IMG/VR virus record: IMGVR_UViG_3300030406_003636
Span: 1 to 63,208 of that record
Strand: one strand, 5' to 3'
Origin: a virus
DNA length: 63,208 bases
Shown here: in pieces, positions 1-63,208 of the stretch
Numbering within the stretch: the stretch's first letter is position 1
Layout: every line of letters starts with the position of its first letter
Notes under the pieces: model-generated
Seen by the model: the letters and a program-made list of their open reading frames with translations, nothing else
Databases searched by the model: none
Told to the model about the DNA's origin: nothing
Program-made: the position numbers and the translations under genes

Positions 1-177
1 TGTCTTATATGATCCGGTTGAAAACATAGGTGCTACACTAATTAAAGAGGCATCTAAAAATACAGTGAAAGAAGCAGGCGACGGTACTACTACAGCTATC
101 GTGCTTGCTCAATCACTATTAAACAACATAAATAATGATAAAGCTGTTAAAGAAAATAATTGTTCTATTAGAGAAGT
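1..177. repeat. Terminal overlap, left copy (circle closure)
   Basis: Bases 1-177 match 63032-63208 except at position 79 (C here, T in the right copy) and position 152 (G here, C in the right copy). The repeat lies inside one groEL reading frame that is completed only if the two ends are joined. This is what an assembly of a circular or circularly permuted phage genome gives. The unique length is then 63,031 bp. A genuine short direct terminal repeat is possible but less likely, because it would sit inside a gene. Confidence 0.9.
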
Positions 178-1384
178 TAAAGAAGGCGTTAAAACAGGGT
201 TGGTCAAAGTTAATAAATATCTTGATAAGTCCAGTATTGAAGTTAAAGGCGATCTTCTTAAACACGTCAGCTCAATATCTTGCAATAACGATACAGAGCT
301 TGGAAAAATTATATCAGAAGCTTACGAAAAAGTAGGTACTAACGGTGTTGTTTTAATGGAAGAAAGCAATACAGAAGAAACTTACATGGATATTGTTGAC
401 GGTGTGCAAATTGATTGTGGTTTAACATCACCTCATTTTGTTACAGATAAAGAAAAACAACGATGTGAGTTAGATAATCCGTTAGTTTTAATAGTCTCAT
501 CAGAAATACCTAATGTAAGACGTATACAAAACATCTTAGAACACATAATTAAAAACAAAAGATCGTTATTAATTATGGCTCCTGTAGCTCAGCAGTTAAA
601 AACTGCACTATTAATGAATAAAGTTAAGGGAAATATAAATGTTAATATAGTCGACTTGCCAGGATTTGGCAATACTAAGCAAGATACTATAGAAGATCTT
701 GCAATTATAACAGGAGCAAAGGTAATAAACGAAGAATTAGGCGATGATTTAGAATTAATCAAGCCTGATTGTTTAGGAGAAGTAGTAAAATCTGTTACTG
801 ATGACAAAAATACAGTGTTAACTGTTAATATGTCTAAAAATGTGGTTGAAGAACGTATTAATTCTGTAAGAAAACTAATACAAGAAGAGAAAAACGGATT
901 TTTAAAAGAAAAACTACAGCAAAGACTTGCAATTTTAAGTGGATCAGTTGGTATTGTGTTTGTAGGTGCTAACTCTGCGGTTGAATTAAAGGAAAAAAAG
1001 GACAGAGTTGATGATGCGATCTACGCAACTAAGGCAGCTTTGCAAGAAGGTATAGTTTCTGGCGGCGGTATTGCGCTTTTAAACGCAGCAAACACGCTAA
1101 AGCCAGACAATATTGGCGAGAAAATTTTATTTGAAGCTATAAAATCGCCATTTAAAACAATATTAGCCAATGCAGGTATAGAAAATTACAAAATACCTAC
1201 AAAAATTGGCTACGGTTACAACGTAATTACGGGTAAAGTAGTAGATATGGTAGAAACAGGTATCATTGACCCGGTTTTAGTTACAAAAACGGCGTTAAAA
1301 AACGCCATTAGCGTTGTAAATACAATAGTTTCTGCAGATTGTGTAATATCTAACATGAGGTTGATTGATGAGAGCGATAAATAA
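1..1384 (+). CDS. groEL: GroEL chaperonin, 3' portion (5' end at 62832)
   Basis: Group I chaperonin subunit that folds proteins in an ATP-driven double ring, here presumably capsid or tail proteins. Joined to 62832-63031 it gives about 527 residues, close to the family norm of about 545. Visible signatures are the nucleotide-binding GDGTTT near the start of this part, the KDRVDDA..ATKAA segment and the EGIVSGGGIALL motif of the equatorial domain. The Gly-Gly-Met tail common in bacterial GroEL is absent; the protein ends in DESDK. The frame is open from base 2. The stop overlaps the start of a GroES gene, so the two subunits are translationally linked. Identity is certain; use for virion assembly is inferred. 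Confidence 0.96.
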   Translation, partial: VLYDPVENIGATLIKEASKNTVKEAGDGTTTAIVLAQSLLNNINNDKAVKENNCSIREVKEGVKTGLVKVNKYLDKSSIEVKGDLLKHVSSISCNNDTELGKIISEAYEKVGTNGVVLMEESNTEETYMDIVDGVQIDCGLTSPHFVTDKEKQRCELDNPLVLIVSSEIPNVRRIQNILEHIIKNKRSLLIMAPVAQQLKTALLMNKVKGNINVNIVDLPGFGNTKQDTIEDLAIITGAKVINEELGDDLELIKPDCLGEVVKSVTDDKNTVLTVNMSKNVVEERINSVRKLIQEEKNGFLKEKLQQRLAILSGSVGIVFVGANSAVELKEKKDRVDDAIYATKAALQEGIVSGGGIALLNAANTLKPDNIGEKILFEAIKSPFKTILANAGIENYKIPTKIGYGYNVITGKVVDMVETGIIDPVLVTKTALKNAISVVNTIVSADCVISNMRLIDESDK

Positions 1385-1625
1385 TTACCTAGTTGTAGAA
1401 AAAAAGAAAGGTGAACCCCAAAAAGTTGCTGGGTTAATAGTAAATGAAGCAACCGATGTAGATAATAGATACATTAAAGCAACAATAATAACAAAAGGTA
1501 ACTTAGTAGAGGGCGTTGAAACAGGTGATGTTGTGTATTATGATAAACATGCGGGACATGGTATACAATGGGACGATAAACTTTACCACGTTATAAGGGT
1601 TCATGATATTGTTTTAGTCGAATGA
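1368..1625 (+). CDS. groES: GroES co-chaperonin
   Basis: 85-residue cpn10-family protein, the lid that caps GroEL. The N-terminal MRAINNYLVVEK strand, the central GLIV segment and the C-terminal HVIRVHDIVLVE follow the GroES fold, and length is close to the usual 95. An ATG at 1368 is preferred over a TTG three bases upstream. It overlaps the groEL end by 17 bases. Phages usually encode only one of the pair; both are present here, so the phage may assemble its own folding chamber. A second GroES-like gene lies at 15063-15668. Confidence 0.88.
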   Translation: MRAINNYLVVEKKKGEPQKVAGLIVNEATDVDNRYIKATIITKGNLVEGVETGDVVYYDKHAGHGIQWDDKLYHVIRVHDIVLVE

Positions 1626-2062
1626 GACTAAGTGCTTCAGATATACGCGAAGTAAAACTACTTAAGTATTATAGGCTCATTAGAAAATGGGCCTGTAAAA
1701 CTTATAATTTAAAAGATGCAGACTTAGAGCTGCTTATTTATTTAGACTGTAAAAATAGATTTACGCGTAATGAATTTATAGACGGTACGTATACGTACTC
1801 TTGGGACAAACAACGTTGGGAGCGTTTACGTAAAGCAGGTTGGATAGAAGTGTGGAGACATAGAAACAGAACAACTATAAAGTACAGTATATTTAAAACA
1901 TCATTTAAATGTTCTCAGTTAATAAGTAGAATATACCGTATAATGTTAGGTGAAGAAGATTTACCTACATCTAATAGAAGTAAATTTTATAACAACAAAA
2001 CATATACAGATAAAGTCTTCAATAAAGCTATTGATGACATGATAAACGATAACGACAGATAA
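1622..2062 (+). CDS. Winged-helix DNA-binding protein, MarR-like
   Basis: 146 residues, no confident family match by eye. The middle part (about residues 30-90: a helix ending in LIYLDCKNRFTRNEF, then WERLRKAGWIEVWRHR and TTIKYSIF) has the helix-turn-helix plus beta-wing rhythm of MarR-type regulators. It starts 4 bases before the groES stop and its stop overlaps the next ATG, so it sits tightly in the chaperonin-lysis segment. A transcriptional regulator of late genes is a reasonable guess; a structural role cannot be excluded. Confidence 0.5.
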   Translation: MRLSASDIREVKLLKYYRLIRKWACKTYNLKDADLELLIYLDCKNRFTRNEFIDGTYTYSWDKQRWERLRKAGWIEVWRHRNRTTIKYSIFKTSFKCSQLISRIYRIMLGEEDLPTSNRSKFYNNKTYTDKVFNKAIDDMINDNDR

Positions 2063-2388
2063 TGGCATTTAAACTTAAACCAATAAACGAAGTATTAAAA
2101 TTAGATCCTGCATCTAAAAACGGTGAACTAATCAAGTACACTGACAACATGCCTGATAACGTAGCTGGTTACGTTGATATGAACAAAACAATATTTATAA
2201 ATGATAACATGTCTAAAGCAATGAAGCGTAAAGCTTTAAAACATGAGAAGGTACATATTGATCAAATTAAAAAAGGTAGATTAGCTTTTGATGATAATAA
2301 CTATGTCTTTGACGGTAAGGTATATGATATAGATAAACTAGATTTAGAAAGTAAAAAGCTACCGTGGGAAAAAGAAGCATATGAATAA
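2062..2388 (+). CDS. Small zinc-metallopeptidase-like protein (HExxH)
   Basis: 108 residues. It contains ALKHEKVHIDQ at about residues 72-82, an HExxH zinc-binding and catalytic motif followed by Gln, and near the C terminus LPWEKEAYE, which could supply the third ligand glutamate. This spacing resembles small gluzincin-like domains found in phage and bacterial proteins. No signal peptide is seen. It lies between the regulator-like gene and the holin, overlapping both, so a role in lysis or virion maturation is possible. Catalytic activity is inferred only from the motif. Confidence 0.55.
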   Translation: MAFKLKPINEVLKLDPASKNGELIKYTDNMPDNVAGYVDMNKTIFINDNMSKAMKRKALKHEKVHIDQIKKGRLAFDDNNYVFDGKVYDIDKLDLESKKLPWEKEAYE

Positions 2389-2779
2389 GATATTAGGAAA
2401 ATTATTTGGCGGGGCAGCTGGAAGCTTTATAGAAAAAATAGCTAGCGTTGCAGATAAATTTATAACAACAGGTGCAGAGAAGCAAGCGTTTCAAAAAGAA
2501 ATGACAAAGATCTTAATTGACGCTGAAGCTGAAATGCAAAAAAATGTAACAGAAAGATGGAAAGCAGATTTAGAACATGGAAACTGGTTAACGCGTTCGG
2601 TGAGACCGCTTGTACTTGTTTTCCTTATTGTGTCAACTGTCCTCATGGTTTTTGTGGATAGTGGGTCAGTTGATTTTAACGTCGAGCAGAAGTGGACAGA
2701 TCTACTTCAGCTGGTGTTGATCACTGTAATCGGAGCCTATTTCGGCGGTCGTAGTTTTGAAAAGTTTAATAAAAAATAA
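2381..2779 (+). CDS. Holin, three-helix GTA type
   Basis: 132 residues. An amphipathic N-terminal half (GGAAGSFIEKIASVADKFI, charged helix to about residue 65) is followed by the NWLTRSVRPLVLVFLIVSTVLMVF membrane segment and a second hydrophobic segment LLQLVLITVIGAYFGGRSFEK. The W-R-P motif entering the membrane and the G-G-R-S-x-E-K ending are typical of the holin family of gene-transfer agents (3TM_holin). It would make holes in the inner membrane at lysis. It overlaps the upstream gene by 8 bases. Base composition from about 2590 to 2760 is less AT-rich than its surroundings. Confidence 0.75.
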   Translation: MNKILGKLFGGAAGSFIEKIASVADKFITTGAEKQAFQKEMTKILIDAEAEMQKNVTERWKADLEHGNWLTRSVRPLVLVFLIVSTVLMVFVDSGSVDFNVEQKWTDLLQLVLITVIGAYFGGRSFEKFNKK

Positions 2780-2781
2780 AT

Positions 2782-3561
2782 ATGGCTAGAATTAGTACAT
2801 ACCAGAGTGATACCTCTGTAGAAAAAGACGATAAGTTTTTAGGTTCCAATTTTGGTGGTACTACAAAAAACTTTGCTGTACAAGATATAGCTAGGTTTTT
2901 ATCTAACACTAACGCTGTAAATATAGCAGGTCAGTTTACTTATCAGTATAAAGATCAAACGCCTTATGGTAATGGTACTATGCGCGTTAGTTTTTCTAGC
3001 GGCGCTACATTTCAAAATGCTGGATCAATAAAAATAAGTAAATTTATTTACGGCGAAACTGTTAACTCATCTGAAAACATATTAGACGTATTAAGTAACA
3101 GACAAATATTAATAACAGAAATAGGTGATCAAGATAATTATGGTGTATACAACACTGCAACATTAACACAAGATAGTTCTGAAACAGATTTTTATAATCT
3201 GTCTTTATCTACACCAACAAAGTTCAATGGATCATTTACAAATGAAAAATTTTATGCAATAATATCTATTGGTGATGGTAGTGCAGGCGCGGATAAACAC
3301 GCAGCGTTAACATTTACATCAAGCAGCTTTGCTAGCACAACAGATTCAGATGGCAACGTTACGCACTTAACTGAAAGCATTAATGGTTCTACTATGAAGT
3401 ATGTAGACTTTCAACACGATTTAGCTAAGAGACCTAGTATAACTGTGGCAGAATCAGGATCACCAGAACAAGTGGCACACGTGCCTGTTAAATATATAAA
3501 CGATAATAAAGTAAGGGTTTACTTTACTGGAACAACTAGCGGAAAAATATACGCGAACTAA
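2782..3561 (+). CDS. Virion structural protein, tail-fibre associated
   Basis: 259 residues, rich in Ser, Thr, Gly and Asn with beta-strand periodicity and no membrane segment. The N-terminal MARISTYQSDTSVEKDDKFLGSNFGG is a phrase seen in marine phage fibre or adaptor proteins. The C-terminal third (FQHDLAKRPSITVAESGSPEQVAHVPVKYINDNKVRVYF) resembles fibre-end modules that mention the expected value of an adjacent strand. It precedes two fibre genes in the same direction. Role in the host-recognition apparatus is inferred from context. Confidence 0.6.
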   Translation: MARISTYQSDTSVEKDDKFLGSNFGGTTKNFAVQDIARFLSNTNAVNIAGQFTYQYKDQTPYGNGTMRVSFSSGATFQNAGSIKISKFIYGETVNSSENILDVLSNRQILITEIGDQDNYGVYNTATLTQDSSETDFYNLSLSTPTKFNGSFTNEKFYAIISIGDGSAGADKHAALTFTSSSFASTTDSDGNVTHLTESINGSTMKYVDFQHDLAKRPSITVAESGSPEQVAHVPVKYINDNKVRVYFTGTTSGKIYAN

Positions 3562-3590
3562 GAAATTAAAAATTATAAACAACTACAACT

Positions 3591-4682
3591 ATGGCAATAC
3601 CGTTTCTTTCAAATATTGATATGAATAAAAACGAGATACAAAATCTCGTTCTTCATTCGCAAACATCAGACCCAACTGGATCAGAAGGTCAAATTTATTA
3701 TAATTCTAATACAAATAAAGTATTAGTACACAATGGCAGTAGCTTCATAAACATTAGTGGAGATATAGCTAGTGTAACATTAACAGGTGGCGATGGTGTT
3801 TCAATACCATCACAGCCTACTGATTCAGATGGTAACTATACAGCTACAATAAATGCAGACTTAAAAGCCAATGGTGGTCTTGTAATTGAGTCAGCAAAAA
3901 TTGCCGTAGATTTAGGTGCATCATCAATAACAGGAACATTAGCAGTTGCTGATGGTGGTACTGGTGTAACTTCAAAAACTGGTACAGGAAGTGTAGTGCT
4001 TTCTAACTCACCTACATTAGTAACGCCAGCGTTAGGTACACCAAGCGCATTAGTAGGAACAAACATTACTGGAACTGCTGCTAGTTTAACAGCTGGTAAA
4101 GTCACTGTAACAGAAACAACATCAGGTTCTGGAGATTTTAATATAGTTTACCATGATGGTAGTAATGGTTTACTTGATGAAGAAGCTAGTACGTTCTTTT
4201 ATACGCCATCTACAGAAACATTAACCGTTAAAAATCTTAATGTAACAGTTAAAACAACACAAAAAGATGTTGAAGTAATTAACACTTCTGGTGGTATAAT
4301 TTTTGAAGGTGATACAAATGATGATCACGAGACAACGTTAGATGTTATAAATCCAACTGCAGATAGAACAATTAATTTACCAAATAAAAGTGGTACTGTA
4401 GCGATGACCAGTGATTTAGTTGCTAATGAAAAAGTAACTAAATTATTATCAGGTGACGGTTCAAATACAACTTATACAATAGATCACGGCTTTGGAACAA
4501 ACCACGTTATGACTCAAGTGCTTCATTATGGTAATGCGGGAAGTGGAGCTACTTATGATGTTGTTTATGTCGAAGTACAAGCCGGTAGTGATACTGATAA
4601 AATAGATGTAATATTTGGAACCGCTCCAACTACAAGTGAAGATTATCTTGTATTAGTTAGCAAGTTCCCTGCTGCATCTTAA
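3591..4682 (+). CDS. Tail fibre protein
   Basis: 363 residues. An N-terminal attachment-like segment is followed by low-complexity beta repeats with the GTLAVADGGTGVTSKTGTGS and LVTPALGTPSALVGTNITGTAASL phrases that recur in fibres of cyanophages and other marine phages. The C terminus (LLSGDGSNTTYTIDHGFGTNHVMTQVLHYGN) is a typical receptor-facing domain that ends such fibres. It starts after a short A-rich leader without a Shine-Dalgarno sequence. Likely forms a trimeric fibre contacting the cell surface. Confidence 0.75.
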   Translation: MAIPFLSNIDMNKNEIQNLVLHSQTSDPTGSEGQIYYNSNTNKVLVHNGSSFINISGDIASVTLTGGDGVSIPSQPTDSDGNYTATINADLKANGGLVIESAKIAVDLGASSITGTLAVADGGTGVTSKTGTGSVVLSNSPTLVTPALGTPSALVGTNITGTAASLTAGKVTVTETTSGSGDFNIVYHDGSNGLLDEEASTFFYTPSTETLTVKNLNVTVKTTQKDVEVINTSGGIIFEGDTNDDHETTLDVINPTADRTINLPNKSGTVAMTSDLVANEKVTKLLSGDGSNTTYTIDHGFGTNHVMTQVLHYGNAGSGATYDVVYVEVQAGSDTDKIDVIFGTAPTTSEDYLVLVSKFPAAS

Positions 4683-4703
4683 TAGACAAAACTAAAATAA
4701 AAT

Positions 4704-7700
4704 ATGGCACAAAATTTCTTATCCGATATTAAGCTTGGAGACAATATCTATATACGCCTTGGCGATGCCACTGATGGTGATCTTCAATTATATCATGGTG
4801 GTTTGCATAGTTTTATTGATAATCAAACTGGCAATTTATATATAAGAAATTTTTCAGATGATAAAAACATACATTTTCAGACAGACGATGGTAGTGGTGC
4901 TGTAACTGATTATATAGTTATACATGGCCAAGAAAACATCGTAAAATTCCAAGAACATAGTAGACACTTAGATAATAAAGAGGCAAGATTTGGTACAGGC
5001 TCAGACCTAAAAATATATCATGAAAACTCAACTGGTCATAGTTATATAAAAGAAGCAGGAACCGGTGATTTAAGAGTTTTAACTTCACGATTTGTTCTTA
5101 ATAATGCAGCGGATACTGAAAATATGTTCAGAGCAACACAAAATGGTGCTGTAGAACTTTATTACGATGCGGTTAAGCAGCTAGAGACAGACACTAATGG
5201 TGTAGAAATTATTAATAACTTAGGTGTCGGAAGATTTCCTAGTCCTATTTATGGTATATATCAAGAATTTAATTCAACAGACGCTAATCAAGATAACAAG
5301 TTTGCATATTTTATTGATGGAAACTTTAGTGGCGCTGATAACACAGATGGTGATAGAGAACAAGGTGGTATAAGAATAGATATAGATTCTTCAGCGGATG
5401 GAGATGCTAGTGATGAACATAGGTTGTATGGTATATGGACGGATGTTAGGTTTACAGGTTACTCTGACTTAGTAAGAGCTGGATATTTTTATGCAGAAAA
5501 TAATAATTCTACAGGCTCAGAGAAACAACAAGAAACTGTTGGTGTATATGCCTCCGCGGTTGGCGATGGAACAAATACCAACGCTGGAACAAATAATTTA
5601 AAAGCTGTACAGGGTCAAGCGTCAGTTCAAAATGTTGGCTATGTAGGCGCGTCTTATGGAGGGTTTTTTCAAAGTTTTTTAGCAGGAGTAAGAACAGCAG
5701 ACGCTAATAATCTTGTAGGTGTAAGAGGTGAAGTAGAAATAGATTCTTCAAGTAGCATAACACTAGGCAATGCTAGAGCTGTACAAGCTGTAATAGATGT
5801 AGATAATACAACACCTACAATAACAAATTCATTTTTATATCACGGTACATACGAAGGTGATACATCAAGCATCACAAATAGATACGGTCTCTTTATACAA
5901 CATGCAGCAATAAATAGAATAGATGGCACGCTTGGTATAGCTGGTTCTTTACCTGTATCGACAAGTGCTTTAACTATAAAATCAACATCAGCAAGTTCAC
6001 AACAATCAGCAATAGATATTATACAAAATGGTGGTACTAACTCTATTATACGTATGGGTGAAAAATCTACAGATGGTGGTAGGTTTCATATGTTTGATGG
6101 TGGTACAGAAAAAATTGCTTTCTATACAGACGGTACTGATAATCATATTTCTGCTGGAAACTTAGGAATTGGAACGGAAAACCCTGCGAGACCTTTAGAA
6201 GTAAATTCAAGTCAAATTTCCGCAAGGTTTACATCATCATCTATTGATTCACAAATAGAATTAGTTGATAGTGGTGGTACAGCAGTTCTTGGTAGCTCTA
6301 GTGGTGCTTTTTTAGTACAAACTGGTAGCCAAACAAGGTTAACTATATCGACTAGTGGCAATGCAACGTTTGCAGGAACAGTAACAGCTAATGGTACTAC
6401 ACTAACTGGCAACACTGGTACAGTAACAGGTACTGGTACTAACAATAGAATAGCTATTTGGAATGGTACAACAGCAATAGACTCTGATTCAGATTTTTAT
6501 GTGGATGGTGATACAATATTTACTACAAATTTAGAAGCCTCTGGAAATGTAGTTGTTGCTGGTAATTTACAAGTTAATGGAACTACAACTACAGTTAATC
6601 AAACGAACTTAGATGTAGCAGATAATATTATAGGTTTAAATAGAGGTTTAACTGGCACTAATGCTAACGACTCTGGTATTATAATTGAAAGAGGTTCAAG
6701 TGGTGATAACGCTGCTTTTGTTTGGGATGAGTCAATAGGATATTTTTCTTTTGGTACTACACAAAAAACACCATCTGCTACAGGAGCTGTAGCTAACGAA
6801 TCTGACTGGACTTGGAAACCTATTAAAGCAAGCGGTGCTGTTTTTACAGGAAGTATAACATCTGGCGCAATAACAGCAAGTGGTGATATAACCTTAGATG
6901 ATAATTCTGGAGCATCTCCATCACTATATCTTTATAATGGTGATAATAATTATTGGAGAATATTTAATGGTAGTAGTTTAGATTTAACATTTAGAGTTGG
7001 TACTGTTACAAAGTTTAGCATTGATTCTTCTGGTGATGCAACTTTAAGCGATGGTACAGCTAAAAAACTTTCCATATTAGCATCTACACACGACACAAAT
7101 ACAGCAAATACAGCAACATTAGAATTAGGATACGGACACTCTGGTGGCACTGGCGTTGGTAATATAGTATTAACAGAAGATGCTAACAATAGTTTTGGCG
7201 CAGATATGACGTTTGGTGTACCTCACAATAATGGTAGTGGTGGTAGTTCAACAAGAACAGCATTAACTTTAGATGGTGGTACTTTAGCAGCAACTTTTGA
7301 AGGTAAAGTACAGTTAAACCAGGTGCCCGGAGCGTTTACACTAAATGAAAATACAGGTGTAAAACTTGCTATTGTAGGAGATGGCGGTGATAATAATGAT
7401 GGTTTAATCATAACAAGAGCCAGGGGTAATCAAAACCAATTAGACCAGTTTATAAATATATACAACGATGGTACTTCAACATTTGTAACTTCAGGAGGTA
7501 CTTCAGCTCATGGTACTTTTGATTTTAGATCTACTACAGATAAAGGTGATACTTCTGTAAGTAGGTTGTCAATTAATGCTTCTGGAAATGCAACTTTTGC
7601 AAACCTTGTAACTTTAGGACCAGGAACAACAGGTTCTCCTTATGATTCAACAACATTTTTACATGTTAAAGGTACTACAAGATCAATTGTACAACAATCA

Positions 7701-10700
7701 AGTACAACTGATGCTTATTATATGTTTGGTGATGCTGCAGCTAATAACGTCGGTTGGTTTGGTTATAACCACACATCTGGCAACGCAAATATACAAGCTG
7801 AAAATACTATAACTTTATATAAACCAACAAATGTAGTTGGTACTTTTGCAGCTAGCGATGACTTTACTCTTGATAATTCTTCGCCAGAAATGTATTTTAA
7901 AACTGGGTCTACTCACTATAACTGGATGATAGCAGCTCAAGAAAACGTAGATACAGCTTTAGAATTTACACCATCTAATGCAGTTGGTGCTACTGGAACA
8001 CACGATACTCCAGCTTTAACTTTATATGCTAATAGAAACGCAACTTTTGCAGGGGATGTAAGAATAAATGGTAATGACTTAGAATTTAATGGTGCCGCTG
8101 CAAAAATATCAGGTACTAGCGGTGGTCAAATAAGTTTAAATTATAACACAACTTCAAATCAACCTTTAATTTGGTATGGTGGTGGTACATCAGAACAGTT
8201 TAAAGTTACAAACGCAGGTGTTGCAACTTTTGCAGGTGATGTAACAGCAACTGGCAATACACGGTTCATAAAAATAATTAATAATGCTAGTACTCCTGCA
8301 ACTGCTATACAATTAGCATCAGATAGTACGGGTGATGGTCAATTAAGGGTAAATGACAGCACTGGTACAACAAAGATATTTTTCTACGGTGAGGCTAATA
8401 ATGATAGTTATATAAATAACGGAGGAAATTTAGGATTAGGCACAAATCAACCACTAACCAATGCTGCTTATAATAAACTTTTACATATACACTCAAGTGG
8501 TGGTTTAGGTTCAGTTTTAAAATTAACTGATACAACTACTGGGGCTGCTGCCGCAGATGGTTTAGAAATAATTCAATATGCAGCTGATAGTTATTTATTA
8601 AACAGAGAAGATGGTGATATAAAATTTTATACAAATGGTAGTTTTAGAGGTCAATTTGATAATAGTGGTATTTTTGAAATAGAAAATGCTACCGCCTCTG
8701 GCACAGCTATGTACATTAAAAATACGACTAATTCAGTTGCAAATACAAAAACACTTATTGATTTTAGAGCACAAGCTAGTGATAATAGTCCTTTCTATGT
8801 GTCGGGTCAGATGGGTAGTAAAGCAGAAGGAACCTGGACAAGTACAAGTAGCACAAGAGACGCATCATTAATATTTAACACTGTATTAAATGGTAATAAT
8901 GAACTTGCGTTAACATTAGCAAGTGATAAATCAGCAACTTTTGCAGGTAGTGTTACATCTACGTCACTTGCTACAACTGGTAGCACAGGAACTTTAAATT
9001 TATCTGCGCTAACTAACGTAATTACTATACCAAGTTTGCAAGATAATGGAACGTTTTTAAGTATAACACAAACTGGTAATGAACAGTGGTTATTTAAATG
9101 TGAGTCAATAGGTGGTGGTACAAAAGATTATGTTACTATAGGAGCATCAGGCGCCGCTGGTCAATTCCGTGTACATGAAGATGGTGGTATAAGTGCGCAC
9201 GGTAATTCAGACACAGTGCCAGCAATAGAGATACACTCAGATAATACTCATGGCATGAGAATACTTCATAGAGCTACTGATGGAGATTTTAGTTTTGAAC
9301 GTAGAGTAAGCGGTACAAATACAGAATTTTTAAGAATTGGTAGGTCAACTGGTAACGCGACTTTTGCAAGTGATATTACAGTTAATGGTGGTGATGTAAA
9401 TGTAACAAAACAAAATGATGCTCCAATATTTGTGTTAACGCACGATGGTACAAATCCAGGAACAAGTGATCATCTTTGGCAAATAATGTCCTGGGTAGAT
9501 TACAATGGAACCCATGAAAACTGGGGAAACATAACACATAGAACTACAAGTGATAGTGCAGTAAGAACTGAGTTATTATTTGATGTTAAATCACAAAGTG
9601 GTAATATACAAAATGCTTTAACACTACGAGGTGGTAGTGGAACACCAAACGCAACTTTTGGAGGTGATGTTACTTTAGCTGCTACAAAAAAATTATTTTT
9701 AGACGGTGGTGGTAATACATACATACAAGAAGTCGCTGGTGATGATATTGATATAGTAGCAGGTGGAAATCAATCAATAGAAATTAGAGGTATCAATACA
9801 AATTTTGGAGGTGATGTTACTTTAGCAGGCACAAAAAGTCTTATAACAAATTCAATATTGACAGCAAGTGGTGACTTAGATATCAAAACAGTATTGACCT
9901 CTAGAGATATTAGGATGTACGATGGTAATAATAAAGTTGCCGTTAGGGTTAAAGGTGATGGAACTGGAACAGACTTTAGAAACGCTGACACTAGATTTAT
10001 ATCTTTAAATTATGAAGATAGCGTTAACACTATAAAATCTCACGCAGGTTCACCTAATTTTGGAATTGAATCTTTAAATATAAAAGGTGATGTAATTAGA
10101 TTTTATACTGACTATGATGCTAACGCGTTAAATGGTAATTTAACATTAACTTTAGACAGTAGCCATAATGCTACGTTTACTGGTATTGTAGGTATGGGCA
10201 GCACTGGTATTTATGCAGGCACTAACGCTCAATTAAACTTACCAAGTTATGCTTTAGCCATAAAAAACAACGTATCTGGTAGTGATAATAATTGGAGTTA
10301 TGTAAGAAACACAGCAACTGGTAACCAAGCAAATTTAGAATTTACAACAGGAGTAGGAATATCTTTAACATTAAATCATGATAAATCTGCAACTTTTGCT
10401 GGTAATATACAAGCAGATTATCAATTATTAGGTAGAGCTTTTAGAGGCGCTAATAGAGGTGAATTACATCTTAATGGAACTGGCACTGATGATGTTGCTG
10501 AAATATTTTTTGGTCATGGTAGTGGTTACACAGAAAATAATATAAGATGGGCTATAAGTGATAGAGGCACTACAGATGGTAACTTAAAGTTTTATAGAGG
10601 TCCAGCTAATGGTGGTTTTCAAGAACAACTTACGTTACATAAAGATGGTTTAGCAACTTTTGCAGGAGATATAAGTATTCCTGTAGCTAAAAAATTATAT

Positions 10701-12983
10701 TTTGGTGGTGGTAGTCATACTTATATAAGTGAGGATATTGATGATAGATTAAGATTCTTTACAGGTGGTACTGAATTTATGAGGTTTACAGAAGATACTT
10801 CTGACACGATAAACTTTTATACAGATGCAACTTTTGCAGGGCAAGTTTTGTGTGACACAAACACCACAACCCCTACAAGTGGTGAAGCTGTATTTTATAA
10901 ATCAAGTGCAGGTGCAGTTTTATCAGGTTTTCAAGCAATATTAGAAACAGGTTCCGCAGGTTCAAGAGCAACTGCTCTTACAATAAATAATTCACAAAAT
11001 GCCACTTTTGCAGGAGCTGTAAATGTTTTTCCAAGTTCTTTAGGAGGCTCAACAGCCATGTCTGATGGCACGTTAATATTTGGAGCAGGTTCTACAAGTT
11101 ATTATAGCTTTAGATTAGATTCAAATGCTGATTTACATTTAGATAAAGTTTTTGGTGGAACAAATGCTACCGTATTTAGTATAGATAGAAGCACTACAAA
11201 TGGAGATATAACTTTTGCAGGTCAATTAAATTCAGGAAGATTATTTGTAGAACAATCAGGTGCTGACATGATTGACATGACACGTACAAGTGTTGGTACG
11301 TATAGACTAGCAATTTCTAGCACAGATAAATTTAGTGTATTTGATGTTGGAGCTAGTGCAGATAGATTAGTAATAGATTCATCAGGTAAGGTTGGTATTG
11401 GAACTGATACTCCTGAAAGACCTTTGCACGTTTTAAGTAGCGTGGATAATCCACTGTTAGTTGATTCATCCGATGATACAACTGGAATTATTTTTAGAGA
11501 TAACAACGCTTCTAATTCTATATTTTACAGAGGTAATGGTGATTACTTTTATACTAATTCTCAAAAGTTTGGTATTGGAACAGGAACGCCATCAAGTCAG
11601 CTTCACTTATATAGAAATGATACTAGCACTAATGAACTATTAATTGAAAACGATGGTACTGGGGATGCGGCTTTAAGTTTTAGAAGTGATAATAATACTG
11701 ACGGAAATAATTTTGCTTCAATGTACTTTGATGCAAACGATGAAGGTAATAATAATACAAGATATGCTAAAATAAGAGCATTTATAGAAGATAATGCGGC
11801 TGGCGCTGAAGATGGTAAATTAGTATTTACTACTTTAACAGGAGCAAGCGATGTAAATCAACTTATACTAGATAGTTCAGGGGCAACTTTTGCAGGAGGC
11901 GTGGGTGTTGGTGGAATAACTCCTGGTGCTAGTGGTGGCTATGCAACTTTAGTAGCAAATGGAACATCTGCTTTGCCAGTTTTAGCATTAAGATCTTCAA
12001 GTGGTAAAGTAAGATTTGGGTTTTATGAAGGTGGCGCAGGAAGGTTTTATATAGACACACTAAATGGCTCTGATGGTCTTGCTTTTATAGATGGTGATGG
12101 TAGTAGTGAGAGATTAAGAATTGATTCAAGTGGAAGATTCTTTTTAGGTCATACTTCAACTTTACTTTCTTCATCAGAAAAGTTTTCTGTAAGTGCAGGT
12201 ACAAATGGTATAAATGTTTTTTCAAATAGTTCAACTGGAAATGGTACTTTATATCTACAAAACACAAATACGTCTACAACTGACTGGCAGACTTATTTGA
12301 TATTACAAGATGGTACTGGTAATAGAGGTCAAATGGGTATTTTTTATAATACTTCTACTCTAGGAATAGGTGGACACGGTGGTATAGAATTTAAAACTGG
12401 TGCAACAAGTTTAGCTAATGCGACAACTGCTTTAACTATAGACACTTCTCAAAATGCAACTTTTGCGGGTAATGTAGAGTTAGGTGATAGTACCAATATA
12501 AGCATGAGTAGTGGTGGTGCTGGTCAATTACAAGTTGAAGGTTCTGGTTATACGGGTGCAATTGCTTTAAATGCAACTGCTATGTATATCTATCACAATA
12601 GTAGTATTAGAGATTTAGTATTAGGAACAAATGAAACAGCTAGGTTAACTATAGCTGGTAACAGCGGTAACACGTCTATAACTGGTACATTTACAGCGGC
12701 AGGTGATGTTGTTGCTTTCTCTGATGAAAGACTAAAGTCTAACATAGAAACACTAGATGGCTCTAAGGTTTATGATATGAGAGGTGTTAGTTTCACGAAA
12801 GATAATAAAGATGGTAGTGGTGTTATAGCACAAGAATTAGAAAAAGTAGCACCAGAACTAGTAAACAATGACGGTGAATATAAGTCTGTAGCGTATGGTA
12901 ACATTACAGGATATTTAATAGAAGCTATTAAAGATTTAAAAGCTGAAGTGGAAGAGTTAAAAAACGAATTAAAAAATAAATAA
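4704..12983 (+). CDS. Giant tail fibre with C-terminal S74 chaperone domain
   Basis: 2759 residues, the largest gene. The N terminus (MAQNFLSDIKLGDNIYIRLGDATDGDLQLYHGG) is a virion-attachment and fibre phrase. The body is built of modules that begin with GIGT.xP-like phrases and end in ..NATFAGDV-like phrases; about 17 such end phrases are recognisable. The last ~95 residues are a Peptidase_S74 intramolecular chaperone: FSDERLKSNIETLDG with the Ser and Lys of the self-cleavage dyad, then GVIAQELEKVAPELV and a coiled-coil end (LKAEVEELKNELKNK). The chaperone would trimerise the fibre and then cut itself off at the serine. The next gene overlaps by one base. Confidence 0.9.
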   Translation: MAQNFLSDIKLGDNIYIRLGDATDGDLQLYHGGLHSFIDNQTGNLYIRNFSDDKNIHFQTDDGSGAVTDYIVIHGQENIVKFQEHSRHLDNKEARFGTGSDLKIYHENSTGHSYIKEAGTGDLRVLTSRFVLNNAADTENMFRATQNGAVELYYDAVKQLETDTNGVEIINNLGVGRFPSPIYGIYQEFNSTDANQDNKFAYFIDGNFSGADNTDGDREQGGIRIDIDSSADGDASDEHRLYGIWTDVRFTGYSDLVRAGYFYAENNNSTGSEKQQETVGVYASAVGDGTNTNAGTNNLKAVQGQASVQNVGYVGASYGGFFQSFLAGVRTADANNLVGVRGEVEIDSSSSITLGNARAVQAVIDVDNTTPTITNSFLYHGTYEGDTSSITNRYGLFIQHAAINRIDGTLGIAGSLPVSTSALTIKSTSASSQQSAIDIIQNGGTNSIIRMGEKSTDGGRFHMFDGGTEKIAFYTDGTDNHISAGNLGIGTENPARPLEVNSSQISARFTSSSIDSQIELVDSGGTAVLGSSSGAFLVQTGSQTRLTISTSGNATFAGTVTANGTTLTGNTGTVTGTGTNNRIAIWNGTTAIDSDSDFYVDGDTIFTTNLEASGNVVVAGNLQVNGTTTTVNQTNLDVADNIIGLNRGLTGTNANDSGIIIERGSSGDNAAFVWDESIGYFSFGTTQKTPSATGAVANESDWTWKPIKASGAVFTGSITSGAITASGDITLDDNSGASPSLYLYNGDNNYWRIFNGSSLDLTFRVGTVTKFSIDSSGDATLSDGTAKKLSILASTHDTNTANTATLELGYGHSGGTGVGNIVLTEDANNSFGADMTFGVPHNNGSGGSSTRTALTLDGGTLAATFEGKVQLNQVPGAFTLNENTGVKLAIVGDGGDNNDGLIITRARGNQNQLDQFINIYNDGTSTFVTSGGTSAHGTFDFRSTTDKGDTSVSRLSINASGNATFANLVTLGPGTTGSPYDSTTFLHVKGTTRSIVQQSSTTDAYYMFGDAAANNVGWFGYNHTSGNANIQAENTITLYKPTNVVGTFAASDDFTLDNSSPEMYFKTGSTHYNWMIAAQENVDTALEFTPSNAVGATGTHDTPALTLYANRNATFAGDVRINGNDLEFNGAAAKISGTSGGQISLNYNTTSNQPLIWYGGGTSEQFKVTNAGVATFAGDVTATGNTRFIKIINNASTPATAIQLASDSTGDGQLRVNDSTGTTKIFFYGEANNDSYINNGGNLGLGTNQPLTNAAYNKLLHIHSSGGLGSVLKLTDTTTGAAAADGLEIIQYAADSYLLNREDGDIKFYTNGSFRGQFDNSGIFEIENATASGTAMYIKNTTNSVANTKTLIDFRAQASDNSPFYVSGQMGSKAEGTWTSTSSTRDASLIFNTVLNGNNELALTLASDKSATFAGSVTSTSLATTGSTGTLNLSALTNVITIPSLQDNGTFLSITQTGNEQWLFKCESIGGGTKDYVTIGASGAAGQFRVHEDGGISAHGNSDTVPAIEIHSDNTHGMRILHRATDGDFSFERRVSGTNTEFLRIGRSTGNATFASDITVNGGDVNVTKQNDAPIFVLTHDGTNPGTSDHLWQIMSWVDYNGTHENWGNITHRTTSDSAVRTELLFDVKSQSGNIQNALTLRGGSGTPNATFGGDVTLAATKKLFLDGGGNTYIQEVAGDDIDIVAGGNQSIEIRGINTNFGGDVTLAGTKSLITNSILTASGDLDIKTVLTSRDIRMYDGNNKVAVRVKGDGTGTDFRNADTRFISLNYEDSVNTIKSHAGSPNFGIESLNIKGDVIRFYTDYDANALNGNLTLTLDSSHNATFTGIVGMGSTGIYAGTNAQLNLPSYALAIKNNVSGSDNNWSYVRNTATGNQANLEFTTGVGISLTLNHDKSATFAGNIQADYQLLGRAFRGANRGELHLNGTGTDDVAEIFFGHGSGYTENNIRWAISDRGTTDGNLKFYRGPANGGFQEQLTLHKDGLATFAGDISIPVAKKLYFGGGSHTYISEDIDDRLRFFTGGTEFMRFTEDTSDTINFYTDATFAGQVLCDTNTTTPTSGEAVFYKSSAGAVLSGFQAILETGSAGSRATALTINNSQNATFAGAVNVFPSSLGGSTAMSDGTLIFGAGSTSYYSFRLDSNADLHLDKVFGGTNATVFSIDRSTTNGDITFAGQLNSGRLFVEQSGADMIDMTRTSVGTYRLAISSTDKFSVFDVGASADRLVIDSSGKVGIGTDTPERPLHVLSSVDNPLLVDSSDDTTGIIFRDNNASNSIFYRGNGDYFYTNSQKFGIGTGTPSSQLHLYRNDTSTNELLIENDGTGDAALSFRSDNNTDGNNFASMYFDANDEGNNNTRYAKIRAFIEDNAAGAEDGKLVFTTLTGASDVNQLILDSSGATFAGGVGVGGITPGASGGYATLVANGTSALPVLALRSSSGKVRFGFYEGGAGRFYIDTLNGSDGLAFIDGDGSSERLRIDSSGRFFLGHTSTLLSSSEKFSVSAGTNGINVFSNSSTGNGTLYLQNTNTSTTDWQTYLILQDGTGNRGQMGIFYNTSTLGIGGHGGIEFKTGATSLANATTALTIDTSQNATFAGNVELGDSTNISMSSGGAGQLQVEGSGYTGAIALNATAMYIYHNSSIRDLVLGTNETARLTIAGNSGNTSITGTFTAAGDVVAFSDERLKSNIETLDGSKVYDMRGVSFTKDNKDGSGVIAQELEKVAPELVNNDGEYKSVAYGNITGYLIEAIKDLKAEVEELKNELKNK

Positions 12984-13480
12984 TGACTATACCAAGCAGT
13001 GGATCATTAAGTTTAAATGGAATATACAATGAGTTAGATGATAACACATACCCTGGTAGTGCTACTAATTCTAATGTGTCTTTAACAAATTTATCTACTG
13101 GTGGTAATCCTCCTGGTGAAGCAATAAACCAATCTAGTTCTAGTAAACCAGATGGTAACACGCCGCACGCTATGAGTGAATTTCATGGGTACAGCCATGG
13201 AACAGCGCTGCCAGGCTTTACTTTATTTTACTTTGCTGGTAAAGCTACAGACGTAAGCTCTGTTTGTAGTTCATCGAATACAATTACTGTGTATTCTAGC
13301 ACAGCAACTAGTGCATCAGATATTTTTTTAAATGAAAGAGTTATTTATCAAGACTCAGCAGGAACAACATTAGCGCCCTCATACTGGTATGCAGCTGGAA
13401 CAAGCACCGGTGACAGGGCTGGAAAATGGTCAAACCTTGGTAGCGGCTCTTGGACAGTAACATCAACTTGTGGACAATGA
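12983..13480 (+). CDS. Virion protein, short fibre or tip
   Basis: 165 residues beginning MTIPSSGSLSLNGIYNELDD and containing PHAMSEFHGYSHG, a phrase common to small structural proteins of Bacteroidota phages. The C-terminal half is Ser/Thr-rich with two cysteines (SSVCSSSN, TSTCGQ) and the pattern of a small beta domain; its middle reads NERVIYQDSAGTTLAPSYWYAAGTSTG. It abuts the giant fibre gene and overlaps the methyltransferase by 4 bases. Probably a fibre tip or decoration; the function is not shown by sequence. Confidence 0.6.
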   Translation: MTIPSSGSLSLNGIYNELDDNTYPGSATNSNVSLTNLSTGGNPPGEAINQSSSSKPDGNTPHAMSEFHGYSHGTALPGFTLFYFAGKATDVSSVCSSSNTITVYSSTATSASDIFLNERVIYQDSAGTTLAPSYWYAAGTSTGDRAGKWSNLGSGSWTVTSTCGQ

Positions 13481-14088
13481 ATTATATATTTAACGAAAAT
13501 AGTATTTACGATTTGGATTGCGATATGTGCGGAGAAAAAGGTACTTTAGTTATGCACGCAGATCATGCAGATTATGAAAACGCGGTAGCAGATTTTATTA
13601 CATTTGAAGGTGCTACTATATTAGAAATAGGTTACGGCATGGGGTTATCAGCAAATCAAATACAAGCAAATAATCCGACTAAACATGTTATTATAGAAAA
13701 ACATGAGCAGGTATATAATAACGCAGTTGCTTGGGCACAAGATAAAGATAACGTAGAGATTATATTAGGAGACTATAAAGATGTTATAAGCACATTAACA
13801 GATAAGTTTGATGGTGTATACCACTCAGCTGATAAAGAAACTAAAGGAGCTTTATTTAATTTTAAAAACGATATAAAAAGTTTATGTAACGAAAATTGTA
13901 AACTTGTTATGCTTAATTGGGATATGAATCAAGATATATTAAATAAAGCAAATTATAAAGAAATACAAACAACACAAGCATATAAAGATGCGTTTGGTGA
14001 ATTACAAACATTTATAATATACACTACATTAATGAACAACAAATGGGAAAAAGTAAATGAAGATCCCGTTTATGTAAATTTAAAATAG
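13477..14088 (+). CDS. Class I SAM-dependent methyltransferase
   Basis: 203 residues from the ATG at 13477, which overlaps the previous stop as ATGA; an upstream in-frame alternative start at 13450 is less likely. It contains ATILEIGYGMGLSANQIQ (motif I, SAM-binding Gly-rich loop), HVIIEKH (motif II acidic residue), NVEIILGDYKD (motif III) and KFDGVYHSAD (motif IV region). The pattern is closest to the guanidinoacetate or arginine N-methyltransferase-like branch. There is no DNA-methylase catalytic motif (DPPY or PC), so DNA is an unlikely target. Coupling to fibre genes suggests modification of a fibre or tail protein, but the substrate is unknown. Confidence 0.75.
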   Translation: MNYIFNENSIYDLDCDMCGEKGTLVMHADHADYENAVADFITFEGATILEIGYGMGLSANQIQANNPTKHVIIEKHEQVYNNAVAWAQDKDNVEIILGDYKDVISTLTDKFDGVYHSADKETKGALFNFKNDIKSLCNENCKLVMLNWDMNQDILNKANYKEIQTTQAYKDAFGELQTFIIYTTLMNNKWEKVNEDPVYVNLK

Positions 14089-14147
14089 TTATAAATACTG
14101 TAATAATAAAAATATAAAATTATGTTTAACAATTAAAATAGAGAATA

Positions 14148-14519
14148 ATGGCTTTAGAAGGTAAATATACATACAAAGGTATCGATATTACAAAAGCATA
14201 TGTTATGGTTACTAATGTAAATACTAGTAATTACATAGGTTCAGAAACTACTGAAAAAACTCCTAAGAAGTACAATGAAGACGGCTCTGTAAAAAGTGAA
14301 GCCGTTATGGAAACAAAGTGGGTAAAAAATCTTAGTGGTAACTGGAGCGCCGCTGTATATAAAGATAAAGATGCTAGAACAAATACGCCAAACGTAGTTA
14401 TTGATAACATCAGTGGTAGTTTTGACGTTGACGTTAAAGCAAGTGGTAAAAATCCAGTAGTACAAGCGTACGCTGCGATTAAAGCATTAGACGCGTATAA
14501 AACTTATACAGACGCCTAG
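14148..14519 (+). CDS. Hypothetical virion-associated protein
   Basis: 123 residues, not recognised as a named family. It begins MALEGKYTYKGIDITKAYVMVTN and has alternating beta-type patterns with many Lys, Thr and Asn. The end KNPVVQAYAAIKALDAYKTYTDA is helical. It stands between fibre genes and packaging genes with its own A-rich leader. Similar small proteins occur beside fibre genes in marine phages. Function unknown. Confidence 0.55.
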   Translation: MALEGKYTYKGIDITKAYVMVTNVNTSNYIGSETTEKTPKKYNEDGSVKSEAVMETKWVKNLSGNWSAAVYKDKDARTNTPNVVIDNISGSFDVDVKASGKNPVVQAYAAIKALDAYKTYTDA

Positions 14520-14547
14520 TGACATTAGCGTGTTAATAAACACGTTA
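14519..14547 (+). promoter_or_regulatory. Hairpin with partial copy of the dyad element
   Basis: Bases 14519-14530 (GTGACATTAGCG) match the left arm of the 45-nt element at 55464 at 11 of 12 positions, and the similarity runs for about 20 bases (18 identical). Here it turns into a hairpin: CGTGTT at 14529-14534, loop AATA, AACACG at 14539-14544, extendable with one wobble to 14526-14547. The next bases are T-rich (TTATTTATG). It could end transcription after the 14148-14519 gene or be a half operator; the sequence does not decide. Confidence 0.4.
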
Positions 14548-14594
14548 TTTATGTAATAATAATAAAGTAAATTTTAACTTAAATTAAATTAATT

Positions 14595-14867
14595 ATGAAT
14601 AAAAAAGTAGAAAAAATATCTGAAGATCATTTAAAAGAACTTCAAGGTCACGTTAATAAAATCAACCAAGCACAACTACAACTTGGTGGTTTAGAATCTC
14701 AGAAGCATAGCTTACTACATGCTGTAGTTAACATGCAAACTGAGTTAACTGAGTTTCAAAATAAACTAGAAGAAGAGTATGGTAAAGTAAGTATTAACAT
14801 ACAAGACGGTAGCATAGCTCCACTTCCTGAAGAAAACGTGCAAAATGAATCTGATACGCAAGATTAG
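14595..14867 (+). CDS. Coiled-coil hypothetical protein
   Basis: 90 residues, almost entirely helical with heptad spacing (DHLKELQGHVNKINQAQLQLGGLESQKHSLLHAVVNMQTELTEFQNKLEEEYGKV), then an acidic tail (LPEENVQNESDTQD). Leader is AATTAATT-ATG. Short coiled-coil proteins with this phrase are found near terminase genes in marine phages. A chaperone, scaffold or terminase-accessory role is possible but not shown. Confidence 0.6.
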   Translation: MNKKVEKISEDHLKELQGHVNKINQAQLQLGGLESQKHSLLHAVVNMQTELTEFQNKLEEEYGKVSINIQDGSIAPLPEENVQNESDTQD

Positions 14868-15063
14868 TATTGGTAAAGATTATAAAAATGACGCGATGCA
14901 TTACTCTGTAGGCCAAGAAGTCTACGGAGGGCACGTCATTTGTGATATACTAGAATCACCTACTAAATATAGTGTTTATATTAAAAAAAATAAAGAGGTA
15001 TTACCTTGGAAAGATTTTAATAAAAACATGGCTGTATCAGTAGAGTATAATCTAAACTACTAA
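14845..15063 (+). CDS. Small hypothetical protein
   Basis: 72 residues, overlapping the previous gene by 23 bases and the next by 1 base (TAATG). The sequence has beta-rich phrases (SVGQEVYGGHVICDILESPTKYSVYIKK, VLPWKDFNKNMAVSVEYNLNY). No family recognised. Tight spacing in the 14595-18101 run suggests co-translation with the GroES-like and terminase genes. Confidence 0.55.
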   Translation: MNLIRKISIGKDYKNDAMHYSVGQEVYGGHVICDILESPTKYSVYIKKNKEVLPWKDFNKNMAVSVEYNLNY

Positions 15064-15668
15064 TGAAAAGTATTTTTGATTTTGTAATAACACCACAAAA
15101 TAAAAGATATAACAATACTAAAAAAATAGGTGACGTTGATTTAATTGTAAATACTGAAATACAAAACCATAAGTTTATAAGTCAACAAGCTAAAGTTTTA
15201 TACACACCAACAGCTTTTAAAACTAATATAAAACCTGGTGATGATGTAATTGTACATCATAATATTTTTAGAAGATGGAGAGACGTGCGTGGCGAAGAAA
15301 AAAATAGTAAAAGCTTTATTGATGAGCAAACATATTTATGCCAACCGGATCAGCTATATCTTTATAAGCAAAACAATAAATGGCAAACCCAGCCAGGTTA
15401 TTGCTTTGTTAAACCAATAAAAAATACAGACAAATATAGTTTAGATAAAGAGCAACCATTAATAGGTATTGTAAAATACGCTGGTGATGATTTAAATGCT
15501 ATGGGCTTAAAAGAAAATGACTTAGTAGGCTTTTCACCACACAGTGAGTTTGAATTTATTGTTGATAATGAAAGGCTTTACAGGGTATTATTAAATTCAA
15601 TTACAATTAAATATGAATATCAAGGACAAGAAGAAGAATATAATCCAAGCTGGCTACAAAGCAGTTGA
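15063..15668 (+). CDS. Tandem GroES-like (cpn10-fold) protein
   Basis: 201 residues that I read as two cpn10-like halves. Half 1 (about 5-90): FVITPQNKRYNNTKKIGDVDLIVNTEI, KVLYTPTAFKTNIKPGDDVIVHHNIFRRW. Half 2 (about 115-192): GYCFVKPIKN, LIGIVKYAGDDLNAMGLKENDLVGFSPHSEFEFIVDNERLYRVLLNSITIKYEYQG. Both have the GroES order: beta strand, mobile-loop position, strand G-x-V, K-x-G-D-x-V, then the E-x-x-x-x-x-x-x-LYRV-type end. It is distinct from the 85-residue GroES at 1368. It may cap the phage GroEL, or use the fold for another job. Confidence 0.6.
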   Translation: MKSIFDFVITPQNKRYNNTKKIGDVDLIVNTEIQNHKFISQQAKVLYTPTAFKTNIKPGDDVIVHHNIFRRWRDVRGEEKNSKSFIDEQTYLCQPDQLYLYKQNNKWQTQPGYCFVKPIKNTDKYSLDKEQPLIGIVKYAGDDLNAMGLKENDLVGFSPHSEFEFIVDNERLYRVLLNSITIKYEYQGQEEEYNPSWLQSS

Positions 15669-15888
15669 TGAATTAATTAAAGTTGCTAAAGAAGAAATTG
15701 TAGATACAGATGAAGATGTATCAGCTGATAGATTAAAAAACGCGGCAGCTACTAAAAAGCTAGCTATATTTGATGCTTTTGAAATATTAAATCGTATTGA
15801 AGAAGAAAAATCAATGCTTGATGGTAAACAAAAAGAAGAAACAAAACCTAAAGCATTTGGTGGTTTTGCTGAAAACAGATCAATATAA
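15613..15888 (+). CDS. Putative terminase small subunit
   Basis: 91 residues, helical and acidic in the middle (GYKAVDELIKVAKEEIVDTDEDVSADRLKNAAATKKLAIFDAFEILNRIEEEKSML) with a Gln/Lys/Glu-rich tail. It overlaps the previous gene by 56 bases and the TerL start by 1 base. Position immediately before the large terminase and the helical N-terminal region fit a TerS DNA-recognition subunit. No helix-turn-helix can be stated with certainty, so the call rests on context. Confidence 0.5.
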   Translation: MNIKDKKKNIIQAGYKAVDELIKVAKEEIVDTDEDVSADRLKNAAATKKLAIFDAFEILNRIEEEKSMLDGKQKEETKPKAFGGFAENRSI

Positions 15889-18101
15889 TGTACAAACAAA
15901 CGTTATATAGAATAATAAAACCTATAAAACAAACTACTTTATCAAGATTAAATAAAGGTAAGAAGTGGAAATATGGTTATAACAAAGAACATGATGTTGT
16001 TGTTATAAGTAAAACAGGGCAAATAGGTGATGTATATGAAATACAAAATTTAAAAATAGCATTACCAAAGCAACCAAAGAAAATACAAAAATTTAGTAAA
16101 AACAAATGGGAAGTAACTGATTATCCTAAAGAACTAAATAAAATAAAAACGATATTTGACTGGCGTAACTATCCAGAAGATTTTAAAAACAAGTGGTACA
16201 ATTATATTGAAGGTGAATTTAATAAACGCGATAATGGGTTTTGGTTTTATAATAAAAACAAACCTACTTATATTACTGGTACTAATTACATGTACTTGCA
16301 ATGGACAAAGATTGATGTTGGACACCCTGATTTTAGAGAATCAAACAGGTTATTCTTTATATTTTGGGAAGCATGCAAAGCAGATGAAAGATCGTACGGT
16401 ATGTGCTATGTTAAAAACAGACGATCAGGCTTTTCATTTATGGCATCTGGCGAAACAGTTAACATGGCAACCATATCAAGCGATGCAAGATTTGGTGTAT
16501 TATCAAAGTCCGGTGCAGACGCTAAAAAAATGTTTACCGATAAAGTCGTACCAATATCTGTCAACTACCCGTTTTTCTTTAAACCAATACAAGACGGTAT
16601 GGACAGACCAAAAACAGAACTTGCTTACAGAGTTCCAGCTTCAAAACTCACGAGGCGTAAAATGGTTTCAAATGAACCAACAGAAGAACTCGTTGGTCTC
16701 GATACCACTATTGACTGGAAAAACACTGGTGATAACGCTTATGACGGTGAAAAACTAAAACTACTTGTACACGATGAAAGTGGTAAGTGGGAAAGACCTG
16801 AAAATATTTTAAATAACTGGCGGGTTACTAAAACGTGTTTACGTTTAGGTAGTAGAATTATTGGTAAGTGTATGATGGGCTCAACGTGTAACGCTTTAGA
16901 TAAAGGTGGTGATAATTTTAAAAAGCTATATAATAACTCTGACATAACAAAAAGAAATAAAAATGGCCAAACAAACTCTGGCTTGTATTCTTTTTTTATA
17001 CCTATGGAGTGGAACTACGAAGGTTTTATAGATGAGTACGGTATGCCAGTATTTGAAACGCCACAAGAAGAAGTTTATGGACCATACGGTGATCTAATAG
17101 ATTTAGGCGTTATAGAGCATTGGCAAAATGAAGCTGATGGTTTAAAGAACGATCAAGATGGTTTAAATGAATTTTACAGACAGTTTCCAAGAACAGAAGA
17201 ACACGCGTTTAGAGATGAAACTAAAAACAGTATATTTAATTTAGTTAAAATATACGAACAAATAGATTATAACGACGGTGTTGAAACTACTTCTGCTGTA
17301 ACTAAAGGTAATTTTCAGTGGGTTAATGGCGTGAAAGATACAAGTGTAATATTTTATCCTGATCAAAATGGTAGGTTTAATGTTAGCTGGATACCGCCAA
17401 GCCACATGCAAAATAAGATATTATTAAAGAACAACATTAAATATCCTGGTAACGAGCATATAGGTGCATTTGGTTGTGATAGTTATGATATATCAGGAAC
17501 AGTTGATGGCAAAGGATCAAAAGGTGCTTTGCATGGTTTAACTAAATTTAGTATGGAAGAAGCTCCTACTAATCATTTCTTTTTAGAATATATAGCTAGA
17601 CCAAGTACAGCTGAAATGTTTTTTGAAGATGTTTTAATGGCATTACATTTTTATGGTATGCCAATATTAGCAGAGAATAATAAACCACGTTTATTATATT
17701 ATCTAAGAAGAAGAGGGTATAGGCAATATTCTATGAACAGGCCTGATAAATCTTTTAACAAACTCTCAACTGCTGAAAAAGAAATAGGTGGTATACCTAA
17801 CTCAAGTGAAGATATAAAGCAAGCACACGCTGCTGCTATTGAAATGTACATACAAGATCACGTTGGTAAAAATGAAGCTGGCGAATATGGTTCAATGTAC
17901 TTTAATAAAACTTTAAATGAGTGGTCTAGGTTTGATATTAATAAAAGAACAAAGTTTGATGCTACTATTAGTTCAGGTCTAGCAGTTATGGCATGCAATA
18001 GGCATTTATATTCGCCTAATGTAGAGAAGCAAAAAGCAAAAGTTAATTTAAGTTTTGCAAGATATACAAACACAGGAACAAGATCAAGAATAATTAAATA
18101 A
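15888..18101 (+). CDS. Terminase large subunit
   Basis: 737 residues, ATP-driven motor that packages DNA into the procapsid and cuts it. The ATPase part has GMCYVKNRRSGFSFMASGE where a Walker A loop is expected (about residues 175-190) and LKLLVHDESGKWE as Walker B with the DE catalytic pair. A C-terminal nuclease domain starts near AFGCDSYDISGTVDGKGSKGALHGL, with the aspartate of the RNase H-like metal site. The P-loop lacks the usual GK[ST] and reads RRSGFS. The upstream TerS candidate and the downstream portal gene support the call. Confidence 0.85.
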   Translation: MYKQTLYRIIKPIKQTTLSRLNKGKKWKYGYNKEHDVVVISKTGQIGDVYEIQNLKIALPKQPKKIQKFSKNKWEVTDYPKELNKIKTIFDWRNYPEDFKNKWYNYIEGEFNKRDNGFWFYNKNKPTYITGTNYMYLQWTKIDVGHPDFRESNRLFFIFWEACKADERSYGMCYVKNRRSGFSFMASGETVNMATISSDARFGVLSKSGADAKKMFTDKVVPISVNYPFFFKPIQDGMDRPKTELAYRVPASKLTRRKMVSNEPTEELVGLDTTIDWKNTGDNAYDGEKLKLLVHDESGKWERPENILNNWRVTKTCLRLGSRIIGKCMMGSTCNALDKGGDNFKKLYNNSDITKRNKNGQTNSGLYSFFIPMEWNYEGFIDEYGMPVFETPQEEVYGPYGDLIDLGVIEHWQNEADGLKNDQDGLNEFYRQFPRTEEHAFRDETKNSIFNLVKIYEQIDYNDGVETTSAVTKGNFQWVNGVKDTSVIFYPDQNGRFNVSWIPPSHMQNKILLKNNIKYPGNEHIGAFGCDSYDISGTVDGKGSKGALHGLTKFSMEEAPTNHFFLEYIARPSTAEMFFEDVLMALHFYGMPILAENNKPRLLYYLRRRGYRQYSMNRPDKSFNKLSTAEKEIGGIPNSSEDIKQAHAAAIEMYIQDHVGKNEAGEYGSMYFNKTLNEWSRFDINKRTKFDATISSGLAVMACNRHLYSPNVEKQKAKVNLSFARYTNTGTRSRIIK

Positions 18102-18103
18102 GT

Positions 18104-20524
18104 ATGGCCGAAAAAGCAATAAAAGGTTATTTTCCAAGTCAAGTCGTTAGCGATTTAGAGAAGTCAAGTAATGAATATGGGCTAAAGGTAGCTAAAGCTA
18201 TTGAGCATGAATGGTTTGGTAAAGACACGGGTTTAAATAGATTTAAAACAAATCAAACTAGCTTTCATAAGTTAAGGCTATATGCAAGAGGTGAGCAGTC
18301 TGTACAAAAATATAAAGATGAATTATCTATTAATGGTGATTTATCTTATCTTAATTTAGACTGGAAGCCTGTACCTATTATACCTAAGTTTGTAGATATA
18401 GTAGTAAACGGTATAGCTGAAAGAACATATGATATAAAAGCATATTCACAAGATCCACATGGTGTTAGTAAAAGAACAGAATACATGGCGTCTATTGTTC
18501 GTGATATGCAAACAAAAGATTTAAACGAGTATGTTCAAGGTGCATTTGGTATTAATATGTTTGAAAGCGATCCAAACAATTTACCTGAAAACCAAGAAGA
18601 GCTACAACTTCATATGCAGCTTAATTATAAGCAAGCTGTAGAAATAGCAGAAGAACAAGCTATCAATACTTTATTTGAAGGTAATAAATACGAGTTAACT
18701 AAAAAACGTGTGTATTACGATTTAACTGTTTTAGGTATTGGTGCTGTTAAAAATAGCTTTAATACTTCAGAAGGTATAACTATAGACTATGTTGATCCTG
18801 CTAATTTAGTATATTCATATACAGAATCGCCTTATTTTGATGATATATATTATGCAGGCGAGGTAAAAAATATACCTATAAATGAACTTAAAAAACAATT
18901 TCCAGAACTAACAGACTCTGATCTTGAAGATATACAGCAGCAAGGTATTTATAATGATGGTTATTCAAACAGATCATCATACGAAAGAAGTAGTTTAGAT
19001 AAAAACATTGTACAAGTTTTATATTTTAATTATAAGACATACGCAAACGAAGTTTATAAAGTAAAAGAAACATCAAGTGGTGCTACTAAGATGTTACAAA
19101 AAGATGATTCATTTAATGTGCCTGAGGGTGAAGAAAGATTTAGCAGGGTGTCTAATGCTTTAGAAGTTTTATATGAAGGTGTTTTAGTTGTTGGTAGCAA
19201 AAAATTATTAAAATGGGAGCTAGCTAAAAATATGGTTAGGCCAAAGAGTGATTACACGAAAGTAAAAATGAATTATGCTGTAGTCGCTCCGCGTATGTAT
19301 AAAGGTAAAATAGAATCATTAGTTAGTAGAATAACAGGTTTTGCTGACATGATACAATTAACGCATTTAAAGCTACAGCAAGTAATGTCACGTATGGTAC
19401 CAGATGGTGTATACATGGATGCGGATGGTTTAGCAGAAGTTGATTTAGGTAATGGCACAAACTATAATCCACAAGAAGCTTTAAATATGTTCTTTCAAAC
19501 TGGTAGTGTTATTGGTAGATCATTAAACTCTGAAGGTGACATGAATCCAGGTAGAGTACCAATACAAGAAATAGCTAGTGGTAATGGTGGCGCTAAGTTA
19601 CAAAGCTTAATCAGTACGTATAATTATTATTTACAAATGATAAGAGACGTGACTGGTTTAAATGAAGCAAGAGATGGTAGTACACCAGATAAAAACGCTT
19701 TAGTAGGTGTACAAAAGTTAGCAGCAGCTAATAGTAATACAGCAACCAGGCATATATTACAAGGTGGTTTATTTTTAACTACTGAGTTAGCAGAGTGTAT
19801 ATCATTAAGAATATCAGATATACTAGAATACTCGCCAACAAAAGATGCTTTTATTCAAGCTATTGGTGCGCATAACGTAGGTACTTTAGAAGAAATGAGT
19901 ACGTTACATTTATACGACTTTGGTATATTTATTGAATTATCACCTGACGAAGAGCAAAAGCAGTTACTAGAAAACAACATACAAGTAGCATTAGCACAAA
20001 AGAATATAGAGCTTGAAGATGCTATAGATGTTAGAGAAATTAAAAATTTAAAGTTAGCTAATCAGCTTCTTAAATTAAGAAGAAAAAAGAAAATTGAAAG
20101 GGATCAAATGATCCAACAACAAAACATACAAGCTCAAGCACAAGCAAACGCGCAAGCACAGCAAGTTGCAGCACAAGCAGAAGTACAAAAACAGCAAGCG
20201 TTAACGCAAAATCAACTACAACTTGAGCAAGCTAAGTCGCAGCTTAGTACGCAAAAGCTACAAAGCGAGGCATTGTTGAAAAAAGAATTAATGAATCATG
20301 AGTTTCAAATTAATATGAGATTAAAAGAAATGGAGATTGAAGCATTAAAAACCAAAGAGTCTAACAAGGAAGATCGTAAAGATGAACGTACTAGAATACA
20401 AGCATCACAACAGTCTGAATTAATAGAGCAAAGAAAAAATAATACACCACCTAAAAAATTTGAAAGTACAAGTAATGATATACTTAGTGGTGATTTTGAT
20501 TTAGGCATGTTTGAGCCTAGATAA
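18104..20524 (+). CDS. Portal protein
   Basis: 806 residues forming the ring at one capsid vertex through which DNA passes. The N-terminal GYFPSQVVSDLEKSSNEYGLKVAKAIEHEWFG, the LNLDWKPVPIIPKFVDIVVNGIAERTYDIKAY core phrase and the central GLNEARDGSTPDKNALVGVQKLAAANSNTATRHI segment are of the type found in crAss-like and marine Bacteroidota phage portals. The last ~150 residues are a long Gln/Ala/Lys coiled coil (barrel-type crown). It starts two bases after terL. The two genes form the standard packaging pair. Confidence 0.82.
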   Translation: MAEKAIKGYFPSQVVSDLEKSSNEYGLKVAKAIEHEWFGKDTGLNRFKTNQTSFHKLRLYARGEQSVQKYKDELSINGDLSYLNLDWKPVPIIPKFVDIVVNGIAERTYDIKAYSQDPHGVSKRTEYMASIVRDMQTKDLNEYVQGAFGINMFESDPNNLPENQEELQLHMQLNYKQAVEIAEEQAINTLFEGNKYELTKKRVYYDLTVLGIGAVKNSFNTSEGITIDYVDPANLVYSYTESPYFDDIYYAGEVKNIPINELKKQFPELTDSDLEDIQQQGIYNDGYSNRSSYERSSLDKNIVQVLYFNYKTYANEVYKVKETSSGATKMLQKDDSFNVPEGEERFSRVSNALEVLYEGVLVVGSKKLLKWELAKNMVRPKSDYTKVKMNYAVVAPRMYKGKIESLVSRITGFADMIQLTHLKLQQVMSRMVPDGVYMDADGLAEVDLGNGTNYNPQEALNMFFQTGSVIGRSLNSEGDMNPGRVPIQEIASGNGGAKLQSLISTYNYYLQMIRDVTGLNEARDGSTPDKNALVGVQKLAAANSNTATRHILQGGLFLTTELAECISLRISDILEYSPTKDAFIQAIGAHNVGTLEEMSTLHLYDFGIFIELSPDEEQKQLLENNIQVALAQKNIELEDAIDVREIKNLKLANQLLKLRRKKKIERDQMIQQQNIQAQAQANAQAQQVAAQAEVQKQQALTQNQLQLEQAKSQLSTQKLQSEALLKKELMNHEFQINMRLKEMEIEALKTKESNKEDRKDERTRIQASQQSELIEQRKNNTPPKKFESTSNDILSGDFDLGMFEPR

Positions 20525-20549
20525 TTGTTTAATTTTATAATATTATATT

Positions 20550-21767
20550 ATGGCAGATAAAAATGTAAAGACAAATGAAGAGGTTGTCGAACAAGTTGAA
20601 GAGACTAAAGAGCAACCTACTAAAGATGAAAAGGTTACATTTAAAGTAAAGCCTCGTATTAAAAAAAATACAGACGAGGTGCTAAAGGTAGATTTAAGAA
20701 AAAAACCTGAGCAAGAAGAAAATGTAGCTGAAGAAAAAGTTGAAGAAGCTACTGAAGAAAAAGTAGAAGAACAAACTGAAGCTGTTTTAGAAGAAATAAA
20801 AGATGAAACAGAAACTACTGAAGAGCAGGAAGAAAAACCTGTTATTGAAGAAGTAACTGAAGAAGAAAATAAAACAGAAACACAAGAAGAAAATGTAGAA
20901 ACAGTTGAGCAAACTGAGCAAACGCCAGAGCAACCAGCTGTTGAATTACCAGAAAACGTGGATAAACTAGTAAAGTTTATGGAAGAAACTGGTGGCGACA
21001 TTGAGGATTACGTAAAGCTAAATGCTGATTATAGTAAGTACGATGATCAAGCTATGCTTAGAGAATATTACAGGCAGACAAAACCTCATTTAACATCATC
21101 TGAAATAGATTTTTTAATTGAAGATGATTTTACATACGATGAAGAGGTTGATGATCCAAAAGATGTTAAAAGAAAGAAATTGGCTTTCAAAGAGCAAGTT
21201 GCTTCTGCCAGAGGCCATATGGATAAATTAAAATCCAGTTACTATGCGGAAATTAAGAGCGGGGTTAAGTTAACTCCAGAACAACAAAAGGCTGTTGATT
21301 TCTTTAATAGATATAACAACGAGAAGCAAGAGAGTGATAAACTCCTTAATGAACAACAACAAACTTTTCAAAATAAAACTAACGAATTATTTAAATCTGA
21401 TTTTAAAGGTTTTGAATATAATGTTGGTGATAAGAGATACAGGTTTAATGTTAAAAATGCTGAAGAGGTAAAAACACAACAGAGTGATATAAACAATTTT
21501 GTTAAACGTTTTGTTGATAAAAAAAATATGATGAGTGATGCTAGTGGTTATCATAAGTCATTATTTACCGCAATGAATGCTGATGCTGTAGCTAATCATT
21601 TTTATGAGCAAGGTAAAGCAGACGGTATTAAACAAAGCATGGCTAACGCTAAAAATGTAGATATGACACCAAGAACAGCAGCACAAGATGTTGAAGCTGG
21701 TGGAATAAAAGTTAGGGCAATAAGCGGTGATAACAACTCAAGACTTCGAGTTAAAGTACGTAAATAA
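20550..21767 (+). CDS. Putative scaffolding protein
   Basis: 405 residues. The first ~130 are extremely Glu/Lys/Thr-rich (repeats of EEKVEEATEEKVEEQTEAV type) and disordered; the remainder is helical (KFMEETGGDIEDYVKLNADYSKYDDQAMLREYYRQTKPHLTSSEIDFLIEDDFTYDEEVDDPKDVKRKKLAFKEQVASARGHMDKLKSSY). This composition between portal and major capsid protein is the standard profile of a procapsid scaffold. A C-terminal basic end (VRAISGDNNSRLRVKVRK) could bind the capsid protein. The antisense frame is open only because of the repetitive codons. Confidence 0.75.
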   Translation: MADKNVKTNEEVVEQVEETKEQPTKDEKVTFKVKPRIKKNTDEVLKVDLRKKPEQEENVAEEKVEEATEEKVEEQTEAVLEEIKDETETTEEQEEKPVIEEVTEEENKTETQEENVETVEQTEQTPEQPAVELPENVDKLVKFMEETGGDIEDYVKLNADYSKYDDQAMLREYYRQTKPHLTSSEIDFLIEDDFTYDEEVDDPKDVKRKKLAFKEQVASARGHMDKLKSSYYAEIKSGVKLTPEQQKAVDFFNRYNNEKQESDKLLNEQQQTFQNKTNELFKSDFKGFEYNVGDKRYRFNVKNAEEVKTQQSDINNFVKRFVDKKNMMSDASGYHKSLFTAMNADAVANHFYEQGKADGIKQSMANAKNVDMTPRTAAQDVEAGGIKVRAISGDNNSRLRVKVRK

Positions 21768-21794
21768 GTTTAACAATTTTAAATTAATTAAAAA

Positions 21795-23198
21795 ATGGCA
21801 GTAATAACTCCAAGTGCTGGTGCGAATTTAAATTCTGTACCTGCACCGGTAAAACAAACGCTATCATCAAATTATATAGACTTTACTGCGTCTGGCACAG
21901 CAGGTTGGGCACAGCAATATTTACCTGATTTGATAGAAGCGGAAGCTGAGGTATTCGGAAAAAGAACTATCTCTGGCTTTTTAGAAATGGTCGGCGCTGA
22001 AGAAGCAATGACATCAGACCAAGTAATTTGGTCAGAGCAAGGTAGATTACACATCTCTCTTTCTGCGACTGTAGCAAATGCAAGCATTAACAAAATTGAG
22101 TTTGCAGGTGGTGTATCGCATCAAATTAGAGTTGGTGATACTATACTAGTACACAAAGCAGCTAAAACAGTAAAATGTTTTGTGTCTGCACTTTCACCTG
22201 ATGGTGGAAATACAATTACAGCGCTTCCTTACTCAATCGAAAACTTAGCAACAGGTTCAGCTTTCGCTAATGCTGACGATGTAACTATATTAGTTTACGG
22301 TTCTGAGTTTGCAAAAGGTGTAGCTGGTAGAACTGAAGCTATAACTCCTTCATTCAAATCATTTACTAACAAACCAATCATCATTAAAGATATGTATCAG
22401 GTTTCAGGATCTGACGCTTCTCAAGTAGGTTGGGTTGAAGTAACTGGCGAAGATGGACAAAATGGTTTCTTATGGTATCTAAAAGCAGAAGGTGACACAA
22501 GATCAAGATTTACTGATTACTTAGAAATGTCACTAGTAGAAGCTGAGAAAAAAGATTCTACAGCAGCGGCTGGTGTACCTGATGGTACTGAAGGTTTATT
22601 TGCAGCTATAGAAGATAGAGGTCATACTACAACTGGTATTGACGGAAACACTGCAGCTGAAGATTTAGATGACTTTGATGAAATACTCAAAAAGTTTGAT
22701 ACACAAGGAGCAATCGAAGAAAACATGTTATATGTTAACAGAAAAGTATCATTAAGTATTGATGATATGTTAGCAGCTCAGAACTCATATGGTTCTGGTG
22801 GTACTTCTTACGGGGTATTTAACAACTCTGAAGATATGGCTCTTAATTTAGGATTTACAGGATTTAGAAGAGGTTCTTATGACTTCTATAAGCAAGACTG
22901 GAAATACTTAAATGATCAAGGTACAAGAGGTGCTTTTGGTGATAACGACATAAGAGGTGTTATTATTCCAGCTGGTACTTCATCTGTTTATGATGAAACA
23001 CTAGGTAGGAATTTAACAAGACCTTTCTTACACGTTAGATACAGAGCTTCTCAAGCTGATGACAGAAGGATGAAAACTTGGATCGTTGGTTCAGTAGGTG
23101 GAAACATCACAACTGATATTGACAAGATGGAAGTACATTATCTATCTGAAAGATGCTTAGTTGTACAAGGAGCAAATAACTTTATGTTATTGAACTAA
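21795..23198 (+). CDS. Major capsid protein
   Basis: 467 residues, the main shell protein, presumably HK97 fold. It follows the scaffold with an AATTAATTAAAAA-ATG leader. Recognisable phrases are WAQQYLPDLIEAEAEVFGKRTISGFLEMVGAEEAMTSDQVIWSEQG, EGLFAAIEDRGHTT and the ending MEVHYLSERCLVVQGANNFMLLN, which recur in capsid proteins of marine Bacteroidota phages. A strong terminator directly downstream fits a highly expressed gene. Codon usage is slightly richer in C-ending codons than its neighbours (for example TTC, AAC), also as expected for high expression. Confidence 0.88.
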   Translation: MAVITPSAGANLNSVPAPVKQTLSSNYIDFTASGTAGWAQQYLPDLIEAEAEVFGKRTISGFLEMVGAEEAMTSDQVIWSEQGRLHISLSATVANASINKIEFAGGVSHQIRVGDTILVHKAAKTVKCFVSALSPDGGNTITALPYSIENLATGSAFANADDVTILVYGSEFAKGVAGRTEAITPSFKSFTNKPIIIKDMYQVSGSDASQVGWVEVTGEDGQNGFLWYLKAEGDTRSRFTDYLEMSLVEAEKKDSTAAAGVPDGTEGLFAAIEDRGHTTTGIDGNTAAEDLDDFDEILKKFDTQGAIEENMLYVNRKVSLSIDDMLAAQNSYGSGGTSYGVFNNSEDMALNLGFTGFRRGSYDFYKQDWKYLNDQGTRGAFGDNDIRGVIIPAGTSSVYDETLGRNLTRPFLHVRYRASQADDRRMKTWIVGSVGGNITTDIDKMEVHYLSERCLVVQGANNFMLLN

Positions 23199-23214
23199 TA
23201 CATTATAAAAGAGT

Positions 23215-23248
23215 TAGGCGCTACGGCGCCTAGCCCTTTTTATTTTTT
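23215..23248 (+). terminator. Intrinsic terminator after the capsid gene
   Basis: TAGGCGC (23215-23221), loop TACG, GCGCCTA (23226-23232): a perfect 7-bp stem closed by a C(UACG)G tetraloop of the very stable UNCG class. It is followed by GCCC and the T-rich run TTTTTATTTTTT. It lies 17 bases after the capsid stop codon and would cut or reduce read-through into the 23270 gene. It may also protect the capsid mRNA 3' end. Confidence 0.85.
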
Positions 23249-23269
23249 AATATTTAATTTTATTATATC

Positions 23270-24010
23270 ATGAAAAAAACAAAAAACAATTGGGAGATAA
23301 AAGACAGAGTATACTTTTTGCGTGACGGTCGATCTCCATTAACATGTACAATTAAAGGTAAAGGTATATATTGGTTTGACGAAGAAAAAGGATACGAAAG
23401 AGAACTTAAGTATGCTGTAAATCAAAAAACACCGTTTGTAGATGAATTTAAAGGTGACGCAAGACTTGGCCATATAGTATTTGAAGACGGTGTACTTAAT
23501 GTGCCAAAAGAAAAACAAACTTTACAACAGCTATTATCTATGTATCATCCAGATAATGGTATTGTATACGAAGAGTTTGATGCAGTTCAAGAAGCTACTG
23601 ATGATTTAGTAGATATTGAAATGGAAATAGAAGCTTTAAATATAGCTAAAGATTTAGATGTTGATCACGCTGAAGCTATATTAAGAGTTGAACAAGGAAG
23701 TGAAGTTAGTAACATGACTTCAAGAGAATTAAAAAGAGATGTTTTGGTTTTTGCTAAAAAAAATCCAAAGCTATTTATGAATCTTGTAAATGATGATAAT
23801 GTTGAAGTTAGAAACTTTGGTATTAAAGCTGTTGAAGCTGATATATTAAGATTATCTAATGATCAAAGAACATTTACTTGGGCTAGTAACAAAAGAAAAG
23901 TAATGACAGTTCCGTTTGACGAACATCCTTACTCAGCACTAGCAGCCTTCTTTAAAACAGATGAAGGTTTAGAAGTTTATAAGAACATAGAAAAAAGATT
24001 AAAAAAATAA
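23270..24010 (+). CDS. Hypothetical virion assembly protein
   Basis: 246 residues, mixed beta N terminus (NNWEIKDRVYFLRDGRSPLTCTIKGKGIYWFDEEKGYERELKYAVNQKTPFVDEFKGDARLGHIVFEDGVLNVP) and a helical C-terminal part. Motifs of a known enzyme are not visible. It lies between the capsid protein and the adaptor genes, flanked by a terminator and a long hairpin, so its expression is set apart. Probably a head completion or accessory capsid protein; unproven. Confidence 0.6.
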   Translation: MKKTKNNWEIKDRVYFLRDGRSPLTCTIKGKGIYWFDEEKGYERELKYAVNQKTPFVDEFKGDARLGHIVFEDGVLNVPKEKQTLQQLLSMYHPDNGIVYEEFDAVQEATDDLVDIEMEIEALNIAKDLDVDHAEAILRVEQGSEVSNMTSRELKRDVLVFAKKNPKLFMNLVNDDNVEVRNFGIKAVEADILRLSNDQRTFTWASNKRKVMTVPFDEHPYSALAAFFKTDEGLEVYKNIEKRLKK

Positions 24011-24016
24011 TCACCT

Positions 24017-24053
24017 TATAGAGTAGTCACTCTATATGAGTGGCTACACTATA
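24017..24053. promoter_or_regulatory. Long imperfect hairpin between 23270 gene and ring gene
   Basis: Arms 24017-24032 and 24038-24053, 16 bp with one A-A mismatch and one G-T wobble, loop TATAT. The left arm alone can also form a smaller perfect hairpin (ATAGAGT / ACTCTAT around AGTC). There is no T-run after it, so a simple intrinsic terminator is unlikely; an RNase III-type processing site or a protein-binding dyad are possibilities. It stands 13 bases before the ATG at 24066. Confidence 0.6.
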
Positions 24054-24065
24054 TAAAAAGAAATT

Positions 24066-24782
24066 ATGGCAGTATTAATAGATACAGTATATCAAAGGGT
24101 TTTATCAATTGCTAATAAAGAGCAGAGAGGTTATATAACACCTCAAGAGTTTAACTTGTTAGCCAACCAAGCGCAAATGGAAATATTTGAGCAATACTTT
24201 TATGATTTAAATCAGTTCAGCAGACTGCCAGGTAACGAAACAAAACACGCTGATATGGTAGATATACTAGAAGAAAAAATATCTATATTTGAAAAGTTTA
24301 GACAAGATGTTGGTATGGGATCAGGTGGTGTAGGAGATTTAACAAACACCGGCGCTAACGATATATATAGATTAGGTGTTGTGAGTTACAATAACTCTGG
24401 TCAGTATATTGAAATAGAACACGTTAATCAAAATGAATTAAACAATTATATTAATTCACCATTAACAGCACCAACAACGTCAAGACCTATTTATATTAAA
24501 ACATCTGAAACAGCGATACAAGTTTACCCAACAACAATAACTAGTGGCGTAACGTGTAACTTCATAGCAAGACCCGCTGATGTAGTTTGGAATTTTACTA
24601 CAGTATTAGGTGAAGCTTTACACAACTCTAACGGCACGGTTAATTTTCAATTGCATGAATCAGACGAAACTACGTTAGTACAAAAGATATTACAGTTAGC
24701 TGGTATAACTATTAAAGACCCTGGTTTATATCAATTAACTGATAAAGAAGAAAACGAAACAACTCAACAAGAAAAATTATAA
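24066..24782 (+). CDS. Head-tail connector / ring protein
   Basis: 238 residues beginning MAVLIDTVYQRVLSIANKEQRGYITPQEFNLLANQAQMEIFEQYFYDLNQF, a phrase that recurs widely in phages of marine Bacteroidota and crAss-like phages, where proteins at this position are connector ring components. The C-terminal part is acidic (QLTDKEENETTQQEKL). It precedes the adaptor gene by 3 bases. Assignment to a particular ring position cannot be made from the sequence. Confidence 0.65.
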   Translation: MAVLIDTVYQRVLSIANKEQRGYITPQEFNLLANQAQMEIFEQYFYDLNQFSRLPGNETKHADMVDILEEKISIFEKFRQDVGMGSGGVGDLTNTGANDIYRLGVVSYNNSGQYIEIEHVNQNELNNYINSPLTAPTTSRPIYIKTSETAIQVYPTTITSGVTCNFIARPADVVWNFTTVLGEALHNSNGTVNFQLHESDETTLVQKILQLAGITIKDPGLYQLTDKEENETTQQEKL

Positions 24783-24785
24783 TAG

Positions 24786-25694
24786 ATGGCTTTATTCACG
24801 GGAACACAACAGTCTTATTATCAAGGTGCTGATAACAATTTTAATACGTCAGACGATTTAAATACGTATGGTAACTATCAGTTTATTAACATCAAAGATT
24901 TAATAACAAACTTTATTATTACATATGTTGGTGAAGGTAAAATAATAAGTAAAGTTAAAAGGCCTGATGTTGCTTTTCACGCGCAAAGAGCTTTGCAAGA
25001 GCTTAGTTATGATACTTTAAAATCAATTAAAACACAAGAGGTTGAAGTTGGCTCTAATTTAAATTTACCACTACCACACGATTATGTTAACTATGTTAAG
25101 ATATGTTATGTTGATGATAATGGTATAGAAAATATTTTGTATAAGTCAAGAAAAACTAGTAATCCAAGAGCTTTATCGCAAGACTCTAGTTTTAATTATC
25201 AGTTTGATAGTGATGGTAATTTAACTGAAGCATCAGATTCAAACTCTTGGCTGCGTTATAAAGAGAGTTCTAACGTTGATAGCGGTGATACAAACAATGA
25301 AGATGAGCCAGGTGCTTTATTAAATGAAGGTGGTAGATATGGTTTAGAGCCTGAGTTTGCACAAAGCAATGGTATATTTTATATTGATGATAGCCGTGGT
25401 AGAATACATTTTAGTTCTAATATGTTAGAAAAAACAATATTGATAAAATATATAAGTGATAGTTTAGCTACTGAAGGTGAAATGCAAGTACATAAGTTTG
25501 CAGAAGAAGCAGTATATAAATTTATAGCACACGCTATTTTAGCTAGTCGTGCTAATACACCTGAATATTTAGTTGCAAGATTTAAAAAAGAAAAGTTTGC
25601 AGAAATAAGGAAAGCAAAAATAAGATTATCAAATATTAAATCTGAAGAGCTAGTTCAGGTAATGAGAGGTAAGTCGAAACGAATTAAACACTAA
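24786..25694 (+). CDS. Tail adaptor, tubular-A-like protein
   Basis: 302 residues. The segment INIKDLITNFIITYVGEGKIISKVKRPDVAFHAQRALQELSYDTLKSIKTQEVEVGSNLNLPLPHDYVNYVKICYVDDNGIE (about 25-115) resembles the gp11-like or adaptor proteins of T7-type and marine podoviruses: a helical bundle followed by LPLPxDYVNYV. The C-terminal part is helical and basic (LVARFKKEKFAEIRKAKIRLSNIKSEELVQVMRGKSKRIKH). It lies between the ring protein and the giant tail protein, the expected position for the adaptor. Confidence 0.65.
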   Translation: MALFTGTQQSYYQGADNNFNTSDDLNTYGNYQFINIKDLITNFIITYVGEGKIISKVKRPDVAFHAQRALQELSYDTLKSIKTQEVEVGSNLNLPLPHDYVNYVKICYVDDNGIENILYKSRKTSNPRALSQDSSFNYQFDSDGNLTEASDSNSWLRYKESSNVDSGDTNNEDEPGALLNEGGRYGLEPEFAQSNGIFYIDDSRGRIHFSSNMLEKTILIKYISDSLATEGEMQVHKFAEEAVYKFIAHAILASRANTPEYLVARFKKEKFAEIRKAKIRLSNIKSEELVQVMRGKSKRIKH

Positions 25695-25701
25695 GTAACA
25701 C

Positions 25702-28700
25702 ATGGCGGAGTTGAAGCGTAATTTCACATCAAGTCGTATGAATAAAGACCTTGATGAAAGGTTAGTGCCTAATGGCGAGTATAGAGATGCGTTAAACATT
25801 AGTATCTCAACTTCAGAATCATCTGACGAAGGTTCAGTTGAAAGTATAAAAGGTAATTCAAGAATAGGTATTCAAGCTCAAGATAGAAGCTTCACACAAA
25901 CATTAGGTATTACTGGTCAAAAATGTATAGGAACTGTCAGAGATGAAGAACAAAATAAAATTTATTGGTTTATATCTGGTACAAACGTTGATGCTATAGC
26001 TGAGTATGACGAAAATACAAATAGTGTGGCTTCTGTTTTTACAGATCTTTTTAATTTTACAACATCAGCAAACTACACAAATTCGCCATCAAACACAATT
26101 ACATTTAATACAGCACAGCCTAATATAAAAGTAGGTGCTGCTATCAGCGGTACTAATGTGATAAGTGGCACTACTGTAGCTAGCATATCAGCAGATAACA
26201 AAACAATAACACTTTCTAACAGCGGCCCAGCTACAATATCTGGAGCATTATCTATTGTAAATCCAAGGGCATTAAACTTCTCGCCTAGTATGTTTATAAC
26301 TGCTGCTAATATATTAGATGGTATATTATATTTTACCGATAATATTAATGAGCCAAAACAAATTGACATTAATAAAAGCAAACTTGGCACACCGGGTTTC
26401 TCCTCGTCAACTATACTAAGAGTAAAATCACAGCCACAAGATGCTGCTCTAAAAGAACATATCACGTTAATTAAAAAATCACCATTAAACGCCCCTAATA
26501 TTACAATGTCTAACAGTTTACGCGGTGGTATTGTAAACTCAACTTTTACTTCTGCGTCAAACTTTTTTGGTGATACTAACGGATCAAAAGCGCCAGGCAC
26601 AGAGCTAGGTGATATAATATTTTCGCCAAAACCAAGCTTTGAGGTTGGTGATAATTTAAAGTTTACTCACTCAGCCGTTGAAGAGGCTGGCGGTGAAACA
26701 ATTTTATACGAAGTTCGTGTTGTATTAACTAGCTTAGAAAGTGAGTCAGCTGTTGCAAAAACATTTAAATCAAAAATATTAAGTATAACTGATGACGTTA
26801 TACATAGCGCTAACGTACAGTGGGACGTAGCATTAGAACAAAAAGATCCATTTTTTGAGTTAGTTTTTCCAAGGTTTGCATACAGATGGAAATATGAAAA
26901 TGGTCAATACTCTGCTTTTTCACCATTTAGTGAGGTTGCTTTTTTACCTGACGAGGTTAACGGCTATAAGTTTGATTCAAAAAGCGGATTTAACAAAGCT
27001 ATGGTTAACACTGTAAGAAAAATAACGTTAAGCACTTTTGACACAAAGCCAAAAGATGCAGTTGAAGTTGATGTGTTATTTAAACAATCAAACAATACTA
27101 ACGTGTATACCGTTAAAACTTTAAAAAATAACGAAGATACAATTGACATTACGTCAGAGCAAATATATGCTACAGTACCATCTAATCAATTAATAAGACC
27201 ATATGATAATGTGCCTAGAAAAGCGCTAAGCCAAGACGTTGTAGGTAATAGATTAGTTTTTGGTAACTATATACAAAATTATAATATTGAAGACGAGCAA
27301 ACTGATGATGGTAAAATTAGTTCTACCGTTGCGTTTCAAACAAACGTTTTATCAAATAAAATAACAGAAAACACACCAACCAAATCGTTAAAGGCAATAC
27401 GTAAATATCAGCTTGGTGTTATATATTTAGACGAGTTTGGTAGACACACGCCTGTTTTTTCTGACGATACTGGTGTTATAACAATTGATCAAATACAGTC
27501 AAATACAGCCAATAAAATTGAAGCTAAAATAACAACACCAGCTCCATCCTGGGCAACACATTATAGATATTATATTAAAGAGCCTTCTAATGAATATTAC
27601 AACTTAGCATTAGATAGATACTACGAAGCAGAAGACGGTAACGTATGGCTTAGTTTTTCATCAGCTGATAGAAACAAAGTAGATAACGAAACGTTTTTAA
27701 TATTAAAAAAGAAACATACAGAAAATGTAAGTGTTTTTAATACTAGTGGTGGAACTGTAAAGTATAAAATACTTGATATAGCTAATGAAGCACCAACATT
27801 TATAAAACAAAAGAAAACATCGTTAGGTAAAATTACTACGCAGTTCGGTGAAAACTCAAATGCAGCTGAAGGTTTTCCACAAAAAGGATTTTTATCATTT
27901 AAGGTTAAAGGATCTGAGATAAATGTTTTAAAAGATTTAAACACAACTTCTGTAACTGATAAGTATATACGTATATCAACTAGTTCAAACGCATCAGAGT
28001 TATATCAGTTAAGCAGCATAAATGTTAATGACGCAGGTACTACTGGAGACTTAACAGAAGCTGCGGATACTTGGACGTTTAACATAGCTGAAGCTTTTGG
28101 TAGCGATATAGATTTTGTAGGAACAGGAACGAGTAAAACAGCTGGCTTATCATTAGAGGTATTACAAGAAGAGATAGACGAAAATAACCCTGAGTTTGTT
28201 GGTAGGTTTTTTGTTAAAGTACCTAGAGACGCAACACTTGATAAAAGTATTTTAACTAAAGCTGTTGATAGAGTATATAAAGTTAAAAACGCGCAAAACA
28301 TATTTAAAATAGATACGCAACATGACACTAAAGCAGATTTTTCAGATACTCAGCTTTTTGCTATTGATAAGTCTGGTGGATTTGATGAAGATAAAAACGC
28401 TTTAGCTGTAGGTAAAGGTGCTCAAGCAGGTAAAAAAACAATACAACTACGTTTAATAGGTATTGGTCCTGATAAAGAGCCACACACGTTGTTTCCAAAC
28501 GTTGTAAATTTAACTGCTAACGCGCAGCTAGACGGACAATTACGTGCTCCTGGTACTCTATTACGTTGGAGGTCAGATGGTTCAACAGATAACGTCTATG
28601 AGATTATAAGCTCATCACCTATCAAAGTGTTTAACTATGGTACAGGCCCTATTAGGCGTAAGAAAGCCGACAACAAAGGTATAAGATATACAATAACGTT

Positions 28701-31700
28701 AGACAGAGAGCTTTCATTTAATGCGCAAAACGCTGTGCAATCAGGTGTTACTTCAGACAGTGGAACAAGTACAGTTCTTGAAGTTGTTAGTGAAGTTATA
28801 AATGAAAATACATTTAGTAGTGATAGCCCAGCTGTGTTTGAAACAGAACCAAAACAAGCTGTTGATTTAGATTTATATTACGAAACAAGTAAGACATATC
28901 CAATAGCTGACTTAGCAACAAGTAAAACTTTAGATTATTTTAACTGTTTTTCTTTTGGTAATGGTGTTGAATCAAACAGAATACGTGATGATTTTAATGC
29001 GCCAACTATAGATAAAGGTGTAAGAGTATCTACTGTTTTAGCAGAGCAGTATAGAGAAGAGCACAAGAAAAGTGGTTTAATATACTCTGGTATATATAAT
29101 TCTACAAGCGGTATAAATAGATTAAATCAATTTATTGCTGGTGAAAAAATAACAAAAGATTTAAATCCAGAGTACGGATCAATACAAAAACTACACACAA
29201 GAAACACAGACTTAATAGCTTTATGTGAAGATAAAGTATTAAAAATACTAGCTAATAAAGACGCTTTATTTAATGCGGATGGTAACGTAAACTTAACTTC
29301 AACTAACAATGTTCTTGGCACAGCAATACCATTTGCTGGCGAATATGGTATAGCTAAAAACCCAGAGAGTTTTGCTAGTTACGGCTATAGGGCTTATTTT
29401 ACTGATAAAGCTAGAGGTGTTGTATTAAGATTATCAATGGACGGATTAACTAAAATATCTGACTATGGTATGGGTAATTATTTTACAGATAATTTAACTG
29501 CAGCAACAACGGTATTAGGTACATATGATGAAGATGGTAATAATTACAATGTTACGCTAAATAATGATACTGTAAGTTTTGCTGAATCTATAAACGGCTG
29601 GGAAAGTAGAAAATCGTATATACCAGAAGCTGGTATATCTTTAAATAAAACATACTATACTTTTAGTGGTGGTGATATGTGGAAACATACAGATACAGCT
29701 ACGCGAAATACTTTTTATGGAGGCTCATTTGTTGACTCACAAATAACATTATTACTTAATGACTTACCGTCAAGTATTAAAAAATACAAAACGATAAACT
29801 ACGAAGGTAGTAGATCAAGAGAATATAATGCGTCAGGCGCACAAACAAAAACTGGGTGGTATTTAAACAATATAACAACAGATCAACAGTCTGGTGAAAT
29901 ACAACAGTTTAAAGACAAAGAAAACAAGTGGTATAATTATATAAAAGGTAAAGCTATAAGTGGTGTAGATATTGATACTAAAAATTTTAATATACAAGGC
30001 GTTGGTAAACTATCAGCATTAAGTGGTAATGGACAAAGTTTATTTAATTTAAGCATAACAGTTAATACAACAGGTAAACTTATGACTTTAACTGGTGTTA
30101 GTAGTGACAATGCCGTGTGGACACTAGACGGTAATACAGCTACTTGTACAGGTGTTGGTCAAATAGCAGACACTGATCCTGTAGTGTTAACGTTTACTGC
30201 TGATGAAAACTGTAAACCTCCTTCAGCGCAAAGTGTAGACAGCTTACCATCTGAATTTAATGGCCAACCAGTGTATAACGCTACAAATAATACATTAACT
30301 ATAACGTTTAACAGCGAAACTTTAACTGCAAATAAAAATATAAATATAACACCAAGCGCGGCTTGTCCTGTTGAAACGTTTACAATATCTGGTACTTTTG
30401 ATGTAGATGTTAACAACACAACTGGTAGCAGCTCAACAAACAACGCGTACAGCGGTGATACTGCAAATAACGCTGAATTTAATAATTTGATAGACCAAAC
30501 GTTTACTGCATCAGCAGATCATTATTTTTTTAGTGAACCGCAAATAATATTTACTGACGTTAAGCATCGAGATAATTACAAGGTTATTGTAACAGATACA
30601 AACGATAGTGATGGTAATTTAACAGCTAGGCGTTTTCAAGTTTCATACACAATTAGAGACAAAGAAAGTGTAACTACAGACAAAATAAGGTTTGTAGCTA
30701 GAGCTATAAATAATCAAGCATCAACAGGTAAATTATATAACTTTACTTGTGATCAAACTGATATGAACTTCTTTGGCGCTGAAAGGGTTATAAGTGTTTA
30801 TGGTGATCCTACTGCTACGTATAAATTATCTATATCTGATGGTAGCAATACGTATGATTTTTCTAGTAATACTTTTACAAGTAGCTCTACTGAAAGTGGA
30901 ACATTAACTATAGGTACGCAAGGCTCATCATCTACAACTATTGATTTTCCAAGTGTAACAGCTAACAAAACTTACACAACTACTATAACTGCTGTTGGCG
31001 GTGGGGTTAGTTGGAATACTGGTAACGCTACAACAAGAACATTTACTATTGATCAGAAAAAAGAAGTATTTATAAGGTTTACACCAACAAACGTTAATGC
31101 TATTGATGGGTCAAACGGAAATCAAACAATAACACCAAGTAACATAACAGTTACATCGACTGCTGGCGATACTCAAACGCAACGTGTGTTGTTAGAGTTT
31201 ACTGTAACGGAAACAAACGATATTGTACTATTAAGTACACCACAGTATAGTAGCTTCTCGGGTGATATAGCTTCAACTAATAACACAACTAGAGAGCTAA
31301 CATTAAATGATGGTGGTAAAGTTACTATCGATAATCACAGCATAACATTAGATAACAACTCAACACCTAAATCAGCTACATATAGAGCCACGGCTTTAAT
31401 TTCTCAGTTTGGTACAGATAACGATACTGTTAACATTAATCTCGCTAATCATTTAAGTGCTGGTTTATCTAGCAATCAGTATGTTACATTAGCACCTACT
31501 GTTGCTGCTAATGATGCTGGTGAAACAAACTTAACTGGAGTTACGTTTACATCAGGATCGCAGGTGTTAAGTAGCGCTGATGTTGCAACTGGTACAGGTG
31601 AAGTGACAGGTGATTTTAGCGAATTTAATATTGATGAAGTTACAATAAACGTTCAAGCGATAACAGATAGTAGCCAAATACAAGGTTTTGGTTTAAGCAC

Positions 31701-31851
31701 TAGTACAACTAATTTAGTACAAAGCGTACAGCCTACTTCTTTAACAGCTACTAAAGCAACGTTTAATTGGGCTGCTACATTAATTCCAAATAACACAGTT
31801 GCTAACAACGAATACAATGTAGCTATAAGTGTAGATTTAATTGGTGTATAA
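25702..31851 (+). CDS. Giant tail (stump / nozzle) protein with Ig-like C-terminal part
   Basis: 2049 residues. The N-terminal MAELKRNFTSSRMNKDLDERLVPNGEYRDALNISISTSESSDEGSVESIKGN is a hallmark of a large tail protein family of marine podoviruses. The middle (about residues 200-1400) is a long beta-rich region with repeated TDNINEPKQIDINKS-like and FGNYIQNY phrases, reminiscent of a propeller-type nozzle. The C-terminal ~600 residues are tandem Ser/Thr-rich beta domains, probably Ig-like. It follows the adaptor by 7 bases. Likely forms the tail tube end. Confidence 0.68.
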   Translation: MAELKRNFTSSRMNKDLDERLVPNGEYRDALNISISTSESSDEGSVESIKGNSRIGIQAQDRSFTQTLGITGQKCIGTVRDEEQNKIYWFISGTNVDAIAEYDENTNSVASVFTDLFNFTTSANYTNSPSNTITFNTAQPNIKVGAAISGTNVISGTTVASISADNKTITLSNSGPATISGALSIVNPRALNFSPSMFITAANILDGILYFTDNINEPKQIDINKSKLGTPGFSSSTILRVKSQPQDAALKEHITLIKKSPLNAPNITMSNSLRGGIVNSTFTSASNFFGDTNGSKAPGTELGDIIFSPKPSFEVGDNLKFTHSAVEEAGGETILYEVRVVLTSLESESAVAKTFKSKILSITDDVIHSANVQWDVALEQKDPFFELVFPRFAYRWKYENGQYSAFSPFSEVAFLPDEVNGYKFDSKSGFNKAMVNTVRKITLSTFDTKPKDAVEVDVLFKQSNNTNVYTVKTLKNNEDTIDITSEQIYATVPSNQLIRPYDNVPRKALSQDVVGNRLVFGNYIQNYNIEDEQTDDGKISSTVAFQTNVLSNKITENTPTKSLKAIRKYQLGVIYLDEFGRHTPVFSDDTGVITIDQIQSNTANKIEAKITTPAPSWATHYRYYIKEPSNEYYNLALDRYYEAEDGNVWLSFSSADRNKVDNETFLILKKKHTENVSVFNTSGGTVKYKILDIANEAPTFIKQKKTSLGKITTQFGENSNAAEGFPQKGFLSFKVKGSEINVLKDLNTTSVTDKYIRISTSSNASELYQLSSINVNDAGTTGDLTEAADTWTFNIAEAFGSDIDFVGTGTSKTAGLSLEVLQEEIDENNPEFVGRFFVKVPRDATLDKSILTKAVDRVYKVKNAQNIFKIDTQHDTKADFSDTQLFAIDKSGGFDEDKNALAVGKGAQAGKKTIQLRLIGIGPDKEPHTLFPNVVNLTANAQLDGQLRAPGTLLRWRSDGSTDNVYEIISSSPIKVFNYGTGPIRRKKADNKGIRYTITLDRELSFNAQNAVQSGVTSDSGTSTVLEVVSEVINENTFSSDSPAVFETEPKQAVDLDLYYETSKTYPIADLATSKTLDYFNCFSFGNGVESNRIRDDFNAPTIDKGVRVSTVLAEQYREEHKKSGLIYSGIYNSTSGINRLNQFIAGEKITKDLNPEYGSIQKLHTRNTDLIALCEDKVLKILANKDALFNADGNVNLTSTNNVLGTAIPFAGEYGIAKNPESFASYGYRAYFTDKARGVVLRLSMDGLTKISDYGMGNYFTDNLTAATTVLGTYDEDGNNYNVTLNNDTVSFAESINGWESRKSYIPEAGISLNKTYYTFSGGDMWKHTDTATRNTFYGGSFVDSQITLLLNDLPSSIKKYKTINYEGSRSREYNASGAQTKTGWYLNNITTDQQSGEIQQFKDKENKWYNYIKGKAISGVDIDTKNFNIQGVGKLSALSGNGQSLFNLSITVNTTGKLMTLTGVSSDNAVWTLDGNTATCTGVGQIADTDPVVLTFTADENCKPPSAQSVDSLPSEFNGQPVYNATNNTLTITFNSETLTANKNINITPSAACPVETFTISGTFDVDVNNTTGSSSTNNAYSGDTANNAEFNNLIDQTFTASADHYFFSEPQIIFTDVKHRDNYKVIVTDTNDSDGNLTARRFQVSYTIRDKESVTTDKIRFVARAINNQASTGKLYNFTCDQTDMNFFGAERVISVYGDPTATYKLSISDGSNTYDFSSNTFTSSSTESGTLTIGTQGSSSTTIDFPSVTANKTYTTTITAVGGGVSWNTGNATTRTFTIDQKKEVFIRFTPTNVNAIDGSNGNQTITPSNITVTSTAGDTQTQRVLLEFTVTETNDIVLLSTPQYSSFSGDIASTNNTTRELTLNDGGKVTIDNHSITLDNNSTPKSATYRATALISQFGTDNDTVNINLANHLSAGLSSNQYVTLAPTVAANDAGETNLTGVTFTSGSQVLSSADVATGTGEVTGDFSEFNIDEVTINVQAITDSSQIQGFGLSTSTTNLVQSVQPTSLTATKATFNWAATLIPNNTVANNEYNVAISVDLIGV

Positions 31852-31862
31852 AAAATAATAAC

Positions 31863-32234
31863 ATGGCAGAATTAACATTAACAATAAGCGGAAATATAAA
31901 TAAATCTTTACAGCCAAAAGGTGATGCTTCTTTGGCTGGTCAAGATATAATATACTATGGCGTAACAAGTGGAAACACACCAAATGAAGCTTCTTCTATA
32001 GTAAGGCTAGGCGAATGTGTTAGTGTTAATAGAACAAATAACACTATAGTAGTAGAAGTAGCTAACAGTGTAGTTAGGCCGTCACAAAACGACTTTATAT
32101 TTTTTGGCAAAGACAACCAAGCAAGTACATCAGGTATTTTAGGTTATTACGCAGAGCTAGAAATGAAAAATAATTCAACAGATAAAATCGAACTATTTTC
32201 AGTAGGTACAGAAGTATTTGAAAGTAGCAAATAA
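31863..32234 (+). CDS. Small virion protein
   Basis: 123 residues, all-beta pattern: MAELTLTISGNINKSLQPKGDASLAGQDIIYYGVTSGNTPNEASSIVRLGECVSVNRTNNTIVVEVANSVVRPSQNDFIFFGKDNQASTSGILGYYAELEMKNNSTDKIELFSVGTEVFESS. Proteins of this kind occur next to the tail stump gene in marine phages. Possibly a decoration or tail component. Function not shown. Confidence 0.6.
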   Translation: MAELTLTISGNINKSLQPKGDASLAGQDIIYYGVTSGNTPNEASSIVRLGECVSVNRTNNTIVVEVANSVVRPSQNDFIFFGKDNQASTSGILGYYAELEMKNNSTDKIELFSVGTEVFESSK

Positions 32235-32273
32235 CGTGTGATTATATATGTATAAAAATAAAATTAATTAATT

Positions 32274-32993
32274 ATGATTCCACCACAAGCAATAGGAGCA
32301 GTAGCTGAAGCGGCAGGCTCAGCAGTACAAGGTTTAACCAGCATAGCTAGCGGTATAATAGGTAGCGGTGCACGAAGAAGAGAACAAAGACAAGCGCAAG
32401 CTGAGTATGATAGAAACATGCAACAGTTTCAACAGCAAGATACATCTAATTTATATGCAAATATGGAAAACCCATTTGCAGATCTTACTGTCAACCAGCA
32501 GGCTGCAAACTTTGCTAGGCAGCAACAGCAGCAAGCATCAGCTAATTTAATGCAAAACTTACAAGGCGCAGCAGGTGGATCAGGTATTGCGGCTTTGGCA
32601 CAATCATTAGCGCAGCAAGAAGCATCATCAGCGCAAGCTGCAGCAGCAGATATAGGTAGACAAGAAGCGGCAAATCAAGCTAGAACAGCAGGCGCAGCTA
32701 TGGATCTACAAAGGTTGGAAAGGATGGGAGCTGAAACAGCTAGAGGTTTAGAGCTAGATAAAAGAACAACATTATTAGGCATGTCTCAAGAAAGACTAGC
32801 GGCAGCTGATCAAGCGAGAAAAGATGCTACAGGTGCAATTGTTGGTGGTATCGGGCAATTTGCAGGTGGAGCAGCAGCGGCAGGCGCGGCGGCGTCAGCT
32901 GAGTACGATGAAAAAGGTAACCTTACAGGATTTGGTAGTATAGGCGGTGGTTTAAAAAGTTTATTAGGTAAAGGACAAACAACAACAACATAA
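32274..32993 (+). CDS. Internal virion / DNA ejection protein A
   Basis: 239 residues. A Gly/Ala-rich hydrophobic N terminus (AIGAVAEAAGSAVQGLTSIASGIIGSGARRREQRQAQAEYDRNMQQFQQQ) is followed by Gln/Ala-rich helix and a second Gly/Ala hydrophobic segment (GAIVGGIGQFAGGAAAAGAAASAEYDEKGNL). Two glycine-zipper-like segments around a Gln/Ala helix are typical of the small ejection proteins (gp14-like) of podoviruses that insert in the host membrane. Leader AATTAATT-ATG. Two further internal protein genes follow. Confidence 0.65.
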   Translation: MIPPQAIGAVAEAAGSAVQGLTSIASGIIGSGARRREQRQAQAEYDRNMQQFQQQDTSNLYANMENPFADLTVNQQAANFARQQQQQASANLMQNLQGAAGGSGIAALAQSLAQQEASSAQAAAADIGRQEAANQARTAGAAMDLQRLERMGAETARGLELDKRTTLLGMSQERLAAADQARKDATGAIVGGIGQFAGGAAAAGAAASAEYDEKGNLTGFGSIGGGLKSLLGKGQTTTT

Positions 32994-32994
32994 A

Positions 32995-34506
32995 ATGGCA
33001 AACGGAAATTTAATACAAGGAGCAAGAAGAATAGGTCAAGCAAGACGTTTTGTTGACTATGGTAAAATATTAGGTGAAAATATTAAAACACCAGCTTTAA
33101 CAAAATTTTTTGAAGAAGCTAGAGCTCAATACTTTCAGAATATAAAAGAAAAAGAGGCTAAGTTAGCTGGCTTTATAAACCAAAAAGCCTACATGGACAC
33201 TTCAAAAATTAACGAATACAACGTTGATATGGCCACTGAATTTTTAACTGGCAAGAGAACAGAATATATAAACGCTGCAAATATAGCAGCTACATCAGCT
33301 GTTGGATCTGAAGAGTATGTTAACGCCGTATCAACTATGAACTCAGTTAATAATTCCATTAAAAACTTTGATGCAGAACTTCAAGCGTGGAGACAACTAG
33401 ACACTGAACAAACACTTGATTTTGATAAAACAAAAATATCAAAAGGTAATTTTAATTATGGCGACATAATGGAAACGATGCAAGATCCTGGATCTGAAAA
33501 CGGACCTAGTTTTAAGGTTGATGCTAGTGGTAGAGTAACAATGATTATAAAAGACGCTGAAGGTAATGTTATAAAAGAACTTAAAAGACAAGAGTATTTT
33601 TTAAAAGCAGATGAAAAAATGGATCAGCTTAGTAAATTAGGTGATGCGTTTAAAACAATGGGAGGTAATAATATGCTTTATGATGAAAACCTTGCTAACA
33701 ACAAAATGCAAATATGGTTAAATGAAGATCATACTAAACTGCTGTCTTTAGCAAGAGATAGTTTTCTTGGCGCGCCAGCTATGATAAAAGATGAAGATTT
33801 AGAAACAGTTATATACGGTGAGTTAACTGGTAGAGAGCTTTTACAAAAAGATAACCAAGCTCAGCTTAAAAACTTTTTAGCAGAAAAATATGGCAATGTT
33901 TTAAGAGAAAGATACAATGCAGGTAAAGCTGATTATACTAATATTCAAAACGAAGCAGAAAGAAAAAGAAGAGAAAAAGAACAAGAAGGTGAGTTAGCTA
34001 TATTAAATAACATACAAAGCATTATAGATCAAAACACTGTTAGCACGGGAATAACAGGTGGTATGGGGCCAGTTGATACACCAGGGCCTTTAGATTACGA
34101 AGTGCTTGACAAGCAGTCTAATGAAAAAATTGTTATGGGTCTAAAAAGTACATATAGTAAATCAGTTAGTGCATATCCTTTCTTAGAAATATTAACTAAA
34201 AAAGAAGCGCTTGAAAACTTCTACCAAAAAGCACAGGATAACCCTGAGCTATATACTGAGAATCCACAGGAAATAGAAGCGTTTTCAAAAAACAACGTAG
34301 CTGGTAAAAAAAGAGCTGAAGAAATTTTTAATAAGCTGTTTAATAATGCTGATATGTATGTTATAAATAATAAAGGCGGCATATCACCGTACCAAGGTAA
34401 CTTGCGTGATCCAAAAGAGATAGCGTTATTTTTAAGCAACAAAGGTTTAATAACGGGTAAACAAATTGAAACGCAGCAAACAATAGCACAAGGCGAACTA
34501 GATTAA
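32995..34506 (+). CDS. Internal virion protein B
   Basis: 503 residues, mainly helical and charged, starting MANGNLIQGARRIGQARRFVDYGKILGENIKTPALTKFFEEARAQYFQNIKEKEAKLAGFINQKAYMDTSKINEYN. No enzyme motif is seen. It lies one base after ejection protein A and four bases before the giant polyvalent protein. This three-gene set has the order and sizes of podoviral ejection proteins (small, medium, very large). Confidence 0.6.
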   Translation: MANGNLIQGARRIGQARRFVDYGKILGENIKTPALTKFFEEARAQYFQNIKEKEAKLAGFINQKAYMDTSKINEYNVDMATEFLTGKRTEYINAANIAATSAVGSEEYVNAVSTMNSVNNSIKNFDAELQAWRQLDTEQTLDFDKTKISKGNFNYGDIMETMQDPGSENGPSFKVDASGRVTMIIKDAEGNVIKELKRQEYFLKADEKMDQLSKLGDAFKTMGGNNMLYDENLANNKMQIWLNEDHTKLLSLARDSFLGAPAMIKDEDLETVIYGELTGRELLQKDNQAQLKNFLAEKYGNVLRERYNAGKADYTNIQNEAERKRREKEQEGELAILNNIQSIIDQNTVSTGITGGMGPVDTPGPLDYEVLDKQSNEKIVMGLKSTYSKSVSAYPFLEILTKKEALENFYQKAQDNPELYTENPQEIEAFSKNNVAGKKRAEEIFNKLFNNADMYVINNKGGISPYQGNLRDPKEIALFLSNKGLITGKQIETQQTIAQGELD

Positions 34507-34510
34507 TAAT

Positions 34511-37500
34511 ATGGCAACACAAAAATTATATAACACTTTAGTAAATCGTGGGTTATATACTAAATCTTTTGACGCATTTAAACAGCAGTTTAATGACCAA
34601 AAATATAGAGAAAAAGTATATAACACTGTCACGCGTGATGGTTTGTATACTAAAGATTTAAATGAGTTTCAAACTCAGTACGCGCCTGACAACGTAAAAG
34701 ATGAAGTAGGTACTATACAAAATTTAGTTGGTGCGCTTGGCGAAGGTTTTGCAGGGCAAATTGGAGGCGGTTTGTCAGACTTAACAGTTGGTTTAGCGTT
34801 AAACACTAAGATGTTTTGGGAAAAAAACTTTGGTGATGGCGATGTTAGCGAAGATGATAAAGCTAGATTTAGAAGAGAAGCTTACCTTGAGAACAAAGAC
34901 AATATATTATTAAATCCTGACTTTTGGAAAGGTGCAGAAGATTATTTTAGAAGCATACAAAAAGAATACGAAGATCCAACAATATCAGAAGCTTTTACTA
35001 AAGCTAGTAGCATTAGTGATTATTTAGAGTTAGGCGAAAGAATAGTAGCTGGTATTTTTAAATCAGCGCCTTCTTTATTAGCTGCGTATTCAGGGCCAGG
35101 CGCTCTAGCTGTATATGGTACTAGTTTAGCTGGTGATAAGTATTTAGAAGAGTTTGATAAAGATCCAACGCAAGCTAATTCAAGATTACTTGCTAGTGCT
35201 ATAGGTACATCTGCCATTGAAGTTGGCTTTGAGTTTGCTACAAGAGGTTTAATGAAACAAGCTGGTTTGGTTGTAAAGCAAGGTAATAAAGAAGCAGCAG
35301 AAGCTATAATAAAAGGTGGTACTAAAACCATGTTCCAAAAGTTTGGTAAACCTTTAGCTCAAGAAGGTGCATCAGAGGCAGCTACTGAATTAACAAGCTT
35401 GATATATGATGCTGCTATATTAAACCCGGATGGCGTATCAGGTATTGACTGGGCAAAAGAAAAATACAGATTATTTGATGCTGGTATAGTAGGGTCAGCT
35501 ATGGGTGGTACTATAGGTTCGTTAGGTAATATAAGTAATCGTAATGAAAGAAGAAGATTAGAACAGATATTAATGCCAGATGAAGTCAAACAGCAAATAG
35601 AAAGCTCTGGTGATAGAATATCTAAATTAGTACGTGAATCAGATGGTGCTGATGCTGATACAAAATCTTTAATTGAAGATCAAATAAACAAAGAAAACAG
35701 AAATATAGTTAAGCTAAAAAATGAAGTATCAACTAAGCTTAACAATATGAATGAAACTGAGCTAAGAACTTATGCAAAAAACAAAAACGAAATAGCTAAA
35801 GTTCAAATGCAACTAAAAAAGCTTGATGTTAATTCTGAAGTATATAAGCCTGTAAAATCAAAATATGATTTATTAATAAAACAAAACTCAACGTTATATA
35901 ATAACGCTACAAAAAGAAGATTACAAGAAGACGTTACATCTGTAAAAAAACTAGCTAAAAAACAAGGTATAAAAAAAGTTAGTGTTTTAGATGATAAAGG
36001 TTTTCAAGACGCATACAAGAATACAGAAGAAGGTAGTAAGTTAAATGATAAACAATTAGCTTTACAAGCTAGCGGCGTGTCTGGGTTTTACGATAAAGCA
36101 ACTAATAGTATTTTTATTAATAAAAACGCTGCTGAAAATTATGGCCAAGTAACTGTTGCTAGCCATGAGTTACTACACCCCGTTTTAAATAAAGTATTTG
36201 GTTCAGGTGAAAGTCAAGCTGCTAAAGTTGCTGATTTTAAAAGTATATTATCTAGTAAACAAAGACGGTTAATGGATCAAGAAATGACCAACCGTGGTTA
36301 TACTAAACAAGAAGAAGCAACAGAATATTTTAATGTATTTCTTGATGCTGTAGCAGATAATAAATCTGAAATAGCTTTTGAGAAAAATTTATTCACACGT
36401 ATAGGTGAGTTTTTAAAATCAATATTTGGAGAGTATAATATTAACAATATGGATTTTGGCGATGCTAACGGTGTATTTAACTTTTTAAAAGCATACCAAG
36501 AAAGCGTTAAGCAAGGAGAGTTTACGCAAGAAGTTTCTGATATTATAGGAGATTTAAGTGACTTGCAAGATCTCGATGCTACTGGAAAACAAGACTCAAG
36601 AAACGCATCAGATCAGGTACAGCAAATATATCAACTACAGGGTCCAGCTGGTGCATTTGATATTATAGAGTTATTTAAGCCCATTACAAATAAAATAGTA
36701 GAGAAACGTAGAGGAGCGCCTAACTTTGATAAAACTTTATTAACAGAAGAAATAGAAACGGGTGAACGTGGCATTATAGACTTAATTAACGAGTACAAGC
36801 CAGACTCTGGTGTACCATTAGCAGCGTATATAAATAAGTTTTTACCGGCTAGGGCTATTGAAGCTTCACGTAGAATTTTAGGTGAAGAGTTTACAACAGA
36901 CATTGATGAAGCTAGAGGCATTGCGGCAGAAGAAGTTGCAGCGCCTGAAATAGAAACAAAGCCAAAAGCTAGACAAATAAATCCTATAGATTTAGCTAGA
37001 GATGAAACTATAAAAGAACAATATACTGAAGAGGTTGTTAGCGCTTTACAAGATGTAAATTTAGAAAAAGCAAATTTTAAAAACTTAAAAGATTTAGCCT
37101 CAACAATAACAGCTAAAATATTTAATGTACCAGCAAAGAAAATTACTGATGCTACAGCTAATTTAACTAAGCAAGAAAAAGAAAATGCCTTAAAATTTAT
37201 TAGAGCTAACGCGTTAGATTTAATTGCTTTATTACCTGAAGGCGCAGTAACAGAAGCTGCTACAGAAAAATTAATTGGTACTTCTACAGGTGTACCAAAG
37301 AGTTTGTTAAATAAATTTTACACAAAACAAAGTAGAATAACAAAAGGTGCTGGGCTATCACCGTTTACTAAAAACGCTAACATAAACAAAAAAGAGTTTT
37401 TAGAAGCTTTTGGTATCGTTGAAGGTAAAAAATCTACAGACTTTGGACCAAGAACACCTGAAGCTCAAGCTGTTAAAGCTATGATGTCATTATATGGTAA

Positions 37501-40500
37501 ACTAGCTACTAATAGTATAGCGCGTGAGCAACTAACAAATCAAGAGATTAATCAAAGTATTATAGGTGATTTAGCTGCTGGTAAATCTAGTATTCAGTTT
37601 AGTAAAAACACAAAAGCGTTACTAGAAAACAACGGCATTGAAGGTTATGTTAATGTTTTAGACAACCCTGATGTTTACATAAACGACATGGTGCCTCTAA
37701 TTATAGAAGTTTTAGGTGATAGAATATTAGGAGTTAACATTGCTAATAGACGTGGTGAATTAAACGCTGAGTTATGGACTGGTTTATTTGGCAAGCATCC
37801 AGATAGAAAACGTATTATACCAGAGTTACAAAAATTAAGAATTAAAATTGATAATGATAATCAACCAACAGGTAACCCTAATTTTAAAACAACATTTTTT
37901 AAAGATGGTAAGTTTGACCAAGGTAAAATAAAAGACATACAAAAGTTTAACGAGCAGGTTGGTAAAACTTTTGATGAAATGTGGATGAGAATTTTTGATG
38001 CTGTATCGAGAGATACAAAATATGTTTTACCAATAATGACATACATGCAAGCATCAACTAACTCTAAAACACACCCTATGAGAAATGGTGCTCAAGCTAC
38101 GCACATGGATTTTAAATCTGATGATATAGTATTAGAGCATGCATATCCACAGTCACAAGCAGCTAGAGATATTATGCAAGCTGTAATTGATAATAGAAAT
38201 AACAGAGAAGAGTTCTTAAATAAATTTAATAAAATAAAAAAAGAGTACGTTTTACATGGCATTGATAGATCTCAAGACACTAAAATAAATCAAACTAAAG
38301 AACTAGTAACTGATAAAAACCATGAGAGCTTTGGTAAAGTAACATCTTTAAAAGATCATAGTGGTAAAGATTTTGACTACATGAAACATAGTCATTTACG
38401 TAGGTATGTTAAAGCTAATGTTAATCTTGATAATTTAATATCATTAAAAACAGGTCAGCCTTTAACAGAAGAACTTGGTATAGATGGTTACGGAAACCCT
38501 ATATCAAAAGAATCTGCGGAAATAAGAAAGCAAGCAGCTGAATTAAATGAACAGCTGTTTGATAACTTAATTAAAGGTAAACCAGTTGAACAGCAAGTAG
38601 AAGATTTAAAAACGCTTGATAGAGCTTTAAACTTTTCAAGAGTACCAAGACCAGAAAAAGGTATTTCAATATTTGACTTTGACCAAACGCTAGCTAACAC
38701 TAAAGAAAAAATTAAAGTCACAATGCCTGATGGCGCTGTAAGTAGGATAGACGCAGCTGAGTTTGCTAGAGAGGCAGAGCAACTTGAGGCTGACGGAGCT
38801 GAGTTTGATTTTGCTGAATTTAATAAAGTAAAAGGCGCAACTAAAGGACCATTTTTTGAGCTGGCACAAAAGATAAAAGGTAAGTTTGGTAATAAAGATA
38901 TATTTATATTAACAGCAAGACCACAAAACGCAGCGCCAGCTATACAAAAGTTTTTAAAGGGTGTAGGTTTAGATATAAGATTAGAAAATATAACTGGTTT
39001 AGAAGACGGTAGTCCACAAGCTAAAGCAAAATTTGTAACTAAAAAAGTTGAAGAAGGTTATAATAACTTTTTCTTTGGTGATGATGCATATAAAAACGTT
39101 GAGGCCGTACAAGAAGTTTTAAACGTAGCTGATGTAAAAAATGATGTGCAGCAAGCTAAGATACAATTTAGTAAAAATTTAAATAAAAGATTTAACGAAA
39201 TAGTATCTGAAAATAAAGGTATTGATCCTGAAGCTAGATTTTCTGAAGCCGCAGCTAAAGTGCGTGGCGCTAAAGCGGATAAATTCTGGTCAAGGTTATT
39301 TGTGCCGCCATCGGCGGAGGATTTTAAAGGTTTATTATATATGCTAGTAGGCAAAGGTAAGAAAGGAGAGTCGCAAATGCAGTTTTTTGAAGACGCCTTA
39401 ATTAAACCTTTTGCTAGAGCATTTAGAGATATTAACGCGGCTAAACAAAAAATAGCTAATGAGTACGCTCAGTTAAAAAAAGATTTACCAAGCGTAAAAA
39501 GAAACTTATTACAAGCTACTGATTATAACAACTTTACTTTTGATCAAGCTATACGTGTGTATTTAATGAATAAAAATGACATTGATATACCTGGTATAGC
39601 AAAAAGAGACACAGATGCTTTAGTTAAAATAGTTGAAGCTAATCCTGAATTAACGCAGTACGCTGATAGAGTTTCGCAAATAATGAATAAACAAGAAGGA
39701 TACATAGTGCCAACTGATGTTTCTTGGTTATCATCTACAGTTGAACAAGATTTAAAAGATTTAAATAATAAAGTAAATAGATCTGAATATTTATCTGAGT
39801 GGGTAAATAACAAAAATGAAATATTCACAAGCGACAATTTAAATAAATTAGAAGCGTTATACGGTAGATCTTATAGAGAAGCATTAGAAGATATATTGTA
39901 TCGTATGGAAATTGGTAGCAATAGACCAGCAGGTCAAAATAAGTTAGTTAATGATTTTACCAGCTGGATCAACAACGCTGTAGGTAATATAATGTTTTTA
40001 AATGTAAGGTCTGCTTTATTACAGACAATATCATTTGCTAACTTTGTAAACTGGAGTGATAATAATCCGATAAAATACATGGCTACTGTAGCTAATTTTC
40101 CACAGTTTGCAAAAGATTTTGCAATGATATGGAACTCAGACTTCTTAAAAAATAGAAGAGCAGGATTACAAACAGATGTTAGCGCTTCTGAAATAGTAAA
40201 TCAAGCCGCTAATTCTAAAAATAAAGTAAGTGCTATATTATCATATATATTAGGTAAAGGATATTTACCAACACAAATGGGTGATAGTTTTGCTATATGT
40301 ATGGGTGGCGCAGGGTTTTATAGAAACAGAGTAAGCAGTTATGTAAAGCAAGGATTAAATCAAGCTGAAGCTGAAGCAAGAGCGTTTGCGGACATGCAAG
40401 AAACATCTGAAGACGCACAGCAGTCTGCTAGACCAGATAAAATATCACAACAACAAGCTGGTCCACTTGGTAGATTTATATTAGCGTTTCAAAACACGCC

Positions 40501-41185
40501 AATGCAATACACCCGTATGATAAAAAAAGCTGCTTTAGATTTAGCTAACGGTAGAGGTGATGCTAAAACAAACATATCAAAAATATTATATTATGGTGCT
40601 ATACAAAACTTTATATTCTCAGCGCTACAAAGCGCATTGTTTGCTTTAGCATTTAGCGACGAAGAAGAAGAAAAAGAGAAACAAAGATATAGTAGAATAG
40701 CTAACAGCATGGCAGATACTATATTAAGAGGTACTGGTGTTTATGGTGCTGCAGCATCAACATTAAAAAACATAGCACTGCAGTTTGTAAAGCAAGAGAA
40801 AAAAGGATCGAGAGCAGATCACGCTTATACTATAATAGAGGGTGTCAACTTGTCACCTCCAATAGGCAGTAAAATAAGAAAATTATATTCAGCAACACAG
40901 GCTGTTAAGTTTAATAGAGATGAGATAGCTGAAATGGGTTTTAATATAGATAATCCAGCTTATGATGCGGTTGCTAATACAGTTTCCGCTGTAACTAACG
41001 TGCCTCTTGATAGGGCGGTTCGTATTACTGATAACGCTAGAGCGGCATTAGATAAAAACAACGAAGCTTGGCAGCGCGTTGCTTTAGTTTTAGGTTGGAA
41101 TACGTGGGACTTAGGCATACAGCCAAACAAACAAAACACTGGTAAGAAAAGAAAAAATAAGAAAAGAGAGATAATTTTATACTAA
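34511..41185 (+). CDS. Giant polyvalent virion protein with HExxH and HAD domains
   Basis: 2224 residues. Start: two repeated YNTLVNRGLYTKSFDAFKQQF / YNTVTRDGLYTKDLNEFQTQY phrases. A hydrophobic Gly-rich part (about 75-330) could be membrane-active. At H552 there is SHELLHPVL, an HExxH zinc-peptidase motif. At D1389 starts FDFDQTLANT, followed by ILTARP (about 1465) and FFGDDAYKN (about 1523), the ordered motifs of HAD phosphatases. The C-terminal part (NIMFLNVRSALLQTISFANFVNWSDNNP, ARPDKISQQQAGPLGRFILAFQNTPMQYTR) is typical of large polyvalent proteins. It is probably carried in the virion and ejected into the host. Confidence 0.7.
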   Translation: MATQKLYNTLVNRGLYTKSFDAFKQQFNDQKYREKVYNTVTRDGLYTKDLNEFQTQYAPDNVKDEVGTIQNLVGALGEGFAGQIGGGLSDLTVGLALNTKMFWEKNFGDGDVSEDDKARFRREAYLENKDNILLNPDFWKGAEDYFRSIQKEYEDPTISEAFTKASSISDYLELGERIVAGIFKSAPSLLAAYSGPGALAVYGTSLAGDKYLEEFDKDPTQANSRLLASAIGTSAIEVGFEFATRGLMKQAGLVVKQGNKEAAEAIIKGGTKTMFQKFGKPLAQEGASEAATELTSLIYDAAILNPDGVSGIDWAKEKYRLFDAGIVGSAMGGTIGSLGNISNRNERRRLEQILMPDEVKQQIESSGDRISKLVRESDGADADTKSLIEDQINKENRNIVKLKNEVSTKLNNMNETELRTYAKNKNEIAKVQMQLKKLDVNSEVYKPVKSKYDLLIKQNSTLYNNATKRRLQEDVTSVKKLAKKQGIKKVSVLDDKGFQDAYKNTEEGSKLNDKQLALQASGVSGFYDKATNSIFINKNAAENYGQVTVASHELLHPVLNKVFGSGESQAAKVADFKSILSSKQRRLMDQEMTNRGYTKQEEATEYFNVFLDAVADNKSEIAFEKNLFTRIGEFLKSIFGEYNINNMDFGDANGVFNFLKAYQESVKQGEFTQEVSDIIGDLSDLQDLDATGKQDSRNASDQVQQIYQLQGPAGAFDIIELFKPITNKIVEKRRGAPNFDKTLLTEEIETGERGIIDLINEYKPDSGVPLAAYINKFLPARAIEASRRILGEEFTTDIDEARGIAAEEVAAPEIETKPKARQINPIDLARDETIKEQYTEEVVSALQDVNLEKANFKNLKDLASTITAKIFNVPAKKITDATANLTKQEKENALKFIRANALDLIALLPEGAVTEAATEKLIGTSTGVPKSLLNKFYTKQSRITKGAGLSPFTKNANINKKEFLEAFGIVEGKKSTDFGPRTPEAQAVKAMMSLYGKLATNSIAREQLTNQEINQSIIGDLAAGKSSIQFSKNTKALLENNGIEGYVNVLDNPDVYINDMVPLIIEVLGDRILGVNIANRRGELNAELWTGLFGKHPDRKRIIPELQKLRIKIDNDNQPTGNPNFKTTFFKDGKFDQGKIKDIQKFNEQVGKTFDEMWMRIFDAVSRDTKYVLPIMTYMQASTNSKTHPMRNGAQATHMDFKSDDIVLEHAYPQSQAARDIMQAVIDNRNNREEFLNKFNKIKKEYVLHGIDRSQDTKINQTKELVTDKNHESFGKVTSLKDHSGKDFDYMKHSHLRRYVKANVNLDNLISLKTGQPLTEELGIDGYGNPISKESAEIRKQAAELNEQLFDNLIKGKPVEQQVEDLKTLDRALNFSRVPRPEKGISIFDFDQTLANTKEKIKVTMPDGAVSRIDAAEFAREAEQLEADGAEFDFAEFNKVKGATKGPFFELAQKIKGKFGNKDIFILTARPQNAAPAIQKFLKGVGLDIRLENITGLEDGSPQAKAKFVTKKVEEGYNNFFFGDDAYKNVEAVQEVLNVADVKNDVQQAKIQFSKNLNKRFNEIVSENKGIDPEARFSEAAAKVRGAKADKFWSRLFVPPSAEDFKGLLYMLVGKGKKGESQMQFFEDALIKPFARAFRDINAAKQKIANEYAQLKKDLPSVKRNLLQATDYNNFTFDQAIRVYLMNKNDIDIPGIAKRDTDALVKIVEANPELTQYADRVSQIMNKQEGYIVPTDVSWLSSTVEQDLKDLNNKVNRSEYLSEWVNNKNEIFTSDNLNKLEALYGRSYREALEDILYRMEIGSNRPAGQNKLVNDFTSWINNAVGNIMFLNVRSALLQTISFANFVNWSDNNPIKYMATVANFPQFAKDFAMIWNSDFLKNRRAGLQTDVSASEIVNQAANSKNKVSAILSYILGKGYLPTQMGDSFAICMGGAGFYRNRVSSYVKQGLNQAEAEARAFADMQETSEDAQQSARPDKISQQQAGPLGRFILAFQNTPMQYTRMIKKAALDLANGRGDAKTNISKILYYGAIQNFIFSALQSALFALAFSDEEEEKEKQRYSRIANSMADTILRGTGVYGAAASTLKNIALQFVKQEKKGSRADHAYTIIEGVNLSPPIGSKIRKLYSATQAVKFNRDEIAEMGFNIDNPAYDAVANTVSAVTNVPLDRAVRITDNARAALDKNNEAWQRVALVLGWNTWDLGIQPNKQNTGKKRKNKKREIILY

Positions 41186-41203
41186 ATTAAGTGATAATTA
41201 ACT

Positions 41204-41506
41204 ATGGCAGCTCAAAAAAACCCCACAACAAAAGAAACTTTACAGTTAATAGAATATCAGATAGAACAGATATTTAACGAAATAAACAATTTAAATGAAG
41301 ATAATAAAACAGCTCATACAGAAGTTAAAAAAGATCTTCGTTTTATTAAACAAAATTTATTCGATCCAAACGAGGGTATATGGGCCGAAGTAAAACAAAA
41401 TTCAAATTTTAGGAAAGACACTATAAAGTGGCGCAGTGCGTTAGGTTTAGGTGTGTTTAGTTTAATAGGAAAACAGATGTATGACTTTTTTAAATCACTC
41501 TCATAA
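41204..41506 (+). CDS. Coiled-coil protein with C-terminal membrane anchor
   Basis: 100 residues. A helical charged part (LQLIEYQIEQIFNEINNLNEDNKTAHTEVKKDLRFIKQNLFDP) is followed by a short hydrophobic segment (ALGLGVFSLIGKQMYDFF). Together with the next gene it forms a pair of small membrane proteins just before the M15 peptidase. A holin-like or spanin-accessory role fits. The next ATG is 1 base inside the stop region. Confidence 0.55.
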   Translation: MAAQKNPTTKETLQLIEYQIEQIFNEINNLNEDNKTAHTEVKKDLRFIKQNLFDPNEGIWAEVKQNSNFRKDTIKWRSALGLGVFSLIGKQMYDFFKSLS

Positions 41507-41799
41507 TGGCAGAAATATTAGATAAACAAGTAGGTATTGATATTGACGGCGATAAAAAGCCGGATATAAAGCTTGATATTAAAAGCATAGCTATTGTTGT
41601 CGGATTTCTTATATCTGGTGTAACTGGATATAATAAACTGAAACAAGAGATAGAAGTTGCTAAACAACTTCCTGTGTACGAGGTACAAGAAACAGCAGAT
41701 GGCGCACTTTTAAAACAAAAAGTACACTACTTAGAAAAAGAAATAGAAAAACTAGAAGGTAAGGTTAACGACTTAGAAAACAAAGTATATAAAAGGTAA
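41506..41799 (+). CDS. Membrane-anchored coiled coil, inner-spanin candidate
   Basis: 97 residues. N-terminal acidic part (LDKQVGIDIDGDKKPDIKLD), one membrane segment (KSIAIVVGFLISGVTGY), then a long coiled coil (VAKQLPVYEV..LLKQKVHYLEKEIEKLEGKVNDLENKVYKR). One TM plus periplasmic coiled coil is the layout of Rz-type inner spanins. A lipoprotein gene that could be its partner is at 42796. The DxDGDKKPD stretch looks like an EF-hand-type acidic loop before the membrane segment. Overlaps its neighbours by 1 base each side. Confidence 0.55.
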   Translation: MAEILDKQVGIDIDGDKKPDIKLDIKSIAIVVGFLISGVTGYNKLKQEIEVAKQLPVYEVQETADGALLKQKVHYLEKEIEKLEGKVNDLENKVYKR

Positions 41800-42119
41800 T
41801 GATACTTAATGTTTTACTTTATGCTTTAATATCGCATAGTGTTACATTAAAAGCTACAGGCTTAACTTGTAGCATGTGTTCATTTAGTATACAGAAAGGT
41901 ATAGAAAAAATACACTTTGTAGACAGCGTTAAACCTAACTTAGAAGAAACAACATATACAATATATTTTAAAGAAAATAAATTTATAGATTTTTTTACTA
42001 TAGAAAACGCGGTAGAAGATGCTGGGTTTTTTGTAGATAAAACATCAAGTGTAGTTAATACTGATAGTGTTGATAATTTTACAATAAACAGTAACTACAT
42101 TTATTGGAAAACTAAATAG
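41799..42119 (+). CDS. Exported HMA-domain (copper-chaperone-like) protein
   Basis: 106 residues. The N terminus MILNVLLYALISHS looks like a short signal peptide. Then comes a heavy-metal-associated domain: VTLKATGLTCSMCSFSIQKGIEKIHFVDSVKPNLEETTYTIYF with the GxTCxxC metal site (C24, C27) and the AVEDAGFFV end, matching the G-M-T-C-x-x-C ... A-I-E-D-x-G-Y pattern of CopZ/Atx1 domains. It is placed inside the lysis cluster. It may bind copper in the periplasm or sense it. A phage HMA protein of this type is unusual. Confidence 0.7.
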   Translation: MILNVLLYALISHSVTLKATGLTCSMCSFSIQKGIEKIHFVDSVKPNLEETTYTIYFKENKFIDFFTIENAVEDAGFFVDKTSSVVNTDSVDNFTINSNYIYWKTK

Positions 42120-42125
42120 TAATAT

Positions 42126-42587
42126 ATGATAAGTAAACATATTAGTATGAAAGAAGCTACTCGTAGTGTTACGGCTATGAGACTAGGTTTAGATAATACA
42201 CCAACAGAAGAACACCTAGATAACATGAAGTTAGTAGCTAATAAGATATTTGAACCTTTAAGGTCTTGGGTAGGTGGCCCAATAAGAATTAACTCTTTTT
42301 ATAGAGGACCAGAGCTTAACAAAGCTATTGGTGGAAGTACAAAGTCACAGCATATGATTGGTCAAGCTGTCGATATAGATGACACGTATGGGCATAAAAC
42401 AAACGCAGAGATGTTTAACTATATACGTGGTAACTTAGATTTTGATCAAATGATATGGGAGTTTGGTGATCATCAAAACCCTGATTGGGTACATGTAAGC
42501 TACGTTAATCCTGGTGAAAACAGAAATAAATGTTTAGTGGCTTATAAGGAAGATGGAAGAACTAGGTACAGCTTATACGGGATATGA
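42126..42587 (+). CDS. Endolysin, peptidase M15 family
   Basis: 153 residues. Peptidase_M15_3-type domain: IRINSFYRGPELNKAIGGSTKSQHMIGQAVDIDDTYG (His and Asp zinc ligands in SQHMIGQAVD), FDQMIWEFGD and NPDWVHVSYVNPGENR (third ligand His in WVHV). These enzymes cut peptide cross-links of peptidoglycan. No signal peptide, so export through a holin is expected. A candidate holin is at 2381, across the rest of the late unit. The start at 42126 is 6 bases after the HMA gene. Confidence 0.85.
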   Translation: MISKHISMKEATRSVTAMRLGLDNTPTEEHLDNMKLVANKIFEPLRSWVGGPIRINSFYRGPELNKAIGGSTKSQHMIGQAVDIDDTYGHKTNAEMFNYIRGNLDFDQMIWEFGDHQNPDWVHVSYVNPGENRNKCLVAYKEDGRTRYSLYGI

Positions 42588-42684
42588 TTTAATACCAATG
42601 ATGATATTTGGCGTGTTGGCGTATATAACTAGGACTATAGTAAAAGACATGGAACATGAGGATACTACAAGATATAAAGAATAG
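42553..42684 (+). CDS. Small membrane protein
   Basis: 43 residues (MEELGTAYTGYDLIPMMIFG...). One hydrophobic segment LIPMMIFGVLAYITRTIV and a charged tail (KDMEHEDTTRYKE). It overlaps the endolysin end by 35 bases in another frame and leads into the next small gene. One-TM proteins of this size beside an endolysin are often holin or anti-holin parts. Coding is supported by the hydrophobic pattern and the uninterrupted chain of overlaps only. Confidence 0.45.
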   Translation: MEELGTAYTGYDLIPMMIFGVLAYITRTIVKDMEHEDTTRYKE

Positions 42685-42796
42685 ATGGGATATGATGCGA
42701 CCTGATAATCAAGTAGCATTTGTATTAGGCGTAGCATATATATCTATACTTATAATAATTTTAATATTGGGTTTATACGTAAAAATTTGGGACTAA
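42656..42796 (+). CDS. Small membrane protein
   Basis: 46 residues with ATG at 42656. A charged N terminus (MRILQDIKNRWDMMRPDNQ) is followed by a strongly hydrophobic segment VAFVLGVAYISILIIILILGLYV and a short end KIWD. The stop shares bases with the ATG of the lipoprotein gene (TAATG), so the two are coupled. Probably part of the lysis or envelope set. Confidence 0.55.
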   Translation: MRILQDIKNRWDMMRPDNQVAFVLGVAYISILIIILILGLYVKIWD

Positions 42797-43281
42797 TGAC
42801 AGACAAACAAAGAGACAGAGGTAGATTAATAGCAATAAGTGTATTGCTTATCATATTAATTTCAGCTATGTTATCAGGTTGCTCAGACCTTTTATACAGA
42901 GGTAACAACATTATGGTTACACATGTTTTAGCATTAACTGAAATGGGTGATACCGTTAAGATAAGAATACAAGATATACAACCGCAACGCATGTATAATG
43001 TTGTTGGTTATGACTTTGTTAGATGGCAAGATAATAGATTTTATGTACCAGGTTATGATCACCATTATGATTATAGATATTATAATGATAGGTGGAGATA
43101 CCATGGTAGAGCTAACGGAACGTATGGACAAATAACACCGTATCCAAATGTTAATAATAGTGCTCCAATAAGTATAGGTAGCTCATCAGGAACACAGAGT
43201 TATGGTGGTAATACAACAGGTGGAAGTGGCGCTCCTGTGGCAAGTAATCCAGCTACATCTGGTGGTAAAAAAGTTAACTAA
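42796..43281 (+). CDS. Lipoprotein, possible outer spanin
   Basis: 161 residues from the ATG at 42796; a TTG three codons upstream is not needed. Signal sequence LIAISVLLIILISAMLSGCSDLL has an LSGC lipobox, so the mature protein would be lipid-anchored at Cys. A folded part (HVLALTEMGDTVKIRIQDIQPQRMYNVVGYDFVRWQDNRFYVPGYDHHYDYRYYNDRWRYHG) is followed by a Gly/Ser/Pro-rich tail. Could pair with the coiled-coil membrane protein at 41506 as a two-component spanin, but the Tyr/Arg-rich part is unusual. Confidence 0.65.
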   Translation: MTDKQRDRGRLIAISVLLIILISAMLSGCSDLLYRGNNIMVTHVLALTEMGDTVKIRIQDIQPQRMYNVVGYDFVRWQDNRFYVPGYDHHYDYRYYNDRWRYHGRANGTYGQITPYPNVNNSAPISIGSSSGTQSYGGNTTGGSGAPVASNPATSGGKKVN

Positions 43282-43282
43282 T

Positions 43283-43579
43283 ATGGCAAGAGTAGATACA
43301 TCAAAAATGAAATGCAACCAAGTACGTAGCTCTACTAAACAGGGTAAAAAACGTATGGTACTCGCTTGTGCTGGTGGTAAAAAAAGATTAATACATTTTG
43401 GCGCTAAAGGATATGGACATAATTATTCTGCGGCAGCAAGAAAAAGTTTTAGAGCTAGACATAGATGTAGTAGCGCTAAAAATAAATTAACAGCAAGATA
43501 TTGGGCCTGTAAAAATTTATGGGCTGGTAGTGGTGGTAGTAAAAAATCATCACCAAAAGGTGTAAGAGGTAAATATTAA
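43283..43579 (+). CDS. Small basic cysteine-containing protein
   Basis: 98 residues from the ATG at 43283. Very basic, with paired Cys: MKCNQVRSSTKQGKKRMVLACAGGKKRLIHFGAKGYGHNYSAAARKSFRARHRCSSAKNKLTARYWACKNLWAG. The HFGAKGYGHN...FRARHRC...YWACKNLW order is a conserved phrase known to me from small proteins of marine phages and some algal viruses. Could bind nucleic acid, possibly as a packaged protein. It opens a run of seven such small basic genes. Confidence 0.65.
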   Translation: MARVDTSKMKCNQVRSSTKQGKKRMVLACAGGKKRLIHFGAKGYGHNYSAAARKSFRARHRCSSAKNKLTARYWACKNLWAGSGGSKKSSPKGVRGKY

Positions 43580-43583
43580 AATT

Positions 43584-43781
43584 ATGTTTAAACAAGATAG
43601 AGGTTTAGGAGATACAGTAGCTAGATTTACAAAAGCAACAGGTATAAGAAAAGCAGTTGATATTATATCAGATGGTTTAAATATACCTTGTGGTTGTGAG
43701 GCTAGACAAGAGGCTTTAAATAATTTAGTGCCTTACAACAAACAATTTAACATGAGAAGAAATGGCAATAAAAAGAACTAA
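43584..43781 (+). CDS. Small conserved phage protein
   Basis: 65 residues: MFKQDRGLGDTVARFTKATGIRKAVDIISDGLNIPCGCEARQEALNNLVPYN, then a basic end. GDTVARFTKATGIRK followed by C-G-C-E-A-R-Q-E-ALN is a conserved phrase in many phages; the Cys pair may bind metal. Function unknown. The next gene overlaps its end by 20 bases. Confidence 0.6.
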   Translation: MFKQDRGLGDTVARFTKATGIRKAVDIISDGLNIPCGCEARQEALNNLVPYNKQFNMRRNGNKKN

Positions 43782-43902
43782 AATAAGTCCAGCTTGTAAA
43801 GCTGCGGCTAAAAGAAAATTTAAGGTATGGCCAAGTGCTTATGCTTCAGGTTGGGGTGTAAGATGTACACGTAATCCTAGAAAGTTTTTAAATAAAAAGT
43901 AA
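43762..43902 (+). CDS. Small basic protein, VWPSAYAS family
   Basis: 46 residues. Contains KFKVWPSAYASGWGVRC, a phrase highly conserved in small proteins of marine phages and large algal viruses (part of the DUF5872-type group by my reading), plus CKAAAKRKFK. Basic, two Cys. Overlaps the previous gene by 20 bases and the next by one base (TAATG). The start at 43762 is set by these overlaps. Confidence 0.6.
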   Translation: MAIKRTKISPACKAAAKRKFKVWPSAYASGWGVRCTRNPRKFLNKK

Positions 43903-44069
43903 TGGCTAAGGCGTATAGAGGTGTACTCAAAGCGCGTATAAATAAATTATACGGTGGTGATGTAACTTGTTCTAAAGTTAAAAAATTAAAGTCACGACCA
44001 AGCGCAACTAAAAGAGATGTACAGCTAGCCAACTGGTTTATTAACATGCATAACTGTAAAGTAAAATGA
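43902..44069 (+). CDS. Small basic protein
   Basis: 55 residues: MAKAYRGVLKARINKLYGGDVTCSKVKKLKSRPSATKRDVQLANWFINMHNCKVK. Basic with two Cys. It overlaps the PAP2 gene by 4 bases (ATGA). No family recognised, but composition and position place it with the other small basic proteins of this stretch. Confidence 0.55.
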   Translation: MAKAYRGVLKARINKLYGGDVTCSKVKKLKSRPSATKRDVQLANWFINMHNCKVK

Positions 44070-44611
44070 GTTTATTTAAAAATTTTAATTTAGCTAGATT
44101 TAAAAAAATAAAACCGCCTGGCGATAAATCTATTACAACGTACTCAGAACTAAAACAGCTAGAGAATATAAAAGGTAATAGAGATTTTGTTGAAAGAAAA
44201 GATGAGGTGTATGACGTGTTTAAAGAAGTAACAGATAAATACGATATAGAATACCCAGGTGATTTAGTAAATGATTTAATAGAAGAAAGTAGCGTTGTAA
44301 TAATGAAGCTAAAAAATTATTTCAACAGGCCAAGACCAAAAGATTTAGCTGAACAATTTAATATAAAGCTTGATAACTATGAGCTTAATTCAATGAAGAC
44401 ACCATCGTACCCATCTGGTCATTCAGCTCAAGGTATTTTAGTTGCTAGGGTTTTATCTGATAAGTACCCAATAGCTGCTGAAGAATTTTTAAAAGCAGGT
44501 AAAGATATTTCATTTAGTAGAAACGTTGCTAAAGCACATTACAAATCAGACTCTGCGCTTGGTGAAATGCTTGGTAACGCTATGTATAAACACGTAAAAG
44601 ATAAAGTATAA
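44066..44611 (+). CDS. PAP2-superfamily phosphatase
   Basis: 181 residues. All three signature motifs of PAP2 phosphatases (type 2 phosphatidic acid phosphatase, class A acid phosphatase) are present: K81-x6-R88-P89, P116-S-G-H119, and S151-R152-x5-H158-x3-D162. The His in the third motif would be the nucleophile. No signal peptide and no multi-pass membrane segments are visible, so it looks like the soluble acid-phosphatase type. Possible substrates are lipid phosphates, undecaprenyl pyrophosphate or nucleotides. It sits inside a block of small basic genes, which is unusual for a phage. Confidence 0.8.
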   Translation: MSLFKNFNLARFKKIKPPGDKSITTYSELKQLENIKGNRDFVERKDEVYDVFKEVTDKYDIEYPGDLVNDLIEESSVVIMKLKNYFNRPRPKDLAEQFNIKLDNYELNSMKTPSYPSGHSAQGILVARVLSDKYPIAAEEFLKAGKDISFSRNVAKAHYKSDSALGEMLGNAMYKHVKDKV

Positions 44612-44892
44612 TGGCAGATCCAGTAGTTGGTACAGGTAAAAAACCAAAAGGTAGTGGTAGAAGATTATATACAGATGAAAATCCTAAAGATACTGTTAGT
44701 ATAAAGTTTGCAACACCAGCTGATGCTACTGCAACTTGCGCTAAAGTAAAAAGAATTAATAAACCGTATGCTCGTAAAATACAGATATTAACTGTTGTTG
44801 AGCAGCGATCAAAAGCTGCGGGTAAAAGAGAACAAGCTCGTATAGCTAAACGTTGTAAATTAGCATTAAAAAGAAAACATGGCAAAAAGTAA
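44611..44892 (+). CDS. Small basic protein
   Basis: 93 residues. N-terminal GTGKKPKGSGRRLYTDENPKDTVSIKFATPADATATCAKVKRINKPYARKIQILTVVEQRSKAAGK, C-terminal highly basic (REQARIAKRCKLALKRKHGKK). The GSGRRLYTDENPKDTV phrase is conserved in small marine phage proteins. Overlaps the PAP2 stop by one base and the next gene by 14 bases. Likely nucleic-acid binding; inferred from charge. Confidence 0.55.
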   Translation: MADPVVGTGKKPKGSGRRLYTDENPKDTVSIKFATPADATATCAKVKRINKPYARKIQILTVVEQRSKAAGKREQARIAKRCKLALKRKHGKK

Positions 44893-45124
44893 AAGACCAG
44901 AGTGGAAAGACAGTGAATATGCAGATGCTAAAGGTAAGTTTAAAAACTTGTCTTGTAGTGCTCTTGCTAGCTGGTTAATAAAAAGTAGACGTGGAAATAA
45001 AAAAGCTATTGTTGGTAGTTTAAATCAACAAATAGTTTTTAATAGAAAGAAAAATCCTAGTTACGCTCGTAAAATGAAGTGTGCTAGAAATACAGCAATG
45101 AAAAGATTAGGTAAAAAATCATGA
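44879..45124 (+). CDS. Small basic protein
   Basis: 81 residues: AKSKRPEWKDSEYADAKGKFKNLSCSALASWLIKSRRGNKKAIVGSLNQQIVFNRKKNPSYARKMKCARNTAMKRLGKKS. Basic, two Cys. Shares the lysine/arginine/cysteine style of its neighbours. Overlaps the next ATG by four bases (ATGA). Function unknown. Confidence 0.55.
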   Translation: MAKSKRPEWKDSEYADAKGKFKNLSCSALASWLIKSRRGNKKAIVGSLNQQIVFNRKKNPSYARKMKCARNTAMKRLGKKS

Positions 45125-45363
45125 GTATAAAAGGAGGTGGAACTAAAAAAGTATGTTTACCTTATGCTAAGTATAGAAGCATGAGTAAAGCTGAAAGGCA
45201 AAAAGTTATACGTGCAAAGCAAAAAGCAGGTAGGGCTGGCCAATATAAAAGAGCAAGATCCAGTTTTGTAAAAGGTGCTAGAAAGAAAGGAGCAACACTA
45301 AGAGACTGGTTTAAAAAAGAAAAATGGGTTAACATCGCAACAGGTAAACCCTGCGGTGATTAA
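45121..45363 (+). CDS. DUF5872-like small basic protein
   Basis: 80 residues: SIKGGGTKKVCLPYAKYRSMSKAERQKVIRAKQKAGRAGQYKRARSSFVKGARKKGATLRDWFKKEKWVNIATGKPCGD. The GGGTKKVCLP start and the R-D-W-F-x-K-E-x-W-V-x..PCG end are typical of DUF5872, found in phycodnaviruses and marine phages. Last gene of the rightward unit; it ends 7 bases before the terminator hairpin of the opposing unit. Confidence 0.65.
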   Translation: MSIKGGGTKKVCLPYAKYRSMSKAERQKVIRAKQKAGRAGQYKRARSSFVKGARKKGATLRDWFKKEKWVNIATGKPCGD

Positions 45364-45389
45364 AAAAAAAGAGGGGCGCTAACCCCTCT
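45361..45389 (-). terminator. Intrinsic terminator of the leftward unit
   Basis: AGAGGGG (45370-45376), loop CGCTAA, CCCCTCT (45383-45389). Read leftward the stem is followed by an uninterrupted T9 tract (bases 45369-45361), a textbook intrinsic terminator. It sits 9 bases after the nrdA stop. For rightward transcription the hairpin is preceded by an A-run and has no T-tract after it, so it is directional. Confidence 0.92.
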
Positions 45390-45397
45390 CTCAACAA

Positions 45398-47119
45398 CTA
45401 ACCATCACAACTTAAACAATCTTCACTAGTAGCGGCAGCTGCAATATCACCACGCAGCACTGATTCTGTCCGCATATAATACAAAGTTTTAATACCTTTT
45501 TTCCAAGCTTCTAAGTGTACTTTATTTATAAACTTAGGATCAGCTTGAGCAGGAAAAGCTAAGTTTAAACTTACAGCTTGATCAACATACTGTTGTCGTA
45601 TACCTGCTTGATTAACTAACTCTAGTTGATTTATTTCCTTAAATGTTTTATATACCTCTTTTATAGGAACATCATGTTCACCTACAGTTACTTTGTCTAG
45701 CTCTTTAATATCTTGTACAGATCCACCGTCAGCTAGTATTTTATTCCATATCTTATCAGTGTTTAACTTTTTCTTTTTAAGTTCATTGACAAGAGTAGGA
45801 TTTTTACGTATAAACGTGCCTTTCGCGCTTTGATCCGTAAATACATTAGCTGCCCAAGGCTCGATTCCTGGACTAATATTACCAGCAAGCTTTGAATTAC
45901 TAACGGTAGGTGCAATAGCGCGAAGATGAGTATTACGAAATCCGGTACCCACGCACCATAACGGTTCACCATACGTCTCTGCCAGCGCCATGCTAGCCCT
46001 TTCACTCTCGATTTTAATCTGACTAAAAATTCTTCTTGTTTCATGTTGTGCTAATAATCCTTCAAAAGGATAACCTTTTTGTTGTAAATATGTATGCCAA
46101 CCTAAAACACCTAAACCTAATGCTCTACCTTTTTCTGCAAATCTAACTGCATTTTCAAAGCCTCTTCTGTTCTTAGCTTTTTGTATAAACTCTTCTAATA
46201 CACCATCTAAAAACCATATGCTATCATATATTAAGTTTGTATTTTTCCACTCATTATATTTAGCTAGATTTAAACTAGATAAACAACAAACAAAGCTATG
46301 GTTCTCATCCGTGTGTAATACTATTTCACTACATATGTTAGTCATAAATACTTTTAAAGCATTATCCTTATACATACTTGGGTTTTGTTTATTAACATTA
46401 CCTTTAAACATTACATAAGGTTCACCAGTTGCTTTACGTTTTTGAAGTAATTTACCCCATTTACGTCTTGCTACTTTATCTCCAGCTGCTAGCTTTCTCA
46501 TAAACTTATCACCAATAATAGTACATTGATGTAAGTTTAACGACTGTCTATTAACATCACCTTTAGGTTCTCTTATTTCCAGCCAGTCTTCCCAGTCAGC
46601 GTGTTCAATATTTAAGTTGACTGAAGCAGCACCTCTACGTACAGCACCTTGATTTGTAGCTAGTATACTTGAGTCGTATACTTTACAAAATGGAACTATA
46701 CCATCTGAAGTACCGTTCATTGTTATCTCTGATCCTGCTGGCCTTATTTGGTTTATACCAATACCTACGCCACCACCATGCTTAGCTAGCAACATCATCT
46801 CTAAATTTTTCTTGCCAATATCATATATGCTATCAGCAACATCAATACCAAAACAAGATATAGGTAAACCTCTTTCTGTTCCAGTGTTTGATAAAACAGG
46901 TGAAGCTAAACATAACCAACCGTTCCATATGTATTCAAAAAACTTATCTGCCATTTCTGGTTTTTTAAGTCTCATTGCTACAGTATCTGCAACTCTTTTG
47001 TAAGCTTGTCTAGGTGTTTCACCGTTAAATAAATAACCACCTGTTATTGTTTTTTTGTATACGTCAGCGTCTGCCCACTCTGGGTAGTCCTGACCTTTTA
47101 TCCATCTATTGCTCCACAT
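45398..47119 (-). CDS. nrdA: Class I ribonucleotide reductase, large subunit
   Basis: 573 residues, reduces ribonucleotides to deoxyribonucleotides with NrdB. The usual ~760 residues are shortened because the N-terminal ATP-cone (activity site) is missing. Visible are PISCFG (first active-site Cys), FMTNICSEI (N-x-C-x-E radical site), TLYYMRTES (the Tyr pair of the radical pathway) and a C-terminal EDCLSCDG Cys pair that receives electrons. Lack of the ATP-cone predicts loss of dATP inhibition, common in phage enzymes. The start at 47119 overlaps the small lipoprotein-like gene by 14 bases. Confidence 0.95.
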   Translation of the reverse strand: MWSNRWIKGQDYPEWADADVYKKTITGGYLFNGETPRQAYKRVADTVAMRLKKPEMADKFFEYIWNGWLCLASPVLSNTGTERGLPISCFGIDVADSIYDIGKKNLEMMLLAKHGGGVGIGINQIRPAGSEITMNGTSDGIVPFCKVYDSSILATNQGAVRRGAASVNLNIEHADWEDWLEIREPKGDVNRQSLNLHQCTIIGDKFMRKLAAGDKVARRKWGKLLQKRKATGEPYVMFKGNVNKQNPSMYKDNALKVFMTNICSEIVLHTDENHSFVCCLSSLNLAKYNEWKNTNLIYDSIWFLDGVLEEFIQKAKNRRGFENAVRFAEKGRALGLGVLGWHTYLQQKGYPFEGLLAQHETRRIFSQIKIESERASMALAETYGEPLWCVGTGFRNTHLRAIAPTVSNSKLAGNISPGIEPWAANVFTDQSAKGTFIRKNPTLVNELKKKKLNTDKIWNKILADGGSVQDIKELDKVTVGEHDVPIKEVYKTFKEINQLELVNQAGIRQQYVDQAVSLNLAFPAQADPKFINKVHLEAWKKGIKTLYYMRTESVLRGDIAAAATSEDCLSCDG

Positions 47120-47321
47120 CTCTCAATATAATTCCTGTTAGTTCATGGTTATTCCAAAAGGTAGTATCTTCTAAAACTAGTTCTTCACGAGTTCTTAATA
47201 CAGGTAAACCTTTATTATCTTTAAACTCATACCAACGTACTTCATCGTAGTATACTTTAAACCACCTGTTTGGAACACAACTCAGGAGCAACATGAATAA
47301 TGTTAATATTATTTTTCTCAT
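47106..47321 (-). CDS. Small lipoprotein-like protein between nrdB and nrdA
   Basis: 71 residues. Start MRKIILTLFMLLLSCVPNRWFKVYYDEVRWYEFKDNKGLPVLRTREELVLEDTTFWNNHELTGIILRDVEQ has a short hydrophobic signal and LLLSC lipobox. The 14-base overlap with nrdA and the 5-base gap to nrdB make it part of the same transcript. No family recognised. An envelope function encoded within a nucleotide operon is unexpected. Confidence 0.5.
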   Translation of the reverse strand: MRKIILTLFMLLLSCVPNRWFKVYYDEVRWYEFKDNKGLPVLRTREELVLEDTTFWNNHELTGIILRDVEQ

Positions 47322-47326
47322 ATTAT

Positions 47327-48286
47327 TTACCAGATGTTTTCGAAATCTTCTCCCTCATTTGCTTTGCTATAGTCGGTCGACCTAATAGCAAAAAAATCGG
47401 TATGAGTATGACCCCCAGTAAGATGATAGAACCAATCGAGGTTCTTAGCTTTTTCTTCTTGGTAGTCAAATATTTCTTTGTATCCGAGTTCCACCATTTT
47501 TTCATTTGCTCTTTTTCTAATAAATTGTTTAAGATCTTCTGCCTTTAAATTTTCAAGGTCACCCATCTCAAACATCTTGTCTATATACTTTTCTTCTAAT
47601 TCAACCATAGTCATTGCAGCATCTTCAATATGAGGCTTGCATGCTTTTCTAAGCATACTTTTTTCTTCACACATATGATTAAATAATCTACAACCCATCT
47701 TACTGTGTAACGATTCATCACGCACCGACCATTTCATTTGTTGGCCAATACCTTTTAATAAGTTTCTCATTTGGAAACTATATAATACTGCAAAAGCAGA
47801 ATATAACGAAACGCCTTCAGCAAACGCGCTAAACACAGCTAATGATTTAGCTATACCAACTGGATCAGTGCCATCATAACTAACTAAGTTATCAAATCTA
47901 TCAGCTGTCGCTGGCTCATGTAAAAACGCTTCAAAGTTTTCAAGGCCTAATGTTTCATTTAAGTAACTATAAGCCACAGCGTGTATTGTTTCTTGCGAGC
48001 CAAACATCATTGCCATTTGTTGTATTTCATGTTTAGGAAACCAACCAACTACTTTCTGTGTCCAATAATCAGACACAGCACATTCAGTTTGCGCAAAGCC
48101 TAGTAATATATTACCTACTAAATTTTTCTCAGCGTCAGTTAACTTCTCGTTCCAGTCTTTAACATCGCCACTCATTGGTATTTCTGTATGTAACCAAAAA
48201 GCTTGTGCTTGTTTTAACCAACCTTCTGTATAATACTCTGGGTACTCAAAAGGTTTATATGCTATTCTGTTGTCAAATAATCCCAT
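47327..48286 (-). CDS. nrdB: Class I ribonucleotide reductase, small subunit
   Basis: 319 residues from the ATG at 48286 (MGLFDNRIAYKPFEYPEYYTEGW); nine extra upstream codons (MFIFTLRLI) overlap the 48289 gene and are unlikely. It carries the diiron ligands E-T-I-H with Tyr three residues on (GSQETIHAVAYSYL), FAEGVSLYSAF and VRDESLHSKMG, so a tyrosyl-radical diiron centre is expected. The C-terminal tail SKANEGEDFENIW ends in an acidic, aromatic peptide as needed to bind NrdA. Confidence 0.94.
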   Translation of the reverse strand: MGLFDNRIAYKPFEYPEYYTEGWLKQAQAFWLHTEIPMSGDVKDWNEKLTDAEKNLVGNILLGFAQTECAVSDYWTQKVVGWFPKHEIQQMAMMFGSQETIHAVAYSYLNETLGLENFEAFLHEPATADRFDNLVSYDGTDPVGIAKSLAVFSAFAEGVSLYSAFAVLYSFQMRNLLKGIGQQMKWSVRDESLHSKMGCRLFNHMCEEKSMLRKACKPHIEDAAMTMVELEEKYIDKMFEMGDLENLKAEDLKQFIRKRANEKMVELGYKEIFDYQEEKAKNLDWFYHLTGGHTHTDFFAIRSTDYSKANEGEDFENIW

Positions 48287-48288
48287 AA

Positions 48289-48438
48289 TTAATCGTAATG
48301 TAAAGATAAACAAATATCAAATAAAAATACATAAAATACATGGTCTATTTTTTGTTGTTGCTCGTCTACATACTGTCTGTAGCCGAAGAGTAAACCAGTA
48401 AATATACCAAAACTTAACTCCCATCTAATTAATTTCAT
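48289..48438 (-). CDS. Small conserved phage protein
   Basis: 49 residues: MKLIRWELSFGIFTGLLFGYRQYVDEQQQKIDHVFYVFLFDICLSLHYD. The pattern x-F-G-I-x-x-G-L-L-F-G-x-R-x-Y..HVFY...D.C resembles a short protein seen in flavobacterial phages. ATG at 48438 overlaps the upstream stop as ATGA. The stop is 2 bases before the nrdB start. Function unknown. Confidence 0.6.
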   Translation of the reverse strand: MKLIRWELSFGIFTGLLFGYRQYVDEQQQKIDHVFYVFLFDICLSLHYD

Positions 48439-48575
48439 CTTCCTTGTCCTCTATATTTAGAGCCAGAATAATACTTACCATGCTGTTGATTTGTGTTTCT
48501 ATTTTTAGAATGTATACCTGGTCTTTTCTTTTTAGGTTTAAATCTATATGCTTGTAAATTTAATCTTCTAGCCAT
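48435..48575 (-). CDS. Small basic protein
   Basis: 46 residues: ARRLNLQAYRFKPKKKRPGIHSKNRNTNQQHGKYYSGSKYRGQGR after Met. Very basic, Asn/Gln/Tyr rich. Overlaps the resolvase end by 8 bases and the next gene by 4 bases. Likely nucleic-acid binding; unassigned. Confidence 0.55.
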   Translation of the reverse strand: MARRLNLQAYRFKPKKKRPGIHSKNRNTNQQHGKYYSGSKYRGQGR

Positions 48576-49008
48576 TTTTAATTAGTTTAACTACTTCATC
48601 ACACTCACTCTGTCTTTGTGGTTTGTATAGAGTTATATCAGGTAAATTATCTGCTACGTATTTTTTAAACAACTTCCAACGTATTGGAAATGATTCGTTA
48701 GCTCTACCTTTACACTCAATGATAAAGTTTTTTCCTTCAAAATCTGGTGTATACTTAATAGCTAAAACTTTTTTATTTCCTCTATTAACCATATCACCTT
48801 TACCATTTGATTGTCTTTCGTATGAAAGGTTTTTAAATTCAAATGGTGGTATTAACTCAAACGATCTTTGTTCGTATTGAGCTTTTATTCTAGCTTTTTT
48901 TAAAGCTTTGTACATATAAGCTTCAAGTCCACTAGCAAATTTAATCCCGTCAACAGTAACTTTTTTACTAACAACGGGACCACGTTTTCTTCTAATCTTT
49001 CTTCTCAT
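48568..49008 (-). CDS. Endonuclease I-like Holliday junction resolvase
   Basis: 146 residues from the ATG at 49008 (MRRKIRRKRGP); an upstream Met at 49047 is less likely because it lies in the previous gene. A PD-(D/E)xK-type core is visible: GIKFASGLEAYMYKALKKA (Glu), AIKYTPDFEGKNFIIECKGRAN (Asp and E-x-K). This order is like T7 endonuclease I / DUF1064 enzymes that cut branched DNA. It could resolve junctions before packaging and degrade host DNA. Confidence 0.75.
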   Translation of the reverse strand: MRRKIRRKRGPVVSKKVTVDGIKFASGLEAYMYKALKKARIKAQYEQRSFELIPPFEFKNLSYERQSNGKGDMVNRGNKKVLAIKYTPDFEGKNFIIECKGRANESFPIRWKLFKKYVADNLPDITLYKPQRQSECDEVVKLIKNG

Positions 49009-49213
49009 TGATACAAGTTTTTGCAGCTTCAATGTATAACAACGCATCCATTATTTCTTCTTGTACATCAACTAAAAAATCATATAGATTTTTTTTATTA
49101 GTTGTTACTTCATTGTGCATTGTTTGCCCGTACTTTTGTTGACCAACTAAACTACGTTTGTCCATTTTAGCTATAACAGCTTGTACTATTTTATCTTCGG
49201 TATTAATTTTCAT
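48992..49213 (-). CDS. Small MazG-like / phage conserved protein
   Basis: 73 residues from the ATG at 49213 (MKINTEDKIVQAVIAKMDKRSLVGQQKYGQTMHNEVTTNKKNLYDFLVDVQEEIMDALLYIEAAKTCINEKKD). The R..G..KYG.TM...and VQEEIMDALLYIE phrases are found in many phage proteins related to all-alpha NTP pyrophosphatases; E-E-x-x-D resembles half of the MazG metal motif. It lies directly after the GIY-YIG/MazG fusion and overlaps its stop by 11 bases. Confidence 0.6.
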   Translation of the reverse strand: MKINTEDKIVQAVIAKMDKRSLVGQQKYGQTMHNEVTTNKKNLYDFLVDVQEEIMDALLYIEAAKTCINEKKD

Positions 49214-49976
49214 CTTTAACAAATGTACCGTTAATCATTTTACCTTTTCTACTTGATATTTCATTGTAAGCGGATGCTATACAATCTTCTATGTTATAGC
49301 CAGATAATGTAGCTAGATTAGTTAATACAACTACTGAATCACCAATAGCATCAACTATTTCTGGTTTATCATTTTCTAATACAGCTTTAGCTAATTCACC
49401 AACTTCTTCTTGTAGTTTTATAAGCTGCGTTTTAGAATCACCATCTTTGTATATACCTCTTTGATCAGCCCAGTCTCGTATGTTTGTAAACATTTTAAGA
49501 GGTTTTTTAGATGTTATTTTGTTTACAGGTTTGTTAGTAAAAGCAGCAAACGCTTTATTGTAAATGTAAGATCTATTAGGATTATACATAGATGTTTTTA
49601 CATTTTTCATTATCCATTGTATTGTTTCACTATTTATTGTAAACTTACCGTGTTCGGTATCCCACTCCATACCTATGACATCAAATAATCTACCTTTAAG
49701 TTTATCAACAGGCACAGGAAAAGTTGTGGTTTGTTCTGTTATATTTATTTTCATTGTGGTTTTTGGTTTTAAATTTTTATATAATGTACGATCAACCTTA
49801 TAGCCAAAAGCTTTTTGCAATTGTATCTCTCTAATAGATACAATATCAAGGTCATCGTGTTCTTCTAATACTTCATATTCGCCTGGTCCATAGCCTTGTT
49901 GTATAGTGACCCGGTTAATAAGATCACAGGTAACACCTATTTTTTTACCAGGAATATGATAAATAAAATACTTCAT
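49203..49976 (-). CDS. GIY-YIG nuclease-like domain fused to MazG pyrophosphohydrolase
   Basis: 257 residues in two parts. Residues 1-65 (YFIYHIPGKKIGVTCDLINRVTIQQGYGPGEYEVLEEHDDLDIVSIREIQLQKAFGYKVD) match a GIY-YIG-like fold common in marine phages: FIYH for GIY, KIG for YIG, catalytic-position Arg and Glu present. Residues about 165-255 are MazG-like: RDWADQRGI, LQEEVGELAKAVL (E190, E191, E194) and EIVDAIGDSVV (D209, D213), which hydrolyse (d)NTP to (d)NMP. Its ATG overlaps the stop of the dCMP-hydroxymethylase-like gene. The two domains recall T4 endonuclease II and dCTPase. Confidence 0.75.
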   Translation of the reverse strand: MKYFIYHIPGKKIGVTCDLINRVTIQQGYGPGEYEVLEEHDDLDIVSIREIQLQKAFGYKVDRTLYKNLKPKTTMKINITEQTTTFPVPVDKLKGRLFDVIGMEWDTEHGKFTINSETIQWIMKNVKTSMYNPNRSYIYNKAFAAFTNKPVNKITSKKPLKMFTNIRDWADQRGIYKDGDSKTQLIKLQEEVGELAKAVLENDKPEIVDAIGDSVVVLTNLATLSGYNIEDCIASAYNEISSRKGKMINGTFVKDEN

Positions 49977-50611
49977 AATTTATCGTTATAAATATGCATG
50001 TTATGTGCGTGATGGTAGTACCATCCTAGCTCTTTATTTGTATCCTTAGCAACCATTTGTTGCAACATACTAAAACAGTATTGATCATTACAAAAGCCGT
50101 ACCAGAGATCATTAGATCTCATATAAACAGACATATTTAGTTTGTTATCTAGTATCGTAAATTGTACCGCGTAAGTACACGGCGTATCATTGTGATACTC
50201 TTCGTTTTCTTTAGCATCATATATACTTATGGCACCGTGCCTAGTATCTTCAACTCTATTTAAGATGTCTACAATGTAGTCATATTGACCATTACGCATC
50301 CATTGCCAACCATAGTTACTATTAACATAACCATTTTCATCAGCCATACGCTCCCATATAGGAGGTATTTTGCCGTATATATCGCCTAGTTTTTTAATGT
50401 TATTATCACCTGATAAATACCATTGCCACTCAGCGTCGGCATATTCTTTTTTCCACTTTCTTATTGGGTTTGTTATTAAATTATCAGCAGGATTTTGTAT
50501 ATAAAAACCTATATTAAACATTGCTTTTGTATTAGCAAAATCTCTACCTGCTTCAGGTATTAATTTCCAATAATGATTGAAAGCGTGATTTGCATTATAA
50601 AATGTTTCCAT
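49973..50611 (-). CDS. Thymidylate synthase family, predicted dCMP hydroxymethylase
   Basis: 212 residues. The ThyA-family catalytic Cys is C145 in DTPCTYAVQF, the phosphate-binding pair is R165-S166, and H206-x-Y208 (HNMHIY) binds the deoxyribose. At the position of the TS asparagine that selects dUMP (N177 in E. coli) the sequence reads D176 in RSNDLWYGFCND. Asn-to-Asp there is the hallmark of dCMP hydroxymethylase (T4 gp42). It is shorter than TS (~264), as in other phage enzymes. It overlaps the neighbours by 1 and 4 bases. A diverged TS remains an alternative. Confidence 0.72.
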   Translation of the reverse strand: METFYNANHAFNHYWKLIPEAGRDFANTKAMFNIGFYIQNPADNLITNPIRKWKKEYADAEWQWYLSGDNNIKKLGDIYGKIPPIWERMADENGYVNSNYGWQWMRNGQYDYIVDILNRVEDTRHGAISIYDAKENEEYHNDTPCTYAVQFTILDNKLNMSVYMRSNDLWYGFCNDQYCFSMLQQMVAKDTNKELGWYYHHAHNMHIYNDKL

Positions 50612-52341
50612 TATTCCCAGGGTAATTCTTCTTTATCTTGTACATCAGTTTCAACTGGTACATATGAACCTGATTTAGGTTCCCAGTTAAAAAATGCTTC
50701 TGCTCCGTTTTCACCTAAGTTTTGAAACTTAACTTTTAAAACTTTAACTTTAGTATTTTTAGCTTGGTAATCTCTATGAACTAATAAACCATGATAACTA
50801 GCATCATACCACTCACCACCACCTTTTATATTATACATAGTTGGTTCTTCAATTTTACCATCTTGTCCTTTCATCATCTTAGTTGGATGAGCGACAATAA
50901 ATACTAATACGTCATATTTTTTAGCAAATACTTCGATCTTAGTTAGATAATCCATAGTATATCTATTAACATCATCTGATACAGCTCTAGTGTCTCTGAC
51001 TTTATTATATGGATCAATGACAAGGCATTTAATACCTTTACGTTTTACAAGTTCAGCGCCTTTACGTAATACAGACTCAAGATCATACTTATCCATATCA
51101 ATAAAATAAAAGTTATCATTAACATGTTCAGATACTTGTTTCCATTTACTACCGCCAATATCGCCAGGCGAAGGCATATCTTGCCACACCTTTCGCATTA
51201 GCTTATGCGCGTGTAAATATGTTGGTTGATTTTCAGGACTTGCAAAAGCAGTTTTCCAATTGTAATTGTTATTATAACCAACTACCATTTGATCTACAAA
51301 ATCTGATTTACCTGATGAAGGTATACCAGTTACAGTGATAAACTGCCCAGTGTACGTGCTGAATATTTTATCAAAGTTTTTTAAACCAACCTGATAACCA
51401 GGTTTAAAACCATTTTTAACAAAGTCTTTTAAATCTTCTTCAACATCTTTTAATGTAGATACATTTTCAAGAGGAACTGGTTTTGCTATTGTTACTAGAT
51501 TTTTAAGTGCATCAGCGCCGTAAGTATTTAAATACTCGTTAGCATCTTTACAGTCTTTTAAATCTATTAAGTAACAAACTTCAGCGCCAAGTCTACGTAT
51601 AAACTCTTGCTGTAAAGCCATACCAGCTTCATCTTGATCAACCGCTAAAATTATTTTTTCTTTGTTTTCAAAGTAATCAATGCAGTTATCTAAGTAATCT
51701 AAATTATTTTGATTTAATGTAGCACCGTTGGGTACTGACACTACGTTTCTAACTCCAGCTTCAACGAAGCTTAAAGCATCTATTTCACCTTCAGTTATAA
51801 CGCAACTGTCATGACCTATAATACTATTAATATTATAAAATATCTTTTCAGCTCCTTTATATAACTTAAAGTTTTTTCTACCATCACGGTATTTAATATT
51901 AATAAGCTCGTTGCCCATATAATAATTAAACCTGATAGTATTCTCGTCCTTGCCAGTTTGCGGCATCCACTCTTTAGTTTCTGTTACATTACAATAATCT
52001 AAAGTTTGTGGTGATATACCACGTGACTCAAACCATTTTAAAACCTTATCACTAAGCTCGCTGTTGTATTGTACAACTTGAGGTGATGAATCAGGTTTGG
52101 CATATTCTTTATCAGACTTACCTTTTCTTTCGTAAGTATGTAGTTGAAATGTTTCGTTGCAATTGTGACAAGTACCGAGACCACGTTCCCAATCATACGA
52201 AGCACATTGCTTCTTTTGATTTTTAGGTTTCCTATTATGGGAACACAAGGGACAAGTCCCCTGTGTTTTACCCACTGCAAGGTCATGTTGATTGAACTTG
52301 TCAATAACAAATCCATTGATCTCTGTGTTTTCTACTTGCAT
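50611..52341 (-). CDS. Primase-helicase (T7 gp4-like)
   Basis: 576 residues. N-terminal zinc ribbon (CPLC..CASYDWERGLGTCHNC, about 34-62), TOPRIM segment (CVITEGEIDALSFVEAG, ILAVDQDEAG), then DnaB/RecA-type helicase with Walker A TVTGIPSSGKSDFVDQM and Walker B CLVIDPYNKV, plus a DnaB-like Gln/His-containing segment VFIVAHPTKM. It unwinds the replication fork and makes primers. The product ends in an acidic tail (DVQDKEELPWE), as in T7 gp4, which contacts polymerase. With no phage polymerase seen it would have to work with the host enzyme. Confidence 0.92.
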   Translation of the reverse strand: MQVENTEINGFVIDKFNQHDLAVGKTQGTCPLCSHNRKPKNQKKQCASYDWERGLGTCHNCNETFQLHTYERKGKSDKEYAKPDSSPQVVQYNSELSDKVLKWFESRGISPQTLDYCNVTETKEWMPQTGKDENTIRFNYYMGNELINIKYRDGRKNFKLYKGAEKIFYNINSIIGHDSCVITEGEIDALSFVEAGVRNVVSVPNGATLNQNNLDYLDNCIDYFENKEKIILAVDQDEAGMALQQEFIRRLGAEVCYLIDLKDCKDANEYLNTYGADALKNLVTIAKPVPLENVSTLKDVEEDLKDFVKNGFKPGYQVGLKNFDKIFSTYTGQFITVTGIPSSGKSDFVDQMVVGYNNNYNWKTAFASPENQPTYLHAHKLMRKVWQDMPSPGDIGGSKWKQVSEHVNDNFYFIDMDKYDLESVLRKGAELVKRKGIKCLVIDPYNKVRDTRAVSDDVNRYTMDYLTKIEVFAKKYDVLVFIVAHPTKMMKGQDGKIEEPTMYNIKGGGEWYDASYHGLLVHRDYQAKNTKVKVLKVKFQNLGENGAEAFFNWEPKSGSYVPVETDVQDKEELPWE

Positions 52342-52344
52342 GTA

Positions 52345-52656
52345 TTAAAATGGTATATCATCATGTGTATCAGCAACTGGTTGCGGAGCAGCCTTTGCAG
52401 CACCTTGTACTGGTGTAGGCTCAGGAAAAGTACCATTAGTCCAAACAACCCTAACATTACCTAAGTAAGTTTTAGGTTCTTTAGCTTCTCTTTCCTCTTT
52501 AGTTTGATCAACGGCAACTGGGCCTTGATTACCAAACTGATCAGTCTCATCATTTACTGTTATTGATATAGGTAAATACTTACCTTTTTTACCAGTGATG
52601 ATCCTGTCTTTAGGAATAGCACTTAAGTTTATACTTGTTTTAATAATTCCAGCCAT
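52345..52656 (-). CDS. ssb: Single-stranded DNA-binding protein
   Basis: 103 residues, OB-like beta pattern (AGIIKTSINLSAIPKDRIITGKKGKYLPISITVNDETDQFGNQGPVAVDQTKEEREAKEPKTYLGNVRVVW), then a Pro/Ala-rich linker and the acidic end THDDIPF, the SSB C-terminal tip that binds partner proteins. Its place, 3 bases upstream of the primase-helicase, supports the call. Smaller than E. coli SSB (178). Confidence 0.78.
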   Translation of the reverse strand: MAGIIKTSINLSAIPKDRIITGKKGKYLPISITVNDETDQFGNQGPVAVDQTKEEREAKEPKTYLGNVRVVWTNGTFPEPTPVQGAAKAAPQPVADTHDDIPF

Positions 52657-52657
52657 A

Positions 52658-52825
52658 TTAGTATGTAGCTATTTGGTTAAACATCCTAGACATTTGGCTC
52701 TTTGTAGCGCCAGTTAGTCTTCTTAAATTATCAACAGCCTTTACGTGGCTTTGATTTGTGTAAAAATTATTTACGCTTGTTGTCATGCCTGTTACATCGC
52801 ATGTTCTTTTTCTAGTTCTTGCCAT
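52658..52825 (-). CDS. Small hypothetical protein
   Basis: 55 residues: ARTRKRTCDVTGMTTSVNNFYTNQSHVKAVDNLRRLTGATKSQMSRMFNQIATY after Met. Basic start, C-terminal helix with TGATKSQMSRMFNQI. Separated by 1 base from SSB, and its ATG is 9 bases after the RecE-like stop. Could be a small DNA-binding protein; no family recognised. Confidence 0.55.
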   Translation of the reverse strand: MARTRKRTCDVTGMTTSVNNFYTNQSHVKAVDNLRRLTGATKSQMSRMFNQIATY

Positions 52826-52834
52826 AATATTAAA

Positions 52835-53566
52835 TTAAAGTGTTTTGTTTATAAAATATTGCTTAGGATCAAAGTCCTTAGTCTTGTAAAATAAATCATA
52901 TATCTCACTTGCCTTCTCCACTTTTAACTGTCCACGATCTAAAAAATCGTTTGAACAATCAAATATACCTATTTGATTTGAATTTTTATCTATAACTATG
53001 AAAATAAATTCATAGCCAAACAACTTACTATAAATATAAGCTTGTGAATCGTAGTTATAACGATATGCACTAGACTTAAATTTATTTATATCAGCAGTTG
53101 TTTTTAAATCAACTATAACTCCATCATCATGGTTGATTATATCAGCCTTGCCCTTCCATTTGTTTCCAAATAATTCAGTGACAGCTGGCTTCTCATATTC
53201 AACTTCAGCCCCTCTGATTAAGTCACTGCATACTTTATTCTGCATAACTACATCAGTCATAGCTTCAATTTTATCAACTTCGTGTTTTAGTAGGCATAAC
53301 TCACCGCCTGATATTTCTTTATAAGCTTTTGTATTACGAGTTGTTGACTCAATAATTTTAAAACTTTTAAGCTTATCAGGTTCAAGTATTGCAGTATGAA
53401 AATACTTACCTACTAAAAACGCAGCTGATTCTTTACTGGGCTCGCCAAGAGCCAATGGGTTGTTAAATAGAGTTGATATATCACTATTACTGAGGAACTG
53501 TTTTCCGAAGACCCCATAGTAATGGTTATCATCTCTTAATTTATCAACCACCTTTTTTGTGTTCAT
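52835..53566 (-). CDS. RecE-like / PD-(D/E)xK exonuclease
   Basis: 243 residues. Start YGVFGKQFLSNSDISTLFNNPLALG is typical of the exonuclease VIII-like PDDEXK family. GKYFHTAILEPDKL supplies the early helix. The catalytic core is WKGKADIINHDDGVIVDLKTTADINKF, with the Asp and D-L-K (D/E-x-K) positions and a Gln in YNYDSQAYIYSKLFG (QxxxY). The gene follows an ERF recombinase by 0 bases, the classical exonuclease plus annealing-protein pair. Confidence 0.82.
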   Translation of the reverse strand: MNTKKVVDKLRDDNHYYGVFGKQFLSNSDISTLFNNPLALGEPSKESAAFLVGKYFHTAILEPDKLKSFKIIESTTRNTKAYKEISGGELCLLKHEVDKIEAMTDVVMQNKVCSDLIRGAEVEYEKPAVTELFGNKWKGKADIINHDDGVIVDLKTTADINKFKSSAYRYNYDSQAYIYSKLFGYEFIFIVIDKNSNQIGIFDCSNDFLDRGQLKVEKASEIYDLFYKTKDFDPKQYFINKTL

Positions 53567-54112
53567 TTATAAAGAATTAAGATGTTGTTCTAATTCTGGT
53601 GCCAGTGTGTATTTATTTTTAATAGCTTCTACTTTCCCACCTGCCTTTACATAATCAACGGCTTTATCAAAAGAGTCAGACTCTTTTTTTAACCAAGGCT
53701 TTGAAGCCTTACCGTGATTATTTGTTGCATCACTGTCCTGTGTATCATCTATAAGAAATAAATTACCAAGCGCATACTTTTTACCGTATGAACTAGCGCT
53801 ACCAAACTGTTGTGGTACTTGCATACCTTTTTGATTTAAATCTACACCGACAATGGCAGTAGCCTGTATAGAGTTATCAAACTTATCAGATATTGTAGCA
53901 ACTGACTTTATAACAGGCACATCGCCTGAAATAAATTCTTCATTAACTGTGACAGTTACTCCATACTCAGTTAAATAAGGCTTTATAGATTCTAGTATAT
54001 CTTCAGCACTACGAAAGTAGTATTTGCCAAAGCTATTAAACCTAGATTTTTTAGCCTTTAATCTAGTTTGTATGTTAGATAACTTATCGTGTATTGATAA
54101 TTTGTTTTTCAT
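53567..54112 (-). CDS. ERF-family single-strand annealing protein
   Basis: 181 residues. The ERF motifs are clear: FGKYYFRSAEDILESIKPYLTEYGVTVTV, SVATISDKFDNSIQATAIVGVDLNQKGMQVPQQFGSASSYGKKYALGNLFLIDDTQDSDAT. The G-S-A-x-S-Y-x-K-Y-A-L-x-N-L-F-x-I-D-D-x-x-D-x-D-A block is diagnostic. It anneals complementary strands and, with the neighbouring exonuclease, carries out recombination and perhaps concatemer formation. Confidence 0.88.
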   Translation of the reverse strand: MKNKLSIHDKLSNIQTRLKAKKSRFNSFGKYYFRSAEDILESIKPYLTEYGVTVTVNEEFISGDVPVIKSVATISDKFDNSIQATAIVGVDLNQKGMQVPQQFGSASSYGKKYALGNLFLIDDTQDSDATNNHGKASKPWLKKESDSFDKAVDYVKAGGKVEAIKNKYTLAPELEQHLNSL

Positions 54113-54113
54113 A

Positions 54114-54863
54114 TTATAAATAATCTATAACCTGTGAAGGATCAACATTGTCTATTAATCTTTGCACAGCTTGTTTTTTTAATTGAGATACCCTAACGTA
54201 AGAACTCGTGCCTTTTATTTCTAATATCAAAGCTATTTGTTTAGCTGAATGTTTATCACAATCAAGTCCATAGCTTAATCTTAGCACTTCATACTCTTTT
54301 CTGTTCAAGTATTTCTTCATTAAACTTTTTAAATAACTATTTAAAAGATCTATATTATATTTTTCAGTTTTATCTTCGATCTGAAATATCATATCGTTAT
54401 TTTCAGTCTGCTCTTCAATACTTAAAAATATTGAATTAAAAAACTGAGCAACAAGCTTTTTATCTTCGCCTAAGTTTCTACGCATCTCGTTTAACTTATG
54501 CTCAGGTATTCTCATGCCTGCTCTATTAATATCAATAGCTCTTCTTATAGCACCTTTAATTCGTTTAGATAAAAACGATATTAAAGTTTTTTCTGGATTA
54601 TCACTATCAATGATAGTATCCCAGTCAATTTTATTAGCCGCAGCAATTAAGCCATAGCTACCTTCCTGTATTAAATCTGTTATATCTAATACTCCTGACG
54701 CTGCTTGGCCAGTTGAAAACTTACGTGCTAAATTTTCAACTAGATATAAGTAACGTACTTTAACAGCTTCAGTATCACCTAATATGTCTTCAGGTAACCT
54801 GCTGTTAACTTGTTCTACATCATTTTTATACCTGATGTAGTTTTCAACATTATACTTTCTCAT
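54114..54863 (-). CDS. Phage RNA polymerase sigma factor (sigma-70 family)
   Basis: 249 residues. Region 2: VRYLYLVENLARKFSTG..LDITDLIQEGSYGLIAAANKIDW, then FLSKRIKGAIRRAIDINRAGMRIPEHKLNEMRR (regions 2.4-3). Region 4: LNRKEYEVLRLSYGLDCDKHSAKQIALILEIKGTSSYVRVSQLKKQAVQRLID with the helix-turn-helix. The region 4 insertion KGTSSY is longer than usual. It would direct host RNA polymerase to phage promoters; the 31-nt elements in the early region are candidates. It overlaps the HTH gene upstream by 14 bases. Confidence 0.88.
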   Translation of the reverse strand: MRKYNVENYIRYKNDVEQVNSRLPEDILGDTEAVKVRYLYLVENLARKFSTGQAASGVLDITDLIQEGSYGLIAAANKIDWDTIIDSDNPEKTLISFLSKRIKGAIRRAIDINRAGMRIPEHKLNEMRRNLGEDKKLVAQFFNSIFLSIEEQTENNDMIFQIEDKTEKYNIDLLNSYLKSLMKKYLNRKEYEVLRLSYGLDCDKHSAKQIALILEIKGTSSYVRVSQLKKQAVQRLIDNVDPSQVIDYL

Positions 54864-55470
54864 TACTATTTAATAAACGTTTCTCAACCCTCAGTTCCTC
54901 ACACATGTTTCTATGTATAGTACGAGTCGTACAACTAAGGAAATTAGCTAAGTTGTTAATTGTTATTTTATCACCAATGCTATTTATTGTAAGCATTGCA
55001 TCATAAATATTATCTTTGCTAGCTTTTTTACCTTTACCAATTAAGCTACCTACAATTTTAAGTTTTTTAGATATATCAAGACCAGTACCTGGTTTAAATA
55101 TAACTTTTCTTATTTTATTTTTAGGTGCTTCATCAGTTTTATTATCAATAACATCATTAACTATTTTAGTTAACAATGCGTTTGATATTGTAAAGGTAAT
55201 AAATCCATTTGACTTATCACAAATAAATTGCGATAAATTTCTAAATTTTTTCTCAGTTATTTTTTCGTTTAAATAATAAAGAACAAGCAAATGCCACTTT
55301 AGAGATTTATATGTCGTAATTTTAGCCTTACTTCTAAACAACTCATAACACTCGTAAGTACCGTTTTCATAATAACTACCCCACCAATATTTTTTAGTAG
55401 GTTGTTCGGTTGGATAACCTTTATATATTATCCTATTACGATGTAAATACTCTAAATTTCTGTGTGACAT
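54850..55470 (-). CDS. Helix-turn-helix regulator-like protein
   Basis: 206 residues. No named family, but the C-terminal region INSIGDKITINNLANFLSCTTRTIHRNMCEELRVEKRLL is a good helix-turn-helix (LANFLSCTTRTIHRNM). N terminus MSHRNLEYLHRNRIIYKGYPTEQPTKKYWWGSYYENGTYECYELFRSKAKI looks compact and basic. Its ATG sits inside the right arm of the 45-nt dyad element at 55464, which would make it self-regulated if it binds there. The same element precedes the late unit at 61686. Confidence 0.55.
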   Translation of the reverse strand: MSHRNLEYLHRNRIIYKGYPTEQPTKKYWWGSYYENGTYECYELFRSKAKITTYKSLKWHLLVLYYLNEKITEKKFRNLSQFICDKSNGFITFTISNALLTKIVNDVIDNKTDEAPKNKIRKVIFKPGTGLDISKKLKIVGSLIGKGKKASKDNIYDAMLTINSIGDKITINNLANFLSCTTRTIHRNMCEELRVEKRLLNSNEKV

Positions 55471-55508
55471 TAGCCTGTTACTATATTATCTTATAAGGCT
55501 TATGTCAC
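55464..55508 (-). promoter_or_regulatory. 45-nt dyad element, copy 1 (start of HTH gene)
   Basis: Plus-strand arms GTGACATTAGCC (55464-55475) and GGCTTATGTCAC (55497-55508), 11 of 12 bases complementary, separated by 21 nt. Read leftward, GTGACA (-35-like, 5 of 6 bases of TTGACA) is followed by 17 nt and TATAGT (-10-like, 5 of 6 bases of TATAAT), so a promoter for the HTH gene overlaps the dyad. The downstream arm carries the gene's ATG (codons ATG TCA CAC). A protein bound at both arms, three helical turns apart, could repress its own start. Copy 2 is at 61686. Confidence 0.7.
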
Positions 55509-55509
55509 C

Positions 55510-55911
55510 CTATCTAAAAGATTTTTGATGGGTAAGTATTACCTTTTCCCATTTACCACCTTTTATTGATTCAGGTACAAGTATATCTATACGTTTCCTG
55601 AACCTAGGGTTCATACGATCTCTAACAAACCATATGCCATCAAGCATACCTGTACCACTAATGTGTACCATATCACCCATCTTGAATTTATATTCGTTTT
55701 CAAGATCCCAACTTACGGCTATTATCCTATCAGATAATGGGTCTTTCATATTAATTTTATAGCCAGACGCCGTTATATCAGGTGTGCTATCGGTTTGCGC
55801 TTCTACCGCGTGATATATCGTAGCGGTAACATAAAGCCTTTGCTTTTCATTATTTAATAAGCTACTGTCACATGACAATAGCCCTGTAAATATAACTAAT
55901 AGTTTTAACAT
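55510..55911 (-). CDS. Lipoprotein with 3D / double-psi barrel-like domain
   Basis: 133 residues from the ATG at 55911 (MLKLLVIFTGLLSCDSS, signal and LLSC lipobox); an upstream Met (55977) would add 22 residues and mask the signal. Mature part: LYVTATIYHAVEAQTDSTPDITASGYKINMKDPLSDRIIAVSWDLENEYKFKMGDMVHISGTGMLDGIWFVRDRMNPRFRKRIDILVPES. V-T-A-T-x-Y...T-A-S-G, then G-D-x-V-x-I-x-G and D-R-M resemble 3D-domain (MltA/RlpA-like) cell-wall proteins. A murein-acting or envelope role during entry or lysis is inferred. Confidence 0.6.
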   Translation of the reverse strand: MLKLLVIFTGLLSCDSSLLNNEKQRLYVTATIYHAVEAQTDSTPDITASGYKINMKDPLSDRIIAVSWDLENEYKFKMGDMVHISGTGMLDGIWFVRDRMNPRFRKRIDILVPESIKGGKWEKVILTHQKSFR

Positions 55912-55936
55912 AAATATAGTTTTAGTTAAAAAATAA

Positions 55937-56239
55937 TTAATCCCAAAACATTTTTTTACCAACGTTTTTCTTACCACCTTTAATTTTATTTAAATAATAT
56001 TTATTTTCAGGTGCGTGTGGATTAAATTTCTTGTGAATATTTTCATTTGCATAACTACCAAAATCAGAGTCTTGCTGCAATGATTTATAGTATGCTTGTA
56101 GCTCAGGGTCATTATCTAATATTTCTTGTTGTTTTTTAGATGCTGACATTATCATGGCTACAAAACCAATTATATACAGCATGAATATAATAAAACCTAT
56201 TATAAACATGCTAAATGGTACTGGCATGTCTGGTGTCAT
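55937..56239 (-). CDS. Small membrane protein
   Basis: 100 residues, one N-terminal hydrophobic segment (MFIIGFIIFMLYIIGFVAMIMSA) and a charged soluble part (KKQQEILDNDPELQAYYKSLQQDSDFGSYANENIHKKFNPHAPENKYYLNKIKGGKKNVGKKMFWD). The ATG overlaps the upstream stop (ATGA). Membrane-anchored early protein of unknown function. Confidence 0.6.
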   Translation of the reverse strand: MTPDMPVPFSMFIIGFIIFMLYIIGFVAMIMSASKKQQEILDNDPELQAYYKSLQQDSDFGSYANENIHKKFNPHAPENKYYLNKIKGGKKNVGKKMFWD

Positions 56240-56436
56240 CTTGTAAATTGTTTAAACCAGTCATTTCTTCTTTGTCTTATACATATTGCAAAACATAGTA
56301 TAGACGGCACCCATATACCAACAAATATACCTTCAAGCTGTTGGCCGCTAAACCAGAGACCAACAGAGTATAAAAATGATATAAATGATAGTATTACAGG
56401 GTAATATACTTTTAATATTATCTTTATTTTATTCAT
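56236..56436 (-). CDS. Small membrane protein
   Basis: 66 residues from the ATG at 56436 (MNKIKIILKVYYPVILSFISFLYSVGLWFSGQQLEGIFVGIWVPSILCFAICIRQRRNDWFKQFTR); longer starts run into the ligase gene. Two hydrophobic segments joined by SGQQLEG. Overlaps the ligase stop by 8 bases. Function unknown; a holin-like or superinfection-exclusion role is possible. Confidence 0.6.
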   Translation of the reverse strand: MNKIKIILKVYYPVILSFISFLYSVGLWFSGQQLEGIFVGIWVPSILCFAICIRQRRNDWFKQFTR

Positions 56437-57295
56437 AATTACGTATAGTTTTAAATAGTGGATGCCTGTAGCTTCCAGCTTTTGTTCTTTCAAAGTATGT
56501 AAAGGTAGCAATTTTACCGACATATCTTTGCATTTTCTTAAAATTCTTTTGTAGATATTCAAAATTATCCATTACTGGCATGCCAAACTTAACACCATCG
56601 CTGTCAATAGCAATGAATTTACCAATAGTACCGCGCCTTTTGCCTTTGCCTTCAACCCAGTCAACAATTTTAGCTTCGGTATCGCTGAAGTCTTTGAACT
56701 TCATTAGATCGTATGATCTACCGCATTTGTACGGGCCATCAAGCCTTAGTATAGAGCCTTCGTAGCCTTTTTCTAAGAAGTCATTGTGTATTTCTTTAGC
56801 TTTATCAAGACTATGCACGCCTCTTGACGGTACATATCTGATGTGTTTACCATACATATCGCTGCATACTAGTTGATGCATACGTTTTTCATACCTGTTC
56901 ATATCAGACTCTATTAAATCTAGCTTACCTTTGTATGCCATAACAAAATCATACACATGGTATTGTATGAGCTTACGTGCCTCTTTCCTGTCCTCTGGCT
57001 TTGGTTTTTGTTTTCTGACAAGAGATACGATCTTTTCGAAATTATCTCTTAGATCGTGATTATATAACTCGCCATCAATCACAAGCAATGGGTTTGCTTT
57101 GAATAAATCTTGTATAGCTTTTGTATATAAGTGTTGTACATTCATGAATTTTTTACCGTTACGGGAGTAACAGCCATCAGCAGTCATGATACACCTGATG
57201 CCATCTAGTTTAGGTTGTATAAATACTGGTTTGGACCAGTCAACTCGCTTATTATCGAACTTATGTGCGAGCATAGGTTTAAAGTGTGTCTTCAT
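56429..57295 (-). CDS. lig: ATP-dependent DNA ligase
   Basis: 288 residues, T7-like small ligase. Motif I VFIQPKLDGIRCI with the adenylated Lys (K-L-D-G), motif III LVIDGELYNHDL, motif IV YEGSILRLDG and motif V DLMKFKDF, then an OB-fold C-terminal domain (AKIVDWVEGKGKRRGTIGKFIAIDSDGVKFGMP). Joins nicks during replication and recombination. Overlaps its neighbours on both sides. Confidence 0.93.
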   Translation of the reverse strand: MKTHFKPMLAHKFDNKRVDWSKPVFIQPKLDGIRCIMTADGCYSRNGKKFMNVQHLYTKAIQDLFKANPLLVIDGELYNHDLRDNFEKIVSLVRKQKPKPEDRKEARKLIQYHVYDFVMAYKGKLDLIESDMNRYEKRMHQLVCSDMYGKHIRYVPSRGVHSLDKAKEIHNDFLEKGYEGSILRLDGPYKCGRSYDLMKFKDFSDTEAKIVDWVEGKGKRRGTIGKFIAIDSDGVKFGMPVMDNFEYLQKNFKKMQRYVGKIATFTYFERTKAGSYRHPLFKTIRNYE

Positions 57296-57497
57296 ATTTT
57301 TTAAGTTGTTTTTCTAGTTTTGATATTTTTCTTCTTACAGTTGCTCTTTGCATTAGAGCAGTTTGTGCTTTTTCGTATTCTTCTTCATCAACAAAGCTTT
57401 GTTCTAGCTTTATTAACGTATCCCAGTGCCAGTGTAAATCAGCTATTTCTGATCGTAACTCAAATGTTTTTTGCAATTTTTTTATTTTATTATCCAA
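57279..57497 (-). CDS. Coiled-coil hypothetical protein, non-ATG start
   Basis: Up to 72 residues, helical with heptads (LRSEIADLHWHWDTLIKLEQSFVDEEEYEKAQTALMQRATVRRKISKLEKQLKKYEDTL). The first codon of the open frame (57497) is TTG inside promoter element A, where TTGGATAAT is probably promoter and not code. A second TTG at 57476 would give 65 residues and fits a start a few bases after transcription initiation. No ATG is available upstream of the coiled coil. Confidence 0.5.
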   Translation of the reverse strand: MDNKIKKLQKTFELRSEIADLHWHWDTLIKLEQSFVDEEEYEKAQTALMQRATVRRKISKLEKQLKKYEDTL

Positions 57498-57518
57498 TGG
57501 TGTTCGTATTTAATTTGT
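57488..57518 (-). promoter_or_regulatory. Early promoter-like element A
   Basis: 31-nt element read leftward: ACAAA - TTAAA - TACGA - ACACCATT - GGATAATA. GATAAT would be the -10 box and ACAAA, 24 nt upstream, the -35 box. The same three blocks at identical spacing occur at 59140, 59893, 60717, 61373 and 61522. It precedes the 57279-57497 coiled-coil gene; unlike copies B, C and E no ATG follows at 6 nt. Confidence 0.7.
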
Positions 57519-58015
57519 TAATCATATCCTGTTGGATGTAGTAAATCTTTTGCTACATACTGTTTTTCTTGTTGTGATCTAGTTTGCGTAACCCAGTCAG
57601 TGTAGTCATACTTCTGATTACTATACTTCGCAAGTATTTTATCAGGTGTAAGTACAAATACATTTGCTGTCCTGTATTGATCATAGCAGCTTACCCACAT
57701 ATCTTTGTTATCACCTGTCCATATTACATATGTATAGTTATGATCTATAACTTCTGGACCTTCATATAAGTAGCAACTGTCATAGTACATATCATGTACA
57801 AGTTTAGCTGCAAGCTTAGTGCCATCGTTAATTGTTTGGTTAGCTAATAACCAGTTAGCTATTTGTACGCCTTGCCACTCAGGATAACCATCGTGATGCA
57901 AGTACATATTAACATAGCTATGTTCTTCTAGCAACTCAGGGTTTTGTGCAAAACCTAGTTCGTGGTTGCTTGCGTAATCTCTATCGATTACCATTGTCAT
58001 GTTTCTAGTGCTCAT
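57518..58015 (-). CDS. Conserved hypothetical phage protein
   Basis: 165 residues. Start MSTRNMTMVIDRDYASNHELGFAQNPELLEEHSYVNMYLHHDGYPEWQGVQIANWLLANQTINDGTKLAAKLVHDMYYDSCYLYEGPEVIDHNYTYVIWTGDNKDMWVSCYD. The N-terminal part with YVNMYLHHDGYPEWQGVQIANWL recurs in phages of marine bacteria but has no known role. Mixed alpha/beta. The open frame ends at the first base after promoter element A. Confidence 0.6.
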   Translation of the reverse strand: MSTRNMTMVIDRDYASNHELGFAQNPELLEEHSYVNMYLHHDGYPEWQGVQIANWLLANQTINDGTKLAAKLVHDMYYDSCYLYEGPEVIDHNYTYVIWTGDNKDMWVSCYDQYRTANVFVLTPDKILAKYSNQKYDYTDWVTQTRSQQEKQYVAKDLLHPTGYD

Positions 58016-58301
58016 CTAATAATTGTTTAAATTTGTGTTTAGTTATAATATCGCCGCAGTATTTATATATTGTTTCTTTATCTTGTGTAACACAAAGCTC
58101 TTTTGACTTTGTTTTAGCACCAAGGTCAACGCATATATCTTTACTGCAGTCATGATAAACTTTCCATATAGCTTCTAATGTTCTACGTGGATCGTCAGTT
58201 TCGCCTACGACATGCTCGTCGTCACAGGTAAACCAATATCTATATTTTTTCTTTTTATATTGTGATTTTTTAATTAAGTTACCTCTAGCGTCTATTTTCA
58301 T
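58005..58301 (-). CDS. Hypothetical early protein
   Basis: 98 residues: MKIDARGNLIKKSQYKKKKYRYWFTCDDEHVVGETDDPRRTLEAIWKVYHDCSKDICVDLGAKTKSKELCVTQDKETIYKYCGDIITKHKFKQLLDEH. Basic start, several Cys. Overlaps the next gene by 11 bases. The ATG overlaps the stop of the small upstream gene (ATGA). Function unknown. Confidence 0.55.
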   Translation of the reverse strand: MKIDARGNLIKKSQYKKKKYRYWFTCDDEHVVGETDDPRRTLEAIWKVYHDCSKDICVDLGAKTKSKELCVTQDKETIYKYCGDIITKHKFKQLLDEH

Positions 58302-58456
58302 TTTAAGCCGCTTTTCATATCTTTAATCATTTCATGGATGTCACTGTGGTAGTCACTCCATTTATCTCTGTGTTCTTCGTAAAAAGACTGTTCACATCTT
58401 CTTTGCATGTCATCTTTTATTATTTCTAATAAACTTTGTAAGTGATCTGTTCTCAT
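58298..58456 (-). CDS. Very small hypothetical protein
   Basis: 52 residues: MRTDHLQSLLEIIKDDMQRRCEQSFYEEHRDKWSDYHSDIHEMIKDMKSGLK. It is set by two ATGA overlaps, with the 58453-58761 stop upstream and the 58301 ATG downstream. Helical, charged. Function unknown. Confidence 0.6.
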   Translation of the reverse strand: MRTDHLQSLLEIIKDDMQRRCEQSFYEEHRDKWSDYHSDIHEMIKDMKSGLK

Positions 58457-58761
58457 CTTTCATCTTTAAATAATGCTAAACCAAGCTTAGCATAGTTAAT
58501 AATATCAGCAAATCTACTATCAATAGACTCTGCTTTTACTATATTATCATGGTTAACATGCGAAAATATACTATTTACCTGCTTGTCAAAGTATGTAGCC
58601 CATACCTTTAACGCACTGGTATTCAATCGCTTAGCTGTACTTTTAAAATTATTTAGTACATCATCATGCATTACTGTGTACTCAGGGCCTTTATCTCTCA
58701 TTATATGATCAGCCATGAGATCAATTTGTTGTCTTAATTTATTAAATTCTTTTTGTGTCAT
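58453..58761 (-). CDS. Nmad1/DUF1599-like hypothetical protein
   Basis: 102 residues: MTQKEFNKLRQQIDLMADHIMRDKGPEYTVMHDDVLNNFKSTAKRLNTSALKVWATYFDKQVNSIFSHVNHDNIVKAESIDSRFADIINYAKLGLALFKDER. KGPEY...D.L.NFK...ESID.R..D.INYA resembles small phage proteins grouped with nucleotide-modification domains. The alignment is by eye and weak. A link to nucleotide metabolism is a hypothesis. Confidence 0.5.
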   Translation of the reverse strand: MTQKEFNKLRQQIDLMADHIMRDKGPEYTVMHDDVLNNFKSTAKRLNTSALKVWATYFDKQVNSIFSHVNHDNIVKAESIDSRFADIINYAKLGLALFKDER

Positions 58762-58762
58762 A

Positions 58763-58903
58763 TTATTTACCGTTAGACATTTCGTTATATAATTCTATTA
58801 ATCTGTCTGTTTTCGCTTCTGCTATTAATCGTTCTACTTCTTCTTCGCCATAGTGCGCGCAAAGTGCTTCGATCATAGCCTGCTCGTGTAGTAATCCTTC
58901 CAT
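58763..58903 (-). CDS. Very small acidic protein
   Basis: 46 residues: MEGLLHEQAMIEALCAHYGEEEVERLIAEAKTDRLIELYNEMSNGK. Helical and acidic. Its stop is 1 base before the ATG at 58761 and its ATG is 3 bases after the 58907 stop codon. Function unknown. Confidence 0.55.
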   Translation of the reverse strand: MEGLLHEQAMIEALCAHYGEEEVERLIAEAKTDRLIELYNEMSNGK

Positions 58904-58906
58904 ACA

Positions 58907-59134
58907 TTACATTTTACTGTTAAACATAGTGTCAGGCCAAAGTATATCGCCATCAGTAACTGTAGTTACATCGCCAAATGCTCTGATCTGTTTAATTTCA
59001 CCGATTGTGAGTTCGTTGTAATACTGCTTTGATTTAAGTGTTTTAATAATACCTGTTATACTTACGGCATAATCATTGCTGTTTCTATGCAGTCTTGTTT
59101 TAATTTCTGGTTTTAGTTTTTGGTATAAATTCAT
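58907..59134 (-). CDS. Small early protein with predicted leaderless start
   Basis: 75 residues: MNLYQKLKPEIKTRLHRNSNDYAVSITGIIKTLKSKQYYNELTIGEIKQIRAFGDVTTVTDGDILWPDTMFNSKM. Basic N terminus. The ATG at 59134 begins exactly 6 nt after the GATAAT box of promoter element E, which would put the A of ATG at +1. No known family. Confidence 0.6.
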   Translation of the reverse strand: MNLYQKLKPEIKTRLHRNSNDYAVSITGIIKTLKSKQYYNELTIGEIKQIRAFGDVTTVTDGDILWPDTMFNSKM

Positions 59135-59139
59135 AATTA

Positions 59140-59170
59140 TATTATCCGTAGTTAATCGTATTTACTTTGT
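59140..59170 (-). promoter_or_regulatory. Early promoter-like element E
   Basis: Read leftward: ACAAA - GTAAA - TACGA - TTAACTAC - GGATAATA. Same block order and spacing as the other copies. It overlaps the stop codon of the 59152 gene. The ATG of the next gene follows GATAAT after exactly 6 nt, so the predicted mRNA is leaderless. Confidence 0.75.
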
Positions 59171-59355
59171 ATAATTTTTAATTCTTCTTCAATATCCTCT
59201 CTGTAATGAAGTATATCGTCACAGTAGGCTAACATATCTATCAGACCATTTCTTTCATACTCTGTTAGATCTTTATAATCGCCGTCCATAATGGCGTCCA
59301 AGCAGTCGCTCATAGCTTTACTTGTATTTTCAAATCTGCAATAACTCATATTCAT
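59152..59355 (-). CDS. Conserved phage protein (MSYCRFENT family)
   Basis: 67 residues from the ATG at 59355 (MNMSYCRFENTSKAMSDCLDAIMDGDYKDLTEYERNGLIDMLAYCDDILHYREDIEEELKIIQSKYD). MSYCRFENT followed by DC.DA is a conserved start of small proteins in many phages, so the upstream Met at 59385 is not needed. Cys-rich, acidic. Its end overlaps promoter element E. Confidence 0.6.
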   Translation of the reverse strand: MNMSYCRFENTSKAMSDCLDAIMDGDYKDLTEYERNGLIDMLAYCDDILHYREDIEEELKIIQSKYD

Positions 59356-59385
59356 ATCTGGCGGCCAACCTGTGAGCAATGTCAT

Positions 59386-59671
59386 AAGCTTCTCACGATG
59401 GACCGAGTTACGTATTGTTCACTTTGGGCTCACCCCTGGACGAAGTTACATCGCCTCCCCAATACTGCGGTGCTTCCATCAGCCTGTAGTGGTCAGTGAA
59501 GGAATCGAACCTTCATTGTTTTCAACACGAGATCTACCGTGTTTCCTGTATTGTGCTACGTTCCGAAGAACCGAACCACCCATACCTGACCTGCGGTGTT
59601 ACTCATAGGTGATCAAACCTAACTAGTTACCGCTGCGTTATCAGTGAATCTCCTAGGATAAATAATAACGC
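59386..59671 (-). ncRNA. Structured non-coding RNA region with tRNA-type T-arm
   Basis: 286 bases without a supported gene and less AT-rich than the surroundings. A perfect T-arm stem-loop lies at 59498-59514, read leftward as GAAGG-TTCGATT-CCTTC, and ACTGACC after it can pair with GGT(T)CGGT (7 bp with one bulged T and one wobble) like an acceptor stem. A GTTC-TTCG-GAAC tetraloop hairpin and the pair TAGGT/ACCTA are also present. Two near-copies of TGGAC..GTTAC lie at 59399-59411 and 59437-59449. I could not fold an ordinary anticodon arm with T at position 33. A tRNA-derived or decayed tRNA cluster, or a phage RNA, is likely. Confidence 0.5.
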
Positions 59672-59887
59672 TTATATATTTTTTAGCATCGTGCCATAAC
59701 CTCGGCGTTCTGTTAACTTACGAATGCGTTTCGCTTGTTCCTTCGGCATAATTTGAATGGTGTTGCCGGTTTTGTGGTAGGTTAAACTAATACAACCATA
59801 AGGTTGGGTGGTTGAACAAGCTACACACGTCTTATAACCTAAGTTAACACGCGCTTGAGGTATATTTCTTCCGCATTTACATATCAT
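59672..59887 (-). CDS. Small zinc-ribbon protein with predicted leaderless start
   Basis: 71 residues from the ATG at 59887: MICKCGRNIPQARVNLGYKTCVACSTTQPYGCISLTYHKTGNTIQIMPKEQAKRIRKLTERRGYGTMLKNI. Two CxC/CxxC pairs (C3, C5 and C21, C24) suggest a zinc ribbon. The frame opens at 59902 with TTG inside promoter element B; the ATG at 59887 is preferred because it is 6 nt after the GATAAT box, as in copies C and E. The R-V-N-L-G-Y-K-T-C pattern recalls DksA/TraR-type ribbons. Confidence 0.6.
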   Translation of the reverse strand: MICKCGRNIPQARVNLGYKTCVACSTTQPYGCISLTYHKTGNTIQIMPKEQAKRIRKLTERRGYGTMLKNI

Positions 59888-59892
59888 ACATT

Positions 59893-59923
59893 TATTATCC
59901 AATAGTGATCGTATTTAGTTTGC
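59893..59923 (-). promoter_or_regulatory. Early promoter-like element B
   Basis: Read leftward: GCAAA - CTAAA - TACGA - TCACTATT - GGATAATA. One base differs in the -35 block. It overlaps the stop codon of the 59915 gene. The ATG at 59887 starts exactly 6 nt after GATAAT. Confidence 0.75.
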
Positions 59924-60130
59924 AATTTTATTAGTTAGTGTTGCTACACCCATTTTAATTGCCACTCTTTTAGCTACAGCTTTCATTAATGTATGTTGTA
60001 CTTTATTTGGTTGATTAAGTTTGTAACCGTCTAGTGACCAGTGACATACTCTTTCAATGTCTTTGATAATTTCTTTAGCATTTTCTTCTGCTAAATGCTC
60101 AAATTCTTCAATACTTAGTTTACTTAGCAT
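59915..60130 (-). CDS. Hypothetical early protein
   Basis: 71 residues: MLSKLSIEEFEHLAEENAKEIIKDIERVCHWSLDGYKLNQPNKVQHTLMKAVAKRVAIKMGVATLTNKIAN. Helical. Overlaps the upstream gene by 11 bases. Function unknown. Confidence 0.55.
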   Translation of the reverse strand: MLSKLSIEEFEHLAEENAKEIIKDIERVCHWSLDGYKLNQPNKVQHTLMKAVAKRVAIKMGVATLTNKIAN

Positions 60131-60563
60131 AATTTTTTAAGTAATAGTTTAACATATAGTTTAGACTTACCATCATATTTAGATGTTTTTCGTACGCCAT
60201 TTGCATATACTGTCTGGTTTCCATCCAGCTTTTCTTGCCATCGCTGCGCATTACAGTATATTTATGCAGCCTACTATATCTTCTATTTACAGGGTAAGGA
60301 CAGTACGCGCCGTTAAGTTTTCTTACCATACCTGACTTATAAACCGCCATACGTAGTTTAGTTTTAGGTAATCTGTGCGCACCATTGTACGCTATCATTT
60401 GTTTACTGAAGCAACTAACAGGAAACTCGAAAGCTCGAGTGCCATTTAGTGCTTGTCTTCGCGTAGTTACTTCACGTATATCATAACGTAGTAACATATT
60501 TCTAGCAAAAGCATCTTGTAGTGCTCGCTGTTCTTTGTAGTAATTATTTATTGTTCCAGCCAT
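60120..60563 (-). CDS. Hypothetical basic early protein
   Basis: 147 residues: basic (many Arg, Lys, Tyr, Met), start MAGTINNYYKEQRALQDAFARNMLLRYDIREVTTRRQALNGTRAFEFPVSCFSKQMIAYNGAHRLPKTKLRMAVYKSGMVRKLNGAYCPYPVNRRYSRLHKYTVMRSDGKKSWMETRQYMQMAYEKHLNMM. No motif recognised. Overlaps the upstream small gene by 20 bases. Possibly a host-takeover protein binding nucleic acid. Confidence 0.55.
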   Translation of the reverse strand: MAGTINNYYKEQRALQDAFARNMLLRYDIREVTTRRQALNGTRAFEFPVSCFSKQMIAYNGAHRLPKTKLRMAVYKSGMVRKLNGAYCPYPVNRRYSRLHKYTVMRSDGKKSWMETRQYMQMAYEKHLNMMVSLNYMLNYYLKNYAK

Positions 60564-60711
60564 TTCTGTATTTAATTTTAAAGTAATCTTTTATTTCATT
60601 GCCGTTTTCGTCATATACAGCGACAGCGTCGCCAAATAACTCGTACATATCTTTTTCTGTTGTACCTTTGCCACACTTTATGGTTGAGTACGCGTTATAT
60701 TTTATATTCAT
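60544..60711 (-). CDS. Small early protein with predicted leaderless start
   Basis: 55 residues: MNIKYNAYSTIKCGKGTTEKDMYELFGDAVAVYDENGNEIKDYFKIKYRNGWNNK. ATG at 60711 is exactly 6 nt after the GATAAT box of promoter element C. It overlaps the next gene by 20 bases. The phrase DAVAVYDENGNEIKDYFKIK is compact and beta-like. Function unknown. Confidence 0.6.
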   Translation of the reverse strand: MNIKYNAYSTIKCGKGTTEKDMYELFGDAVAVYDENGNEIKDYFKIKYRNGWNNK

Positions 60712-60716
60712 AATAG

Positions 60717-60747
60717 TATTATCCGTTAGTGTTCGTATTAATATTGT
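60717..60747 (-). promoter_or_regulatory. Early promoter-like element C
   Basis: Read leftward: ACAAT - ATTAA - TACGA - ACACTAAC - GGATAATA. It overlaps the 3' end of the 36-residue gene at 60719 (TAA lies in the -10 box). The ATG at 60711 begins 6 nt after GATAAT. Confidence 0.75.
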
Positions 60748-60829
60748 ATTCTACATATTCTTGGTAATCTTCTATTGTTACCCACTTGTCTATTTCATCA
60801 AGGTAAATCATGCCATCAATTACTTTCAT
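60719..60829 (-). CDS. Very small protein
   Basis: 36 residues: MKVIDGMIYLDEIDKWVTIEDYQEYVEYNINTNTNG. Its ATG overlaps the stop of the 60826-60963 gene (ATGA), which supports a real translated frame. Its C-terminal codons run into promoter element C. Function unknown. Confidence 0.45.
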   Translation of the reverse strand: MKVIDGMIYLDEIDKWVTIEDYQEYVEYNINTNTNG

Positions 60830-60963
60830 AAGTAGACACCAAAATCAGTTAAACCTCTTGTTAAGGCGAAATATAATCCACCAATTACACCGTACATAGC
60901 GGTGCCACCTAGTATTATTTTTACAGTAATGTCAATCACTGTATGTGTAAATTTTCTATTCAT
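60826..60963 (-). CDS. Tiny membrane protein
   Basis: 45 residues: MNRKFTHTVIDITVKIILGGTAMYGVIGGLYFALTRGLTDFGVYL. One hydrophobic, Gly-rich segment (VKIILGGTAMYGVIGGLYFAL). ATG overlaps the stop of the 29-residue gene upstream (ATGA). Early membrane protein; possible exclusion or envelope function. Confidence 0.55.
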   Translation of the reverse strand: MNRKFTHTVIDITVKIILGGTAMYGVIGGLYFALTRGLTDFGVYL

Positions 60964-61049
60964 ATTATTAAAAGTGAAAAATAAGTTAGTAATGTTAGTG
61001 CTAGTAAGAATAATATATTCTCAATTAGCTCGCGTATATTTATATTCAT
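60960..61049 (-). CDS. Tiny membrane protein
   Basis: 29 residues: MNINIRELIENILFLLALTLLTYFSLLII, nearly all hydrophobic after the first eight. It overlaps the next ATG by 4 bases. The chain of ATGA overlaps 60960/60826/60719 is the main support; a frame this short could also be chance. Confidence 0.45.
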   Translation of the reverse strand: MNINIRELIENILFLLALTLLTYFSLLII

Positions 61050-61052
61050 AGT

Positions 61053-61122
61053 TCTCTTGTGGGTAATCGAAACCCACCTCTGCTCCAAGAAGAGATGGTA
61101 ATCACTACTGTTATTGTAGTGA
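61053..61122 (-). ncRNA. T-arm-like RNA hairpins near the leftward unit's start
   Basis: Plus-strand arms GTGGGT (61059-61064) and ACCCAC (61072-61077) enclose a 7-nt loop that read leftward is TTCGATT, exactly a T-loop. TCTCTT (61053-61058) and AAGAGA (61090-61095) can form a 6-bp stem stacked on it, with 12 nt bulged, as in an acceptor plus T-arm. A second perfect hairpin, TCACTAC/GTAGTGA (61102-61122), lies over the stop codon of the 61111 gene. No complete tRNA can be folded. Same T-loop as the 59386 region. Confidence 0.5.
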
Positions 61123-61338
61123 CTTACCTCTTAATACTACTGGTATATTATTAGTAGCAGTGTACGACTTATACTTTAACCAACATGGTAATTTAGTTAA
61201 GTTGTCTTTCATTATTGAGAAAACTTTATCGTGGTTGTACGTAATTTCGTGACCATCTTTGTTAGTAAAAGTTATATTAGTGTTTGTATTAAGTAAACTT
61301 TTTCTTATTACAAATCTTTTAGAAGTTATAGTATTCAT
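61111..61338 (-). CDS. Hypothetical first early protein
   Basis: 75 residues: MNTITSKRFVIRKSLLNTNTNITFTNKDGHEITYNHDKVFSIMKDNLTKLPCWLKYKSYTATNNIPVVLRGKSLQ. Basic, beta-like. First gene of the leftward unit, about 35 nt below promoter D and further below promoter F. Unlike the three leaderless genes it has a leader. Function unknown; early position suggests host takeover. Confidence 0.6.
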   Translation of the reverse strand: MNTITSKRFVIRKSLLNTNTNITFTNKDGHEITYNHDKVFSIMKDNLTKLPCWLKYKSYTATNNIPVVLRGKSLQ

Positions 61339-61372
61339 AGTTGTATTATGTTTAAGTGTTATAGTATATTTA

Positions 61373-61403
61373 TATTATCCAAATAGTTTCGTAATTAGTT
61401 TGT
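61373..61403 (-). promoter_or_regulatory. Early promoter-like element D
   Basis: Read leftward: ACAAA - CTAAT - TACGA - AACTATTT - GGATAATA. It precedes the first early gene (ATG 61338) with a leader of about 29 nt. A further ACAAACTCACTAC copy lies just upstream (61408-61420). Confidence 0.75.
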
Positions 61404-61521
61404 AAAAGTAGTGAGTTTGTTTACTAGTAAAAAATAGTTTAGTAGTATTGCCGCCACACTCTTCTTTTCTCATACTAATTCTAAAAAGTTGAAACATTTT
61501 TCTAAATTTTATTTTCATATA

Positions 61522-61552
61522 TAGTATCCATAGTGAAGCGTAGTGAGTTTGT
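61522..61552 (-). promoter_or_regulatory. Early promoter-like element F
   Basis: Read leftward: ACAAA - CTCAC - TACGC - TTCACTAT - GGATACTA. It differs in the TACGA block (C at the last base) and in -10 (GATACT). Same 31-nt geometry. It would add a second, weaker start for the leftward unit, 149 nt upstream of element D. Confidence 0.6.
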
Positions 61553-61564
61553 AAAAATGTAAAA

Positions 61565-61591
61565 ATGTCAAAATGTATGACAAAATGACAT
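61565..61591. promoter_or_regulatory. Repeated TGTCA/TGACA boxes
   Basis: ATGTCA (61565-61570) and TGACAT (61586-61591) face each other around an inner TGACA, giving three half-sites in 27 bases within AAAATG-rich DNA. The TGACAT core also occurs in the arms of the dyad elements at 55464 and 61686 (GTGACAT, ATGTCAC), so one protein may use both. Operator function is inferred. Confidence 0.45.
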
Positions 61592-61685
61592 GGGGGCTAG
61601 TAAAATAGTATTGAGTTTAGTATTACAAAGTGTATACGTATATATAGTGGCAACACTACACTTCATTATATCTCAACATAAAATA

Positions 61686-61730
61686 GTGACAATAGCCTAT
61701 ATAATCCTAATAGTAAGGGGCTAATGTCAC
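61686..61730 (+). promoter_or_regulatory. 45-nt dyad element, copy 2 (upstream of late unit)
   Basis: Arms GTGACAATAGCC (61686-61697) and GGCTAATGTCAC (61719-61730), 11 of 12 bases complementary, with a 21-nt spacer, the same spacing as copy 1. Rightward reading gives GTGACA, 17 nt, AATAGT, a weaker -10 than copy 1. Downstream of the right arm ACACTGTAAATTT resembles the start of the HTH gene (ACACAGAAATTT), so the element looks like a duplicated copy of that gene's control region. It lies 60 bases before the first late ATG at 61791. Confidence 0.7.
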
Positions 61731-61790
61731 ACTGTAAATTTCTTCTATAATATGTAATTATAAAAACATAGTCGACTTAAAACAATTAAC

Positions 61791-62465
61791 ATGAAAAAGA
61801 ATAAAAAACAAATGCCATTGCAAAATGGTGAAGAACTTAAACCAATCATGATAAAACCTAACATGGGAAGAATGATCAAGCCTATGGCTAAATTCCCTGA
61901 TTTATCTGGTGATGGTAAAGTAACACAAAAAGATATATTAATGGGTAGAGGTGTTATTAAAAAGCCTAAAGTACAAAACGCAAAAGCTGTTATAATGAGA
62001 GGCGTAACAGCAGAAGATCAACCTACTGATCCACTAAAAGATATACAACAAAGAGTAGTTGATCTCGGTAGAACAGCACGAAAAACTAGAGATCCTAAAG
62101 AAAGAGAAACAGCAATGGGTTTAAGAAAAGCTGCAATTATAGAAAGAGATAACTTATTGCACGCAAGACAACAAGACGCAAGGAAAAGAGGTGGTATGGA
62201 TGCTCTTAGATCAAAAAAAGAAGACGATATGAAGAAAATATCAGGTGTAAAGCCTAGTATGCAAAAACAAAAAACAAATAAAACAAAACCTACTATGATA
62301 AAGAAGAAAGCAAAAATGATGAAAAAACCTAAGCTAGGTAAAAAGCCTAAGCTAGGTAAGAAACCTTCAATGATGAAAAAGCCTAAACTTGGTAAGAAAC
62401 CAACTATGGCAAAAAAGCCTAAAATGGGTCATAAAAAACCTAAGATGGGCCACAAAAAGAAATAG
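61791..62465 (+). CDS. EF-hand plus lysine-rich H1-like repeat protein
   Basis: 224 residues. At about residues 35-55 AKFPDLSGDGKVTQKDILMGRGV is an EF-hand-type calcium loop (D-x-S-G-D-G-K-V-T-x-x-D), as seen in short marine phage proteins. The middle is helical and charged. From about residue 152 the sequence becomes Lys/Pro/Met repeats (MMKKPKLGKKPKLGKKPSMMKKPKLGKKPTMAKKPKMGHKKPKMGHKKK), like a histone H1 tail. First gene of the late unit. It may bind DNA and be packaged, or neutralise DNA charge. Function not proven. Confidence 0.6.
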   Translation: MKKNKKQMPLQNGEELKPIMIKPNMGRMIKPMAKFPDLSGDGKVTQKDILMGRGVIKKPKVQNAKAVIMRGVTAEDQPTDPLKDIQQRVVDLGRTARKTRDPKERETAMGLRKAAIIERDNLLHARQQDARKRGGMDALRSKKEDDMKKISGVKPSMQKQKTNKTKPTMIKKKAKMMKKPKLGKKPKLGKKPSMMKKPKLGKKPTMAKKPKMGHKKPKMGHKKK

Positions 62466-62481
62466 GTTATATTTTATAACC
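62465..62481 (+). terminator. Hairpin after the lysine-rich gene
   Basis: GGTTATA (62465-62471), loop TTT, TATAACC (62475-62481): perfect 7-bp AT-rich stem that includes the last base of the stop codon, followed by ATTTTGTTT. It could be a weak terminator or attenuator that reduces transcription into the 62511 gene and groEL. AT-rich pairing makes it less stable than the terminator after the capsid gene. Confidence 0.5.
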
Positions 62482-62510
62482 ATTTTGTTTAACCAATTAA
62501 AACCAATACT

Positions 62511-62807
62511 ATGACGTATTTTTATAGAACCTACTCGTGGTCATCACAAGGTGATAATCAAGGAGTATCCGAAAACACCATTAATCTTTGGAAACATCTT
62601 GCAGATAAAAAGAACTGGAGGATAGTCCAACTACCTAATGGATACTTTCAAACCGAATACCAAGACATCGAAAAAGATACTTGGTATGATGTTACAAGAC
62701 GTGAAACTATGGAGAGTGCCGAAGCTGCTATTGATGGTAGCATCGAGCATTACGAAAAAAGGCTAGACTTTTTAAAAGGGCCTAAAGTAGTAAAAACGTT
62801 TAAATAA
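62511..62807 (+). CDS. Small hypothetical protein before groEL
   Basis: 98 residues: MTYFYRTYSWSSQGDNQGVSENTINLWKHLADKKNWRIVQLPNGYFQTEYQDIEKDTWYDVTRRETMESAEAAIDGSIEHYEKRLDFLKGPKVVKTFK. Aromatic-rich N terminus and helical C terminus. Less AT-rich codons than neighbours in the second half. No family recognised. Located 24 bases before the groEL ATG, so likely co-transcribed with the chaperonin. Confidence 0.6.
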   Translation: MTYFYRTYSWSSQGDNQGVSENTINLWKHLADKKNWRIVQLPNGYFQTEYQDIEKDTWYDVTRRETMESAEAAIDGSIEHYEKRLDFLKGPKVVKTFK

Positions 62808-62831
62808 TCATAAACACTAAAATTAAATTTA

Positions 62832-63208
62832 ATGGAATATAATAATCCGACTGAGATCGTAAAGGATCTTAATTTTGGTGACATCGCCAAAAATCAAATT
62901 GTAGCTGGAGTAGATAAATTAGCTTCAGCGGTAAAATCTACCCTTGGCGCGTCAGGTAAATGTGTTATTTACGAAGACGCTAGGGGTAAACCGGTGATTA
63001 CAAAAGACGGGGTAACGGTAGCGGAATCCGTTGTCTTATATGATCCGGTTGAAAACATAGGTGCTACACTAATTAAAGAGGCATCTAAAAATACAGTGAA
63101 AGAAGCAGGTGACGGTACTACTACAGCTATCGTGCTTGCTCAATCACTATTAAACAACATAAATAATGATAAAGCTGTTAAACAAAATAATTGTTCTATT
63201 AGAGAAGT
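62832..63208 (+). CDS. groEL: GroEL chaperonin, 5' portion (continues at base 1)
   Basis: Begins MEYNNPTEIVKDLNFGDIAKNQIVAGVDKLASAVKSTLGASGKCVIYEDARGKPVITKDGVTVAESVVL, the classical GroEL start (apart from a short N-terminal extension), with ITKDGVTVA matching the apical/equatorial conserved strand and GDGTTT in the overlap. The frame joins that of the base-2 start. The leader AAATTTA-ATG lacks a Shine-Dalgarno sequence. The right copy encodes Gln where the left copy (base 152) encodes Glu. Confidence 0.95.
   Translation, partial: MEYNNPTEIVKDLNFGDIAKNQIVAGVDKLASAVKSTLGASGKCVIYEDARGKPVITKDGVTVAESVVLYDPVENIGATLIKEASKNTVKEAGDGTTTAIVLAQSLLNNINNDKAVKQNNCSIRE
63032..63208. repeat. Terminal overlap, right copy (circle closure)
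   Basis: 177 bases equal to bases 1-177 with two differences (63110 T for C, 63183 C for G). The first is silent (GGC or GGT, Gly); the second changes Glu to Gln in GroEL. This suggests reads from slightly different members of one phage population. Confidence 0.9.

What the first reader, a model, noticed from the sequence alone, without database searches (positions are those of the whole stretch)
57488..61552. Six copies of a rigid 31-nt early promoter, three of them leaderless
Seen: read leftward, ACAAA-N5-TACG(A/C)-N8-GGATA(A/C)TA at 57488, 59140, 59893, 60717, 61373 and 61522 with no change in spacing. At 59140, 59893 and 60717 the next ATG begins exactly 6 nt after GATAAT, so +1 would be the A of the start codon. 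The elements also overlap the stop codons of the preceding genes. Known: Bacteroidota primary sigma promoters use other boxes (TTTG/TAnnTTTG). Inference: a phage-specific promoter, perhaps read by the sigma factor encoded at 54114, with leaderless translation.
Basis: partly seen in the sequence, partly recalled or inferred. Interest (0 to 1): 0.85.

Follow-up and report, generated by a model that had tools for sequence, protein, structure and literature searches.

The report
Phage-specific, partly leaderless early promoter
A large group of uncultivated phages, probably infecting Bacteroidota, switches on its early genes with its own rigid promoter sequence instead of the host's, often starting the RNA exactly on the gene's start codon, and every large genome with this promoter also encodes the same sigma factor, the likely reader of the switch.

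Summary
All six elements exist at the stated places with invariant spacing (at most one mismatch; 0.34 expected by chance at up to three mismatches). Comparison shows a real promoter class. Exact copies occur in at least 117 IMG/VR stretches. All 20 large sigma-bearing genomes carry 5-22 copies, 169 of 171 on the strand of the sigma gene. Six relatives lacking the sigma carry none. AATACGA-N9-GATAAT occurs 124 times and never with another spacing. At copies without ATG, the base 7 nt after GATAAT is a purine in 170 of 173, usually preceded by T: a transcription-start signature. About 26% of copies have ATG exactly there, so leaderless starts are well supported; the rest have leaders, mostly 2-56 nt. 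The host -7 box TAnnTTTG has almost vanished upstream of genes in sigma-bearing phages (0.45 per genome against 11.8). Two late genes carry a second AT-only element instead. The upstream half is a TACRA direct repeat with 11-bp period, so a helper protein is plausible; the HTH protein encoded just upstream of sigma is the candidate. Who reads the promoter, and how the first transcript arises without host promoters, is inferred, not shown. No phage RNA polymerase was found. No earlier description was found in the open-access library.

The parts
61522..61552 (-). promoter copy 1 (ACAAACTCACTACGCTTCACTATGGATACTA); inferred +1 at 61516 (G)
   Evidence: no ATG at +1; in-frame ATG at +20
61373..61403 (-). 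promoter copy 2; inferred +1 at 61367, 29-nt leader to the conserved 75-aa gene 61111-61338
   Evidence: orthologues of this gene keep promoter and a 19-56 nt leader
60717..60747 (-). promoter copy 3; inferred +1 at 60711 = A of ATG of ORF 60544-60711 (leaderless)
59893..59923 (-). promoter copy 4; inferred +1 at 59887 = A of ATG of ORF 59672-59887 (leaderless)
   Evidence: 17 of 19 genomes have this gene; leader 0, 2 or 10-22 nt in orthologues
59140..59170 (-). promoter copy 5; inferred +1 at 59134 = A of ATG of ORF 58907-59134 (leaderless)
57488..57518 (-). promoter copy 6, last before the ligase-to-sigma genes; inferred +1 at 57482; lies at the 5' end of ORF 57279-57497
   Evidence: in L019-L021 and L023 the ATG of the homologous gene lies inside the spacer
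54114..54863 (-). sigma factor, regions 2 and 4, 249 aa; proposed reader
   Evidence: phrog_351 E 5e-18; NCBIfam sigma-70 above cut-off; PDB profile search hits SigA, RpoD and FliA; fold hits sigma factors
54850..55470 (-). 206-aa protein with C-terminal helix-turn-helix, overlapping the sigma gene by 14 nt; candidate helper
   Evidence: 19 of 19 other sigma+ genomes, 0 of 6 sigma-; overlap of 4 or 14 nt in 35 of 44 loci; model pLDDT 87.6
20530..20549 (+). AT-only element TAATTTTATAATATTATATT directly before the ATG of a late virion gene; candidate late promoter
23255..23269 (+). AT-rich element TAATTTTATTATATC directly before the ATG of a second late virion gene

Best explanation
The element is a phage-specific promoter, TACRA-N6-TACGA-N9-GATAAT-N5-T(-1)-R(+1), driving the early gene cluster. 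Shown by sequence: rigid architecture, strand and position, a conserved start-site dinucleotide, ATG exactly at +1 in about a quarter of copies, co-occurrence with the sigma gene, loss of host boxes. Inferred: host core RNA polymerase carrying the phage sigma (54114-54863) reads GATAAT and part of the upstream half, perhaps with the partner protein 54850-55470 on the TACRA repeat; the sigma operon lies behind the last copy and would amplify itself; leaderless messages are translated directly in a host that makes little use of Shine-Dalgarno sites.
For: Six sites against 0.34 by chance. Exact pattern in at least 117 viral stretches. 20 of 20 sigma-bearing genomes with 5-22 sites, 169 of 171 on sigma's strand; exactly six in each of five examined closely; none in six sigma-less relatives. 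Sigma in 22 of 22 motif contigs of at least 60 kb. +1 purine in 170 of 173 non-ATG copies, G in 81 (at most 12 at neighbours). ATG at +1 in 59 of 232 and 45 of 171 with an ORF; A followed by TG in 43 of 113 at +1 against 5% downstream. TAnnTTTG upstream of genes: 0.45 against 11.8 per genome. Invariant sigma residues concentrate in regions 2.3-3.0 (13 of 32 against 26 of 217, P 2e-4).
Against: No transcript data. Co-occurrence may be shared descent: sigma+ phages form one related group. Motif variation does not follow sigma divergence (Mantel r 0.005). Absolutely fixed spacing and the TACRA repeat are unusual for sigma-70-type recognition alone. A sigma read only from its own promoter cannot start itself unless it is delivered or leaky. 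The sigma could instead serve the late AT-rich elements.
Confidence: 0.66

Rival explanations
1. Activator model: a phage protein (candidate 54850-55470) binds the TACRA-N6-TACGA repeat, as lambda CII binds TTGC-N6-TTGC around -35, and recruits host RNAP with host sigma to GATAAT; the phage sigma serves late genes.
For: Direct repeat with 11-bp period; rigid spacing; HTH with invariant R183, T184 and R187; same phyletic pattern as sigma; late genes carry a different non-host element.
Against: Bacteroidota sigmaA reads TAnnTTTG, which GATAAT does not resemble (PMC9723704); a conserved sigma with region 4 is present and linked; HTH assignment is weak (Pfam E 0.033).
Confidence: 0.17
2. The promoter is read by an unrecognised phage RNA polymerase, for instance carried in the virion; its core resembles the T7 promoter TAATACGACTCACTATAGGG.
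For: ATACGA coincides with T7 -15 to -10 if +1 were the G of GATAAT; rigid spacing; giant virion proteins exist; no host promoters seen.
Against: No single-subunit RNAP in ten genomes while a control phage gave E 1e-109; no beta-prime domain, controls 14 of 14; no RNAP motifs or PDB hits in the 2224-aa protein; the purine +1 signature sits 7 nt after GATAAT, not at its G.
Confidence: 0.08
3. A host alternative sigma factor reads the promoter unaided, as in a usual early-gene strategy.
For: Early promoters are usually host-read (general knowledge).
Against: Only 12 stretches with an exact match in 257 Gb of prokaryote genomes, one with more than one copy; F. psychrophilum motifs include nothing similar (PMC9723704); sigma-less relatives use TAnnTTTG instead.
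Confidence: 0.06
4. Not a promoter: a translation-initiation or other DNA or RNA signal in gene junctions.
For: Overlaps stop codons and lies just before start codons in some copies.
Against: Most copies have no ATG at the fixed distance, yet keep T(-1)R(+1); start codon inside the element in some homologues; the upstream TACAA and TACGA parts are as conserved as GATAAT.
Confidence: 0.03

Closest known systems
Phage sigma-dependent promoters (SPO1 gp28, T4 gp55; own knowledge)
   Same: A phage sigma with a promoter class distinct from the host's
   Different: Here even the early, sigma-containing cluster carries the phage class and no host-type promoter is detectable; spacing is absolutely rigid; many starts are leaderless
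Bacteroidota sigmaA promoter (TTG / TAnnTTTG; PMC9723704)
   Same: Probable host group; sigma-less relatives carry this box at the same late genes
   Different: -10 is GATAAT, upstream half TACRA repeat; no TAnnTTTG
FliA/WhiG group-3 sigma and GCCGATAA promoters (own knowledge)
   Same: The sigma matches FliA over its full length (1rp3, E 4e-11); GATAA in -10
   Different: Spacing and upstream half differ; the 249-aa protein is only distantly related
lambda CII-type sites TTGC-N6-TTGC (own knowledge)
   Same: Direct repeat, 11-bp period, around -35
   Different: Different half-site; no CII relative identified
AR9 and phiKZ phage promoters (PMC5312081)
   Same: Phage promoters with a fixed element-to-start distance and a T-A/G start
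   Different: Those are read by phage multisubunit RNAPs; none found here; AR9 leaders are 26-491 nt

Membership tests
sigma-70 family (protein 54114-54863) | conserved region 2 and region 4 | tested here: met
   PDB profile hits at 26-133 and 168-242; fold hits with probability 1.00
phage sigma-dependent promoter | promoter class co-occurs with the phage sigma gene and is absent without it | tested here: met
   20 of 20 against 0 of 6; 22 of 22 large contigs
phage sigma-dependent promoter | transcription needs the phage sigma | not testable with these tools
   needs in vitro transcription
leaderless mRNA | transcription start at the A of AUG | tested here: inconclusive
   sequence signature strong; no mapped 5' ends
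T7-like promoter with single-subunit RNAP | phage encodes a single-subunit RNAP | tested here: not met
   PF00940 absent in ten genomes, positive control found
virion multisubunit-like RNAP (crAss-like) | RNAP beta-prime domain or DFDGD motif in a virion protein | tested here: not met
   (sequence level only)
Bacteroidota sigmaA promoter | TAnnTTTG -7 box | tested here: not met
   none in the logo; box nearly absent upstream of genes
CII-type activator site | direct repeat with 11-bp period around -35 | tested here: met
   TACAA-N6-TACGA 112 against at most 14 at other spacings
CII-type activator site | bound by an activator | not testable with these tools
   candidate 54850-55470 only

The most novel reading that the evidence does not exclude
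This phage group has left the host promoter language altogether: early and late genes use only phage-specific promoters with many leaderless starts, and infection is started by a sigma factor (perhaps with its partner protein) delivered in the virion, since no host-type promoter is available to make the first copy.
Probability: 0.28. Interest if true: 0.87.

Novelty: new variant of a known kind. Interest (0 to 1): 0.72.

Why it matters
It defines, from sequence, the early promoter, transcription start and likely sigma factor of a widespread uncultivated phage group; lets early operons be annotated automatically; offers many natural leaderless genes for study; and raises a testable question of how a phage without host-type promoters starts transcription. 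The promoter-sigma pair could also be a tool for Bacteroidota.

Tried and rejected
T7-like promoter and RNAP idea (attractive ATACGA match): no RNAP, wrong start position. crAss-like identity assumed at first because of giant proteins: terminase relatives are elemo, Cellulophaga and Tenacibaculum phages instead. Giant 2224-aa protein as RNAP: conserved HAD-like DFDxT and HELLH motifs, no convincing PDB match. Sigma-motif covariation: none. Fold search of the 206-aa protein: no match at E below 0.001. Offset-4 'ATG' peak (53 sites): usually ATGTAA, i.e. T(-1)G(+1), not a start codon. Cultured phages with the motif: no convincing hit. One regex (relaxed early motif) was wrongly written and is ignored.

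Full report
Observation. The window is a virus record of 63,208 bases. Its two ends share 177 nearly identical bases inside groEL, so it is probably a complete circular genome. The relatives by terminase are podoviruses: an uncultured record from Manatee Spring at 64%, Flavobacterium elemo phages at 45%, and Maribacter Panino, Cellulophaga phi38:1 and phi19:3, and Tenacibaculum Gundel at 33-41%.

Conservation. The sigma gene at 54114 finds 17 loci. All six of those with a long enough upstream region (L013, L015, L016, L020, L021, L023) carry several copies. An exact 20-base core occurs in at least 117 stretches of IMG/VR, up to eight per stretch, but in only 12 stretches of 257 Gb of prokaryote genomes, of which only one has more than one copy, and in no convincing cultured phage. 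In 20 nearly whole sigma-bearing genomes a weight matrix finds 5-22 sites each, 171 in all (166 distinct, some contigs having repeated ends), 169 on the strand of sigma, in the cluster around and upstream of it. Six relatives without the sigma have none. Of motif contigs of at least 60 kb, 22 of 22 have the sigma; the 12 without it are shorter and probably fragments.

Architecture. AATACGA-N9-GATAAT occurs 124 times and at no other spacing from 4 to 15; TACAA-N6-TACGA occurs 112 times against at most 14; TACAA-N20-GATAAT 127 times against at most 10. The upstream half is thus a direct repeat of TACRA with a period of 11 bp, one helical turn.

Start site. In 173 exact-pattern copies with no ATG at the place, the seventh base after GATAAT is A in 89 and G in 81; no neighbouring position has more than 12 G in the stretch just around it; the base before it is T in 109 (the search pattern ended before this position). 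This is what a transcription start at +1 after a sigma-type -10 element would look like. In 59 of 232 copies ATG begins exactly there; in the genome set 45 of 171 do so with an open frame, the next commonest position having 8. Among copies with A at +1, 43 of 113 continue TG, against 5% for A further downstream. The gene behind 59893 keeps the promoter in 18 of 19 orthologues, with a leader of 0 (nine), 2 (three) or 10-22 nt (six); the gene behind 61373 always has a leader, of 19-56 nt. Leaderlessness is therefore an option, gene by gene. For comparison, 5.5% of Flavobacterium psychrophilum mRNAs are leaderless (PMC9723704).

Host promoters. TAnnTTTG upstream of genes averages 11.8 per genome in the six sigma-less relatives and 0.45 in 20 sigma-bearing genomes. 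At two orthologous late genes the relatives mostly have a host box such as TATCTTTG, while sigma-bearing phages have an AT-rich element ending directly at the ATG. The sigma-bearing group has thus left host-type promoters for early and late genes alike, as far as these scans can tell. Gene starts show the A-rich, G-poor context expected for Bacteroidota, which supports but does not prove the host group.

Reader. The sigma has regions 2 and 4, is present in all 19 other genomes and in none of six relatives, as is the 206-aa helix-turn-helix protein whose gene precedes and usually overlaps it. Invariant sigma residues cluster in regions 2.3-3.0, in keeping with an invariant -10. Motif variation does not track sigma divergence, so coevolution gives no support. 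No phage RNA polymerase of either kind was found, with working controls. I therefore favour host core polymerase with the phage sigma, perhaps helped by the 206-aa protein. This is the most interesting open question.

Novelty. Literature searches found no description of this promoter or of a phage sigma used this way in Bacteroidota phages, but subscription journals are mostly not covered.

Noticed in passing
window 1-177 and 63032-63208: The two ends are 99% identical over 177 bp inside groEL; the record is probably a complete circular genome with an imperfect terminal overlap.
   Followed up: partly
window 61687-61729: Divergent region between early and late genes holds an inverted repeat TGACAATAGCC ... 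GGGGCTAATGTCA, with similar sequence in four other genomes; possible operator, origin or late promoter.
   Followed up: partly
window 59460-59671 minus strand: Non-coding stretch with a tRNA-like T arm (GAAGGTTCGATTCCTTC) and paired ends GGTCAG/CTGACC; folds better than shuffles (z -2.6) but neither ARAGORN nor Rfam reports it. A similar T-arm-like hairpin lies near 61060-61085 (no Rfam match).
   Followed up: partly
window 59672-59887: 71-aa protein with a CxC...CxxC pattern, found in 17 of 19 genomes and nearly always directly behind a promoter copy; by eye like a small zinc protein of the TraR/DksA sort, but no Pfam match.
   Followed up: partly
window 34511-41185: 2224-aa virion-side protein with conserved HELLH and HAD-like DFDxT motifs, in all sigma+ genomes; probably a polyvalent injected protein.
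   Followed up: partly
window 61375-61518: ORF whose ATG starts 2 nt upstream of the inferred transcription start and which has no relatives: probably a miscalled start.
   Followed up: yes
L326 and L175 (one genome, G043); also G021 and G059: Contigs with two sigma matches of the same family; in G043 the two genes differ. Duplicated sigma or joined genomes.
   Followed up: no
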